A DNA stretch of 41,191 bases from Candidatus Pacearchaeota archaeon (GTDB lineage Archaea > Nanobdellota > Nanobdellia > Pacearchaeales > GW2011-AR1): NCBI GenBank assembly GCA_018304105.1, contig JAGVWX010000016.1, positions 1-41,191 on the forward strand. Reading direction: 5' to 3'. The translations under genes were made by a program, and so were the position numbers. This document shows positions 1 to 41,191 of this stretch, one piece after another. The first letter of the stretch is position 1; every line of letters starts with the position of its first letter. The notes beneath the pieces were generated by a model. The model did not search any database. It had not been told where the DNA came from and saw only the letters and a program-made list of their open reading frames with translations.

Positions 1-44
1 CAATCTTGTTCACTTTTTTATAATCTTTTTACTAAAAATAGTTT

Positions 45-89
45 GGGGCGCTCTCATCCCCACCTTGAAAGGTGTAGATTTCCCGCGCC
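45..89. repeat. Double hairpin resembling an IS200/IS605-type end
   Basis: An outer stem GGCGC (47-51) / GCGCC (85-89) encloses a perfect inner hairpin CACCTT-GA-AAGGTG (61-74). A long-stem hairpin followed by a short T-rich stretch is typical of the right end of IS200/IS605/TnpB elements. A hairpin of similar design lies at the other end of the window (41096-41133). No transposase or TnpB reading frame is visible beside it, so this is at most a remnant or the edge of an element beyond the window. Confidence 0.3.
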
Positions 90-156
90 TAATTAAAAAC
101 CTTTCTAATATAAAAGATATTTAAAAACCTTAAATTCTACATTTAAATATTAGTTT

Positions 157-228
157 GGGCCCATAGTATAATGGTTATTATGTCTGGCTGGCAGTCAGAA
201 GATTCGAGTCCGATTCTCGATGGGTCCA
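157..228 (+). tRNA. tRNA-Ala (anticodon GGC)
   Basis: A full cloverleaf can be drawn: 7-bp acceptor stem (157-163 with 221-227) including the G3-U70 wobble that marks alanine tRNAs, D-arm containing TGG, 5-bp anticodon stem with loop CTGGCAG (anticodon GGC), T-stem TCGAG/CTCGA, and discriminator A at 228. CCA is not encoded. Two oddities: the D-stem is weak, and the T-loop starts T-C-C instead of T-T-C, so the usual pseudouridine-55 position is a C. No intron is seen. The 11-bp 3' end recurs 76 bp downstream. Confidence 0.8.
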
Positions 229-230
229 TT

Positions 231-305
231 TGCAGCCAGGTTTGATTCCCTGAAATGCGTAAGCGTTTCAATGGCTGAACTTCGTTCAGACCTGATGGGT
301 CCATA
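231..305 (+). other. tRNA-Ala 3'-end duplication with structured spacer
   Basis: The last 11 bp of the tRNA-Ala region (GATGGGTCCAT, 219-229) recur at 295-305. The spacer holds a T-arm-like segment around 239-250, an 8-bp hairpin with a GTAA loop (251-270; a GNRA tetraloop) and a hairpin CTGAAC-TTC-GTTCAG (275-289). No second 5' half is present, so this is not a second tRNA. It could be an integration scar (short direct repeat of a tRNA 3' end) or a small structured RNA co-transcribed with the tRNA. Confidence 0.4.
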
Positions 306-358
306 TATCCCAAACCATCTTCCGCAACCATTAAAAACCCAGGCATCTTTTTTCTTCC

Positions 359-1168
359 ATGGCTAAAACGATTGGCATTATTGCCATCAAAGGGGGTGTA
401 GGCAAGACAACTATTTCTGCCGCACTTGCAACAGACCTAGCAAACCACTATCAAAAAAAAGTTCTTCTTGTCGACACAAACTACTCTGCTCCAAATCTCG
501 GCTTGCACATGGACATTCTCGAGCCAGATAAAACAATTCACCACGTTCTGGATAAAAAAGTCCACGCAAAATCTGCAGTCCACGAAAAATTCGGTGTCGA
601 CGTAATTCCGGGAGAATATGTATACAACAAAAATATCCCTTATTTAAAATTAAAAGACCGTCTTGCTCCGCTCAAAAAAGATTATGACTTCATTATCTTA
701 GATTCCTCCCCAAGCTTAAACGACGAAATGCTTTCAACTATGCTTGCCTCCGACGCGCTCTTCGTCGTCACAACCCCAGATTACCCGACTCTTTCCTGCA
801 CGATAAAAGCCGCGAAGCTTGCAAAACAAAGGGGCAAGCCGATTGCAGGAATAATAATCAACAAAATCCGTGACCCAAAGTATGAGCTGACCATAAGGGA
901 GATAGAAGACTCTGTTGACATTCCGGTCATAGCGAGAATTCCCGACGACAAACACGCAATCCGCTCGCTTTTTTCAAGAATCCCCCTTCCCCTCTACAAA
1001 AAAAGTTCCCCACTCTCGCAGGAAATAAACAGATTAAACGCCGCGCTCACCAGAAATAAAGAAAAGAAATCTTTCTTCCAGTCTTTAATGCCTTTCGATT
1101 TCAGAAGAGAAAGAGTCAACCGCGAGCTCCTCAAAGAAGATTTTTACTCAAACACTTTCAAATCTTAA
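359..1168 (+). CDS. ParA/MinD-family P-loop ATPase
   Basis: This 269-aa protein opens with the deviant Walker A motif KGGVGKTT (11-18), the signature lysine at the motif start defining the ParA/MinD/Mrp group. A Walker A' region follows (LLVDTNYSAPNLGLHM; the usual D is in LLVDTN) and then a Walker B-type strand FIILDSSPSL. Archaeal MinD-like ATPases act in spatial organisation of membrane or DNA cargo; the cargo here is unknown, and no ParB or MinC partner is nearby. The C-terminus (about 235-269) is basic and rich in Phe/Arg and could bind membrane or nucleic acid. The next gene (HIT) starts 1 bp after its stop, so the two probably share a transcript. Confidence 0.85.
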   Translation: MAKTIGIIAIKGGVGKTTISAALATDLANHYQKKVLLVDTNYSAPNLGLHMDILEPDKTIHHVLDKKVHAKSAVHEKFGVDVIPGEYVYNKNIPYLKLKDRLAPLKKDYDFIILDSSPSLNDEMLSTMLASDALFVVTTPDYPTLSCTIKAAKLAKQRGKPIAGIIINKIRDPKYELTIREIEDSVDIPVIARIPDDKHAIRSLFSRIPLPLYKKSSPLSQEINRLNAALTRNKEKKSFFQSLMPFDFRRERVNRELLKEDFYSNTFKS

Positions 1169-1169
1169 A

Positions 1170-1535
1170 ATGAAAAAAAGCAAAGACTGCATTTTCTGCA
1201 AAATCGCAAAGGATGAAATTTCAGATATGAAAATAAAAGAATCAGACAACTTCTTTGCCATCAAAGACAAATATCCAAACGCTGAAGGTCATACTCTCGT
1301 CATTCCAAAAAAACACTTCGTGACAATCCTGGACATCCCGAATACCCTTGCTCCAGAACTCCTAAAAATGATAAAGGACGTCGCTTCAGATTTAATGGAT
1401 AAAAAACTTGCCGACGGTTTCAACGTCATCCAAAACAATCTCCAAGTCGCGGGCCAGGCCATCATGCATGCCCACTTCCACATAATTCCAAGAAAAGAAG
1501 GCGATGGAATCAGGTATCTCGTCAAAGAAAAATAA
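1170..1535 (+). CDS. HIT-family nucleotide hydrolase/transferase
   Basis: A 121-aa histidine-triad protein. The catalytic triad motif HAHFHII lies at 100-106, preceded by the usual FNVIQNN and AGQAIMH strands. The N-terminus has the CxxC pair (CIFC, 7-10) seen in zinc-containing HIT proteins of the Hint/PKCI group. These enzymes hydrolyse AMP-linked phosphoramidates or dinucleotides; the substrate cannot be assigned here. The start ATG is 1 bp after the stop of the ParA/MinD-like gene, implying translational coupling. The length matches the family. Confidence 0.9.
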   Translation: MKKSKDCIFCKIAKDEISDMKIKESDNFFAIKDKYPNAEGHTLVIPKKHFVTILDIPNTLAPELLKMIKDVASDLMDKKLADGFNVIQNNLQVAGQAIMHAHFHIIPRKEGDGIRYLVKEK

Positions 1536-1646
1536 CTCCCTCTTAACTTTTCTGTCATTTTACAAGATTCTCTAAAAAATTTAATCAGTTGCCGTTACAA
1601 TAATTAGTCTTCAGCAAATTTAGGCTATTTCATTTCAAATTTATAG

Positions 1647-1859
1647 TTACCACCATCTTACCGCTTTCAGCAAAACAGAAATCGACAGCATCAGAAAACC
1701 AAGTATCATCGCGCTCTGCCCAAATTCTGTTTCAGCCAAAATCCATGCTCCCGTTATAATCAACAAAGCAATAATAAGATTCAGGAAAAATATGAAGTTG
1801 CTCAGAATATGATAGGGCCTTCTCGCCCCCCCGGTTTCCTTAACCCTCACATTTTTCAT
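1647..1859 (-). CDS. Small two-helix membrane protein
   Basis: A 70-aa protein of unknown function. A short basic N-terminus (with RRP) is followed by two hydrophobic helices at about 20-42 and 47-66, predicting a hairpin membrane protein with a short polar turn containing ETE. It ends KAVRWW. There are no family motifs. It is convergent with the HIT gene and stands alone. The hydrophobicity pattern supports a real gene; the function is not known. Confidence 0.5.
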   Translation of the reverse strand: MKNVRVKETGGARRPYHILSNFIFFLNLIIALLIITGAWILAETEFGQSAMILGFLMLSISVLLKAVRWW

Positions 1860-1920
1860 AAAAAGACAAAGATTTTTTGATTAATAAAATTATGTCTTTA
1901 AAGTTGTGTCGGGGTTTGGA

Positions 1921-1947
1921 TGGCTCCAGGGAGAATCAAACCTCAAC
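1921..1947 (-). pseudogene. Displaced tRNA 3'-half remnant
   Basis: Read on the minus strand, this stretch contains a T-loop-like TTTGATT and ends in TGGAGCCA, which could pair over most positions with the 5' acceptor strand of tRNA-Met. The T-stem is mismatched, so it is degenerate. It lies on the start-codon side of the LAGLIDADG gene, whereas the intact tRNA-Met lies at that gene's other end. I interpret it as the displaced 3' half of the tRNA. Confidence 0.4.
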
Positions 1948-1998
1948 TTCTTTAAAATAGTAACGTAATTATATAAAATCCAAAGTCAATTATTATTA

Positions 1999-2688
1999 AT
2001 GGATTATCAATTAAACAAAGGTGGTGCCCTGTTTTATGGGATAATGTTGGGAGATGGCTGCTTATCACATCATCAGTCAAAAGACGGGCAAGATTATTTT
2101 TTCATTTCAATAACTTGTTCATATCGCGATGATCAAGAATTCATGAAAGAAATACTTCTGCCCTTAACGATAAAATTAAGAGAAAAGAATGTAAATATAA
2201 AACAAAGGCCTGAAAAAGGAACTGTCGAATTGAACTTTACAGACAAAAGATTATTTCAAAAGATTAAAGGGCTTAATTTTCCAGTGGGCAAAAAAGGTCC
2301 TGAATTGGCAATCCCAAAGGTATTCTATGAACAAAGACTCTTAAAAGAAATCGTACAAGGATTTTTCGCAACTGATGGTAGTTTAGTAATTACAAAAAAT
2401 CCAAACAAAGTTTATCCAAGAATAGAAGCTCATGTCATACACAGAAAGTTAATAGAACAAATCCACCAATACCTGACAGATTTAGGAATGCAAGGTCATG
2501 TATACAAATGTAAAAGAAATAATCAGAGATGGAAGAAAGAACAAGACCAATATAGATTTCAATTTAATAGCAAGAAGAATCTGCTACTTTTCAGAGAACT
2601 AATCGGCTTTGTTAATCCAAAACACCAAAGAAAATTCTTAGAATATATGGCTGCACCGGGGATTGAACCCGGGACCCCTAGCTCATGA
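1999..2688 (+). CDS. LAGLIDADG homing endonuclease (free-standing, beside tRNA-Met)
   Basis: A 229-aa single-chain, two-motif LAGLIDADG endonuclease. Motif 1 is FYGIMLGDG (12-20) and motif 2 VQGFFATDG (119-127), each ending in the catalytic acidic residue. Such enzymes make sequence-specific double-strand breaks and spread introns, inteins or themselves. A TATA-like box (TTATATAAAATCC, about 1969-1981) lies 25 bp before the ATG, so the gene has its own promoter and a leaderless start. The last 13 or so codons are read from the antisense strand of tRNA-Met, so the natural C-terminus was probably replaced at insertion. No intron splice structure is seen around it, so it looks free-standing. Confidence 0.85.
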   Translation: MDYQLNKGGALFYGIMLGDGCLSHHQSKDGQDYFFISITCSYRDDQEFMKEILLPLTIKLREKNVNIKQRPEKGTVELNFTDKRLFQKIKGLNFPVGKKGPELAIPKVFYEQRLLKEIVQGFFATDGSLVITKNPNKVYPRIEAHVIHRKLIEQIHQYLTDLGMQGHVYKCKRNNQRWKKEQDQYRFQFNSKKNLLLFRELIGFVNPKHQRKFLEYMAAPGIEPGTPSS

Positions 2689-2719
2689 GACTAGTGCTCT
2701 ACCACTGAGCTACACAGCC
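2648..2719 (-). tRNA. tRNA-Met (anticodon CAT)
   Basis: A clean cloverleaf: acceptor stem GGCTGTG/TGCAGCC, D-stem GCTC/GAGC, anticodon stem CTAGT/GCTAG with loop CTCATGA (CAT), T-arm CCGGG-TTCAATC-CCCGG, discriminator A; CCA is not encoded. The G1-C72 pair argues against initiator tRNA. Elongator Met is most likely; an Ile tRNA decoding AUA through a modified C34 cannot be excluded from sequence alone. The 3' end overlaps the reading frame of the converging LAGLIDADG gene. The 5' 21 bp are duplicated upstream (2775-2795). Confidence 0.93.
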
Positions 2720-2774
2720 ATTTGTTTTACTGTTTTAGCTCGGGGGTTCCAAGACCCTTTGCCAAGAGCAGACT

Positions 2775-2795
2775 TACCACTGAGCTACACAGCCA
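2775..2795 (-). pseudogene. Duplicated tRNA-Met 5' half
   Basis: The 5' end of tRNA-Met through the D-loop GGTA (TGGCTGTG...GTGGTA on the minus strand) is repeated exactly here, 76 bp upstream of the intact copy. After GGTA the sequence diverges into about 55 bp with no tRNA fold. The break in the D-arm is at nearly the same tRNA position as the break in the displaced half at the tRNA-Arg locus (15541-15563). Confidence 0.6.
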
Positions 2796-2871
2796 ATCAA
2801 CAAGAACGCGGTTTTGACAGCGTTCCAATTAAACAAAAACGCAGGGTTTTTAAGTATGTTGCTCTTAACGA

Positions 2872-2982
2872 TTTGGTGCGCGGCGCTGGTCCATCATGAG
2901 CTGGGCGAATGACCTCGTTATTTACGCGCAACAATAATAAGACGCCAGCAACAAAAACAGGCGTCCTATTTTGCGCACCAAA
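2872..2982. repeat. Intergenic hairpin element with terminal inverted repeats (family A, full copy)
   Basis: The ends are the inverted repeats TTTGGTGCGC (2872-2881) and GCGCACCAAA (2973-2982). Inside is the conserved module AAGAC-stem-loop-stem-GTCCTATT with stem GACGCC/GGCGTC (2941-2965). A second full copy with different stem bases lies at 25787-25859. A TATA-like TTTTTAAG (about 2846-2853) sits some 25 bp before its left end, so the element may form the 5' leader of the gene at 3012. Confidence 0.7.
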
Positions 2983-3011
2983 AAGATTCATAATTTAAGA
3001 GGATATCAAAA

Positions 3012-3242
3012 ATGGCAACAAGTGAAATTTTAAACGAAACAAACGATCTCGCAGAACAGATATTCCTAAAACTAGGTTCCATTGGTTTATGGCTTCAAGC
3101 CATCGGCCTCATTTTCGTTTTCTGGCTAGCCTTCCAGATAATCAACTGGGTTCTCAGCCGAAGAAGAATCAAAAAGATGAACGAACTAATCGAAACTCTT
3201 CAAAACATAGAAAAAAAATTAGACAAAGCGATAAAAAAATAA
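3012..3242 (+). CDS. Small single-pass membrane protein with coiled coil
   Basis: A 76-aa protein. A short polar N-terminus (about 1-24) is followed by one hydrophobic helix (about 25-48), a basic stop-transfer stretch SRRRIKK, and a C-terminal heptad-like helix rich in Leu, Glu and Lys (55-76). This predicts an anchored protein with a cytosolic coiled coil. An AGAGGAT Shine-Dalgarno-like sequence lies about 8 bp before the ATG. Function unknown. Confidence 0.6.
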   Translation: MATSEILNETNDLAEQIFLKLGSIGLWLQAIGLIFVFWLAFQIINWVLSRRRIKKMNELIETLQNIEKKLDKAIKK

Positions 3243-3267
3243 GTAAGAAAAATTAGATAAATATTCT

Positions 3268-3600
3268 TTACTCTTTTACCAAGACAATATCCATAGTCGA
3301 GATATTCGTCTTCTTTCCTTCGGACTCAAAACTTTCACTTCCTATTTTTATTTCTTTTACTTTAACCGCATTTTCCAAAGATCTCTTGGCAATCTCTGCC
3401 ACATCAACCGCCTTAGAAATAAACTTGCCCCTTGACCTTATAACAACTTCCGCTGCATCCTTTCTCATGAACTGAGTAATTACCCCACGAATATAATTTA
3501 CAAGCGGCTTCGAACCGATAAAAACAGAATTATCATTACTCCGATTGCTCGTCGCCTTGTTGCTCGGTTCCGATGTCCTTCCCTCTGTGTTCTCTGTCAT
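3268..3600 (-). CDS. alba: Alba-family nucleic-acid-binding protein
   Basis: Residues 24-110 form a complete Alba (Sac10b) fold: the start strand with FIGSKP, helix VNYIRGVI, strand EVVIRSRG, the helix KAVDVAEIAKRSLE, and the C-terminal strand with TMDIVLV. Alba dimers coat archaeal DNA and RNA. The N-terminal 23 residues are a Ser/Asn/Thr-rich tail not found in most Alba proteins. It is encoded in a 65-bp out-of-frame overlap with the 3' end of the eS17 gene. No in-frame ATG, GTG or TTG near the domain start gives a shorter form, so the overlap looks genuine. Probably co-transcribed with eS17. Confidence 0.9.
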   Translation of the reverse strand: MTENTEGRTSEPSNKATSNRSNDNSVFIGSKPLVNYIRGVITQFMRKDAAEVVIRSRGKFISKAVDVAEIAKRSLENAVKVKEIKIGSESFESEGKKTNISTMDIVLVKE

Positions 3601-3787
3601 GTTCTTTCTGTCGTTTCTGCCTAGCCAGCCTGCTCAACTGGCCAGCCACTTTATTTCTTACCTTTTTAGAAGGCATCGTATCTTTTAATATCTTTTTATT
3701 TCTCTCGAAATCTTCATTAAATCCCTCGGTAGTAGTGAACAATTCAAATGCTGCCCGTTTGATGATTGTAGATTTTATTCTTCCCAT
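3536..3787 (-). CDS. rps17e: 30S ribosomal protein eS17
   Basis: The N-terminal 60 residues match archaeal eS17: MGRIKSTIIKRAA, then the helical part with NKKILKDTMPSKKVRNKVAG and LSRLARQ. eS17 is a small, basic ribosomal protein of the small subunit head, shared by archaea and eukaryotes. The usual archaeal protein ends soon after this point. Here an extra charged tail of about 25 residues (rich in E, D, H, R, Q) follows, and its codons overlap the Alba start by 65 bp. Confidence 0.9.
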   Translation of the reverse strand: MGRIKSTIIKRAAFELFTTTEGFNEDFERNKKILKDTMPSKKVRNKVAGQLSRLARQKRQKEHDREHRGKDIGTEQQGDEQSE

Positions 3788-3971
3788 TTCATGAATTGAA
3801 ATATCATCATTAAAAACCTTTCTATCTCATAGTTTTATTAAAAATAACAAACGATGAATAAACCGATTATTATTAGAAAGAGCCTATTCACAAGTCGGTA
3901 AGTTGGGAGGTGGTTTAATAACTACTTAGAATTAATGAATTAGAAACTACAAGAAAGTTTTCTACAAATTA

Positions 3972-4940
3972 TCAAAACTCCAATCTCTCAAACCTTACTA
4001 AATTTCCCCATTGCTCGAGAAACTGCCTTCCTTTCTTATTCAGCTCTCCCGGAGCCATGAAAACTGCAGGCAGCTTCTCAGCTCTCGCCTTCTTGTCCGC
4101 CTTCACCAAATCCGCATCGCTCACAGATTTCTTGTCTTTTGCAATAACATAATAATTCTGCTTTCCCAAATCTGTGTTTATCCTTACCTTCGCTTCAAAC
4201 TCTTTTTTCTTCTCCGCAACAACATGCAAAATCTCAATATCTTTCCTCGACAAAGAATCTTTCACATTAATCGCAAAGCCGTTATCAATAACCTTATCTC
4301 TCTTCTTCTCAGCAAGCGATCGTTCGTCATCGCTTGCGTTGGTTTTCTCAGCCAACGATCGCTCTCCTTCATTCAACGAACTTTCCTGATTCACCAAAGG
4401 CTCAGCAACCAAAGGAACTTCTTCTTCATCTTCCTCTAGGCCTGCCACACTTGGACGGTCTTCGCGCAGCGCTTCCTCTTTTTTATTATCTTTATTAATT
4501 ACTTGGGCAATTTCCTCATCGCTTAACGTAAAGTATTTCCAAAATAATTTCATTTCCCCATCAACCCTGACCTTTACAGGAATTGCAAAATCTTTTATCG
4601 CCCTCAAAGCCACGCGGACAACCGGATCTTGATTGGCGTCTTCCAAGAGCTTTTCCTGTCTCAATTTCTGGAAAGCTTCCTTCTCCCTCTGATTCAGATA
4701 CGGAACAAACTTTTCTAACATCACTTCCTGCCCGGGCAGATAATACAACGGCGAACTCCCGACTCTCATATTAGAAATCTTTATCTTGTCCTCATCCTTC
4801 AGCTCGCTCAAGAAAGCCGAAGCAAACAGCGGCGAGAAGTTAATCTCCTTCGCGACCTGCACCGGCAAAATCGGCCCCCTCATTCTAATCGTCGATAAAA
4901 TCTTTTCCTTGCTCGTATTGAGCTTTTCCACTTCTATCAT
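3972..4940 (-). CDS. Winged-helix DNA-binding protein with acidic linker and C-terminal domain
   Basis: A 322-aa protein of unknown role. Residues 8-80 look like a winged helix (ILSTIRMRGPILPVQVAKEI followed by a LYYLPG wing). A middle segment (about 95-150) is followed by an acidic low-complexity linker (about 155-215) in which DERSLAEK/GERSLAEK occurs twice, reflecting a local DNA duplication at about 4313-4380. The C-terminal 100 residues (about 225-322) alternate strands and helices with charged residues in DADLVKADKKARA and could be a restriction-endonuclease-like fold, but I see no certain catalytic set. Possibly a DNA-binding or repair factor; not identified. Confidence 0.6.
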   Translation of the reverse strand: MIEVEKLNTSKEKILSTIRMRGPILPVQVAKEINFSPLFASAFLSELKDEDKIKISNMRVGSSPLYYLPGQEVMLEKFVPYLNQREKEAFQKLRQEKLLEDANQDPVVRVALRAIKDFAIPVKVRVDGEMKLFWKYFTLSDEEIAQVINKDNKKEEALREDRPSVAGLEEDEEEVPLVAEPLVNQESSLNEGERSLAEKTNASDDERSLAEKKRDKVIDNGFAINVKDSLSRKDIEILHVVAEKKKEFEAKVRINTDLGKQNYYVIAKDKKSVSDADLVKADKKARAEKLPAVFMAPGELNKKGRQFLEQWGNLVRFERLEF

Positions 4941-5037
4941 GATTTATTGTGATACCTCATTATCATAATTCACCTCTATCATTCCACTATTAAATTTAGA
5001 AAGATTATAAAGATTATTATACCAATAAAATTACTTC

Positions 5038-5154
5038 TTATGTAAATAACAAATCCATCTCAAACACCACCCTTGTCCCATTCTTCCTACCGTCCACCAA
5101 GCATGGCTTGTTATAACTATAATATCTCTGAAAATTGAAGCTATTTTTTGGCAA
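5038..5154 (-). pseudogene. Short remnant reading frame, related to one downstream of dedA
   Basis: On the minus strand a 38-codon open frame from a TTG ends at 5038 and reads like protein (contains NSFNFQRYYSY and LVDGRKNGTRVVFEM). The segment encoding NSFNFQ has a close match at 26647-26671, just downstream of the DedA gene, where the frame is broken. Two related fragments behind unrelated genes suggest pieces of a dispersed gene family. It may instead be a very small gene following endA, but the lack of an ATG argues against that. Confidence 0.35.
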
Positions 5155-5175
5155 TTAACATTCTTCTTCTAAACG

Positions 5176-5688
5176 TTAAACCTTTCTCCATTCAACTTCG
5201 TAATAACTCACCCCGCCCTCCTCATCGACAATGCAGATTAGCAGATTCTTTCTTGTCGAATGCGCCACCCTGTTTTTCGCCGCAAACTCATGCCAGCTCG
5301 TTCTTTCAGTTTCCTTAACTGTAAACACTACCCACTTCGCGTGGTCTTCTCCAGGCTTAATTCCTTTGTCGTAAACCCTAAACTCTGCCCCAAACTTCAA
5401 AGCCGTCTTTACAATATATCCTTTCTTCCTCAAATCCCTGAAAACAGCATACTTCGTCTCAATCTTCTTGTCTTTCGCAATCAGTCTTTTCATCAAAGAA
5501 TCAAAATCAATTTCCTTTTCCCTAAAGAAAACTTCCATCTTTCCTTGTTCAACAAGATATAAAACTTCAACTCCGGAATAATCAATTCTCTTCCCGTTCT
5601 TCTCTCCCCAATTTGACTTCTCGTGCATTGAAAACGCCTCAGGCGACGTAGAACTGAACACGTCTCCAGCAACAAAAGTTTTTATCAT
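5176..5688 (-). CDS. endA: tRNA-splicing endonuclease EndA
   Basis: A 170-aa protein of the short, homotetramer-forming (alpha4) size class. The C-terminal catalytic domain is complete: FRDLRKKGYIVKTALKFG, then FRVYDKG with catalytic Tyr106, GEDHAKW with His116, and HSTRKNLL with Lys147. The enzyme cuts bulge-helix-bulge motifs in intron-containing pre-tRNAs and other RNAs. The ATG lies about 25-30 bp below an ACTTAAATATT box, so it is probably leaderless. The tRNA genes in this window show no intron, so its substrates lie elsewhere. Confidence 0.95.
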   Translation of the reverse strand: MIKTFVAGDVFSSTSPEAFSMHEKSNWGEKNGKRIDYSGVEVLYLVEQGKMEVFFREKEIDFDSLMKRLIAKDKKIETKYAVFRDLRKKGYIVKTALKFGAEFRVYDKGIKPGEDHAKWVVFTVKETERTSWHEFAAKNRVAHSTRKNLLICIVDEEGGVSYYEVEWRKV

Positions 5689-5760
5689 ATCTCAAGAAAC
5701 AAATCTGAATATTTAAGTTTGTGGTTGTCCGTTATTTGAATCCTAATCAAAAGATAAATG

Positions 5761-5990
5761 AAGACCCACAGCTCAGCGGTTAGGAGTGGTGGTATGATAA
5801 TTTGCGAGCGAATCAAATGAGCGAGCCAATAATTAAGACTGCATTCTCCAAAACAGCAGTCCCATTGAAGCAGAAGAAGCGAGCCAATAATTAAGACTGC
5901 ATTCTCCAAAACAGCAGTCCCATTGAAGCAGAAGAAGCGAGCCAAACAATTAAGACAAGCCGCCTCCAAAAATTGGCTTGTCCAATTTCA
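5761..5990. repeat. Family A elements: 58-bp tandem repeat, three units
   Basis: This gene-free interval begins with a family head module (GGTTAGGAGTGGTGGTATGATAA, about 5779-5800). A 58-bp unit then repeats: copy 1 at 5821-5878 and copy 2 at 5879-5936 are practically identical, and copy 3 from 5937 is diverged. Each carries AATTAAGAC-stem-loop-stem-GTCC(C/A)ATT. Copies 1 and 2 use stem GACTGC/GCAGTC. Copy 3 uses GACAAGCC/GGCTTGTC, so both arms changed together. Confidence 0.85.
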
Positions 5991-6060
5991 CAAAGAGAAG
6001 CAGATTCTATCAATCCCAAGCATGAATAATCTTTTAAACACCTATTCTCTCTCCTAGCCG

Positions 6061-6447
6061 ATGGATAATCAAGAAGGAGAATCCGAATACGGCGACTTTG
6101 AAGAAATCAAAGAAGACGAAAAAAAAGAGCCAGAAAAGAAAGAGCAATTCCAGCAAAACTTTCCTGTCAGAGTAAAGCTTCCGAGAGAAGGGCAATTTGT
6201 CGGAGTAGTCATTGAGCGTTTAGGCGGAAAAAGAATGTCCGTAAAAACAACTGACAAAAAAACAAGAAACTGCCGCGTTCCTGGAAAGTTCTCAAGAAAA
6301 TTCTGGCTCCGCCCAGGCAACTATGTAATCATCCAGCCCTGGCCAGATAACGATGACAAAGGCGACGTCGTTTATCAATACCGCCCAAATGAAATCTCCC
6401 AGCTCAAAAGAAAGGGCTTCTTAGATAATTTAGGAACTGAGTTTTAA
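6061..6447 (+). CDS. eif1A: Translation initiation factor aIF1A
   Basis: A 128-aa protein. Residues 34-125 match archaeal aIF1A: VKLPREGQFVGVV, ERLGGKRMSVK, RNCRVPGKFSRKFWLRPGNYV, and QPWP before the DVVYQYRPNEI strand. It is an OB-fold factor that occupies the ribosomal A site during initiation. The N-terminal 30 residues are a strongly acidic tail (E/D/K-rich), longer than in most archaea. A TTTTAAAC box about 27 bp above the ATG implies a leaderless mRNA. Its 3' end overlaps the converging PRTase-like gene by 4 bp. Confidence 0.95.
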   Translation: MDNQEGESEYGDFEEIKEDEKKEPEKKEQFQQNFPVRVKLPREGQFVGVVIERLGGKRMSVKTTDKKTRNCRVPGKFSRKFWLRPGNYVIIQPWPDNDDKGDVVYQYRPNEISQLKRKGFLDNLGTEF

Positions 6448-7388
6448 TTATTCGCATCCTGTTTTGCAAGATACCTTGCAGAGTCTAAAATTGATTTCGT
6501 GTTAATAGGATTCACCTTTGAAGGGTCTACGCCAACGTGTCTTGCAATTTTAGTAAGAAAATCTATATACTGATGAGGAATGTTGAATCCAATCACCCTT
6601 GGAGACAATCGAACATAACCTCCACTATAAGGGTGGTCCAAATCTTCGAAGACTGCTGTAGAAAAATTCGGATCGTCCATACTGATTATTCGTTCAACTC
6701 TAATGGGAATAATCCTTCCTTCGGCTCTTAACTCTTTATATTCCTTATTTCGTTCTGCATCGGGTTTCTTCCCGTCTTCTATTCCAATAGTTCTATAAGT
6801 TAACTTCCCATCCAATGCTTCAGTAGTAGTTTGAACAAAAAATTGTTCATCGTTTCTCCGGATATGTGGATATATCCTGTAAGTCCCATCGGCTATCCTC
6901 TCCTTTATCAAAGCAAGATTACCCGCGTTCTTGTTTCTTGTCAGAATATCCAAAGACCTTACCGCATCCAGAGCAACATCTCTATCAGGAGAATGTAAAG
7001 ATTCCACAAGGTCTTGTTTAATTTCTGTTCTTTTTCTAGAACAAGCCAAATCAATAGGTTTCATGCATCTTACCACAGAACTCCCACTTACTACTTCGTC
7101 AATGCCTAAAACTGCCGGAAACTCATGAGGCGACTCAACCACAGTTCCCAAAAAATTACCATACCAATCCTTGATGACCCGGCTCACGTCAGCAATTCTA
7201 CTTGAAGCAGGCATATAAACGACCTTGGATGGATCAAAATCCCTATCCACAATAGCCATAGCATCAATAAAAGGAATAGATCCAGACATGGGCGCAACTA
7301 CAAAATCAGGATTTTCTCTCGTGATTACTGAACTGGCCTCACGCATGGAATCTACATATGAAGTCAATCTTCGTTTGTCGTCTGCCAT
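6444..7388 (-). CDS. Phosphoribosyltransferase-like protein
   Basis: A 314-aa protein. The first 110 residues resemble a type I PRTase fold: an N-terminal strand FVVAPMSGS, then KVVYMPASS, and the PRPP-loop-like VLGIDEVVSGSSVV (93-105), with the acidic pair replaced by one D and one E (DEV). Residues about 110-165 are helical. The C-terminal half has strands around RTIGIEDG and IIPIRVERIISM and is not recognised. A GAAGGAA Shine-Dalgarno-like sequence precedes the ATG. The substrate is unknown, and the weak acidic pair leaves catalytic activity open. Confidence 0.55.
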   Translation of the reverse strand: MADDKRRLTSYVDSMREASSVITRENPDFVVAPMSGSIPFIDAMAIVDRDFDPSKVVYMPASSRIADVSRVIKDWYGNFLGTVVESPHEFPAVLGIDEVVSGSSVVRCMKPIDLACSRKRTEIKQDLVESLHSPDRDVALDAVRSLDILTRNKNAGNLALIKERIADGTYRIYPHIRRNDEQFFVQTTTEALDGKLTYRTIGIEDGKKPDAERNKEYKELRAEGRIIPIRVERIISMDDPNFSTAVFEDLDHPYSGGYVRLSPRVIGFNIPHQYIDFLTKIARHVGVDPSKVNPINTKSILDSARYLAKQDANN

Positions 7389-7461
7389 ATATTTTCCTTC
7401 TTTTTTTTATATTTAAACCTTTCCCCATATAACTTCTTTAAAGTAACAACAATCACAAGAG

Positions 7462-8736
7462 TTACAAAAAATCATGACCGAGTCGTTCATTCAACTCTCC
7501 CGCAACATTTTCAAGCATTTTTTCTTTCGCCTTCCCTTTCCATCCATGATGCCCCAAAACCCACCCCAGCTTTACAAGCGCGGTCTCAGACAGCATATCT
7601 TCCAGATAAATAACTCCTGCATCCAGAATTTCCCTTCCGTTTGAATAAACCCATGGATCTAATCTTCCGTAAATAGTTTGCGGTGCAGCACAAACAACTA
7701 AACCATCTCGAATATGCTTCTTCAATTTAGGAATCCAGCTATTTTTTGAATCATTCGCCGCAACATGCCCAAGTCCCGTCGCTTCAATCACTAACCCCTT
7801 GTACTTCAAAGCATAATAATCCAAAATGTCAGGATCCTGCCCCGGATAAAACTTTACCAAGGCAACCTTGTCACTAAAACTCGCGTCAAGTTCAACCTTA
7901 CCTTTATTCCTTGTCTTATGCTCTCTCAAAAACTCAACTTTTTCTGGAGTAACTTTCGCAATCGGCTCTGCATTCACAACTTTGAACGCGTCTCTCCTCG
8001 AGCTATGCAGTTTCCTGACTTTAGTTCCAGGCATCGCATAACAGAAATCGTCATTTATCGTCGCATGTCCAACAAGCATGACTTCCGCGCAATCCGAAAG
8101 AGCCATCCTCGCCGCACACTGCAAATTCAAATTCGCGTCAGAACTTCCCCTGTCAATGCTTCTCTGCGAATACGTCAGCACAACAGGCTTATTCAGATTC
8201 CTAAGAAAAAAACTCAACGCAGCAGAAGTATAATGCAAAAAGTCAGTCCCATGGGTTATTATCACTCCTTCAATCTCATTATCGTTTAACATCTTCTCTG
8301 CAATTTCCGCAATTTTTATCCAATGCTCGCTGCTCATTGATTCAGACGCTATCATAAAAGGAACTTCTATTTTCTTAACATTCACCATCTCAAACAACTC
8401 TGGATAAAACCTGGCAAATTCCCCAATTTCTGTCAACGGAGCCACGCCTCCGGTTTTTGGGTCAGATTTAGATGCAATCGTCCCACCAGTCACAATAAGC
8501 CCAATATTCTTCAGACCTTTTTTCTGTTTGATTTCAAACTCTTTCTTTTCCTCCGAATATTTTTTCAAAGCTCTTCCTGCAAGAACATTCTCTCTCGGAA
8601 TTCCAACATTATACCCAGATTTCATTTTCAAAAGATAAATCCCGGGCTCCGCGCTCTCCAAAATCGTTCCTTCAACTTCTTTCTTCGCAAGCCGAAGTCT
8701 CACATAATCTCCAGGTACAAAATTCAGTTCTGCCAT
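7462..8736 (-). CDS. gatD: Glu-tRNA(Gln) amidotransferase subunit D
   Basis: A 424-aa archaeal GatD, the asparaginase-like subunit that releases ammonia for GatE to turn Glu-tRNA(Gln) into Gln-tRNA(Gln). The N-terminal GatD-specific beta-barrel (1-60) precedes the asparaginase domain with TGGTIAS (83-89, nucleophile Thr), THGTD (161-165), SQRSIDRGSSD, GTKVRKLHSSRRDAF and EATGLGHV. I take the ATG at 8736 as start: the longer frame begins at a TTG inside the promoter palindrome. gatE is not in this window. A 13-bp inverted repeat lies just upstream. Confidence 0.95.
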   Translation of the reverse strand: MAELNFVPGDYVRLRLAKKEVEGTILESAEPGIYLLKMKSGYNVGIPRENVLAGRALKKYSEEKKEFEIKQKKGLKNIGLIVTGGTIASKSDPKTGGVAPLTEIGEFARFYPELFEMVNVKKIEVPFMIASESMSSEHWIKIAEIAEKMLNDNEIEGVIITHGTDFLHYTSAALSFFLRNLNKPVVLTYSQRSIDRGSSDANLNLQCAARMALSDCAEVMLVGHATINDDFCYAMPGTKVRKLHSSRRDAFKVVNAEPIAKVTPEKVEFLREHKTRNKGKVELDASFSDKVALVKFYPGQDPDILDYYALKYKGLVIEATGLGHVAANDSKNSWIPKLKKHIRDGLVVCAAPQTIYGRLDPWVYSNGREILDAGVIYLEDMLSETALVKLGWVLGHHGWKGKAKEKMLENVAGELNERLGHDFL

Positions 8737-8754
8737 AAAAACTCTAGAAGAAAA

Positions 8755-8787
8755 CAATATAAAAATCTTCTCACGATTTTTATATTG
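8755..8787. promoter_or_regulatory. Perfect 13-bp palindrome carrying TATA boxes, gatD promoter
   Basis: CAATATAAAAATC (8755-8767) and GATTTTTATATTG (8775-8787) are perfect inverted repeats separated by 7 bp. Each arm holds an AT-rich TATA-like sequence. The element lies 19-51 bp before the gatD ATG, so the distal arm can serve as its TATA box. Symmetry suggests an operator or a bidirectional promoter; no gene is seen on the plus side. Confidence 0.5.
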
Positions 8788-8805
8788 TTAGTAACGAACT
8801 GTTTT

Positions 8806-9085
8806 ATGGAGTCCGCCTTTCTTTCTCACCCACAACAAGTCGTTTTGTGGGGTGGTTAGATAATTTAGGCAAGCGAACAAATAATTTTTTGGCGTTAGGC
8901 GATATTGCCAAAATAATATTATCTAAGCAATATCGCATCGGGTGGGCGAGCACGTTACGCGAGTGCGAGTAATTAGCAAATTTCGAGCGTGGCTGCAAGG
9001 TGGGTTGGGTAAAAAATAACGCCAAAAAATTCCGAGCGAGCCAATAATCAAGACACCAGACTATCTAAGCAGGTGTCCAATTTCA
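8806..9085. repeat. Composite intergenic repeat element region
   Basis: No gene is present. A family head module (CACAACAAGTCG... GGGGTGGTTAGATAATTTAGGCAA, about 8830-8872) is followed by nested inverted repeats: TTTTTGGCGTTA (about 8887-8898) pairs with TAACGCCAAAAA (about 9018-9029), and inside it GCGATATTGC pairs with GCAATATCGC. The region ends in a family A hairpin GACACC...GGTGTCCAATT (9052-9082). It looks like an element inserted inside another. Confidence 0.65.
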
Positions 9086-9089
9086 ATAA

Positions 9090-9491
9090 TCAAGGGCACG
9101 CATTAAACTCGCATCCGTAACTTGCGTTCCTTCCAACAACATCCCCGCTCTCACAAACTCTAAAGTCCTCTGAACAACTAGGCAAAACTCCAGCACAAAC
9201 AAACTGGCACTTCCTCACCCCAGAAAGATATTGCCATTTTCCGTCACATAAAACATGAATTTCATTTGCGTGAACATCCGCACAACATTTGTTTTGCGTC
9301 TCAGTACTGCTAAAATCCCCGCATATCCTATCTCCAACAATGTCCCCTCTTCTGTCTAGTTTATCCTGATTCAAAAGATACCACCCCGCCGCAGCCACCA
9401 CAAAAACAAGCACAATAGCCAGAACCCAAACGCTCTTATCTCGCCCCTTATAGTGTCTTTGAGAATTCTTCCTATCACGCTTTTTTTTCAT
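9090..9491 (-). CDS. Membrane-anchored cysteine-rich extracellular protein
   Basis: A 133-aa protein with a very basic N-terminus (1-18) and one hydrophobic helix (about 20-42), i.e. a type II anchor. The roughly 90-residue exterior part contains about ten cysteines, including a CC pair (in NKCCAD) and CQFVC, which points to a disulfide-stabilised domain outside the cell. No family is recognised. It stands alone between two repeat regions. Confidence 0.55.
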   Translation of the reverse strand: MKKKRDRKNSQRHYKGRDKSVWVLAIVLVFVVAAAGWYLLNQDKLDRRGDIVGDRICGDFSSTETQNKCCADVHANEIHVLCDGKWQYLSGVRKCQFVCAGVLPSCSEDFRVCESGDVVGRNASYGCEFNACP

Positions 9492-9584
9492 TCAGATAAT
9501 AGAAAACTCGAATATAAAAATATTGGCTTATGAAAATAAATCGGTTTACAAATCTGCCCGCCTTCAAATAAAATAAAACATCTC

Positions 9585-9682
9585 GCTCCAAGTCGGTATG
9601 GGGTGGTGGTTAGATAATAAAGCAACGAGCGTAAGCGAAGTTGCCAGTAAATTTGACTTGCGACAGCAAGTCCTATTTAGAT
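9585..9682. repeat. Family A intergenic element
   Basis: The head module AAGTCGGTATGGGGTGGTGG then TTAGATAATAAAGCAACGAG, an inverted pair around GCAAC...GTTGC, and the closing hairpin GACTTGC-GACA-GCAAGTCCTATTT (9654-9677). It is about 85 percent identical by eye to the copy at 13985-14090 over its whole length. Confidence 0.75.
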
Positions 9683-9687
9683 ACTAA

Positions 9688-9987
9688 TCAAGAAGACAAA
9701 ATCGCCGTAGGTGCTACATTCCCAAAAACCCCGCCAGAACTTCCACCCTCACTGCTGCCATAAGGCAACCCTTTAAATTCGGTGCGTTCATAACCCGCGC
9801 TCTGTCCAGACCTTTCATATCTGGCAGCATAAACATCAAAAATTAATTCGCTAAGCAGAAATCCTCTTGGAACAAGCGGCTCTCGATAACCTCTGCCAAA
9901 CGCAGGCCTCTCATCAACTAACCTTCTCAAATACTCACGATTATCATTATCTTCATCGGACCTTCCTAAAGTTCCATAATTTACCAT
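9688..9987 (-). CDS. Hypothetical hydrophilic protein (host gene of the Fic insertion)
   Basis: A 99-aa protein of unknown function. The N-terminal half is charged (LGRSDEDNDNREYLRRLVDE). The centre contains an Arg-rich REPLVPRGFLLSELIFD, and the C-terminus is Gly/Ser-rich. No membrane segment or known motif is present. A diverged copy of its first about 35 codons plus its promoter region lies beyond the Fic gene at 11225-11410. That the copy keeps reading-frame similarity supports this being a genuine gene. Confidence 0.5.
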   Translation of the reverse strand: MVNYGTLGRSDEDNDNREYLRRLVDERPAFGRGYREPLVPRGFLLSELIFDVYAARYERSGQSAGYERTEFKGLPYGSSEGGSSGGVFGNVAPTAILSS

Positions 9988-10071
9988 AAAATCTTACAAT
10001 ATTTTGAGTATTTAATATTTTCTAGAAGGGCGTTAAAAAATTTTTAATCTACAAAATAAGCAATTAATTGG

Positions 10072-10206
10072 TGCCAAAAAGGTAAAAAATTAACTTAATA
10101 TTCCTGCCAAATTAGTCTAACTTATAATAAATGTTTCATAATTATCGAAGATAAATAAATAAAAAATCTATTAAATTTTCCTGCCAAAAAGGTAAGATTT
10201 ATAAAG
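10072..10206 (+). promoter_or_regulatory. Fic promoter with repeated operator-like motif
   Basis: The 14-bp motif TGCCAAAAAGGTAA occurs at 10072-10085 and again at 10182-10195, with a partial TGCCAA at 10105-10110. The second full copy abuts the TATA box ATTTATAAAG (10197-10206), covering the BRE position, 20-30 bp above the Fic ATG. This is the layout expected of a repressor site; autoregulation would be typical of Fic or toxin genes. Confidence 0.5.
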
Positions 10207-10226
10207 TCTCAGATGCTATAAAAGAT

Positions 10227-11183
10227 ATGAGCTATCTAGAAAGAAAACAAGTCAATGGTAGGACGTATCTTTCATTTGTAAAAAAGATATCGTTTATGAA
10301 AAAAATAGTTGTAATAAAAAAGCATATTGGCTTGGATTCCAATATTATTAGCAAGAAAAAATATCTCCTGGATAACCTTGAATCGATTTCGAATGAAGAA
10401 TTAAATTTTAGAAAAAAATTCTTAGAAGATATAATACAAATTCTTTCTTACAATAAAGGCCTGCCAGAAAAGATTGAATTCAAAGCCATAAAAATAAATA
10501 ATTTTATTGAAGGTAAACAATGTCAGTCTATAGTTGATACCGAATTTGCTAAAGAGTTTATTTTTAACTCAAATAATATTGAAGGGTCCAAAATTCCGCC
10601 TGAACGAGTCAGGGAAATAATTGACAAAGGGGATACAAAATATATGGACAGAAATGAGGTACGAGAAGTCCAGAACTCAATTATCGCATTCGAATATTTG
10701 AAAAAATCATTTAAATTTAATACTAATTCAATAAAAAGGATTTATCATATACTTACAAAAAACCTATTGAGAGAAGGAAAAAGTATGTATCCAAAAGGAT
10801 TTAAAAAAGAACCCAATATCGTCGGCAATTCTCCGACTACCGCACCAGAAAAAGTTGAAGAAGAGCTCAAAACTTTACTCGATTGGTATAAACAACAAAG
10901 AAATAACCTACATCCTCTTCTATTAGCATTCGAATTTCATTTAAGATTTGAGAGAATCCATCCATTCCTGGATGGCAATGGGAGAACTGGCAGATTGATA
11001 ATGAACAAAATTTTAATGAATTCTGATTACCCACCAATAATTGTCTATAAAGACAATAAACAAGGATATTTCAATTCAATCGCATCGTCCAGCGAAGGAA
11101 AATTAAAAAAATACTGCCAATTCATGCTAGAACAGGCAGATAAGAGCTATGACTATTTATTGTCAGTAATAAGAAAGTATTGA
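10227..11183 (+). CDS. Fic-domain protein (class II, self-inhibited)
   Basis: A 318-aa Fic protein. The active-site motif HPFLDGNGRTGR (245-256) is intact, with catalytic His245 and the anion-binding loop. The inhibitory helix motif SNNIEG (115-120, S/T-x3-E-G/N) lies N-terminal in the same chain, as in class II Fic enzymes. Such enzymes usually transfer AMP from ATP to Ser/Thr/Tyr of a target protein; the target is unknown. The first 50 residues (YLERKQVNGRTYL) form a beta-rich extension. The gene lies between an intact gene and its displaced 5' fragment, so it is probably an acquired cassette. Confidence 0.9.
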   Translation: MSYLERKQVNGRTYLSFVKKISFMKKIVVIKKHIGLDSNIISKKKYLLDNLESISNEELNFRKKFLEDIIQILSYNKGLPEKIEFKAIKINNFIEGKQCQSIVDTEFAKEFIFNSNNIEGSKIPPERVREIIDKGDTKYMDRNEVREVQNSIIAFEYLKKSFKFNTNSIKRIYHILTKNLLREGKSMYPKGFKKEPNIVGNSPTTAPEKVEEELKTLLDWYKQQRNNLHPLLLAFEFHLRFERIHPFLDGNGRTGRLIMNKILMNSDYPPIIVYKDNKQGYFNSIASSSEGKLKKYCQFMLEQADKSYDYLLSVIRKY

Positions 11184-11224
11184 GCATAATAAAAAAGAAA
11201 ACTTATAAAAATATTGTTTTTTAG

Positions 11225-11410
11225 AAAAGTCCATCTTCTAACTTTCGCATTTCCTCAAGCCCTCTTTTCCCGGCCAAGCGCAGGCGTTTCATCAACAACT
11301 CTTTTCAAATATTCCTATGAATCTTCTTCCCTTGTCAAAGCTTGATAATTCAATCCAACCATAGAAACTCACAATTATTTGGCTATTAATATTTTCTAGA
11401 AGGCTGTTAT
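11225..11410 (-). pseudogene. Displaced 5' copy of the gene at 9688-9987, with its promoter
   Basis: On the minus strand an ATG at 11362 opens a frame paralleling the N-terminus of the 99-aa protein: it reads YQALTREEDS, then a TAG stop, then EYLKRVVDETPALGRE, against YGTLGRSDEDNDNREYLRRLVDERPAFGRG in the intact gene. The upstream DNA (TATTAATATTTTCTAGAAGG and following, 11383-11410) also matches that of the intact gene (10010-10035). Similarity fades after about 45 codons. The Fic gene separates the two copies. Confidence 0.75.
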
Positions 11411-11421
11411 CGAATAGCCTA

Positions 11422-11577
11422 TTATCCCGAAGGCAAGGCGGGTGGTTGAGGTATTGAACTTCCGTCAGGTATAACATTACTAGACAAGAAGAACCAGGCC
11501 ATAAAACCAACAACTAAGATTAAAACAATAATTAACGCCCAAATCCATGCGCTCATTCCTCTTTTTTGTTTTATCAT
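11422..11577 (-). CDS. 51-aa membrane-anchored peptide
   Basis: A short frame starting at ATG 11577 codes for 51 residues: a basic start (MIKQKRG), one strongly hydrophobic helix (about 11-31, with ALIIVLILVVGF), and a short Pro/Ser-rich exterior tail (IPQPPALPSG). It begins 4 bp after the stop of the secreted-protein gene 11582-12349 on the same strand, which suggests an operon. The tail resembles the Pro-rich end of its neighbour (TPPPVIPN). Function unknown. Confidence 0.5.
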   Translation of the reverse strand: MIKQKRGMSAWIWALIIVLILVVGFMAWFFLSSNVIPDGSSIPQPPALPSG

Positions 11578-11581
11578 TTTG

Positions 11582-12349
11582 TTAGTTCGGTATTACTGGC
11601 GGAGGTGTAATTGTTCCTCCAGCAGTTGTAGCTCTCTTTAATGTGCAAGCGTCAGATACCTTTACAAGCATACCATTTCCAAGGAAATCATCAAAATCAT
11701 AAGATTTTATTTGTAAATCAGATGTCATTGAAGTAAACCAAGTTTGTGTTTCAGGGTTCCAAGCATAGATTTTTTCATACGTGCAATCTCCTTTTATCGC
11801 ATCCCATGAAAAATATTCTCCTTCATTTCCCTGATTAGGATTGTATTCACCATTATACATATCTGGATTTATTCCCACAAAATTCCAACCCTTTTTCATT
11901 GGTGTCTCTGCCCATTCACCAAATTTTATTGTATAAACTAATTTATTTAGCTTTCCTCCCTGAACTTCGCAGGCAGGGTCATTACAAGTTTGGATATTAT
12001 CAATATAAACCCAGTAAGAATATAATCCAGCACCATCATCATAGTATTCGTCATTTTGGTCTAATCCAGAATTTGGAAGTTTGTTCTCTGGATAAATCTC
12101 AAAGTATTTGTTTTTATCAGGAGAATACATAAAAACCGCTTTTACATTGGAAGCACTTATTTGACTTCCAGCAGAAATATAACTTGGATGAAATCCCTGA
12201 AGTAAGTTCCAACCATTTTTTACTTCAATGGTTAATTGATAATCATTCTGACTATCTCCAACAGCGTAATACCAATTTTGAGCGGCAGAAACAAAAACAC
12301 TTAACACTAACAAAGCAACAAACCCAACTCCCAAGACTGATTTCATCAT
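11582..12349 (-). CDS. Secreted protein of unknown function
   Basis: A protein of 255 aa from the ATG at 12349. I prefer this start over a GTG 18 bp upstream because a TTTTTAAAC box lies about 28 bp before it. A signal peptide (MMKSVLGVGFVALLVLSVFVSAA) is followed by a Trp/Tyr/Asn/Gly-rich exterior domain. Two segments have related wording, KNGWNLLQGF and KKGWNFVGIN, suggesting an internal duplication. There are four cysteines, and the tail is Pro-rich. It probably sits on the cell surface. Confidence 0.6.
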   Translation of the reverse strand: MMKSVLGVGFVALLVLSVFVSAAQNWYYAVGDSQNDYQLTIEVKNGWNLLQGFHPSYISAGSQISASNVKAVFMYSPDKNKYFEIYPENKLPNSGLDQNDEYYDDGAGLYSYWVYIDNIQTCNDPACEVQGGKLNKLVYTIKFGEWAETPMKKGWNFVGINPDMYNGEYNPNQGNEGEYFSWDAIKGDCTYEKIYAWNPETQTWFTSMTSDLQIKSYDFDDFLGNGMLVKVSDACTLKRATTAGGTITPPPVIPN

Positions 12350-12407
12350 ATAATCATTACAAAACACATGTTTAAAAACATTTTCATAACTTCAAACTCG
12401 TTGGGAG

Positions 12408-13883
12408 TTAATAATCCCTCGCAACATAAACCACGCTCTGCGCCTTCTTCCCGCAAACAGCGCACTTTCCTTTAACAGATTCTTTCTTCAAGTTCGTTCC
12501 TCTAACCTTCGCCCCGACTTCTTTTTCTATAACTTCCGCGCACTTTTCTCCATCTTTGTCTATCGAACAAAATTCGCATCTCGCAATATTCCCTGAGTCA
12601 ATCGCTTTCTTCATTTCCTTCACGCTAGCAACGTCAACAATTCTGTCTTTAAAAATCTCGTCCGCACCTTTCATAAGATTCTTCGTCGACTCTTTCTTCA
12701 CCTTCTCAAGATAACTCATCATCTCTTTCTCCGCAATTACTTCCTTCTTGTTCAAGTCTCTTCTAAACACGCTAAGTTTCCCTTCCTTCAGCTCTTTCTT
12801 TCCAATATCAATTCTAACAGGCACGCCTTTCATTTCCCAACTGTTAAATCTCTCCCCCGGCGTCTTCTTGCTCAAATCAATAACAACTTCCGCAAACTCC
12901 CCAATCCTCTTTTTTATTTCCTTGGCTTTCTCAACTAATTCTGAACTGTCATCAATAGGCACAATCGCAACATGCCTCGGCGCAATTTCCCACGGAAATC
13001 TCAATCCCTTGTCGTCCCCATGCACGCTCACAACGCTCGCAAAAATCCTTGACATCGCAGGCCCATAACAAGTCGTGTAAACAAACTTATCCTTTCCATC
13101 CTTGTCCTTAAACTTAATATCAAACGCTTTAGCAAAATCCTGTTTTATCATATGCGTTGACGGCTGCTGCACAACCTTTCCATCTGGATTCAAGACATCC
13201 GCAGCAAAAGTTTTCTTCGCTCCCGGAAATGTATCCCACTGCGGCCTCTCAAAAAATATGAAAGGCAATCCGAAACTGTCATGCAAAACTTCTTTCGTCG
13301 TCTCCATATCTTCCTCAACCTGTTTCATCGCATCATTCTCACTCGCGAAAGCACAATGCGTTTCAATCCAGTGAAATTCTCTGCTCCTCAAAAACGGCCT
13401 AGTCGCTTTCGTCTCGTATCTAAAAACATTCGCTCTTTGATACGTCTTGAAAGGCAAATCGTTATAACTTCTAATCCAAAGCGCAAACATCTGATAAAAC
13501 GCAGTCTCCGAAGTCGGCCTAAGCGCAAGTTTATCCTTGAACTTCGTCTCTCCTCCTTGCGTCACCCAGAAAACCTCAGGCATAAATCCCTCAACATGCC
13601 CCGCCTCTTTCATAAAATTCTCTTCAGGAATCAATGTAGGAAAAAAATACGGCTCATGTCCCTTGTCCTGCAGCACCTTCTCAAAATGCCGATACATCTT
13701 TTCCATGCAAAGCACACTCCAAGGCTGAAAAACCAAAAACCCCTTAACATTATACCTAAGATCTCCAAGCTCTGCCTTCTGCACAATTTCAGAATACCAA
13801 GTCGAAAAGTCCTCGCTCTTTCCAACACTAAGCCCCTTGTTGCTCTTCCCGTCTTTCTTTTCCTTATCGCTTGATTTATCCAT
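12408..13883 (-). CDS. proS: Prolyl-tRNA synthetase, archaeal/eukaryal type
   Basis: A 491-aa class II synthetase. It starts directly with the catalytic domain, has no bacterial editing insertion, contains the motif 2 region TYQRANVFRYETKATRPFLRSREF (shown in part) and motif 3-like GLRFPWEIAPRHVA, an anticodon domain, and a C-terminal zinc domain with cysteines in CEFCSIDKDGEKC and CAVCG. It charges tRNA-Pro. The ATG at 13883 is preferred: the frame extends five codons further only to a TTG. An additional Lys-rich N-terminal stretch (DKSSDKEKKDGKSNKG) precedes the usual start. Confidence 0.96.
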   Translation of the reverse strand: MDKSSDKEKKDGKSNKGLSVGKSEDFSTWYSEIVQKAELGDLRYNVKGFLVFQPWSVLCMEKMYRHFEKVLQDKGHEPYFFPTLIPEENFMKEAGHVEGFMPEVFWVTQGGETKFKDKLALRPTSETAFYQMFALWIRSYNDLPFKTYQRANVFRYETKATRPFLRSREFHWIETHCAFASENDAMKQVEEDMETTKEVLHDSFGLPFIFFERPQWDTFPGAKKTFAADVLNPDGKVVQQPSTHMIKQDFAKAFDIKFKDKDGKDKFVYTTCYGPAMSRIFASVVSVHGDDKGLRFPWEIAPRHVAIVPIDDSSELVEKAKEIKKRIGEFAEVVIDLSKKTPGERFNSWEMKGVPVRIDIGKKELKEGKLSVFRRDLNKKEVIAEKEMMSYLEKVKKESTKNLMKGADEIFKDRIVDVASVKEMKKAIDSGNIARCEFCSIDKDGEKCAEVIEKEVGAKVRGTNLKKESVKGKCAVCGKKAQSVVYVARDY

Positions 13884-13984
13884 AAAGAACAATAGCAAAG
13901 AGTGTTCTTAAATTTTATCAAAAAATAGCCATAACAAGAAATTAGTAATAAAATAAGACTAGAAACTCACAATCCCGCCGACAT

Positions 13985-14150
13985 TATCACAACAAGACGG
14001 TTAGGGATGGTGGTTAGATAATAAGGCAACGAGTGTAGCGAAGTTGCCAGCAAATCTGACTTGTGACAGCAAGTCCTATTGAAACAAAAAGTGAGCGAGC
14101 CAACAAATAATTAAGACATGCGCCTCCATGCCCGCATGTCCTAATGCCGT
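13985..14150. repeat. Two adjacent family A elements
   Basis: No gene is present. The first unit has the head module (CACAACAAGACGGTTAGGGA, GGTGGTTAGATAATAAGGCAA) and closes with GACTTGTGACAGCAAGTCCTATTG (14058-14081). A second, shorter unit follows, with AGCGAGCCAA...AATTAAGAC and stem GACATGCG/CGCATGTC closing in CTAAT (14114-14145). The stem bases differ from other copies while pairing is kept. Confidence 0.75.
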
Positions 14151-14189
14151 TAACAAAAGATATTTATTCTCTTATATTAAAGAAAAGGC

Positions 14190-14512
14190 ATGGTCTCAAC
14201 CACAAGATATTATCCTCATGAAAAACCTATTTACACCCAAGATAGATTACTCCAGACAAAACTCTCTGAATTAGAACAAAGAATCCAGCCAGGACACACT
14301 TCAACTTTGCTTAGACAGGGCGTTTACGGCTACACCGACAGCAGAACCGGCGAAGGTCTTTTTGCAACAGGCCTTCCTGATAGTTTAGACGTCAGTGTGC
14401 AACAGCATGAAATAGAGGCGAATACCTAGCAGACACTTGGGCGTTATACAAAACCGGCAAGATAAATTTCTTCAGAGGCATAGGCTACCGCCCGCCAATT
14501 GGATTGAATTAA
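14190..14512 (+). pseudogene. Frameshifted hypothetical gene
   Basis: The frame from ATG 14190 gives 79 aa (start MVSTTRYYPHEKPIY) and stops at TAG 14427-14429. In another frame the downstream 90 bp reads sensibly (GEYLADTWALYKTG ... GYRPPIGLN) to a stop at 14510-14512. One insertion or deletion near 14412 would join QHEIE to GEYLADT and give a protein of about 107 aa. The family is not recognised. It may be a recent pseudogene or a sequencing error in a real gene. Confidence 0.45.
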
Positions 14513-14525
14513 GATAGATTATAAA

Positions 14526-14640
14526 ACGGGCCCAGAAGGAATCGAACCCTTATGTCGCGAAAGTCTTTTTGTTCGCGACGTTTGGGACTTATGCGAGCAA
14601 GGCGAGTATCTGGGGTTCAGCAAGGAATCGAACCCTAATA
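14526..14640 (-). pseudogene. Two extra tRNA 3'-half fragments
   Basis: Downstream of tRNA-Arg the T-arm core AAGGAATCGAACCCT (plus strand) occurs at 14536-14550 and 14622-14636, and a variant occurs in tRNA-Arg itself (14652-14666). The fragment at 14526-14550 ends in an acceptor-like TGGGCCCG (minus strand), which could pair with the displaced 5' half at 15541-15563. An 8-bp hairpin GTCGCGAA/TTCGCGAC lies between the two fragments. No complete second tRNA can be folded. Confidence 0.5.
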
Positions 14641-14642
14641 AA

Positions 14643-14714
14643 CAGGCCTACAGGGAATCGAACCCTGATTTCTCGGTCCGAAGCCGAGGAGTCTATCCAT
14701 TAACTTATAGGCCT
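14643..14714 (-). tRNA. tRNA-Arg (anticodon TCG)
   Basis: A complete cloverleaf: acceptor AGGCCTA/TAGGCCT, D-stem AGTT/GACT, anticodon stem CTCGG/CCGAG with loop CTTCGGA (TCG, reading CGA/CGN), T-arm CAGGG-TTCGATT-CCCTG, discriminator G, no encoded CCA and no intron. Its 5' end overlaps the last codons of the LAGLIDADG gene on the same strand by 10 bp. A diverged second 5' half lies on the far side of that gene. Confidence 0.93.
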
Positions 14715-15445
14715 ACAAGAAGGGGACTGATGTCGCCCTTTAAAATATCTTTCCTTTGCTGTAAGGTTAATTTTGTCGGGCAAAAACCGTGCTTTTTCCA
14801 AATTAAATAACGAGAAAGTTTTGAAAAGTTCTTCATCCCTATCTGGTTCATCCAATTTTGCAGCTGGGAAATCCCATTGACGGTAATCTTATGAGCTTCG
14901 TTCTCGTGGATCTTTTTTGGCTTGTAAGAATAATAATTATATACGATGCCTAATTTCTTTAGAACAACACCAATATCCTCACAAAGATTCTTAGAAACAG
15001 TTGTGATTGAAACGACAGGATACACATGATTGGTCGTCTTAAACAACTTATAGCCCGGACCATAATACTTCCTAAAACTAAGATTTCCATCCGTATCAAA
15101 TAATCCTCTTAAAAATCTCGCAATTAGCACTTTATTATCACTATCCAAGATGCTTGAGGGGATTCTAACGCTGGTAGATTTATTGCCATAAGGAAAACCC
15201 AAGTCATGAAAAGATTCTATAATCTCTTTCTTTCTTATTACGAAGCCATAAGTATTTCTTGAAGAAAAGATTTTTAGTTCTGTTTTAATGCCAAAAACTT
15301 TCTCAAACAAGACAGAGACATGTTCATCGAAATATTCAGACTCTTCCACACTTCCGCTCAAGTCTAATTCTCGTCTATGACCATCATTTCTTAGATAGCC
15401 ATCTCCTGCATGGATTCCGCATATTTCTGCTAATTCTTCATTCAT
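14705..15445 (-). CDS. LAGLIDADG homing endonuclease (free-standing, beside tRNA-Arg)
   Basis: Counted from ATG 15445 this is a 246-aa two-motif LAGLIDADG endonuclease: motif 1 ICGIHAGDG (8-16), motif 2 LRGLFDTDG (112-120), with the linking domains typical of single-chain enzymes. The open frame reaches back to 15541, but the added 32 residues are unlike protein, and an AATATATT box lies 25-32 bp above 15445. Its C-terminal codons run into the 5' end of tRNA-Arg, and a displaced tRNA 5' half abuts the open frame's upstream end. The tRNA-Met locus has the same layout. It is alignable in architecture with that gene but diverged. Confidence 0.85.
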   Translation of the reverse strand: MNEELAEICGIHAGDGYLRNDGHRRELDLSGSVEESEYFDEHVSVLFEKVFGIKTELKIFSSRNTYGFVIRKKEIIESFHDLGFPYGNKSTSVRIPSSILDSDNKVLIARFLRGLFDTDGNLSFRKYYGPGYKLFKTTNHVYPVVSITTVSKNLCEDIGVVLKKLGIVYNYYSYKPKKIHENEAHKITVNGISQLQNWMNQIGMKNFSKLSRYLIWKKHGFCPTKLTLQQRKDILKGDISPLLVGL

Positions 15446-15540
15446 TTGTGTCACCAAATTTGTAATACAAATATATTCATATACCTTACGACGAACATGC
15501 ATCCATGACCAAAAAAGAAAAAATTTGGGGAATACATTCA

Positions 15541-15563
15541 TCTATCCACTAAACTATAAGCCC
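15541..15563 (-). pseudogene. Displaced tRNA 5' half
   Basis: The minus strand reads as a tRNA 5' half, GGGCTTA then TAGTTTAGTGGATAGA, parallel to the 5' half of tRNA-Arg (AGGCCTA then TAAGTTAATGGATAGA). The match stops right after GGATAGA in the D-arm, where the tRNA-Arg copy continues CTCCTCGG. It could still form an acceptor stem with the tRNA-Arg 3' end using wobble pairs. This is expected of the original 5' half pushed aside by the endonuclease cassette. Confidence 0.6.
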
Positions 15564-15727
15564 TTTCCTTTATCAATGGACACCCTTTTTTAACTTTATT
15601 GTCCAAGTACTTGCAAATTAATTTGCCAGCGAAGCGAATGCAACCGCGAGTTAGTAGAGCAAATTAGTAAAAATATTGTCAACAGAGTTAACACAAGTTT
15701 AATAACATTCAATCGGCACATAACAAA

Positions 15728-15913
15728 ATGGTTGAATGGGACGGACTCTTAAGTTGGGCAATAGTCTTTCTGGTAATAGCCTTAGTGGCAGCTATATTCG
15801 GATTTGGTTTTGTAGCAGGCACTTCAATCGAAATCGCTAAATTTCTATTCTATATCTTTATTATCTTATTTGTTGTCTCAGTTGTTATTAGATTAGCAAA
15901 AGGGAAAAGGTAA
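15728..15913 (+). CDS. DUF1328-like small membrane protein
   Basis: A 61-aa protein with two hydrophobic helices (about 10-30 and 37-55) around the turn [14 protein letters not shown]. The order ([24 protein letters not shown], then a second helix and a basic end RLAKGKR) matches the bacterial DUF1328/YtjA family of tiny inner-membrane proteins of unknown function. Presence in an archaeon suggests transfer, though small size limits certainty. A 13-codon Lys/Arg-rich frame starts in the TAATG at its stop (15913-15954) but is too short to call. Confidence 0.7.
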
Positions 15914-15994
15914 TGCCTCCTAGAGGAGTAAAAACGGCCAAGAGAAAAAGGTGAAATCAAGGAAAGTAAAAACATTCTTTAAATTTTCTTAAAA

Positions 15995-17005
15995 TTACAT
16001 CACAGAACCAAAAATCAAAGGCATTGCAACCGTCGCATCAATTCTAACATCAACAAAGTCTTCCCCGTACTTCTTTCCTTCTTTCAGCTTCCCCCAGCTC
16101 TTCCCTTCTTCCAACGGCGCCCCAGAGCTCCCGCCTCCCGCCTCCGCGTCCTGCGTTATCTGCACCCCATAATCCGCCCCTTTTGAAAATTGCAAGCTCT
16201 GCTGAATAAAATTCTTAGGCACGCCCCCGCCAATATAAATCACTCCGCTCTTTTTTGACGTCCACGCAAAATCAATTATTTCCTTCATATCTTCAAATGC
16301 GTCTATAAAAATCTCCTTCCCCGCCGCCTTCCTTCCCCAAATCATCAGTCCAATTCCAGAATCCGCAAGCGCAGGGCAATACAATTGCACATCTTTCTCA
16401 TAACACGCTTGAAGAATACTTCCTCCAGTTCCAGCCCCACCCAAGCCCCCACGAACCCCCTCGCCGCCCCCCACATTAATCCGTTTTGATATTTTTCTGT
16501 CATTACCATTTTGGCTATTGTTTTTCTTACTTAATATTTCCCCAATCTTACTCAGAAATTCTTTAATCGTCTTGCATTCCTTAAACTCATTCCAATGTTT
16601 CTCAAAAAAATCTTCAAGCATAGGATAAACCTCATTCTTCATCAAAACATTATACATTCTATCAAATCCTTTCTTATGAAAATCCTCGTCGTCCCAAGTG
16701 TCACAATGATAATGACTTTCCCCTAATGCTTCAATCAAGTCATGCGTCAAATTCGCTCCAGTTGTAACCATAACGTCTATTTTCTTCTCGTTAATCAAGT
16801 CAATAACTATCTGTTTCATTCCTGCAGGAACCATCGCTCCAGCCATTCCAAAGAAAACCCTGCATTCTTTGTCCGCAAACATCTTCTTAACAATCTCGCT
16901 CGCTCGTCCAATTTTCCTAGCCCCAAATCCCGCGTCCTTCATCCGTTCGACTAACTCAGAAACTTTCATTCCCTTCTCAATTTTCAATGGTTTTACCTTA
17001 TCCAT
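15995..17005 (-). CDS. dys: Deoxyhypusine synthase
   Basis: A 336-aa enzyme that transfers the aminobutyl group of spermidine to a lysine of aIF5A, first step of hypusine formation. Family stretches seen: FFGMAGAMVPAGM, VMVTTGANLTHDL, then the NAD-binding and spermidine regions YCPALADSGIG, YIGGGVPKN, DYGVQITQDAEAGGGSSGA, and SWGK with the catalytic lysine (306). A Gly-rich insertion (about 178-194, GGGEGVRGGLGGAGTGG) replaces the shorter loop usual before SILQACYEK. aIF5A is not in this window. Confidence 0.95.
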   Translation of the reverse strand: MDKVKPLKIEKGMKVSELVERMKDAGFGARKIGRASEIVKKMFADKECRVFFGMAGAMVPAGMKQIVIDLINEKKIDVMVTTGANLTHDLIEALGESHYHCDTWDDEDFHKKGFDRMYNVLMKNEVYPMLEDFFEKHWNEFKECKTIKEFLSKIGEILSKKNNSQNGNDRKISKRINVGGGEGVRGGLGGAGTGGSILQACYEKDVQLYCPALADSGIGLMIWGRKAAGKEIFIDAFEDMKEIIDFAWTSKKSGVIYIGGGVPKNFIQQSLQFSKGADYGVQITQDAEAGGGSSGAPLEEGKSWGKLKEGKKYGEDFVDVRIDATVAMPLIFGSVM

Positions 17006-17024
17006 GTTTACTATTTAGACAGCA

Positions 17025-17051
17025 GCAACATAAAATTGCTGTCCTATTGCG
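17025..17051. repeat. Family A hairpin, solo copy
   Basis: A single closing module with stem GACAGCA/TGCTGTC followed by CTATTGCGCAC (17037 onward). It lies just upstream of the deoxyhypusine synthase start. The stem differs from all other copies but pairs perfectly over 7 bp. Confidence 0.65.
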
Positions 17052-17099
17052 CACAAAACGGCTTTGCGTTTATACTATAATAAAAAGAAAATTATAGAG

Positions 17100-17290
17100 T
17101 TATAAACCTTCGCCCAATCGTTCAGGCTAAAAGAACTTTCATCCCATTAATGAATTATTAGTATAAGGTGAAAGTTAGGTTAAATCTCGTTTCGAACTCA
17201 GAGAACAATTACGGAGTAATTGAGAGATTTACCTTTTAGCAGAGATTAAGTGACCCGAAGGGCAAGAGTGGGCTACGAAAGACCCTCTTG
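17100..17290 (+). ncRNA. Candidate structured non-coding RNA with its own promoter
   Basis: A TATA box TTATAAAC (17100-17107) lies 25 bp before a multi-stem structure. The outer stem is GCTAAAAG (17126-17133) / CTTTTAGC (17233-17240). Inside it are AACTTTCA (17134-17141)/TGAAAGTT (17169-17176), and an 11-bp stem AGGTTAAATCTC (17177-17188)/GAGATTTACCT (17224-17234) with one bulge, which encloses CAATTAC-GGA-GTAATTG (17206-17222). This forms a three-way junction. A downstream hairpin CAAGAG.GG (17263-17271)/CCCTCTTG (17283-17290) follows. No reading frame is present. I could not match it to RNase P, SRP, 5S or a tRNA. Confidence 0.5.
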
Positions 17291-17386
17291 TCTTGAATAT
17301 TTGTTCGTAAATCTCTCTTCGAGTGGAATTGACGGCTATTATTATTTGGTGCAAGACTATTTTGGGTGGGGGATGGCGCGCGCTGT

Positions 17387-18103
17387 TTAGACGTGGTTGT
17401 AGAACTTTCTAAGCATCTTAATTTTGTTTATGTTTAAATTTGAGAAAATTATGCCTTCTTTATTCTGAATTTTATTCAAAATTTTCAATGGACTGCAGAT
17501 ATAACTTTCAGAAAGCACCTCATCAGTAAAAGCATCGCAACTCACAAAATAAGCTAGATTTTCAAAAGCCCTCGTAAGAGGATAGCTTCTAAATACTCCT
17601 TTACTGATTTTTGCATTATTTAATAAATATGACGGACAAAATATTATTTGTGCACCGCTTTCTGAAAGTTTTCTAATATTTTCTGGAAAAGCAAAATCCC
17701 AGCAGATAATAATTCCAATTTTCCCGAAATCTGTTTCAATGACTCTATTGTTTTTTCCAGAAGTTGTTTGTTTTAAATCAAGGTCAGGAAACAGGTTAAT
17801 TTTTTTGTAAACATACTGGATTTTGCCTAATCTATTAACCAAAATTGCAGAATTGAAAATTTTGTTATTTTCTTTTATATGAGCACCAAAGATGCAGTAA
17901 ATTGATTTCTTTTTGCATTTTTCTTGAATAGCCTTAATTTCTTGGCAATTAATATTTAGAAAGTCTTCGCCTAAACATGATTCGGGAAAACAGACTAAAT
18001 CAGCATTCTTTGTAGAAGCCTTATCTATAAAATTCAGAACTTTCCTCAAATTTTTGTTTAGTTCGTCAAAAATTTCAATTTGGGCAACAGCAATTTTTGG
18101 CAT
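17387..18103 (-). CDS. Nitrilase-superfamily carbon-nitrogen hydrolase
   Basis: A 238-aa protein from ATG 18103, chosen over a GTG at 18124 because an ATATTTAAG box lies about 27 bp above it. The catalytic Glu-Lys-Cys triad is present: Glu41 in CFPES, Lys101 in YKKINLF and Cys134 in IICWDFAFPE. Superfamily members hydrolyse amides or nitriles or transfer acyl groups; the substrate is unknown. The C-terminal part after about 190 is short for the family. It is AT-rich and isolated between two structured intergenic regions. Confidence 0.85.
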   Translation of the reverse strand: MPKIAVAQIEIFDELNKNLRKVLNFIDKASTKNADLVCFPESCLGEDFLNINCQEIKAIQEKCKKKSIYCIFGAHIKENNKIFNSAILVNRLGKIQYVYKKINLFPDLDLKQTTSGKNNRVIETDFGKIGIIICWDFAFPENIRKLSESGAQIIFCPSYLLNNAKISKGVFRSYPLTRAFENLAYFVSCDAFTDEVLSESYICSPLKILNKIQNKEGIIFSNLNINKIKMLRKFYNHV

Positions 18104-18124
18104 AATTTTATATGGAAAAAGCAC

Positions 18125-18425
18125 TTAAATATCCTCTGCAAGCGCGCCGTCGGGTGGGGGTTAGGATTATTCTTGCATTTCTATCACCGTCAATTACGTT
18201 TAAGCGAGATTAAACGGTTTGATTCTGATTTGAGAAAAGGCTTAAGCGTAACGAGAAGAGAGATTGAGAATTATTTTCAGAATGAAAATAACTTCCTATT
18301 GTTTTATTTTTATTAGGAAGCAAATTTCAAGTTCATTTAATCATCATTAACCGTCCTTTATGTTAACAATTCACCAAGGATGTCGCGCGCGTCGCGCCTC
18401 ACAACTCATTAAAGCTATTCTCTCA
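18125..18425. other. Gene-free region with consecutive perfect hairpins
   Basis: I see no convincing gene. Three perfect hairpins follow one another: CGTTTAA-gcgaga-TTAAACG (18197-18216), TTATTTTCA-GAA-TGAAAATAA (18271-18291), and CTTCCTA/TAGGAAG (18292-18320). A longer-range pair TTACGTTTAAGC (18194-18205)/GCTTAAGCGTAA (18240-18251) has one mismatch. A plus-strand frame through it is probably accidental. It could be a repeat element of another family or a second structured RNA. Confidence 0.4.
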
Positions 18426-18430
18426 GAAAG

Positions 18431-18808
18431 TTATTTCACAAACTCAACGCCTTCAAAATTCTCGAACTGTTTGTCTCCTGTAAGAAACTTGGCGTTCAGC
18501 TTTCTCGCCAGAATATATCCAATGCAATCAACATAAGATAAGTCACGACGGTAATTTTTCAGCCTGAACTCGTTCGCTTCTTTTATCACAGCGTCATCAA
18601 ACTCAACGCAGAACTCAAGAAAGAAGTCATAATAATATTCCGCAGAATCTTTCCCCTCGGTTCTAAGCAGGCCATAATGCAATTCCATCAAATTAAGTTT
18701 GCTTGTAACTATCGAAATGCCTTGCTGATATTTTTTATAATTTTCGCTGTTATGAACAAGCTCATACATTGCATAAGTGTCTAGAAAAAAATGTTTTAGC
18801 TCTTCCAT
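18431..18808 (-). CDS. vapC: VapC-family PIN-domain toxin
   Basis: A 125-aa PIN-domain ribonuclease with the four acidic metal ligands: Asp10 (FFLDTYA), Glu42 (LMELHYG), Asp94 (YVDCIGY) and Asp112 (LTGDKQF). PIN toxins cleave RNA, often tRNA or rRNA, when not held by the antitoxin. It overlaps the upstream antitoxin gene by 13 bp, the same overlap as in the second VapBC pair at 38694-39283, to which it is paralogous. Confidence 0.9.
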   Translation of the reverse strand: MEELKHFFLDTYAMYELVHNSENYKKYQQGISIVTSKLNLMELHYGLLRTEGKDSAEYYYDFFLEFCVEFDDAVIKEANEFRLKNYRRDLSYVDCIGYILARKLNAKFLTGDKQFENFEGVEFVK

Positions 18809-19011
18809 CCTTTTCTTACTAAATCCTTAAACTCCTGCCCGGACATCTTGCGTTTCTTTATCAGCCCTGCAATCTTGGAAAAATTAGCTTCTTTGAAAAC
18901 TTCAATCAGAATAGTGTCGTTCTCCTTGAGGCCTTTCTTCTCGATAATCGCGCTTGGCACTATAATTGCCATCGAGTTTCCCCATTTCTTTAACTTAACT
19001 TCTATTGCCAT
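18796..19011 (-). CDS. vapB: VapB-family antitoxin (AbrB-type)
   Basis: A 71-aa protein with the AbrB/SpoVT swapped-hairpin N-terminus: IEVKLKKWGNSMAIIVPSAIIEK, then ILIEVFKE. The C-terminal 30 residues (KKRKMSGQEFKDLVRKGWK) would wrap the PIN toxin. The complex normally represses its own promoter. Its first 15 residues are almost the same as those of the antitoxin at 38694. Confidence 0.9.
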   Translation of the reverse strand: MAIEVKLKKWGNSMAIIVPSAIIEKKGLKENDTILIEVFKEANFSKIAGLIKKRKMSGQEFKDLVRKGWKS

Positions 19012-19072
19012 AGTTAGACAGATGTATCACCAATATATAAACTTTCGTTTCTACCTTTAATTCCATTAAAAA

Positions 19073-19828
19073 TTACTTCCTCATCCCCTCAAACTTATCC
19101 AAAACTTTCTTCGCAACAGAAATCGTCTCCGCAACATGCTTCTTAGGAAAATCCAAGTTCACTTCAACTAAATCTGCTCCCTTCAGCCTTTCCTTAACTT
19201 CAGAGATAACTCCAAGCAAATTCATAATTTCTTCCTCGTCAAAACCTTCCTTCACAGGATATCCCGTCGCCTTTACAATTCTTGCATCAAATACGTCAAC
19301 ATCAAAACTAACATAAACTTCTCCTTGTGAAATAAACTCTCTCAGTTTTCTCAAGCTCCTCGCCAAATCATATCTCACTTCATCAACAGTTATCGTTTTA
19401 ATTCCAGAAAGCGCCAGGAATTTTCCTTCTTCTTTCTCAATCTTCCTTGCCCCGATAAGCAAAATGTCTTCTCCGTTCACGCCTTGCTCAACCAATGCCC
19501 TCAACCATTCCTCATGCGTCGGCTCCTTCATCGGCGGCATTAAATCCGGGTGAGCGTCAAACACAACCATTTTCCCGTTTTCAAACTTATCAAAAAAAGC
19601 CCGAGCGATTGGATAACTAATGGAATGGTCTCCCCCTATAAAAACAATCATCTCATCATGATAAAAAAACTCATCTGCCGCGTCGTAAATCTTAATTATC
19701 TGTTCTTCTAAATTCCCATTGTCCAATTCCAAGACCTTATCAAATTTGCTCACCAGTAAATCACCAAAATCCCTTGTCCCTTTCGTCTTTCCAAGCCCGT
19801 TCACTCCCGGAACTTTAACAAGCTTCAT
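19073..19828 (-). CDS. Arginase/agmatinase-family ureohydrolase
   Basis: A 251-aa protein with the binuclear manganese motifs: GGDHS (65-69), DAHPD (91-95) and SFDVDVFD (174-181, Asp176, Asp178, Asp181). Typical substrates are arginine, agmatine or formiminoglutamate; residues that would choose between them cannot be read with certainty. Agmatinase would fit polyamine supply for deoxyhypusine synthase, but that is inference. Its ATG overlaps the stop of the cis-prenyltransferase gene (TAATG), so the two are co-translated. Confidence 0.85.
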   Translation of the reverse strand: MKLVKVPGVNGLGKTKGTRDFGDLLVSKFDKVLELDNGNLEEQIIKIYDAADEFFYHDEMIVFIGGDHSISYPIARAFFDKFENGKMVVFDAHPDLMPPMKEPTHEEWLRALVEQGVNGEDILLIGARKIEKEEGKFLALSGIKTITVDEVRYDLARSLRKLREFISQGEVYVSFDVDVFDARIVKATGYPVKEGFDEEEIMNLLGVISEVKERLKGADLVEVNLDFPKKHVAETISVAKKVLDKFEGMRK

Positions 19829-20514
19829 TATTCACCGTACCGTCTTTGCCTTCTCGAATATTCTTCAAACGCTTTCCTCAATTCTTTCACATCAAAATCA
19901 GGAAAATATGTCTCGGTAAAATACAATTCCGCATAATCCGACTGAAACGGCATAAACCCGCTCATCCTAATCTCCTCTCCTGTCCGGATAATCAAGTCAG
20001 GGTCAGGAAATCCATTTGTATCCAGATAAAGCCTGAACTCTTCGGCATCAATTTCTTTCCTTCCTTCTTTCAAAATTTTATTCACCGCCCTCACAGTCTC
20101 ATCCCTTCCCCCATAATCTAAACACATAATCACGCAAATTCCCTTATTGTTCTTCGTCTTCTCTTCCAGTTCAACGATTTTGTCAACTAGCTTCTTCAGC
20201 AGTCTATCCTTTCTTCCAACATGAACAAACCTAATTCCCATATCTCTCTTCTCATCAAACTCGTTGAGCCCTTTCAGAATAATTCTCATGAGTATATCAA
20301 CTTCTTTTTTCTCCCTCTTCCAATTTTCAGTAGAAAATCCCCAAAAAGACATATATTTCACTCCAAATTTCTTCGCTTCTTGTATCAAAGAATTCATATT
20401 TTCATAAGTTCCTGCCTTCTCGTGTCCTTCCCATGGCTTCAACAACCTGCGCTTCGCCCATCTTCTGTTTCCATCCGGAATCACCGCAACGTGTATCGGA
20501 ATTGTGTTATCCAT
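19828..20514 (-). CDS. uppS: Cis-prenyltransferase (undecaprenyl/polyprenyl diphosphate synthase)
   Basis: A 228-aa Z-type prenyltransferase. All conserved regions are seen: VIPDGNRRWAK with the catalytic Asp14, GHEKAG, SFWGFSTENWKR, CLDYGGRDE, and PDLIIRTGEEIRMSGFMPFQ then YAELYF. The enzyme extends allylic diphosphates with isopentenyl diphosphate to make the dolichol-like carrier used in glycosylation. Archaea use it for N-glycan carriers, consistent with the surface glycoprotein candidates in the window. It shares TAATG with the ureohydrolase. Confidence 0.95.
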   Translation of the reverse strand: MDNTIPIHVAVIPDGNRRWAKRRLLKPWEGHEKAGTYENMNSLIQEAKKFGVKYMSFWGFSTENWKREKKEVDILMRIILKGLNEFDEKRDMGIRFVHVGRKDRLLKKLVDKIVELEEKTKNNKGICVIMCLDYGGRDETVRAVNKILKEGRKEIDAEEFRLYLDTNGFPDPDLIIRTGEEIRMSGFMPFQSDYAELYFTETYFPDFDVKELRKAFEEYSRRQRRYGE

Positions 20515-20589
20515 GCTTTAGGAAATGAAAAAGCGGTTTTTAAAGTTTTAGAATTTTCACTTTATTAAGAAAAAGAAAATCCATCCTAC

Positions 20590-20700
20590 TCCCACAACCA
20601 AGCAAACATTATCATCACAAGACGGTTGGCTGCCTCAACGACTGGAAGAAGTTGACTTCGTCAGTGTTGGTATGATAACTTTTTGGGTGGGGGCGGGTTG
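20590..20700. repeat. Intergenic repeat element (head module and GCTGCCTC module)
   Basis: The head ATCACAAGACGGTT is followed by GGCTGCCTC, a hairpin around GAAGTTGACTTC, and GTCAGTGTTGGTATGATAAC. The same order, with different stem bases, is found at 40320-40385, showing a common ancestor. No gene is present here. Confidence 0.6.
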
Positions 20701-20720
20701 CAAAATAATTCACAAACCCT

Positions 20721-21059
20721 TCAACAAATCCAAAGCTTCTTCACAAAATTCTTTGCACTCTTCCCTTGGTCTTTCAAAAAGCTTTTTTCCTTAATTATTT
20801 CAAAACCGTTCATCTTAACCCTGCCCTTTACAGAATCAACCTTAACATCTTGAACCTTCGAAAATCCGGGATTCGATTTCAACCAATCAACCAATTTGTC
20901 TTTCTCTTCCTCATTGCACTTTGCGTAAATCTCAACTCTTCCATCATCCAAATTTCTTACATTTCCTTTCAAGCCATCCTTCTCTGCATAAGACTTCATC
21001 ATGCTTCTAAAATTCACTCCTTGGACTCTCCCGCTAACAATAATCCTAAAAGATTTCAT
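20721..21059 (-). CDS. acyP: Acylphosphatase with C-terminal extension
   Basis: A 112-aa protein. Residues 1-91 form a complete acylphosphatase: GRVQGVNFR (10-18, catalytic Arg18) and GNVRNLDDGRVEI with catalytic Asn36, then the final strand GFEIIK. It hydrolyses acyl phosphates such as carbamoyl or acetyl phosphate. The family usually has GVGFR or GVFFR; here the residue is Asn. About 20 basic residues (KDQGKSAKNFVKKLWIC) extend past the usual end. Confidence 0.92.
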   Translation of the reverse strand: MKSFRIIVSGRVQGVNFRSMMKSYAEKDGLKGNVRNLDDGRVEIYAKCNEEEKDKLVDWLKSNPGFSKVQDVKVDSVKGRVKMNGFEIIKEKSFLKDQGKSAKNFVKKLWIC

Positions 21060-21070
21060 AAGATAAATAA

Positions 21071-21469
21071 TTACGCCTGCCTTAAAAAATATTCTCTTAT
21101 TTGCTCGCTCATCAGCCCTTTAATTTTCTCTCCACAATAATCCAAAACCCGAGATGATTCAACCCACATCGCTTCTTCTAAATCACTTCCAACAGTTATT
21201 CTATCAGATTTAGCAAAACATTCATAATATTTTACATCCTTTCCGCTAGGAGATTTATCTGTTCCAACACATTGTCCAACTTCAATTTCTAAGCCGACCT
21301 CCTCACGCGTTCCACGCTTCAGCGCTTCAGCATCACTCTCTTCACCTTCAACATTTTCTCCAAGCAAATACCATTCTCCAGCCAAAAACTTTGGAGAATC
21401 GCTCCTCTTCTTTCCCATTAAGGTCTTTCCATTATACAAAATTATTGCAATTACTGCTCTTCTTGGCAT
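21071..21469 (-). CDS. Nudix hydrolase
   Basis: A protein of about 132 aa from ATG 21469; the longer frame starts at a TTG. The Nudix box is recognisable but not standard: GENVEGEESDAEALKRG then TREEVGLEI, where the arginine-glutamate pair is RG and the spacing is one residue longer than GX5EX7. The glutamates that hold metal (REEVGLE) are present. Substrates are nucleoside diphosphates linked to other groups; which one is unknown. It lies 11 bp upstream of the acylphosphatase gene, so probably in one operon. Confidence 0.8.
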   Translation of the reverse strand: MPRRAVIAIILYNGKTLMGKKRSDSPKFLAGEWYLLGENVEGEESDAEALKRGTREEVGLEIEVGQCVGTDKSPSGKDVKYYECFAKSDRITVGSDLEEAMWVESSRVLDYCGEKIKGLMSEQIREYFLRQA

Positions 21470-21521
21470 GAACAAATCTTAACTTGATATTATATAAAGA
21501 ATTCTATTCCAAATTATAGGT

Positions 21522-22574
21522 TCATTTCTTCACTTCTTCCTCAAAGACTTCCTTAAATTTCTCCAAATCAGAAGTCTTAATTCTTGCTCCAACCGCATCG
21601 TCATGCCCTCCCCCAGTCCCATCCACGCCCTTCAGAACTTTCTCCAAAATCTTCTTAACATTCTTTCCTCTCAGAGAAATATTCGAAACTTCTCCTTTCT
21701 TGTAAGCCACAAGAACGTACTTCCCCGGATTCTTGTAGTGCAATTCGTTAGAAAGGTCCGCACTCATGCTCATTTCTCCCCCGTACTCAAAAAAGACAAC
21801 CTTCTCGTTAGAAAAATTCCCCGCTTTTTCCAATAAAGAATCATACTTTCTCTTTATGTCCAAATACTTTCTGCGAAAAGAATAATTTGAAGGTCCCTCA
21901 GCAAAAACTTCTCCGGGATTCTTGCAAGAAATCAAAAAATTCTGCAGCTGCACAACATGCGTAACGCTGTCCTTCAGTCCAAAATTCATAGCCATCGCGA
22001 TTCTCCCAATCTCTGTTTTGTAATACGCATCAAACGGCTCTTTCACCACCCCCCAAAAGTCCGGATAATGTTCTTTGAACTCGCTGACAAACTCCGGAAG
22101 AAAATGGTCTGCAATGCACCCAATCACGGCCAACCACATATCTTCTTTCCTTTTTGTTATTTTATAGCACAAATAAGTCGTCGGCTCGTCGCTCTTGTCC
22201 TTCCCGGAATTCCTAGCAGGATTAAAAACAAATATATTCTTGAATTCCTTTTCAAATTCATCACAAGGAACGTCATGATGGTCTATCCAAACCAGCGGCA
22301 GCCCAAAACTATCAATAATTTCAACAAACTCCTTCGACAAAACCGGCTTGTCCAAAATAAAAACACTGTCCGCGCCAAGCTCAGAGGCCCTTCTTGCATA
22401 GCCTCCATCCAGTCCAGGAAAGCTCCGGACAGCCACGCCCTTCCCCCTTCCCAAAAACTTCCTCAAAAGAATATAACTGCAAAGCCCGTCTGTATCATTG
22501 TCAAAATAAAAAATAGGATTCTTCGCGTTCTCAAGATGCTCCCTAACTTCCGCAAGCTGCTTCTTCGTTAACAT
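21522..22574 (-). CDS. DHH/DHHA1-family phosphoesterase (RecJ-like)
   Basis: A 350-aa protein. Motif I is FDNDTDG (24-30), motif III WIDHHD (DHH at 98-100), and the DHHA1 domain contains GTGGGHDDAVGARI near residue 320. Archaeal proteins of this shape are single-strand exonucleases related to RecJ/GAN, or nano-RNA/cyclic-dinucleotide phosphodiesterases. Short length without an OB domain and single copy here do not decide. It is co-directional with Nudix and acylphosphatase. Confidence 0.85.
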   Translation of the reverse strand: MLTKKQLAEVREHLENAKNPIFYFDNDTDGLCSYILLRKFLGRGKGVAVRSFPGLDGGYARRASELGADSVFILDKPVLSKEFVEIIDSFGLPLVWIDHHDVPCDEFEKEFKNIFVFNPARNSGKDKSDEPTTYLCYKITKRKEDMWLAVIGCIADHFLPEFVSEFKEHYPDFWGVVKEPFDAYYKTEIGRIAMAMNFGLKDSVTHVVQLQNFLISCKNPGEVFAEGPSNYSFRRKYLDIKRKYDSLLEKAGNFSNEKVVFFEYGGEMSMSADLSNELHYKNPGKYVLVAYKKGEVSNISLRGKNVKKILEKVLKGVDGTGGGHDDAVGARIKTSDLEKFKEVFEEEVKK

Positions 22575-22728
22575 CTTTAAAAAAAGCTAATGAGATATAT
22601 AAAAGCTCTGTTGAAAAAGTTAAAAGCATTGCCCCCCATAACCAAAAACTGTGACCGCAAGTTGACGTTATAATAATTTCCGTGATAATAAAAAATAAAG
22701 CTATCTTTAGGTTCTTCCAAAAATAAAT
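22575..22728. repeat. Intergenic: solo end of the 13-bp inverted-repeat family
   Basis: The stretch TCTGTTGAAAAAGTTAAA (from about 22606) matches the left end of the elements at 30716 and 37382. No matching right end is seen, so it is a solo end or a truncated copy. Nothing else is recognised. Confidence 0.45.
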
Positions 22729-24900
22729 CTACTTCGCCATCGTCAAGTCTGGTTCAACAACTCCGCCGCCAACGCCCCCATAAGCAATCGGCCCGCCATA
22801 CGACTCAAAAGGCAATTTTACCTCGCCGATTGAACTCAAATCGCTCAGTTCGTTTGCCTTTATCTTAGAGTTCGAAATCGTATAAAGAACGTCGTCCATA
22901 TACAAGCTCCTTCTAACATAATCTCCTCCGCCATACCAATACTGGTCTCCTTTCTCATCTTGTTCATGAGCAATCTTTCCTTTCAGCTCGATTCCATTCA
23001 AGTCCACGTTAAAAACATAAGCTCCCTGCCAATTCTCATAATTCGGCCAGAGCTGTCCTGCAACGCTATACTCTTTGCTGTATGAAACCGGAATCACAAG
23101 AAGATTTTTCTCCTTGTCGAACAAAACCGCCTTGTGGTCGTAAGTCGCCTCGGAGTTGCTCCACTTTTCTTCAACTTCATACTTCCCAATTTCCTCGGGA
23201 TTCTTCATCTCTGTAACATCATACAAGCTAATCTTGACTCCTTCAACTCTTCCGCTCTCGCTCGCTTCCATTCCAATTCCGATAAGATGATTTTCGTCAT
23301 AAGGCTGAAGATAACCAGAGTATCCTGTAACCTTCAGCTCTCCAAGCACCCTTGGATTTTCAGGATTAGACAAGTCAATCGCAAACAACGGGTCAGTCTG
23401 TCTGAAAGTCACCATATAAGCTCTCCCCCCCATAAACCTCGCAGAATAAATCTGCTCCCCTTCTGCAAGCCCTTCTAGTTTCCCAATAATTTCCAAATCA
23501 AGATTCAAAACATAAACTCCATTTTCGTTCTCTTCTCTGTCCCATCCTCCCGTCGTAGTAGCAATCCTGAACGTTCCATCGTATTCATCCATCGAAAACT
23601 GGTTCAAAACTCTTCCAGGCACTTCTCCAACAGCCTCAGCAGAAATTCCCAACCCGTCCACACTAACTCTGTGAATGACCGTCTTCTCCTGCTCCTCTTG
23701 GATTTCCTTGAAAAACTCAAACGCCTTTTCCTCTAAATTGTTCTGAAACTCAAACACCTCGCTATCGTCCAAACTCTGCATATAATCTCCAAATATCTCT
23801 CCGATTTCTCTTTCCTTCTCGCTCAGGCTCTTGTCGTCATCTCCCCAAATGTCTTCAATATCGCCAGCAACGCTGTTCGGCAGTTCAGGCAATAGAATCT
23901 CATCCAAATATCTTCCCATAATATATTCCTGGCTAAGCTTTCTCTGATAAGTCAGATAGATATTATCTTCAGAAACAAAAATGCTCGTCGAGCTTCCAAC
24001 TAAATAAGTCTCAGTTTCAAATTCCCCATCATCGACATTAATCGCCGCGATTGTGTCAAAAACAAAATTCTGGTCGTGTTGTCTGAAATAATAAATGTCT
24101 GTTGGTGCAATGTCTGTTTTCACTCCGTCAACTTCATAAAATGGAAGGTCAAAACTATTTTCATAAATATATTTATTAGATATTAAATAAACATAATTTC
24201 CAATCATTCTCGCATCAAGATAATTCCCGCTAAGCGCTATTGTTTTGTCAAGTTCAGGATTGCTTCTGTCAGAAACATCATAAATATAAGCAAGCGTGCT
24301 TTCCTTGCTATAGCCTCCGCATCTTATTCCCCAATAAATTTCCCCGCATCTTATTCCGCTGTCAACATATTCATACTTCTGCGTGAAAACAATCATTTTA
24401 TCTTCGTTGACAAAAAGCCCCATGACAGAATCCTTATCAAAACTAACTTCGCTCACAATGTCCATTCCTTCTGCAGGATACGCGTCAACAATCACAACTT
24501 TATTCCCGCTAACAGTATAGATGTACTTCCCGTCGTTCTTCACAATGTCCGGCTCATCAACTCCTTCAACTTGAACATTAGTCTGAGAATAACTATCCGC
24601 GCCGCTATCAGATGCCGACTGCGACTCGACTCCAGCCTTAGCCATATCATTTGCAACAGCAGGCACAGCTCCAGATTCTCCCATCACCTGCGTACTTGCA
24701 AGTCCGCCATAGTAGAAATTATTTTCCTGCACGTTCTCTTCCAGGAAAGCCCTTATTTCTTCAACAGAATTAAAATTATTAATTTCCCCGACATTTACAT
24801 TTGGTCCGACAGGATTAATCCTCAAGGATACAACCAAAAATACAATTGCAACTACAAGAACGCTTCCCACGACGACAATATTTTTCATTTCTTCTTTCAT
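22729..24900 (-). CDS. Surface-anchored beta-propeller protein (PF09826-type)
   Basis: A 723-aa protein with an N-terminal hydrophobic anchor (about 8-27) and a large exterior part. The family signature VQVEGVDEPDIVKNDGKYIY occurs near residue 110, followed by repeated strands built on IYDVSD, YVYLIS and NIYLTY, expected of beta-propeller blades. An acidic helical insertion lies around 330-400. Such proteins are cell-surface components in archaea, some with calcium-binding loops; the biochemical role is unknown. The adjacent membrane-bound HTH gene upstream on the same strand may regulate it. Confidence 0.8.
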   Translation of the reverse strand: MKEEMKNIVVVGSVLVVAIVFLVVSLRINPVGPNVNVGEINNFNSVEEIRAFLEENVQENNFYYGGLASTQVMGESGAVPAVANDMAKAGVESQSASDSGADSYSQTNVQVEGVDEPDIVKNDGKYIYTVSGNKVVIVDAYPAEGMDIVSEVSFDKDSVMGLFVNEDKMIVFTQKYEYVDSGIRCGEIYWGIRCGGYSKESTLAYIYDVSDRSNPELDKTIALSGNYLDARMIGNYVYLISNKYIYENSFDLPFYEVDGVKTDIAPTDIYYFRQHDQNFVFDTIAAINVDDGEFETETYLVGSSTSIFVSEDNIYLTYQRKLSQEYIMGRYLDEILLPELPNSVAGDIEDIWGDDDKSLSEKEREIGEIFGDYMQSLDDSEVFEFQNNLEEKAFEFFKEIQEEQEKTVIHRVSVDGLGISAEAVGEVPGRVLNQFSMDEYDGTFRIATTTGGWDREENENGVYVLNLDLEIIGKLEGLAEGEQIYSARFMGGRAYMVTFRQTDPLFAIDLSNPENPRVLGELKVTGYSGYLQPYDENHLIGIGMEASESGRVEGVKISLYDVTEMKNPEEIGKYEVEEKWSNSEATYDHKAVLFDKEKNLLVIPVSYSKEYSVAGQLWPNYENWQGAYVFNVDLNGIELKGKIAHEQDEKGDQYWYGGGDYVRRSLYMDDVLYTISNSKIKANELSDLSSIGEVKLPFESYGGPIAYGGVGGGVVEPDLTMAK

Positions 24901-24984
24901 TTTGTTCCTAAATCTCTTGCATATTTAAATCCTATTTTGTGTTCAAGTTTGTTTGAAGCTATGCATGATGAGAAGAGATTAAAA

Positions 24985-25115
24985 TTGTTTGCGATAAATA
25001 ATTCGACTCGAACTAATTGCGAGTCGAAACTATCTGGGCGGGCGAGCGCGTTACGCGAGCGAATTAGCAAGCAACCCGAGCGTGACCGCGAGTTGGGTGG
25101 ATGCAAACAATTCGT
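24985..25115. repeat. Family B element
   Basis: The end repeats AATTGTTTGC (from about 24988) and GCAAACAATT (about 25103) are perfect inverted repeats. Just inside the left end the conserved GATAAATAATT is followed by a perfect 9-bp hairpin TTCGACTCG/CGAGTCGAA. The rest carries GCGCGTTACGCGAGCGAATTAGCAA and GAGCGTGACCGCGAGTT. Homologues are at 37554-37692 and 41033-41100. Confidence 0.75.
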
Positions 25116-25138
25116 AAGAGAAATTTCATAAATAGTAT

Positions 25139-25768
25139 TCATCTTTCTCTCCTCGCAAAATTCCAAATCAAATAAACAAGCAAAGCAAACAACGCTCCAG
25201 TCAAAAACCAAAGCCACGCATTCTGAGCCAAACTCAAAACAATTGACGAAGTCGTTGTAGAAGCTGTCGCAGCCATTGGCGTAGCTGCCGTCCCAGCAGC
25301 AACTCCAGCCCCATTTGCCTCAGCCGCTTCGGCAGTCGCCTTCAAAGCTCCTCCGTCTCCGACAACAGCATTAAACATATCATTAGACTGAATCTTCGCA
25401 GAAGTCCAAAGCTTAATTCCGGCAGCAGCCAGCCCGGCAAAAATCACTGCCGGCAAAACTCCTTTAACCATTTGCTTAGGCATAATCACAATTCTCTTAT
25501 TCACAACTTTATACAACTCCATCTTCTTTCCTTTCCTGCTCCAGAAAAATCCCTTGCTTCTTTCAATAAGTCCAGCATCAACAAGTTTCTTAAGATTGTA
25601 AGTCACCGTATTCAACGGAAATTTAAGTTGTTCAGCCAGCTCACTCGCAGACTTCTCGCCTTCCGCAAGCGCCTGCAAAACCTTCTTAGACGTTTTGTTA
25701 GAAAGCACCTCCGCTATCCTTTCGCTCCTCGCGTCATCCAAATCAATCATTATCGAACTGCTTGCCAT
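25139..25768 (-). CDS. Membrane-bound winged-helix transcriptional regulator
   Basis: About 209 aa from ATG 25768; the longer frame begins with TTG at the edge of a repeat element. Residues about 12-90 are an ArsR-type winged helix: VLSNKTSKKVLQALAEG, SASELAEQL, NTVTYNLKKLVDAGLIE, and a basic wing. Two hydrophobic helices follow (about 101-120 and 180-203) around an Ala/Thr/Gly-rich stretch that would be outside the cell. This one-component design couples an outside signal to DNA binding. It is followed by the beta-propeller gene, a plausible partner. A family A element lies in its leader. Confidence 0.8.
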   Translation of the reverse strand: MASSSIMIDLDDARSERIAEVLSNKTSKKVLQALAEGEKSASELAEQLKFPLNTVTYNLKKLVDAGLIERSKGFFWSRKGKKMELYKVVNKRIVIMPKQMVKGVLPAVIFAGLAAAGIKLWTSAKIQSNDMFNAVVGDGGALKATAEAAEANGAGVAAGTAATPMAATASTTTSSIVLSLAQNAWLWFLTGALFALLVYLIWNFARRER

Positions 25769-25786
25769 TTTTACACTTTTCTCCAA

Positions 25787-25859
25787 GGTGCGTAAGCGCG
25801 TTCTACGCGCAACAATAATGAGACGCCAGCCACAAAGATTGGCGTCCTATTTACGCACC
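25787..25859. repeat. Family A element with terminal inverted repeats (second full copy)
   Basis: The ends GGTGCGTAA (25787-25795) and TTACGCACC (25851-25859) are perfect inverted repeats. The inner module is ATGAGAC with stem GACGCCA/TGGCGTC and then CTATT. Compared with the copy at 2872-2982 the outer repeats have changed on both arms (GTGCGC to GTGCGTAA) with pairing kept. A TATTATATAC box (about 25871-25880) beyond it suggests it is transcribed as the leader of the HTH gene. Confidence 0.7.
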
Positions 25860-25938
25860 AAACAAGTTTATATTATATACAACAAATCCAACTTATAAAT
25901 TCTCTGAAAGCTTCAAACAAGATTGAAGTCATTAAAAA

Positions 25939-26294
25939 TTAATCAAGCGGCGCATTGCAATAACAAGTAGAAGCGCCGCAATCACTTACCAAAGAGCTAG
26001 CAAATGAACATATAGCGCCCTGACTGCTTCCACAAACCGCAGAGTCGCTTATTGTCCATCCGCCACATTCGCTTTGGCATTTTTGGAGACATGATTTAGT
26101 CGCCTGTTGTTGACAAGTAGCAGCTGTAAATGTTGCTGCCCGAGAATTTTTGTTACCATCCCAAATCCAAATAGCATATTGATTGCCTTGCTGCAAAACT
26201 AATTCTGGTACTGCTTGAAGAGCCCCGTTGTTTACTGTGATTTGTGAACGTGAAATAAAACCAATATCCCCCCTTCAAAACCCTCAAATTTCAC
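25939..26294 (-). pseudogene. Cysteine-rich protein gene frameshifted in a six-G tract
   Basis: The continuous part (from TTG 26196) reads NQYAIWIWDGN and then a cysteine-rich region with about nine Cys (CLQKC, CGGW, CYC) to a stop at 25939. The same frame is open further upstream but has no start before a TGA. In the neighbouring frame a GTG (26294) reads MKFEGFEGG up to a run of six G (26268-26273 on the plus strand); adding one G or losing two there joins the frames. So it is a frameshifted gene, a slippage-controlled gene or a sequencing error. Function unknown. Confidence 0.5.
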
Positions 26295-26355
26295 TACTCC
26301 CCCTAACAAAAACTTCTTGCAAAATCTTTAAATAATATTCATACGATTATAAAAC

Positions 26356-26565
26356 ATGAATAAGTGGGCTGAATTATTGCTTGGATTGATTCTGGTAATA
26401 GGCGCAATTATAGTCGCGTTCTACTCGCAGGCTTGGACTGCCTGGGGCGTTAGCTTCAATTTCTGGAGCCCCGCATGGACATTCCTCAAAGGCGGAATCT
26501 TCTGGTTCATCCTGATGATTGGATGCCTTTTCATCCTTCTCGGCATCTCCGAAATCAAGGGATAA
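26356..26565 (+). CDS. Small two-helix membrane protein
   Basis: A 69-aa protein with two hydrophobic helices: WAELLLGLILVIGAIIVAF (about 4-22) and the segment after FLKGGIFWF (about 44-65), ending in ISEIKG. The linker is Trp-rich (AWTAWGVSFNFWSPAW). A TTTAAATAATATTC box about 20-28 bp above the ATG supports expression. Proteins of this form occur in DPANN genomes as far as I recall, but no function is known. Confidence 0.6.
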   Translation: MNKWAELLLGLILVIGAIIVAFYSQAWTAWGVSFNFWSPAWTFLKGGIFWFILMIGCLFILLGISEIKG

Positions 26566-26579
26566 TTACAAATTACTTA

Positions 26580-26671
26580 TTTACCAAGGAAACACTTTAC
26601 CTTTACTCTTTCTGTCCTCCCGAATAAACTAATATATTACAATATTAATATCCTGAAAACTGAAGCTATTT
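26580..26671 (-). pseudogene. Degenerate gene fragment, related to that at 5038-5154
   Basis: Beginning at the DedA stop, the minus strand reads NSFSFQ in a frame soon broken by stops. The DNA (AATATCCTGAAAACTGAAGC, 26647 onward on the plus strand) matches 5121-5145 almost base for base. Both copies lie directly behind the 3' end of a minus-strand gene. Confidence 0.35.
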
Positions 26672-27368
26672 AGAAAATTAATCGCGTCCTTCTCTTCTTA
26701 GAACTTTTCTTTCTATGTTTCACAAGCAAATAAACCAGCAGAATCACAAGGCAGAAGAAAACCACCACCAGAGTAATTGCATTCAAATTCGTCCTTATCA
26801 ATTCTAAATTATTTCCAAAAACAAATCCTAGATAGATTAAGATAGCAGACCATATTCCCGCTCCAAGCGCCGTATAAAATATAAACCTTCCAAGATTCAT
26901 CTTCGCAAAACCCGCAGGCAAAGAAATCAACTGCCGAATCACTGGAATCAGTCTTCCTGTAAAGGTTGTAATGTCCCCATGAGACTCAAAATATTTCTCT
27001 GACTTTGCAATCGACTCGTCATGAATAAAAAGAAACTTCCCATACCTATGAACGAGCTTTTCAACCGCCTTCCTTCCAATAAAATAAGCAAGGTAATAAT
27101 TGACTAATGCTCCAAGAATACTTCCAAGAATCGCCACAGACAAAATCAGCACAAAAGACATTTTCCCTTGCGCAGCCAAAGCCCCTGCAGGAATCAGCAC
27201 AACTTCAGATGGAAAGGGAGTAAAACTGCTCTCAATCGTCATAAGCACAAATATCCCAAAATAGCCCAGTGCCCCTATCGTGGAAACTAAAAAGTTAGCC
27301 AAGACGTCAAAGATTTCCAATAACATCCCAATCTTAAGAAAATGTCCTTTAAAGGTTTTTAGTTTCAT
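26670..27368 (-). CDS. DedA/VTT-family membrane protein
   Basis: About 232 aa from ATG 27368 (a TTG lies one codon upstream). DedA signatures: [17 protein letters not shown] with the re-entrant proline/acidic loop, and [22 protein letters not shown] with the conserved Arg. There are about five or six membrane helices and a basic tail. The family includes lipid scramblases and transporters, such as undecaprenyl-phosphate flippases. A lipid-carrier role would fit the cis-prenyltransferase in this window, but this is inference. Confidence 0.9.
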
Positions 27369-27442
27369 CAACTACAATGATCCTTAAACTTCAGCATTCT
27401 TCTTCCAGATAAGTTTAAAAATTACATAGACTAAGTTTTGTC

Positions 27443-27535
27443 ATGAGAAAGGAAAAGCGAAAATCAAGGCAGAAAAGAAATAGGGCAAAGGGCGCAAAGG
27501 GAAAAGGAATGAGAGAAGCGTCTAAAACTAAATAG
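27443..27535 (+). CDS. 30-aa highly basic peptide
   Basis: From ATG 27443 a 30-residue peptide that is nearly half Lys/Arg (starts MRKEKRKSRQKRNRAK, ends EASKTK). A TTTAAAAATTAC box (about 27413-27424) lies about 25 bp upstream, as expected for a leaderless gene. It overlaps the 3' end of the converging Nre gene by 8 bp. Composition resembles tiny ribosomal proteins such as eL41, but I cannot align it with one. It could be an RNA-binding peptide or a chance frame. Confidence 0.4.
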   Translation: MRKEKRKSRQKRNRAKGAKGKGMREASKTK

Positions 27536-28694
27536 AGAAAAATTCTGTTATCTTCTTTTGTTTGCCATGTTCTGCGAGAATTTTTGATTTGTTTGTGTAG
27601 TTTGTTATTGGTTGTTTTAATTTAAGCTGAATGTCTCTAAGAGCGTCTTTTAACGTTGGAAATTTTTTTGCTGGTTCTGAGAATGCTTCTCTGGATGTTT
27701 GTCTGAGAATGCCAACGCCCAGGGGCGCGGTGTATTCCGGGCGGATTTCTCTAATGATGAGACAAGAGCATTGGCGTTTTATTTTTTCAAGGTATTCAGT
27801 AAGAGCGAGGCGGTTTGCGTAATAGGCTCCGGTTACAGAGTCTGCGTATTTTTTTCTTGGAAAGAATGATTCGTAGTCATGCCAGATTCCTGGATGGTTT
27901 AGTGAAATCTCGATTACTTCAAAAGACCATTTGCTTGGAAGGAGAAGGAAGTTGTAATGATTGCCCAAATATTCTGCTGTGAAGACCATGAACTCCGAAA
28001 TTTCCTGATAATATCTAATTCTTTCGAGTCTTTCTTTTGAGAGAGTGTCATCGACTGCGGTTATAGACCATCTTGTTGGAACAAGCTTTCGGTTTTTTGT
28101 CAAGCCCAAGAGTCCGGCTGAGAGAATTTTTATCAACGAAGAATTTTCAATTCCTGATTTGTGCATTTCAACTAAAGCTGGGGCGGATTTTAGCTCGCCA
28201 TCTGAAACGAGGTAATCAATTTTCTTTTTTACAGGAGCGTTTTCCTGGAGCCTTACGGATTCTATTGGAGCAGCTTTAGGAATTATTGGCGTGCGAGAGT
28301 CTTGTTCTGGATTTTTTGAGACCGGTTTTTTTAATTTGAATTCTGTCGAAACTGATTTGTGAGTCATTGCGATTTCCTGCATTACGGAAAGAAATTTTTT
28401 ATCGTTTAGTTTGTAAATGTTACTCTGAGTTCTGCCATAAATAAGCTTGTTTCGCATTGAAAGAATGCTTGGAATAGAAAGTTTTCTCTCGTGCCAGAGT
28501 TCTGGGGATGACATTATTGAAGTTTGGCCGTGCTCCATCGGTGAGAGGATTCCTGTATAGACATTCGGATAATTCCATTTGCCGACGAAGATTTCCGGAG
28601 GAGAAGAGCCAGAGAATTCAGTAAGAGAAACAGGTCTTCCCATTAGCATCGAGTGTTTCTTGCAATTTTCCTGTCCGCAGATTTTACATTTCAT
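27528..28694 (-). CDS. nre: Nre-family DNA repair protein with PIP box
   Basis: A 388-aa protein. The N-terminal zinc motif CKICGQENCKKH (Cys3, Cys6, Cys11, His14) is the Nre hallmark, and the C-terminus is a PCNA-interacting peptide, QKKITEFFSI (379-388). Between them lie the family stretches MGRPVSLTEFSGSSPPEIFVG, NVYTGILSP, VPTRWSITAVDDTL and LGVGILRQTSREA. Archaeal NreA/NreB proteins act in DNA damage repair through PCNA; the biochemical activity is not settled. The gene has no -1 neighbour in the same direction close by. Confidence 0.93.
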   Translation of the reverse strand: MKCKICGQENCKKHSMLMGRPVSLTEFSGSSPPEIFVGKWNYPNVYTGILSPMEHGQTSIMSSPELWHERKLSIPSILSMRNKLIYGRTQSNIYKLNDKKFLSVMQEIAMTHKSVSTEFKLKKPVSKNPEQDSRTPIIPKAAPIESVRLQENAPVKKKIDYLVSDGELKSAPALVEMHKSGIENSSLIKILSAGLLGLTKNRKLVPTRWSITAVDDTLSKERLERIRYYQEISEFMVFTAEYLGNHYNFLLLPSKWSFEVIEISLNHPGIWHDYESFFPRKKYADSVTGAYYANRLALTEYLEKIKRQCSCLIIREIRPEYTAPLGVGILRQTSREAFSEPAKKFPTLKDALRDIQLKLKQPITNYTNKSKILAEHGKQKKITEFFSI

Positions 28695-28757
28695 ATTGAA
28701 AGAAAATTGAAGAAGTATTTAGAAATTTGTGTAATTTAATATTAACTTCACAAAAAT

Positions 28758-29105
28758 TCATCCGTTCACATAAATCCCAACAATAATCAAAAGTGCGGCA
28801 ACCAGCCAAACAACATAAGTCATTGCCAGAGAAAATTTCCTGTTCAGAATCCCATAAAGAATCCAGAAAGGCGTGAAAGCAGCCAGCGCAATCCATGAAT
28901 TCAGCGAGCCAATTACATCCCCAGAAAACCAAATTCTATACGCCTGCGGCAATGCAAGCAACGCCCCAAGAAAGCCAACAAAATAAATCATGAACTCAAG
29001 AAATCTGATCGTCTTAGAGTGTTCTTCTTCAATATCAAAGTTCTGATAAATCGCCTGTCCAAAACCTGCCTCCGGCAAATCCTCTTTCTTAACCTTTCTA
29101 ACCAT
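28758..29105 (-). CDS. SemiSWEET/PQ-loop membrane protein
   Basis: A 115-aa protein: a polar N-terminus (1-32) then three helices (about 34-60, 66-86, 92-113), the triple-helix unit of SemiSWEET transporters. The PQ motif sits at the end of helix 1 (ALPQAYRIW, 53-54), and helix 2 begins SLNSWIALAAFTPFWILYG. Two copies would form a pore for small sugars or related molecules. The substrate is unknown. The N-terminal 30 residues are extra. Confidence 0.8.
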   Translation of the reverse strand: MVRKVKKEDLPEAGFGQAIYQNFDIEEEHSKTIRFLEFMIYFVGFLGALLALPQAYRIWFSGDVIGSLNSWIALAAFTPFWILYGILNRKFSLAMTYVVWLVAALLIIVGIYVNG

Positions 29106-29161
29106 AAAACCTCTGACTTATAAAAATCCGCTTCTTTATAAAATTACTTCTTTAGGATTAA

Positions 29162-30059
29162 TAAGAAGGTATTCTTTTTGAAGACCTTATTAAGGATTGT
29201 TATCTAAATAAGATTTAACTAACGACTCAAAGAAAGTGACCGATTCATTCCAAACAACAGCTAATTCTTCAGCATGCCCATATAATTTATCCAAATCTTT
29301 TAAATTATGGTAAAGACTTTTTATTCTTCTAAGAGGTTCTGTGTCTAAATCTGGAAATACTTTAGATAACTCTTCTAGGGCAGAAAATCTATTCTTTCTT
29401 AAATTCCCATCAAGCATAGCTAATACTTGTTTAGATGCTCTGCTTGTTGCGTCCAATGTTTTGTTAAATCTCTCTAATAATCTTTCATAATCTTCTTCTT
29501 TGTCGTGTTCTAATAAAAGAAGTCCTAGTCTTGATTTTCTTAAATTGAAACGCAAAGCATTTTGGTCCGAATGTATTGCAATAGAATAAGTAAATAGTTT
29601 TCTATAATCTGGTCCGACAAGTATTCTACCCTCTTCACCAAAATATGCTTCAAAGTTTGGGTCAAATGAATTAAACCTTCCATCTTGCATAGTTCTTAAA
29701 TCTGTAACCGTAACTTGAAACGGAATATTATTTCCTTTTTGGGCTTGTGTTAATACTTTTGAAGCAGTGTTTAGTTTTTGTTTATCTATAATAACCTCAT
29801 CTGGAAATATTAAAACTGCATCTATATCACTTCTACCAGCGACATAATCTCCTCTAACCCAAGAACCGTATAGCATTAAACTAACCCCTTGCTCCCCTAA
29901 ATCTCCCAATCCACCTTTTAATTTTTCTACAAAATCTTGATAGTTTTGCTCTTTGGGTCTTGCTTCGTTATATCCGAATACCATAAAATTTAACAAAGAA
30001 ATAGGTTTTAATAGATTTCTATCTTTTCTAGTAAGCTATTCAAAATGAATACCTTCTTA
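29162..30059. repeat. 13-bp inverted repeats flanking the nucleotidyltransferase gene
   Basis: TAAGAAGGTATTC (29162-29174) and GAATACCTTCTTA (30047-30059) are perfect inverted repeats bracketing the single gene 29190-29996. Spacing of less than 60 bp on either side of the gene suggests a one-gene mobile cassette, or a terminator-like signal used twice. Confidence 0.5.
29190..29996 (-). CDS. Nucleotidyltransferase-domain protein
   Basis: A 268-aa protein. The N-terminal 130 residues are a polymerase-beta-type nucleotidyltransferase: LYGSWVRGD (GS at 44-45) followed by SDIDAVLIF (Asp57, Asp59), the GS...DxD catalytic pattern shared by kanamycin nucleotidyltransferases and MNT antitoxins. The C-terminal half is helical and may bind the acceptor (ESLVKSYLDNNP end). 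The likely reaction is nucleotide transfer to a small molecule or protein. The true start may be the second ATG (29984). It lies inside 13-bp inverted repeats and is probably accessory. Confidence 0.8.
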   Translation of the reverse strand: MLNFMVFGYNEARPKEQNYQDFVEKLKGGLGDLGEQGVSLMLYGSWVRGDYVAGRSDIDAVLIFPDEVIIDKQKLNTASKVLTQAQKGNNIPFQVTVTDLRTMQDGRFNSFDPNFEAYFGEEGRILVGPDYRKLFTYSIAIHSDQNALRFNLRKSRLGLLLLEHDKEEDYERLLERFNKTLDATSRASKQVLAMLDGNLRKNRFSALEELSKVFPDLDTEPLRRIKSLYHNLKDLDKLYGHAEELAVVWNESVTFFESLVKSYLDNNP

Positions 30060-30111
30060 ATGACTTCCAATTAGTTCTTCTTTAGAACTAATGACTTCCA
30101 ATTAGTTCTTC
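30057..30111 (-). repeat. Direct repeat of the TBP gene 3' end
   Basis: A 24-bp sequence containing the last TBP codons and stop (KKN, stop, then TTGGAAGTCATT on the minus strand) is repeated 31 bp downstream, separated by 7 bp. The second copy runs into the 13-bp inverted repeat at 30047. It looks like a slippage or insertion footprint. Confidence 0.7.
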
Positions 30112-30656
30112 TTCACAGCCGCCTTAATATTTTTATTCAGCTGCCTCATGCTTTCTTCAAGCTGGTTCTTATCTTTCGTCCCGGTGCAAACCAACTTTCC
30201 ATTCGAGAACAGCAAAAATGTCGCTGGCGGGTCAACTAATTTGTAAACAAGTCCAGGAAATTGCTCTGGTTCATACTCTGTATTTTCCAATTGCAGCGCC
30301 AAGACGTTCAAATTCAAATTCAAATCTATGCTTCCCGAAGCAACAATATTCTGGACAGTGATTTTCGGCTTGTCCGTGATTTTGACTCCAATCTTCGCAA
30401 TCTGCTTTATCACAGCATCAATAACCTGCTTAACCTGCGCAACACTTTTCGTCCCAGTGCAAACCAAATTCCCTGAAGAAAACACTAAAACGGCCGACTT
30501 CGGCTCTTTCACTCTTAGCACAAGCCCTGGAAATTGCTCAGGATTATATTCGGTATTCGAATGTGTCCTCGCCAGCTTCGTCAAAGAAACCGGTTTCCCA
30601 AGAGAAGTAGTCGCAACAATATTCTGTATCTTTAAATCAGATTTTCCTTCCGCCAT
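30102..30656 (-). CDS. tbp: TATA-box-binding protein TBP
   Basis: A 184-aa archaeal TBP with the two direct repeats: repeat 1 (about 8-88) containing NTEYNPEQFPGLVLR and LVCTGTKS, repeat 2 (about 98-180) containing NTEYEPEQFPGLVYKL and LVCTGTKDK. It binds TATA boxes and recruits TFB and RNA polymerase. I choose ATG 30656 over 30674 because an AGGGAG Shine-Dalgarno sequence lies 6 bp before it. A CTTTATAAAT box (about 30690-30699) lies further up. Aromatic residues of the DNA-inserting pairs are mostly replaced by Leu or Phe; the C-terminus is Lys-rich. Confidence 0.96.
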   Translation of the reverse strand: MAEGKSDLKIQNIVATTSLGKPVSLTKLARTHSNTEYNPEQFPGLVLRVKEPKSAVLVFSSGNLVCTGTKSVAQVKQVIDAVIKQIAKIGVKITDKPKITVQNIVASGSIDLNLNLNVLALQLENTEYEPEQFPGLVYKLVDPPATFLLFSNGKLVCTGTKDKNQLEESMRQLNKNIKAAVKKN

Positions 30657-30715
30657 AAGTAGCTCCCTCATCATTCATAAATCCCCCCATTTATAAAGGT
30701 TTCTTATAGCATCGG

Positions 30716-30958
30716 GCTTTGTTGAAAAAGTTTAATTATTTTACTATCTTGGTTTGGGGGATGGTGGATTGAGTGGTTAAGGCGAGCAGTTACGTTAGAG
30801 TAATACATATACTAATTACTAGCGTGGCTGCGAGCAGAGCATGTTACGCGGAGTGATTTGTAAATAAATTACTAGCGTGGCTGCCTCGCGAACAGAGTGA
30901 GCGACTTCGTCCCTTGTCGCGAACAGCAAACAACTCAAAAAAAGATTTTCAACAAAGC
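30716..30958. repeat. Family C element, 243 bp with 13-bp terminal inverted repeats
   Basis: GCTTTGTTGAAAA (30716-30728) and TTTTCAACAAAGC (30946-30958) are perfect inverted repeats. The left side continues GTTTAATTATTTTACTAT and matches 37382-37425. The interior has no gene but repeats TTACTAGCGTGGCTGC twice (about 30816 and 30867) and holds the TCGCGAACAGAGTGAGCGAC module. It is a MITE-like, non-coding element. Confidence 0.75.
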
Positions 30959-30960
30959 AC

Positions 30961-31161
30961 TTACCGTCTATTTCTATTGATAAAAAGAGATATTCCTATA
31001 ATTCCAAAAAGCAAAACCAAAATAGTCAGGGCTGACCACAGCACTCTCCGAGACTCTCCGTTCTCTTGTCCGGACCCAAATACAGAAAACAAAACTAAAA
31101 ATATCACAAGCACTAACAGAAAAATACCAAGAAAAACCAAAGCAAATTTTCTGTCACCCAT
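30961..31161 (-). CDS. Small two-helix membrane protein
   Basis: A 66-aa protein with two strongly hydrophobic helices (about 6-29 and 41-61) joined by a polar loop GSGQENGESRR, and a basic end NRNRR. It begins 30 bp after the stop of the giant surface-protein gene on the same strand, so it may be its operon partner. Its stop lies 2 bp from a family C element. Function unknown. Confidence 0.55.
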   Translation of the reverse strand: MGDRKFALVFLGIFLLVLVIFLVLFSVFGSGQENGESRRVLWSALTILVLLFGIIGISLFINRNRR

Positions 31162-31191
31162 TTCAACACCAGCCGTCTTATTTTTATAAAC

Positions 31192-34100
31192 TTAATGAAT
31201 CCGCGTCATCTGCCTATGAAGCTTCTTGTTATCAAAATGCCCCGACCTTAGAACTTCAAGCTTCTTTGCTCTTCTCTTAGACTTCTTAACCATCATAACC
31301 ACAAAAATCAAAGCAACTAAAATCAAAATTCCTATTCCCAAATAAGACAAAACTCTTCGGTTTGCATCAGAGATAGCAAATCCTGTCAAGCCGGTTTGAG
31401 ACGGCAGAAATATTGATTTATCCGCGACAAATTCTACGTCGCCCTCGACCAGTTTAACTCTGAAATTAAACTCTCCAAATGAATCTTTTGGCAGCTCAAA
31501 CAAGATTTCTCCGTCTTTTTTCTCTCGAGCCCCAAGAGAAACAGTTTCCTGGGCAGCATATCTTGACAATCCGTCCAAGTCCATAAGAGAATAATCCATA
31601 ACAAGAATCCTATTCTCTCCGGAATATTCTTGCAATGAATAAGCAACTTTCAGTTTATTCCCAATCTTCTCATAATTCAGGATTTCAATTTCAAACGGCT
31701 GATAATAAACCGTAAATCTTACGTCTTTCTCTGCATAGCCTTCATCACATTGAATTTTAATTTTAGTTGAGTAAGTTCCGGGCTCTGCATTGTCTGGCAC
31801 ACCAGCTCTCAAAATAAAAGCAGACTTCTCCCCAATTCCCAACCCGTCTTTACTTTCGCTCGTCCACCATTCCAAGTCTTTTCCTGAAAATTCCACACGG
31901 CAATTATTAGCAAATACTCTGTCCTTATTTGTCGCTTCCAAAGTTACTTCCCCCGATGTTCCCCTCTCAAAAAACAACTGTCCTGGCTCAGAAATTTCAA
32001 GCTTCAGCAAAAAAGTTTCATTATATGTTTTGACTATTCCTCCTCCGCCACCCCCACCACCGCCACCGCCCCCAGTGTCTCCGCCACCGCTTATTGCAGT
32101 AGAAACACTAAATGTTGAATTTGCTGAATTTGAATTCCCGGCAGAATCCTCGACAAAGAAATTCAGCAAGTAAGAAGCATCAGCTGAAACTGCAAAACTA
32201 CCTAGTCCAGCAGTGCAATTGATAGTAGTATTCGCAACTTCTAAACTTGCACCCTGATAGACATTGTATTTGCAGGTAATTGGGCTCGTGTCTTCAGCAT
32301 TAAATCCGAATCCGACAGTTCTCGAATTCTTCACTCCGCTTGGCTGCGTCAAAGTCAAATTCGGATTCACATTATCAACATACAGCGTTCTATTGGTTGT
32401 GAACACTCCATTTCCAAAAGTGTCGTTGCAATAAACCGCCCACAAATAGTTTCCATCCTGCAAGCCTACCGAAAACAAATTAGTTCCTCCTGAAGTTAAA
32501 CTTGAGTCGCTTTCATTTTTCATGAAAGCCCCATTGAAATTTCCCCATAATTCGCAAGTATCTAAATCAGGATCTTCTGCCTGGAATAAAAATCCGTAAA
32601 TTCCCAAGTCAGACCTTTTATACGCATCCTCGCCCGGCGACAATAACAAAATTGAAGGCGCTCCAAGATTAATACTAAAATTATTTTCATCAGACCCAAT
32701 ATTTCCGGAAGAATCATTTGCATAAACCTTTATCGTATGTTCCCCGCCCGTTATATCAAAAGTCGAATTTTCACAATCAACCAAAGAGATGTTTTCCCCA
32801 TTGTCTAAATCATACCAGCAACTGTCTAAATTATCTTCGGTAACAGAAAACTCGAGCGGCAAACTTTCATTATATCCAAAAGTCTGTCCTTCATTCGGCT
32901 GCGAAATTAAAACAATTGGATTACTCGTATCTGGGGCCGGCGTCACATTAACAAAATAACTAACTCCGATAGAATTATCCAAATAATTTGTTCCGCCCGA
33001 TGAATTAGCAAAATATTCATAAATCCCCGCCCCCAGAGTTACGTTCTGCCCGCTCTCGCCGGTCACTGCAGTTCCATTTCTGAATAATCCTATATTTCCT
33101 GAATCACTTCCCGCACTCGCATTAATTTGTTGAGGATACTGTACAGTCAAATTCCCTGCCACCCCATTCAACAGCAATGTGACCGCATTTCCTATTTTAT
33201 TGACCACCAAAACTTCGCTGACTGTTCCATTAGTATAATTCTCTCCCCCAGTTGTATTGAAAACATAATTGTAAGTTCCCGCATTCAAAGTCAAAAATGG
33301 CTCCTCCCACGGAGATGAGCTTGCTGCCAAATTTCCATTTCGATAAAATGAATAAGGCATGCCTCCATCTCCGATCACGCCTTCCGTTGCAATCGCTCTT
33401 GTCTGGGTTCCATAATTAACATTGTTCGAAGGATTAATATTGATTTGCATCCCGCTGGAAGGATTTGCCTTGCTCACATTAACAAAATAACTAGTACCAG
33501 TAGAATTATCCAAGTAATTAGAATTTCCTGTCGCATTGGCAAAATATTCATAATTCCCTGAGCCTAGCAGAACATTCTGCCCGTTCGCAATTGAAACATC
33601 AGCACCGTCCCTGTACAAATGAATAGTTCCTGCCGTCGTACTTCCTGAAGCGTTCAGATTATTCAGATAAGTCAAAGAAATATTTCCAGCCGCACTATTC
33701 AACAGCAATGAAACCAGATTAGTGCCCTTGGTAATATTAACAAAATAACTCAAGCTGGACGAAGAATAATTCGGATTCCCACTGGAGACTGCCGTATAAT
33801 TATAATATCCTGCATTGAGCAGGACAAAATTTCCGTTTTCACCCGTTTTATCAGTTCCATCTCTGAACAAGTTAACAATTCCATAAGGCGTAGAAGCAAA
33901 AGCCAATACAGCCTGCGGATACCGAACTTCCAAATCGTCCCCTTCCCCGTTTAAAGTTAAGCTAACACTTCCTGTTGTTTTGGTTATATTCAGCCAATAT
34001 GTGATACTTTTCGCAGTATGATTCTCGTCTCCAGAAGAAACAGCAGTAATATTATAATACCCCCCGCCCCTGGTCACGTTCGCCCCGTTTTCAAATGTAA

Positions 34101-35679
34101 TACTTGCTCCATCGCGATAAACCGCCACATTTCCGTACAACGTAGAAGCAGAAATATTCGTCTTCTGCGGATATTGGACAGTTAAATTATCTGCATTGCC
34201 ATTCAATTCCAATTGTACATCTCCAACAGCCTTGTTGATGATAAAACTCGCGCTATCTTCGGCAAAAGTATAATTTCCTGTCCCCGTAACATTGCAAACA
34301 TAATTATAAGTCCCTGCCGGCAATACAGCATTCGCACCCATTTCACTTAAAGTCACATCCGCTCCATTTCTATATAACTTCAAAACTCCTTCTGGATTGT
34401 CTGTCGTGCATGAAGCATTCACGCTCGTTCCATAAACTTGCGGAGACGCTACATCAAAAATCAGCGAAACACTGCTCTGAATCTTGGTGATATTCACGAA
34501 AAATGTCTCGCTATCTTGGGAATAATTTTGATTGCCTGCAAAAAAAGCAGTATAATTATAATAGCCTGCTGGCAGGGCGATATTTTTTCCATTTTCAGCA
34601 GAAGTCACATCTTGCCCATTGCGATACAGCAAAACACCTGAAAAGCCGGAAAGGGCTGTTCCATTAACCTGCGTTCCATAACTCGCGGTCAAATTATTTC
34701 TCGCGCCATTTAGGTACATTCTTGCATCTGGATCTGCCTTGCCAACAACATAATACCTGACTCCGCTTGTATTGAAATTTCCGTTCGTGTCATTTGCCCA
34801 CCAGTAGTAATAATAAGTTCCCGCCGATAAGTCGCTGGCATTAAACATATAAACGTTCGAGAGATTTGTTACTGTTTTATTTATTCCGTTAAACTCAATT
34901 CCCGCGGCAGAAAGGCCTGTGCTTTCAGTCACTGTAACATTCAGCCAGTATGCCTGCTCGGAAACATATGCACTGCCATTGTTCGGTGCTTCGACATAAC
35001 CTGAAAATGTTGGCGAAGAATTATCAATTATGTCTCCAAAAATGTTAACACTATCAACTCTGCAGTATTCGCTCACCGCTCCTGCAGTGCATTCAATCTT
35101 TATTTTAAAATTAGCATTATTATTTGCCCCGGACCCTGGACTATACTCTCTGGAAACGTACGCAGCATCATTCGCGCTATTGCCTCCCGTCTGCTCTAAC
35201 ATAACCCATGTCGTTCCATCAGACCATTCAACTTGAAACTCATCCGGCCCATCTAGTCCAACCAGTTTTCTGGAATAATTAATTATAATGTTCTGATAGC
35301 CCGAGGTACTGATTGTTCTTTCCATTACCGATGCTGGTTCTGTAGTGCTTGATGGTTGAGATTGTGCATGATACGTTCCCTGATACGGATCTGTCGTTGA
35401 AGCAGTCCAGTCATTTGCTCCTGAAACATGCGTCAAAGTCCAACTATTCAAGTTTCCGGATTCGAACCCGTCAGAAAGAATCGTCGCCCCGCTCACCAAA
35501 GGCAAAAACATCCCAATGAAAAACATAAACAAAACCAATATTCCTTTCTTATTCTTCATAATCTCTTTCATTACCAATTCTAACTTCTTGGAAAGCATAA
35601 TCGCATTCTCTTCGCAATATTTCTGAAAAGTATCGTACACCTTAGAATCCAAACTAAGCGTCACCTTCTTTTTTCCCAT
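31192..35679 (-). CDS. Giant cell-surface protein with N-terminal ribbon-helix-helix segment
   Basis: A 1495-aa reading frame. Residues 3-40 (KKVTLSLDSKVYDTF then helices) look like a ribbon-helix-helix DNA-binding unit. A signal sequence follows directly (about 44-65, ending LVSGA), so the surface protein may start internally at MKEIM or MKNKKG. Residues about 70-215 are a domain also present in the neighbouring 505-aa protein. About eight repeats of about 80 residues follow (LFRNGTAVTGE, LGAGIYEYFANSSG, YFVNVTK types), Asn/Thr-rich with many NxS/T sites. Then come Ig-like domains, a run of Gly, a domain rich in strands, a membrane helix (about 1447-1468) and a basic tail. Probably an S-layer or adhesin component. 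Confidence 0.8.
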   Translation of the reverse strand: MGKKKVTLSLDSKVYDTFQKYCEENAIMLSKKLELVMKEIMKNKKGILVLFMFFIGMFLPLVSGATILSDGFESGNLNSWTLTHVSGANDWTASTTDPYQGTYHAQSQPSSTTEPASVMERTISTSGYQNIIINYSRKLVGLDGPDEFQVEWSDGTTWVMLEQTGGNSANDAAYVSREYSPGSGANNNANFKIKIECTAGAVSEYCRVDSVNIFGDIIDNSSPTFSGYVEAPNNGSAYVSEQAYWLNVTVTESTGLSAAGIEFNGINKTVTNLSNVYMFNASDLSAGTYYYYWWANDTNGNFNTSGVRYYVVGKADPDARMYLNGARNNLTASYGTQVNGTALSGFSGVLLYRNGQDVTSAENGKNIALPAGYYNYTAFFAGNQNYSQDSETFFVNITKIQSSVSLIFDVASPQVYGTSVNASCTTDNPEGVLKLYRNGADVTLSEMGANAVLPAGTYNYVCNVTGTGNYTFAEDSASFIINKAVGDVQLELNGNADNLTVQYPQKTNISASTLYGNVAVYRDGASITFENGANVTRGGGYYNITAVSSGDENHTAKSITYWLNITKTTGSVSLTLNGEGDDLEVRYPQAVLAFASTPYGIVNLFRDGTDKTGENGNFVLLNAGYYNYTAVSSGNPNYSSSSLSYFVNITKGTNLVSLLLNSAAGNISLTYLNNLNASGSTTAGTIHLYRDGADVSIANGQNVLLGSGNYEYFANATGNSNYLDNSTGTSYFVNVSKANPSSGMQININPSNNVNYGTQTRAIATEGVIGDGGMPYSFYRNGNLAASSSPWEEPFLTLNAGTYNYVFNTTGGENYTNGTVSEVLVVNKIGNAVTLLLNGVAGNLTVQYPQQINASAGSDSGNIGLFRNGTAVTGESGQNVTLGAGIYEYFANSSGGTNYLDNSIGVSYFVNVTPAPDTSNPIVLISQPNEGQTFGYNESLPLEFSVTEDNLDSCWYDLDNGENISLVDCENSTFDITGGEHTIKVYANDSSGNIGSDENNFSINLGAPSILLLSPGEDAYKRSDLGIYGFLFQAEDPDLDTCELWGNFNGAFMKNESDSSLTSGGTNLFSVGLQDGNYLWAVYCNDTFGNGVFTTNRTLYVDNVNPNLTLTQPSGVKNSRTVGFGFNAEDTSPITCKYNVYQGASLEVANTTINCTAGLGSFAVSADASYLLNFFVEDSAGNSNSANSTFSVSTAISGGGDTGGGGGGGGGGGGIVKTYNETFLLKLEISEPGQLFFERGTSGEVTLEATNKDRVFANNCRVEFSGKDLEWWTSESKDGLGIGEKSAFILRAGVPDNAEPGTYSTKIKIQCDEGYAEKDVRFTVYYQPFEIEILNYEKIGNKLKVAYSLQEYSGENRILVMDYSLMDLDGLSRYAAQETVSLGAREKKDGEILFELPKDSFGEFNFRVKLVEGDVEFVADKSIFLPSQTGLTGFAISDANRRVLSYLGIGILILVALIFVVMMVKKSKRRAKKLEVLRSGHFDNKKLHRQMTRIH

Positions 35680-35793
35680 TGATTACTAATGAGTTTCAAC
35701 TTATATAAATATTTCCCTAGAACTCTATAGAAATACATATACTTCCATAGAAATAAATAGAAAGAAAAAGAAAAAATAAAAGAAAAAATAAAA

Positions 35794-37311
35794 TTATTGG
35801 CCTTCTACATTGACATTATCCACCCGGCAATACTCGCTTACCGCTCCGGCAGTGCATTCAAACCTAATCTTGAAATTAGAGTTATCTCCCGCATTTGCAG
35901 GCAAGTCAAATGTTTTCAGAACATATCCCGCATCGTTAGCAGAATTGCTTCCAGTAAATTCAAGGACATTCCATTGAGCTCCGTCAAACCATTTAGCTTG
36001 AAATTCATCAGCCACATCAAGGCCGACAAGTCTTTTATAATAACTCACAGTTACGCTCGCATATCCAGAAGTGCTAATGCTTCGTTCCATCACGGAAGCC
36101 GGCTCATTCGTAGACATTGGCTGCGACTGCGCATATCTCGCTCCTTGATAAGGATTCGTCACGGCATTCGCCCAATCGTTGCCTCCGAAAACCTTGGTTA
36201 ATACCCATCCGCTCAAGCTTCCAGACTCAAAATCGTCAAAGAACAGTTCAGTAGGTCCTGTAGGATCTGTCTCGTTGTTATCCAATGAATCAACACATCC
36301 AAGATCTGTTAAATCAACAAGCCCGTCTCCGTCGTTATCAATACCATCATTACACCGAGTCATTGGAATGTCTGTCTCGTCATTATCGCCTGCGTTTACA
36401 CAACCTGAATCGGCCATATCAACGAAGCCATCCCCATCATTGTCAATGCCATCATTGCATTGACTTGGATTAGTATAAGCTGGAACATAAAAGCTTGTTC
36501 CCGCTACTTCGTTGATGTTGTTTGCAAGCAATTTGTAGTTCTCAATTCTTTGCTCACTGCTCAATCCTGTTATGCCATCGTTTTCAAAAGCTTCTAAGTG
36601 AACACTCGTCAGCAGCATGTTGTTATATTTCACAACCGCTGGCAAATAGTTCGGTAGCGCCGCAAAACTCGCCTTGTTCTCAGCTCCAACTGGCAACGTG
36701 TTCGGAGTATTTCTCCATCCTCTTGTTGGCCCGCCGTAATAAATCGCGTTAAATCCGTTGCTTAACGGAGTCAATGCATATCCTGGACTATTGTCATAAT
36801 CCGCAATATCTGTTACCGAGCCTTCAAGCGTTGGGAATATTCCCAGCAGATTAGACCAACTATAGTATTTTCCCTGCCAGTAATAATCACCGGCAACATA
36901 GTAAAAGCCAGCGCAGGTTCCAAAGAAACCTTTTCCGCTGTTAATGAAATTCAGAATATTTGCTTTTCCCTGACTTCCAAGGGCATTTTGCTGATAGTAT
37001 GCATCTCCTCCGGGCTGTACGTACAATTTTACATTCGGGAACCGCGAAAGGTCGCAATCGCTTTTTACGTCATTTCTATCGAGAAAGACATATTTTACGT
37101 TCGGGTCGTATGAATGCCACCAGTCAAAAAAATGCGTTTGCCACGACTTGCTCGGAGTTCCAACTCCGCCATTCCCAGTGTCCCCATAAATGACAACAGA
37201 CGTATCGCTCTGAATAGGACAAGCCGGAGGCCGGGCTGACACGAAAACAAAAGCACTCACAATAGCCAAAACCAAAACGCTCACAATGAATATCTTTTTC
37301 ATTTCATTCAC
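35794..37311 (-). CDS. Secreted protein with amidotransferase-like, calcium-repeat and shared C-terminal domains
   Basis: A 505-aa protein with a signal peptide (1-26). Residues about 36-270 resemble the BPL_N/class I glutamine-amidotransferase-like fold: YVQPGGDAYY and FFGTCAGFYYV with a candidate nucleophile Cys133. Two acidic repeats CNDGIDNDGDG with a GC end (about 284-345) resemble calcium-binding loops. Residues about 356-505 repeat the domain found near the N-terminus of the 1495-aa protein (FESGSLSGWVLTKV, ASVMERSISTSGY, IRFECTAGAVSEYCRVD). The two genes are neighbours on one strand. It is probably exported and surface-bound; activity unknown. Confidence 0.75.
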   Translation of the reverse strand: MNEMKKIFIVSVLVLAIVSAFVFVSARPPACPIQSDTSVVIYGDTGNGGVGTPSKSWQTHFFDWWHSYDPNVKYVFLDRNDVKSDCDLSRFPNVKLYVQPGGDAYYQQNALGSQGKANILNFINSGKGFFGTCAGFYYVAGDYYWQGKYYSWSNLLGIFPTLEGSVTDIADYDNSPGYALTPLSNGFNAIYYGGPTRGWRNTPNTLPVGAENKASFAALPNYLPAVVKYNNMLLTSVHLEAFENDGITGLSSEQRIENYKLLANNINEVAGTSFYVPAYTNPSQCNDGIDNDGDGFVDMADSGCVNAGDNDETDIPMTRCNDGIDNDGDGLVDLTDLGCVDSLDNNETDPTGPTELFFDDFESGSLSGWVLTKVFGGNDWANAVTNPYQGARYAQSQPMSTNEPASVMERSISTSGYASVTVSYYKRLVGLDVADEFQAKWFDGAQWNVLEFTGSNSANDAGYVLKTFDLPANAGDNSNFKIRFECTAGAVSEYCRVDNVNVEGQ

Positions 37312-37381
37312 CTCCTTTCAAACAAATACATAAATCCCTATGAAATCGGCTTTAAAAAAATTATCGTGTTCAACAGCCCTG

Positions 37382-37712
37382 TTGAAAAGGTATAATTATT
37401 GGTTTACTATTTTGATTGGGGCGAGCACGGTACACGAGCGCAAAAGTTAGTAAATATCGAGTGTGCCTGCGAGGAGAAGAGATTTGGGTGAGGAGGGGTG
37501 GGTTTTTCACTGAAAGTGAAATGATTGTTGGAATCCTAAACTTGCCAGAAAATCAGAATTGTTTGCGATAAATAATTTGACTTGCCAATTTAATAACTGC
37601 AAGTCAAAACAATCTGGGCGGGAGGGTGGGCGAGCAGTTACACGAGAGTATCTACAAGTAAATTATGAGCGTGGCTGCGAGTAAAACAATTCTAATAGAT
37701 TTTCAACAAAGC
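37382..37712. repeat. Family C element with a nested family B element
   Basis: The left end TGTTGAAAAGGTATAATTAT and the right end TTTTCAACAAAGC (37700-37712) correspond to those of the 243-bp element at 30716. Inside, AGAATTGTTT (37554-) and AAACAATTCT (about 37683-37692) delimit a family B copy with GCGATAAATAATT and the hairpin TTGACTTGC/GCAAGTCAA. So B was inserted into C. The interval 37312-37759 has no gene. Confidence 0.75.
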
Positions 37713-37759
37713 CATACTCAAAACCTAACCTATTTAAATCAAGAATCACTTTACATGTT

Positions 37760-38653
37760 ATGGAAAAGATCACCCTCACATTTTTAGGAACAGGAAACGC
37801 AGTGCCAACTCCAAAACGCAATCACACAGCCATGCTTCTCACTTACAAAAATGAAAACATTCTCATTGATTGCGGCGAAGGCACACAGCGCCAATTCAAA
37901 ATAGCAAATCTCTCAGCCAATAAAATCACAAAACTGTTAATTACGCATTTGCACGGCGACCACGTTCTAGGCATTCCCGGATTGTTCCAAACTCTCGCAA
38001 TGAACGACTATCAAAAGGTCCTAGAAATTTACGGCCCAAGAGGAACCGAGCGTTTTATCTCATCGTTAGAACAGCTCTTTCATATCAAAATAAAAACCCA
38101 AGTAAAAGAAATCTTCAGCAAATTCTTCGAAAGCGATGACTTCTACCTCGAAGCCGCGCCAATGAAACACGATACCCCTTGCCTTGCTTATTCTTTCGTA
38201 ATAAAAGACAAATACCGATTGGACAAATCTGCATTAAAAAAACTAAAGCTACCAAACTCTCTGCTATTGAAAAAACTCCAAGTCGGCGAGGACATTACTT
38301 TCGAAGGCAAGAAAATCAAAGCGAAAGATGTTTCCTATCTAGAAAAAGGAAGAAAAATTACTTTCATTCTTGACACCGCATTCAACGAAGGCGCAATCGA
38401 GCTAGCAAGAGGTTCGGACATTTTAGTCTGTGAGTCATCATTTTCAAACGAAGAGTCTCAATTAGCAAGCGAAAGAATGCACCTAACCGCCGAACAAGCC
38501 GCGACAATTGCAAAGAAAGCCAATGTAAGGCAATTAATCCTCACTCACATCTCTCAGCGTTATGAACACAATCCAAGAATCATCCTCGAAGAAGCCAAGA
38601 AGGTTTTCAAGAACACGACGCTTGCAAAGGATTTCGATGTTATTAATTTCTGA
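37760..38653 (+). CDS. rnz: Ribonuclease Z
   Basis: A 297-aa metallo-beta-lactamase-fold tRNA 3' endonuclease. The zinc motif HLHGDH (63-68), the start FLGTGNAVPTPKRNH, the DCGEGTQRQF stretch, ILDTAFNEGA, ESSFSNEE and LTHISQRY are in family order. It trims pre-tRNA 3' trailers, needed here since CCA is not encoded. A CTATTTAAATC box (about 37729-37739) lies 25 bp above the ATG. The last 99 bp exist a second time as a diverged in-frame copy beyond the adjacent VapBC genes. Confidence 0.95.
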   Translation: MEKITLTFLGTGNAVPTPKRNHTAMLLTYKNENILIDCGEGTQRQFKIANLSANKITKLLITHLHGDHVLGIPGLFQTLAMNDYQKVLEIYGPRGTERFISSLEQLFHIKIKTQVKEIFSKFFESDDFYLEAAPMKHDTPCLAYSFVIKDKYRLDKSALKKLKLPNSLLLKKLQVGEDITFEGKKIKAKDVSYLEKGRKITFILDTAFNEGAIELARGSDILVCESSFSNEESQLASERMHLTAEQAATIAKKANVRQLILTHISQRYEHNPRIILEEAKKVFKNTTLAKDFDVINF

Positions 38654-38693
38654 TAGAAAAGTTTAAATAACAATTAGACATTAAAGTTATACA

Positions 38694-38921
38694 ATGACAA
38701 TAGAAGTTAGGCTGAAGAAATGGGGAAATTCAATCGGCATAGTCATACCTAACGAAACAATTGAAAGACTATCGCTTAAACCAGAAGAACAAATAGTTAT
38801 CGAAATCAGCAAAAAGGAAAATGTATTAAAAGAAATGTTTGGAAAAGCAAGATTTAAGAAATCAGCACGGAAGGTAATTGATGATTTTAGAAAAGACTCT
38901 GAAAGCAAATGGTTGAAATAA
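38694..38921 (+). CDS. vapB: VapB-family antitoxin (AbrB-type), second pair
   Basis: A 75-aa protein with N-terminal AbrB hairpin (IEVRLKKWGNSIGIVIPNETIERL) and a helical toxin-binding tail. It is clearly paralogous to the antitoxin at 18796-19011. A TTTAAATAAC box (38664-38673) lies 20-30 bp above the ATG. It overlaps vapC by 13 bp. The pair is set between the RNase Z gene and a displaced fragment of that gene. Confidence 0.9.
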   Translation: MTIEVRLKKWGNSIGIVIPNETIERLSLKPEEQIVIEISKKENVLKEMFGKARFKKSARKVIDDFRKDSESKWLK

Positions 38922-39283
38922 AAAAATGCCTCGACACATATGCCCTTGTAGAAATATTTCTTGGAAATAAGAAGTTTACAGATTACCTGCACAAAGAATT
39001 TATCATCAACGATTTAACGCTTGCGGAATTTTATGGCGTTCTCTTGAGAGAAGAAGACGAGAAGGTTGCTCACTATTGGTTTAAAAAATTAGAAAGATAT
39101 TCCCAACCAGCAGATATTGACACTTTGATTGAATCAGTCAAATTCCGACAAGCGCACAAAAAAACAAACATTTCGTTCTTCGACGCTGTCGGCTATATTT
39201 TCTCAATAAAAAACGGTTGTTACTTCGTGACAGGCGACAAAGAATTTGAAGATTTCGATTTCGTTGAATTCAAGAAGAAATAA
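38909..39283 (+). CDS. vapC: VapC-family PIN-domain toxin, second pair
   Basis: A 124-aa PIN-domain ribonuclease with acidic ligands Asp9 (CLDTYAL), Glu40 (TLAEFYG), Asp92 (SFFDAVGY) and Asp110 (VTGDKEF). It is paralogous to the toxin at 18431 (shared LDTYA, GD-K-FE near the end, VEF end). Stable inheritance through toxin-antitoxin addiction could hold the inserted cassette in place. Confidence 0.9.
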   Translation: MVEIKKCLDTYALVEIFLGNKKFTDYLHKEFIINDLTLAEFYGVLLREEDEKVAHYWFKKLERYSQPADIDTLIESVKFRQAHKKTNISFFDAVGYIFSIKNGCYFVTGDKEFEDFDFVEFKKK

Positions 39284-39302
39284 AGCAAAACTAATTTAAC
39301 AC

Positions 39303-39401
39303 CAGCGTTATGAACACGCTCCAAGAATCATTCTCGAAGAAGCCAAAAAGGTTTTCAAGAACACGACGCTGGCGAGAGATTTTGATACGATAGAATTCTG
39401 A
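39303..39401 (+). pseudogene. Displaced 3' end of an RNase Z allele
   Basis: These 99 bp align without gaps to the last 99 bp of the intact RNase Z gene (38555-38653) and keep the reading frame and stop. The fragment reads QRYEHAPRIILEEAKK, VFKNTTLARDFDTIEF against QRYEHNPRIILEEAKK, VFKNTTLAKDFDVINF. About half of the changed codons are synonymous, so it diverged under selection as a working allele and was not a simple local duplication. Confidence 0.85.
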
Positions 39402-39439
39402 ATAAAACGCGGGTGAGATAACAAAAGGCGGGGCGGAGA

Positions 39440-39548
39440 AGCGAGCAGAGCGAGCTTCAACAAACAAGACGCCCGCAGGCGCCCAATTGAAGAAATTAAA
39501 AGAAAGCGTTTTATTCGAACGAAAGATTTCGATGTTGTTGAGTTCTAA
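39440..39548 (+). other. Family A hairpin followed by a third short gene-end fragment
   Basis: A hairpin module (AAGACGCC...GGCGCCCAATTG, about 39466-39488) is followed by 39521-39548, which reads KDFDVVEF and a stop, like the end of RNase Z (KDFDVINF) and also like the end of the VapC genes (DFDFVEF). Which gene it came from cannot be decided from so few bases. Confidence 0.4.
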
Positions 39549-39865
39549 AAAAGCCCCGTAGGACGCCACAAAAATTTAAAGTACACAAACATATAAACTA
39601 AGATTAACAAAAAGATTCCAAATGCAATAGCCGAATATATAATATCTGTCTTTTCTTTATTTTTAACAGCATAACTTATCGCGATAGCAGAAAAAATTAA
39701 TCCCGTGGGCAAAAGCAAAATAAATAATAACGTAATGCCCGTTAAAGAAAAATAAGCCCATATCCATATAAGTCTCTGATTGCCCCACGCAAAAAACATA
39801 ACCAAAATAATTACCTCAACAATCGCAGCAAAAAATACAACCTTCGTTAGCTTACTTGTCATCAC
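39545..39865 (-). CDS. Three-helix membrane protein
   Basis: A 106-aa protein with three hydrophobic helices (about 7-27, 32-64, 75-98) and short polar loops (KNKEKTD between the last two). There is no charged catalytic pattern or known motif. Its 3' end touches the gene-end fragment at 39548. Function unknown. Confidence 0.5.
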   Translation of the reverse strand: MMTSKLTKVVFFAAIVEVIILVMFFAWGNQRLIWIWAYFSLTGITLLFILLLPTGLIFSAIAISYAVKNKEKTDIIYSAIAFGIFLLILVYMFVYFKFLWRPTGLF

Positions 39866-39953
39866 AAAACCATTACATCAGATTATTTAAATCTCCCTCA
39901 AGAAAATTCTAAAACAGCAAATTCAAAATCTTAGAGCAAACTTAAAAATCTCA

Positions 39954-40193
39954 CTACTTGTTTGATGCAGGCGAAATGTAGATAATCGTGTCGCCTCGCA
40001 AAAAGGTCAAGCCTATGTTCTTCTTAACTTCGCCGCTTTCGATTTCCTTTGCGTTGTCCAATGCAACATTTATATGCATATCGAACGCAAGCAAAGTTCC
40101 GACAAACTGCTTGTCACCTTTCAGCTGAATCAACACGTCTTTTCCCTTCGACTGATTCAACAGATCAAGTGGTCGCTCAATTCCGTTAACCAT
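39954..40193 (-). CDS. Archaeal Sm-like protein (LSm)
   Basis: A protein of 79 aa from ATG 40193; a TTG-started frame adds four residues, but an ATTTAAATAC box about 24 bp above 40193 supports the ATG. The Sm1 motif (VLIQLKGDKQFVGTLLAFDMHINVALDNA in parts) and Sm2 motif (LTFLRGDTIIYISP, with RG(D) for RNA contact) are complete. It forms heptameric rings binding U-rich RNA and tRNA precursors in archaea. Length is standard. Confidence 0.95.
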   Translation of the reverse strand: MVNGIERPLDLLNQSKGKDVLIQLKGDKQFVGTLLAFDMHINVALDNAKEIESGEVKKNIGLTFLRGDTIIYISPASNK

Positions 40194-40314
40194 AATTGCT
40201 TTCAATAACTAACGTATTTAAATGTTTTGATGTTTCACAACTCTCTTCGATAAATCCAAAGATTTCTTATCTTAAGAATTATCTTCAATAAACAAATCAA
40301 CTTTAAAAATGAAT

Positions 40315-40600
40315 CAACCCACAACAATGCGGTCTGGCTGCCTCATGAGCGAAGCGAATGATTTCGTCAGTGTTGGGTTGATAACTGGCGAGCGAAGCGA
40401 GCTCTAATAAATTTGACGCCAGCCTCAAACAACTGGCGTCCTAGATATTAACAAAGCGAAGTTGCTTATCATCAAGACTTGCAGGCTGCCTCTCACGAAG
40501 AATATCGTGAGACTTTGTCTCGTGCCTCGCGAACAAAGTGAATGACCTCGTTGCTAGCGACCTCGTCTCTTGCAAAGCAAGACAAGTCCTATTGAAAGAA
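40315..40600. repeat. Cluster of intergenic elements
   Basis: No gene lies between the LSm gene and eS8. The interval holds a GGCTGCCTC...CGTCAGTGTTGG-TTGATAAC element (about 40320-40385), a family A hairpin GACGCCAG/CTGGCGTC then CTAG (40415-40443), and two further GCTGCCTC/TCGTGAGAC-type hairpins up to about 40565. It ends in GACAAGTCCTATTGAAA. Confidence 0.65.
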
Positions 40601-40632
40601 ACTTTTATAAACTAACTTTTTCCAATCAAGTC

Positions 40633-40995
40633 ATGAACAAAGGCAGAAAAATTTCCGGAGGAAAATATCACGCGAATAGAAAGAAAAGGTTTTATGAAAG
40701 AAAGAACCAAGAGCGAGTCGTACACTTAAAGGAAACAAAAAGAAAATCTCTCCGCGTTAAAGGCGGCAACACAAAAACAATCATGCTCAGTTCAAACCAG
40801 GTTAATCTTGTTGTGAATGGCAAAACAAAAAAATCAATAATCAAAAACGTTGTTGAAACTCCGCAAAACACTTTTCTTGCAAGACAGAATCGTTTGATGA
40901 AAGGCGCAATAATCATGACCTCTGAAGGCAAAGCAAAAATCACAAACCGCCCAAGCCAGGAAGGCCATATTAACGCAGTTCTCTTAGAAAAATAA
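40633..40995 (+). CDS. rps8e: 30S ribosomal protein eS8
   Basis: A 120-aa protein from ATG 40633. The in-frame upstream extension to 40570 is rejected because a CTTTTATAAAC box (about 40602-40612) lies 25 bp before 40633. eS8 features: the N-terminal basic GRKISGGKYHANRKKRFYE, the strands RVKGGNTKTIMLSSNQVNL, then NPQNT-like TPQNTFLARQNRLMKGAII, and the end TNRPSQEGHINAVLL. It belongs to the small ribosomal subunit. Length is standard for archaea. Confidence 0.95.
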   Translation: MNKGRKISGGKYHANRKKRFYERKNQERVVHLKETKRKSLRVKGGNTKTIMLSSNQVNLVVNGKTKKSIIKNVVETPQNTFLARQNRLMKGAIIMTSEGKAKITNRPSQEGHINAVLLEK

Positions 40996-41032
40996 TCCTC
41001 GTTAAACTCTTTTCAAAATAAATTAATACACG

Positions 41033-41133
41033 ATTGTTTGCGATAAATAACTTGATTTGCACACACTAATTAATTGCAAATCGAGACTTTCTGGATGACG
41101 GCTCCCAAACCCTGAAGGGTTGGGTATCCGTCA
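41033..41133. repeat. Family B element start and terminal double hairpin
   Basis: The family B start GATTGTTTGCGATAAATAAC is followed by a covarying hairpin CTTGATTTGC/GCAAATCGAG. Then comes a double hairpin: TGACGG (41096-41101)/CCGTCA (41128-41133) enclosing CCCAAACCCT-GA-AGGGTTGGG. The latter resembles an IS200/IS605-type end; compare 45-89. The window ends before a right end of the B element is seen. Confidence 0.55.
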
Positions 41134-41191
41134 GTTAGGAGTGCTTCAGTTTAATATGCGGAAAGCACAGTTTGATTTTTCTTCAAAAATT

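Follow-up and report, generated by a model that had tools for sequence, protein, structure and literature searches.

The RNase Z locus and its displaced ends

The window, that is, the whole stretch of 41,191 nucleotides analysed here, is one contig (C13) of a 1.06-Mb Candidatus Pacearchaeota assembly that comprises 23 contigs and is about 89% complete. Its closest named relatives are two Pacearchaeota MAGs, UBA73 (G003), whose RNase Z is 86% identical, and JAHIWJ010000081 (G008; 85%). Outside the window, genes were called by a simple script as ORFs of at least 70 aa, so their boundaries are approximate. The region around RNase Z is organised as follows.

37760..38653, plus strand: RNase Z (tRNase Z, metallo-beta-lactamase fold), intact, 297 aa; PF12706, PF00753 and PF13691 above cut-off
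38555..38653, plus strand: tail A, the attached last 99 bp of RNase Z; 4/68 and then 11/31 differences from tail B
38654..38693, plus strand: short cassette leader, putative promoter with the archaeal TATA-like sequence TTTAAATA, as read from the sequence
38694..38921, plus strand: VapB-type antitoxin, AbrB/MazE-like, 75 aa; PF04014, E 5e-5
38909..39283, plus strand: VapC, predicted toxin with a PIN domain, 124 aa; PF01850
39303..39401, plus strand: tail B, a displaced RNase Z end, probably the native one, found by sequence alignment
39402..39519, no strand: remnant of 118 bp between tails B and C, delimited on the sequence
39520..39548, plus strand: tail C, an older displaced RNase Z end; E 2e-4 to the tails of UBA73 and G001
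39954..40193, minus strand: Sm-like (LSM) gene; PF01423

Orthologues of RNase Z are present in 52 of 56 relatives, and the LSM gene, located downstream in many of them, is its usual convergent neighbour. Here, vapB begins 40 bp beyond the RNase Z stop, overlaps vapC at 38909-38921 with the antitoxin gene upstream, and vapC is followed after 19 bp by tail B. VapC scores 30.6 bits against PF01850 (cut-off 23.6), as expected for the PIN domain of a type II VapBC toxin, and carries, by eye, the acidic residues of the PIN site; VapB falls just below the cut-off for PF04014 (AbrB/MazE; 23.5 versus 24.7 bits). The leader may function as a promoter, and a similar sequence, TAGAAAGGTTTATAAATA, stands after the PolX stop in G042. 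No transposase or IS ORF of the kind that marks an insertion sequence or composite transposon lies between RNase Z and the LSM gene, and the insert holds vapBC alone, with no integrase inside.

The earlier note had drawn attention to the resemblance between 39303-39401 and the end of RNase Z (38555-38653), and the alignment bears this out: it is gap-free, 84 of the 99 nucleotides are identical, the frame is the same and both copies end in TGA. Chance does not account for a match of this strength (E 1e-24 against a small database), the strongest stop-anchored downstream tail copy among the 1230 called genes. The preponderance of third-position changes was also seen again (3/3/9 by codon position); the excess, 9 of 15 against an expected one third, has a binomial probability of about 0.03 by our own arithmetic and is real but modest for the RNase Z pair alone. 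The dN/dS ratio, which it had been proposed to compute, is about 0.19 (NG86). Tail A is a mosaic with respect to tail B, since 11 of the 15 differences fall in the last 31 bp (4/68 versus 11/31; Fisher 0.0004, for a split picked after the data had been seen); the longest-run test gives a P of 0.17 for this pair.

Tail C reads AAA GAT TTC GAT GTT GTT GAG TTC TAA, that is, KDFDVVEF and a stop, a peptide identical to the RNase Z ends of G001, G002 and UBA73. Its presence beyond tail B means that the RNase Z end has been displaced twice and that the site holds three successive ends, A, B and C. The 118-bp remnant that separates B from C is a possible leftover of an earlier cassette; in G008, a MazEF-like pair follows RNase Z at the equivalent place. 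The remnant is bounded by an 11-bp inverted repeat, GAATAAAACGC/GCGTTTTATTC (39400-39410 and 39506-39516). A multicopy element or terminal repeat was considered as the cause and rejected, as the genome contains five occurrences of GAATAAAACGC, including the two at this site, without element structure. No second tail was found beside RNase Z in G001-G006, G008 or G009.

It had been argued from the codon-position pattern that one of the two RNase Z ends came from a foreign allele. The body of the gene differs from that of UBA73 at 113 of 265 third positions (43%) and 60 of 530 first and second positions (11%). Tail A behaves like this body (15/33 and 9/66, respectively), while tail B is nearer to UBA73 at silent positions and farther at the others (9/33 and 13/66). 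The same holds with respect to G008, from which A and B differ at 16 and 11 third positions and at 9 and 13 first or second positions, respectively. In addition, the 20-mer TAGAATTCTGAATAAAACGC, made up of the last bases of tail B and the 9 bp past its stop, is common to the RNase Z of G008, and the last 31 bp of tail A are nearest to G001 (7 differences, versus 12 for B). On these small numbers, the sequences are most simply read as a native end in decay for B and an imported end for A, the last 31 bp of which are probably the imported allele. The part of the argument that did not stand is that the two copies should have separate closest relatives: A and B are mutual nearest neighbours in a tree of 96-bp tails, although with weak support for the split (53%). 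Equal spreading of substitutions over codon positions, which together with mutual closeness would have spoken against a foreign allele, is not seen. Since A and B are nearest neighbours, any donor must have been a close lineage, and the imported end looks to have come from a near, unsampled one.

The attached tail had further been expected to group with relatives that carry VapBC. This found no counterpart: when 200 genomes of the order were searched at the DNA level, none gave a second RNase Z-VapBC linkage (0/200). The nearest relatives of the VapBC pair, at 66-73% DNA identity, are located beside unrelated genes, such as a histone gene in G009 and a CobA-like gene in G004, and most of them have no flanking repeats. 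This indicates that the cassette moves between places and that an RNase Z-linked donor is unsampled.

Displaced ends at other genes

For each of the 1230 called genes, the 3 kb downstream were scanned for stop-anchored copies of the gene's tail. The scan gave 13 matches at a score of at least 13, versus 1 in shuffled pairs, and the families of the cargo between the copies were checked by Pfam. Copies of gene starts upstream were rarer (5 versus 13 at the same score); they are real in some relatives.

The pattern is seen at unrelated genes and with unrelated cargo. A Holliday-nuclease-like gene, Endonuc_Holl (C16:82654-83073), is followed by an inverted VapBC and then by an 82-bp tail with differences 3/3/10; this is the only pair with significant longest-run clustering away from the identical block (P 0.006). 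A secretion-type ATPase gene (C8:19583-21856) is followed by a ParE-type pair and a tail of about 26 bp, and the aIF5B gene (C21:2981-4720) by VapBC and a tail of about 33 bp, the latter pair being without synonymous bias. The cargo is decayed or absent at an ABC ATPase gene (C5:7289), at C6:57206, at EF-2, at LeuS and at C15:4265 of the same genome; at C5:7289 and C6:57206, what follows the displaced tail is the same sequence as downstream in UBA73, so the displaced end is the native one there. In UBA73, a flippase gene is followed by HEPN/MNT and a 70-bp tail (differences 3/1/9), and an NYN gene lies between the tails of an AP_endonuc_2-like gene. In two genomes of other families, VapBC follows PolX (G042) and a dockerin gene (G021), and the displaced tail begins 2 bp past vapC in the former and at the vapC stop in the latter; G001 carries a displaced EF-2 tail. 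At the toxin-bearing loci, the cassette begins 0-50 bp past the gene stop and the displaced tail 0-45 bp past the module. In the best-aligned tail pairs, blocks of 18-26 bp are identical. Ends duplicated at different loci are unrelated to each other, and no common recombination site sequence was recognised by eye among them.

Several matches were set aside: C18:33686 (N gap, probably an assembly artefact), rps12 at C22:103675 and C5:4421 (frame breaks), C22:117839 (split gene), C14:16226, C14:30152 and C12:62406 (tandem paralogues) and C17:106460 (tandem repeat). Compared with UBA73, rps12 (C22:103675-103956) lacks 17 bp, which apparently breaks its frame; this is either an assembly error or real. 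At C17:106340-106500, a 35-bp unit beginning TGATTCATTCAGATTCCTATGGACTATAA is repeated in tandem; the repeats start inside the end of an 89-aa gene and continue directly beyond it. A CRISPR-like array with the repeat GTTTCATATTCAGAACAAAGGGATTAAGGAATGCAAC lies at C12:43600-44000 (L209) of UBA73.

At some sites the cassettes are stacked. Downstream of a dockerin gene (C9:12526-13284), six displaced tails lie at 17895, 18848, 20301, 21162, 22759 and 23657, and the whole array (loci L052 and L095) spans C9:12526-23716. Most of its cassettes are toxin modules; the cargo comprises RHH/PIN, ParE-like plus PIN_2, an unassigned pair, two PIN modules and a BrnT-like/DUF2283 pair. Adjacent tails encode almost the same peptide (pS 0.49, pN 0.048). 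In C3:3308-5899 (L046), AbiE-type and HicAB modules separate copies of the start of a 132-aa gene, which is repeated three times; the repeated edge can thus be a gene start as well. In C17:35225-39168 (L106), a mostly non-coding 66-bp repeat beginning AACTCTCCCCTAAACCCTTAATC occurs four times between cassettes that carry PIN-like, protease-like and DUF433/DUF5615 genes, its first copy overlapping the end of a methyltransferase gene. Gene ends are not the sole sites, since in two relatives (L271, G004:C9; L278, G005:C47) the diverged copies on either side of VapBC are those of a promoter and gene start.

The association of repeats with toxin genes is significant. In the order, 11 of 59 PIN loci have flanking direct repeats with a score of at least 20; with swapped flanks, the expectation is 0.36. 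Such repeats flank 5 of the 16 PIN-overlapping ORFs in this genome, as against 47 of 1002 other genes (P 8e-4), the latter being genes of up to 400 aa, several of whose 47 flanked members sit in the same arrays. Among 29 PIN loci sampled across the phylum, strong flank repeats were present at 4, where 0.0 were expected, and most of these repeats were not clear gene ends.

Divergence of the tails and rival explanations

Nine coding tail pairs were pooled, giving a pS of 0.50, a pN of 0.10 and codon-position counts of 16/14/52. The pairs were not picked for synonymous change, selection by similarity score could have a small effect, and the aIF5B pair was retained despite being opposite in direction. 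This pattern was compared with a simulated null that began from two identical copies, the displaced one evolving neutrally and the attached one under constraint. In six settings, the synonymous fraction was 0.35-0.43, versus 0.58 observed (P from 0 to 0.001). The pooled set thus rejects a duplication whose displaced copy then decayed neutrally (P<=0.001); RNase Z alone does not. The pooled tails differ in the way functional alleles do. That an end was imported is partly supported at RNase Z, by the closeness of B to the relatives at third positions and by the dN/dS of about 0.19; for the whole class it is well supported, by the allele-like divergence at many other loci.

These observations bear first on the alternative that resembles a known process most closely. 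Restriction-modification genes have been described to insert with long, variable target duplications of about 100 bp (Nobusato et al. 2000, Gene 259:99-108; Furuta et al. 2010; PMC1643837, PMC3874152, PMC3031569). If the cassette duplicated 20-100 bp at the edge of a gene, the two copies would be identical at the start and the displaced one would drift. As in the portions of those descriptions consulted, we find addiction-type genes without a recognised mobile element or transposase and variable repeats of around 100 bp that are single copy at an empty site, the 99-bp flank being single copy in the relatives compared above. The sister relationship of A and B, with extra non-synonymous changes in B, also fits, and the short, almost adjacent EF-2 and LeuS copies could be simple duplications. 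Taken by itself, RNase Z is explained nearly as well by a copy made at insertion that then decayed as by an imported end. Identity at insertion is what the pooled tails contradict, being too synonymous in their divergence for neutral drift. Likewise, the peptide of the six dockerin tails is nearly constant with half of the synonymous sites changed, and the displaced RNase Z-like copies all retain frame and stop. The present case also differs from the restriction-modification genes, as far as the consulted descriptions of the latter go, in that it concerns archaeal toxin-antitoxin pairs whose repeats are functional gene ends with a stop, diverged as alleles and stacked in arrays. We regard such target duplication as a somewhat unlikely explanation of the whole.

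A second possibility is the decay of a site-specific integrative element, whose integrase would have used the gene end and of which the toxin-antitoxin pair alone remains. The e14 element in E. coli icd is of this type: it brings a replacement 3' end that differs largely silently from the displaced one, and elements of this kind carry an integrase and a defined core. The logic by which a replacement 3' end keeps the gene intact is the same here, and the identical blocks of the best-aligned pairs could be cores. The integrase and the core are both missing at our locus: the assembly contains one tyrosine recombinase gene (PF00589, C22), away from the insert, and the duplicated ends have no site sequence in common. 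Separately eroded islands are also unlikely to have left such tight packing at several independent loci, which makes this explanation improbable. Finally, a local tandem duplication by slippage or a mis-joining of contigs, followed by the chance insertion of toxin-antitoxin genes, could apply to the N-gapped C18:33686 and to the very short LeuS and EF-2 copies, but it is highly implausible in general, given that the copies are diverged, lie inside contigs and recur in independent assemblies (UBA73, G042, G021, G001), and that the association with toxin genes is significant.

Unrelated duplicated ends, together with a small and tight unit without integrase, fit homologous recombination better than a site-specific enzyme. 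The account that we propose, to which we give about an even chance, is that toxin-antitoxin cassettes insert by homology, without an integrase, and bring a replacement gene end with them. A minimal promoter-vapB-vapC cassette of about 0.63 kb would have come behind RNase Z with a 3' end from a related lineage. Recombination would have occurred in the conserved tail, most simply by one crossover between the resident tail and the tail on a circular or repeat-flanked donor, with no need for an integrase or transposase. The product of such a single crossover would be gene, new tail, cassette, old tail; the new tail would complete a working RNase Z, the resident one would be pushed downstream, where it decays, and repetition of the process would build arrays. 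An earlier event of the same kind may have left tail C. The first tail-cassette-tail unit could itself have originated by insertion with a long target duplication. Close direct repeats should recombine and expel what lies between them; an addictive toxin would select against this loss, which could explain why toxin genes are so frequent among the cargo. That the toxin-antitoxin pair would stabilise the replacement, as put forward in the earlier note, is plausible.

In the UBA73 orthologue of the Endonuc_Holl gene (L130), a remnant of the vapC 3' end lies directly past the stop and the tail is B-like, without a displaced copy. Either the same site was struck in two species, or the insert was inherited and eroded. 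Recombination between tails, as proposed here, gives no simple explanation of a VapC remnant without a displaced tail.

Known cassette systems and significance

Integron cassette arrays are often rich in toxin-antitoxin cassettes. The arrays described here resemble them in the serial arrangement of small cassettes at one site with a recurring sequence between them. They differ in that this sequence is the end of the upstream gene and varies by locus; no IntI-like integrase was found, there being no second tyrosine recombinase in the assembly, and the repeated ends are unrelated between loci. The stabilisation of superintegrons has been discussed in a source consulted in part (PMC2654758), which also describes chromosomal toxin-antitoxin islets without mobile elements, e.g. 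ccdO157. There too, a toxin-antitoxin pair alone forms an islet between core genes; a displaced, diverged end of the flanking gene does not figure in the part of that description consulted (PMC2654758). Nor did the literature searched, with its partial coverage, yield a description of displaced, diverged gene ends associated with toxin-antitoxin cassettes.

More tentatively, and with some doubt, one may envisage an integrase-free cassette system in Pacearchaeota in which gene ends serve as recombination sites: circles carrying a gene end would integrate, swap the end and stack, and the displaced tails would record the alleles.

It is an open question by what route toxin-antitoxin modules come to occupy regular chromosomal positions when no mobile element is involved. 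The recurrence of the pattern at many genes suggests that these selfish pairs arrive with a replacement end. The scars would be datable, as each insertion leaves behind the former end of a core gene, from which donor, recipient and order of events may be read in the sequence. Selfish modules would then carry the 3' ends of core genes such as RNase Z and aIF5B along with them from one lineage to another, in genomes that are regarded as streamlined.
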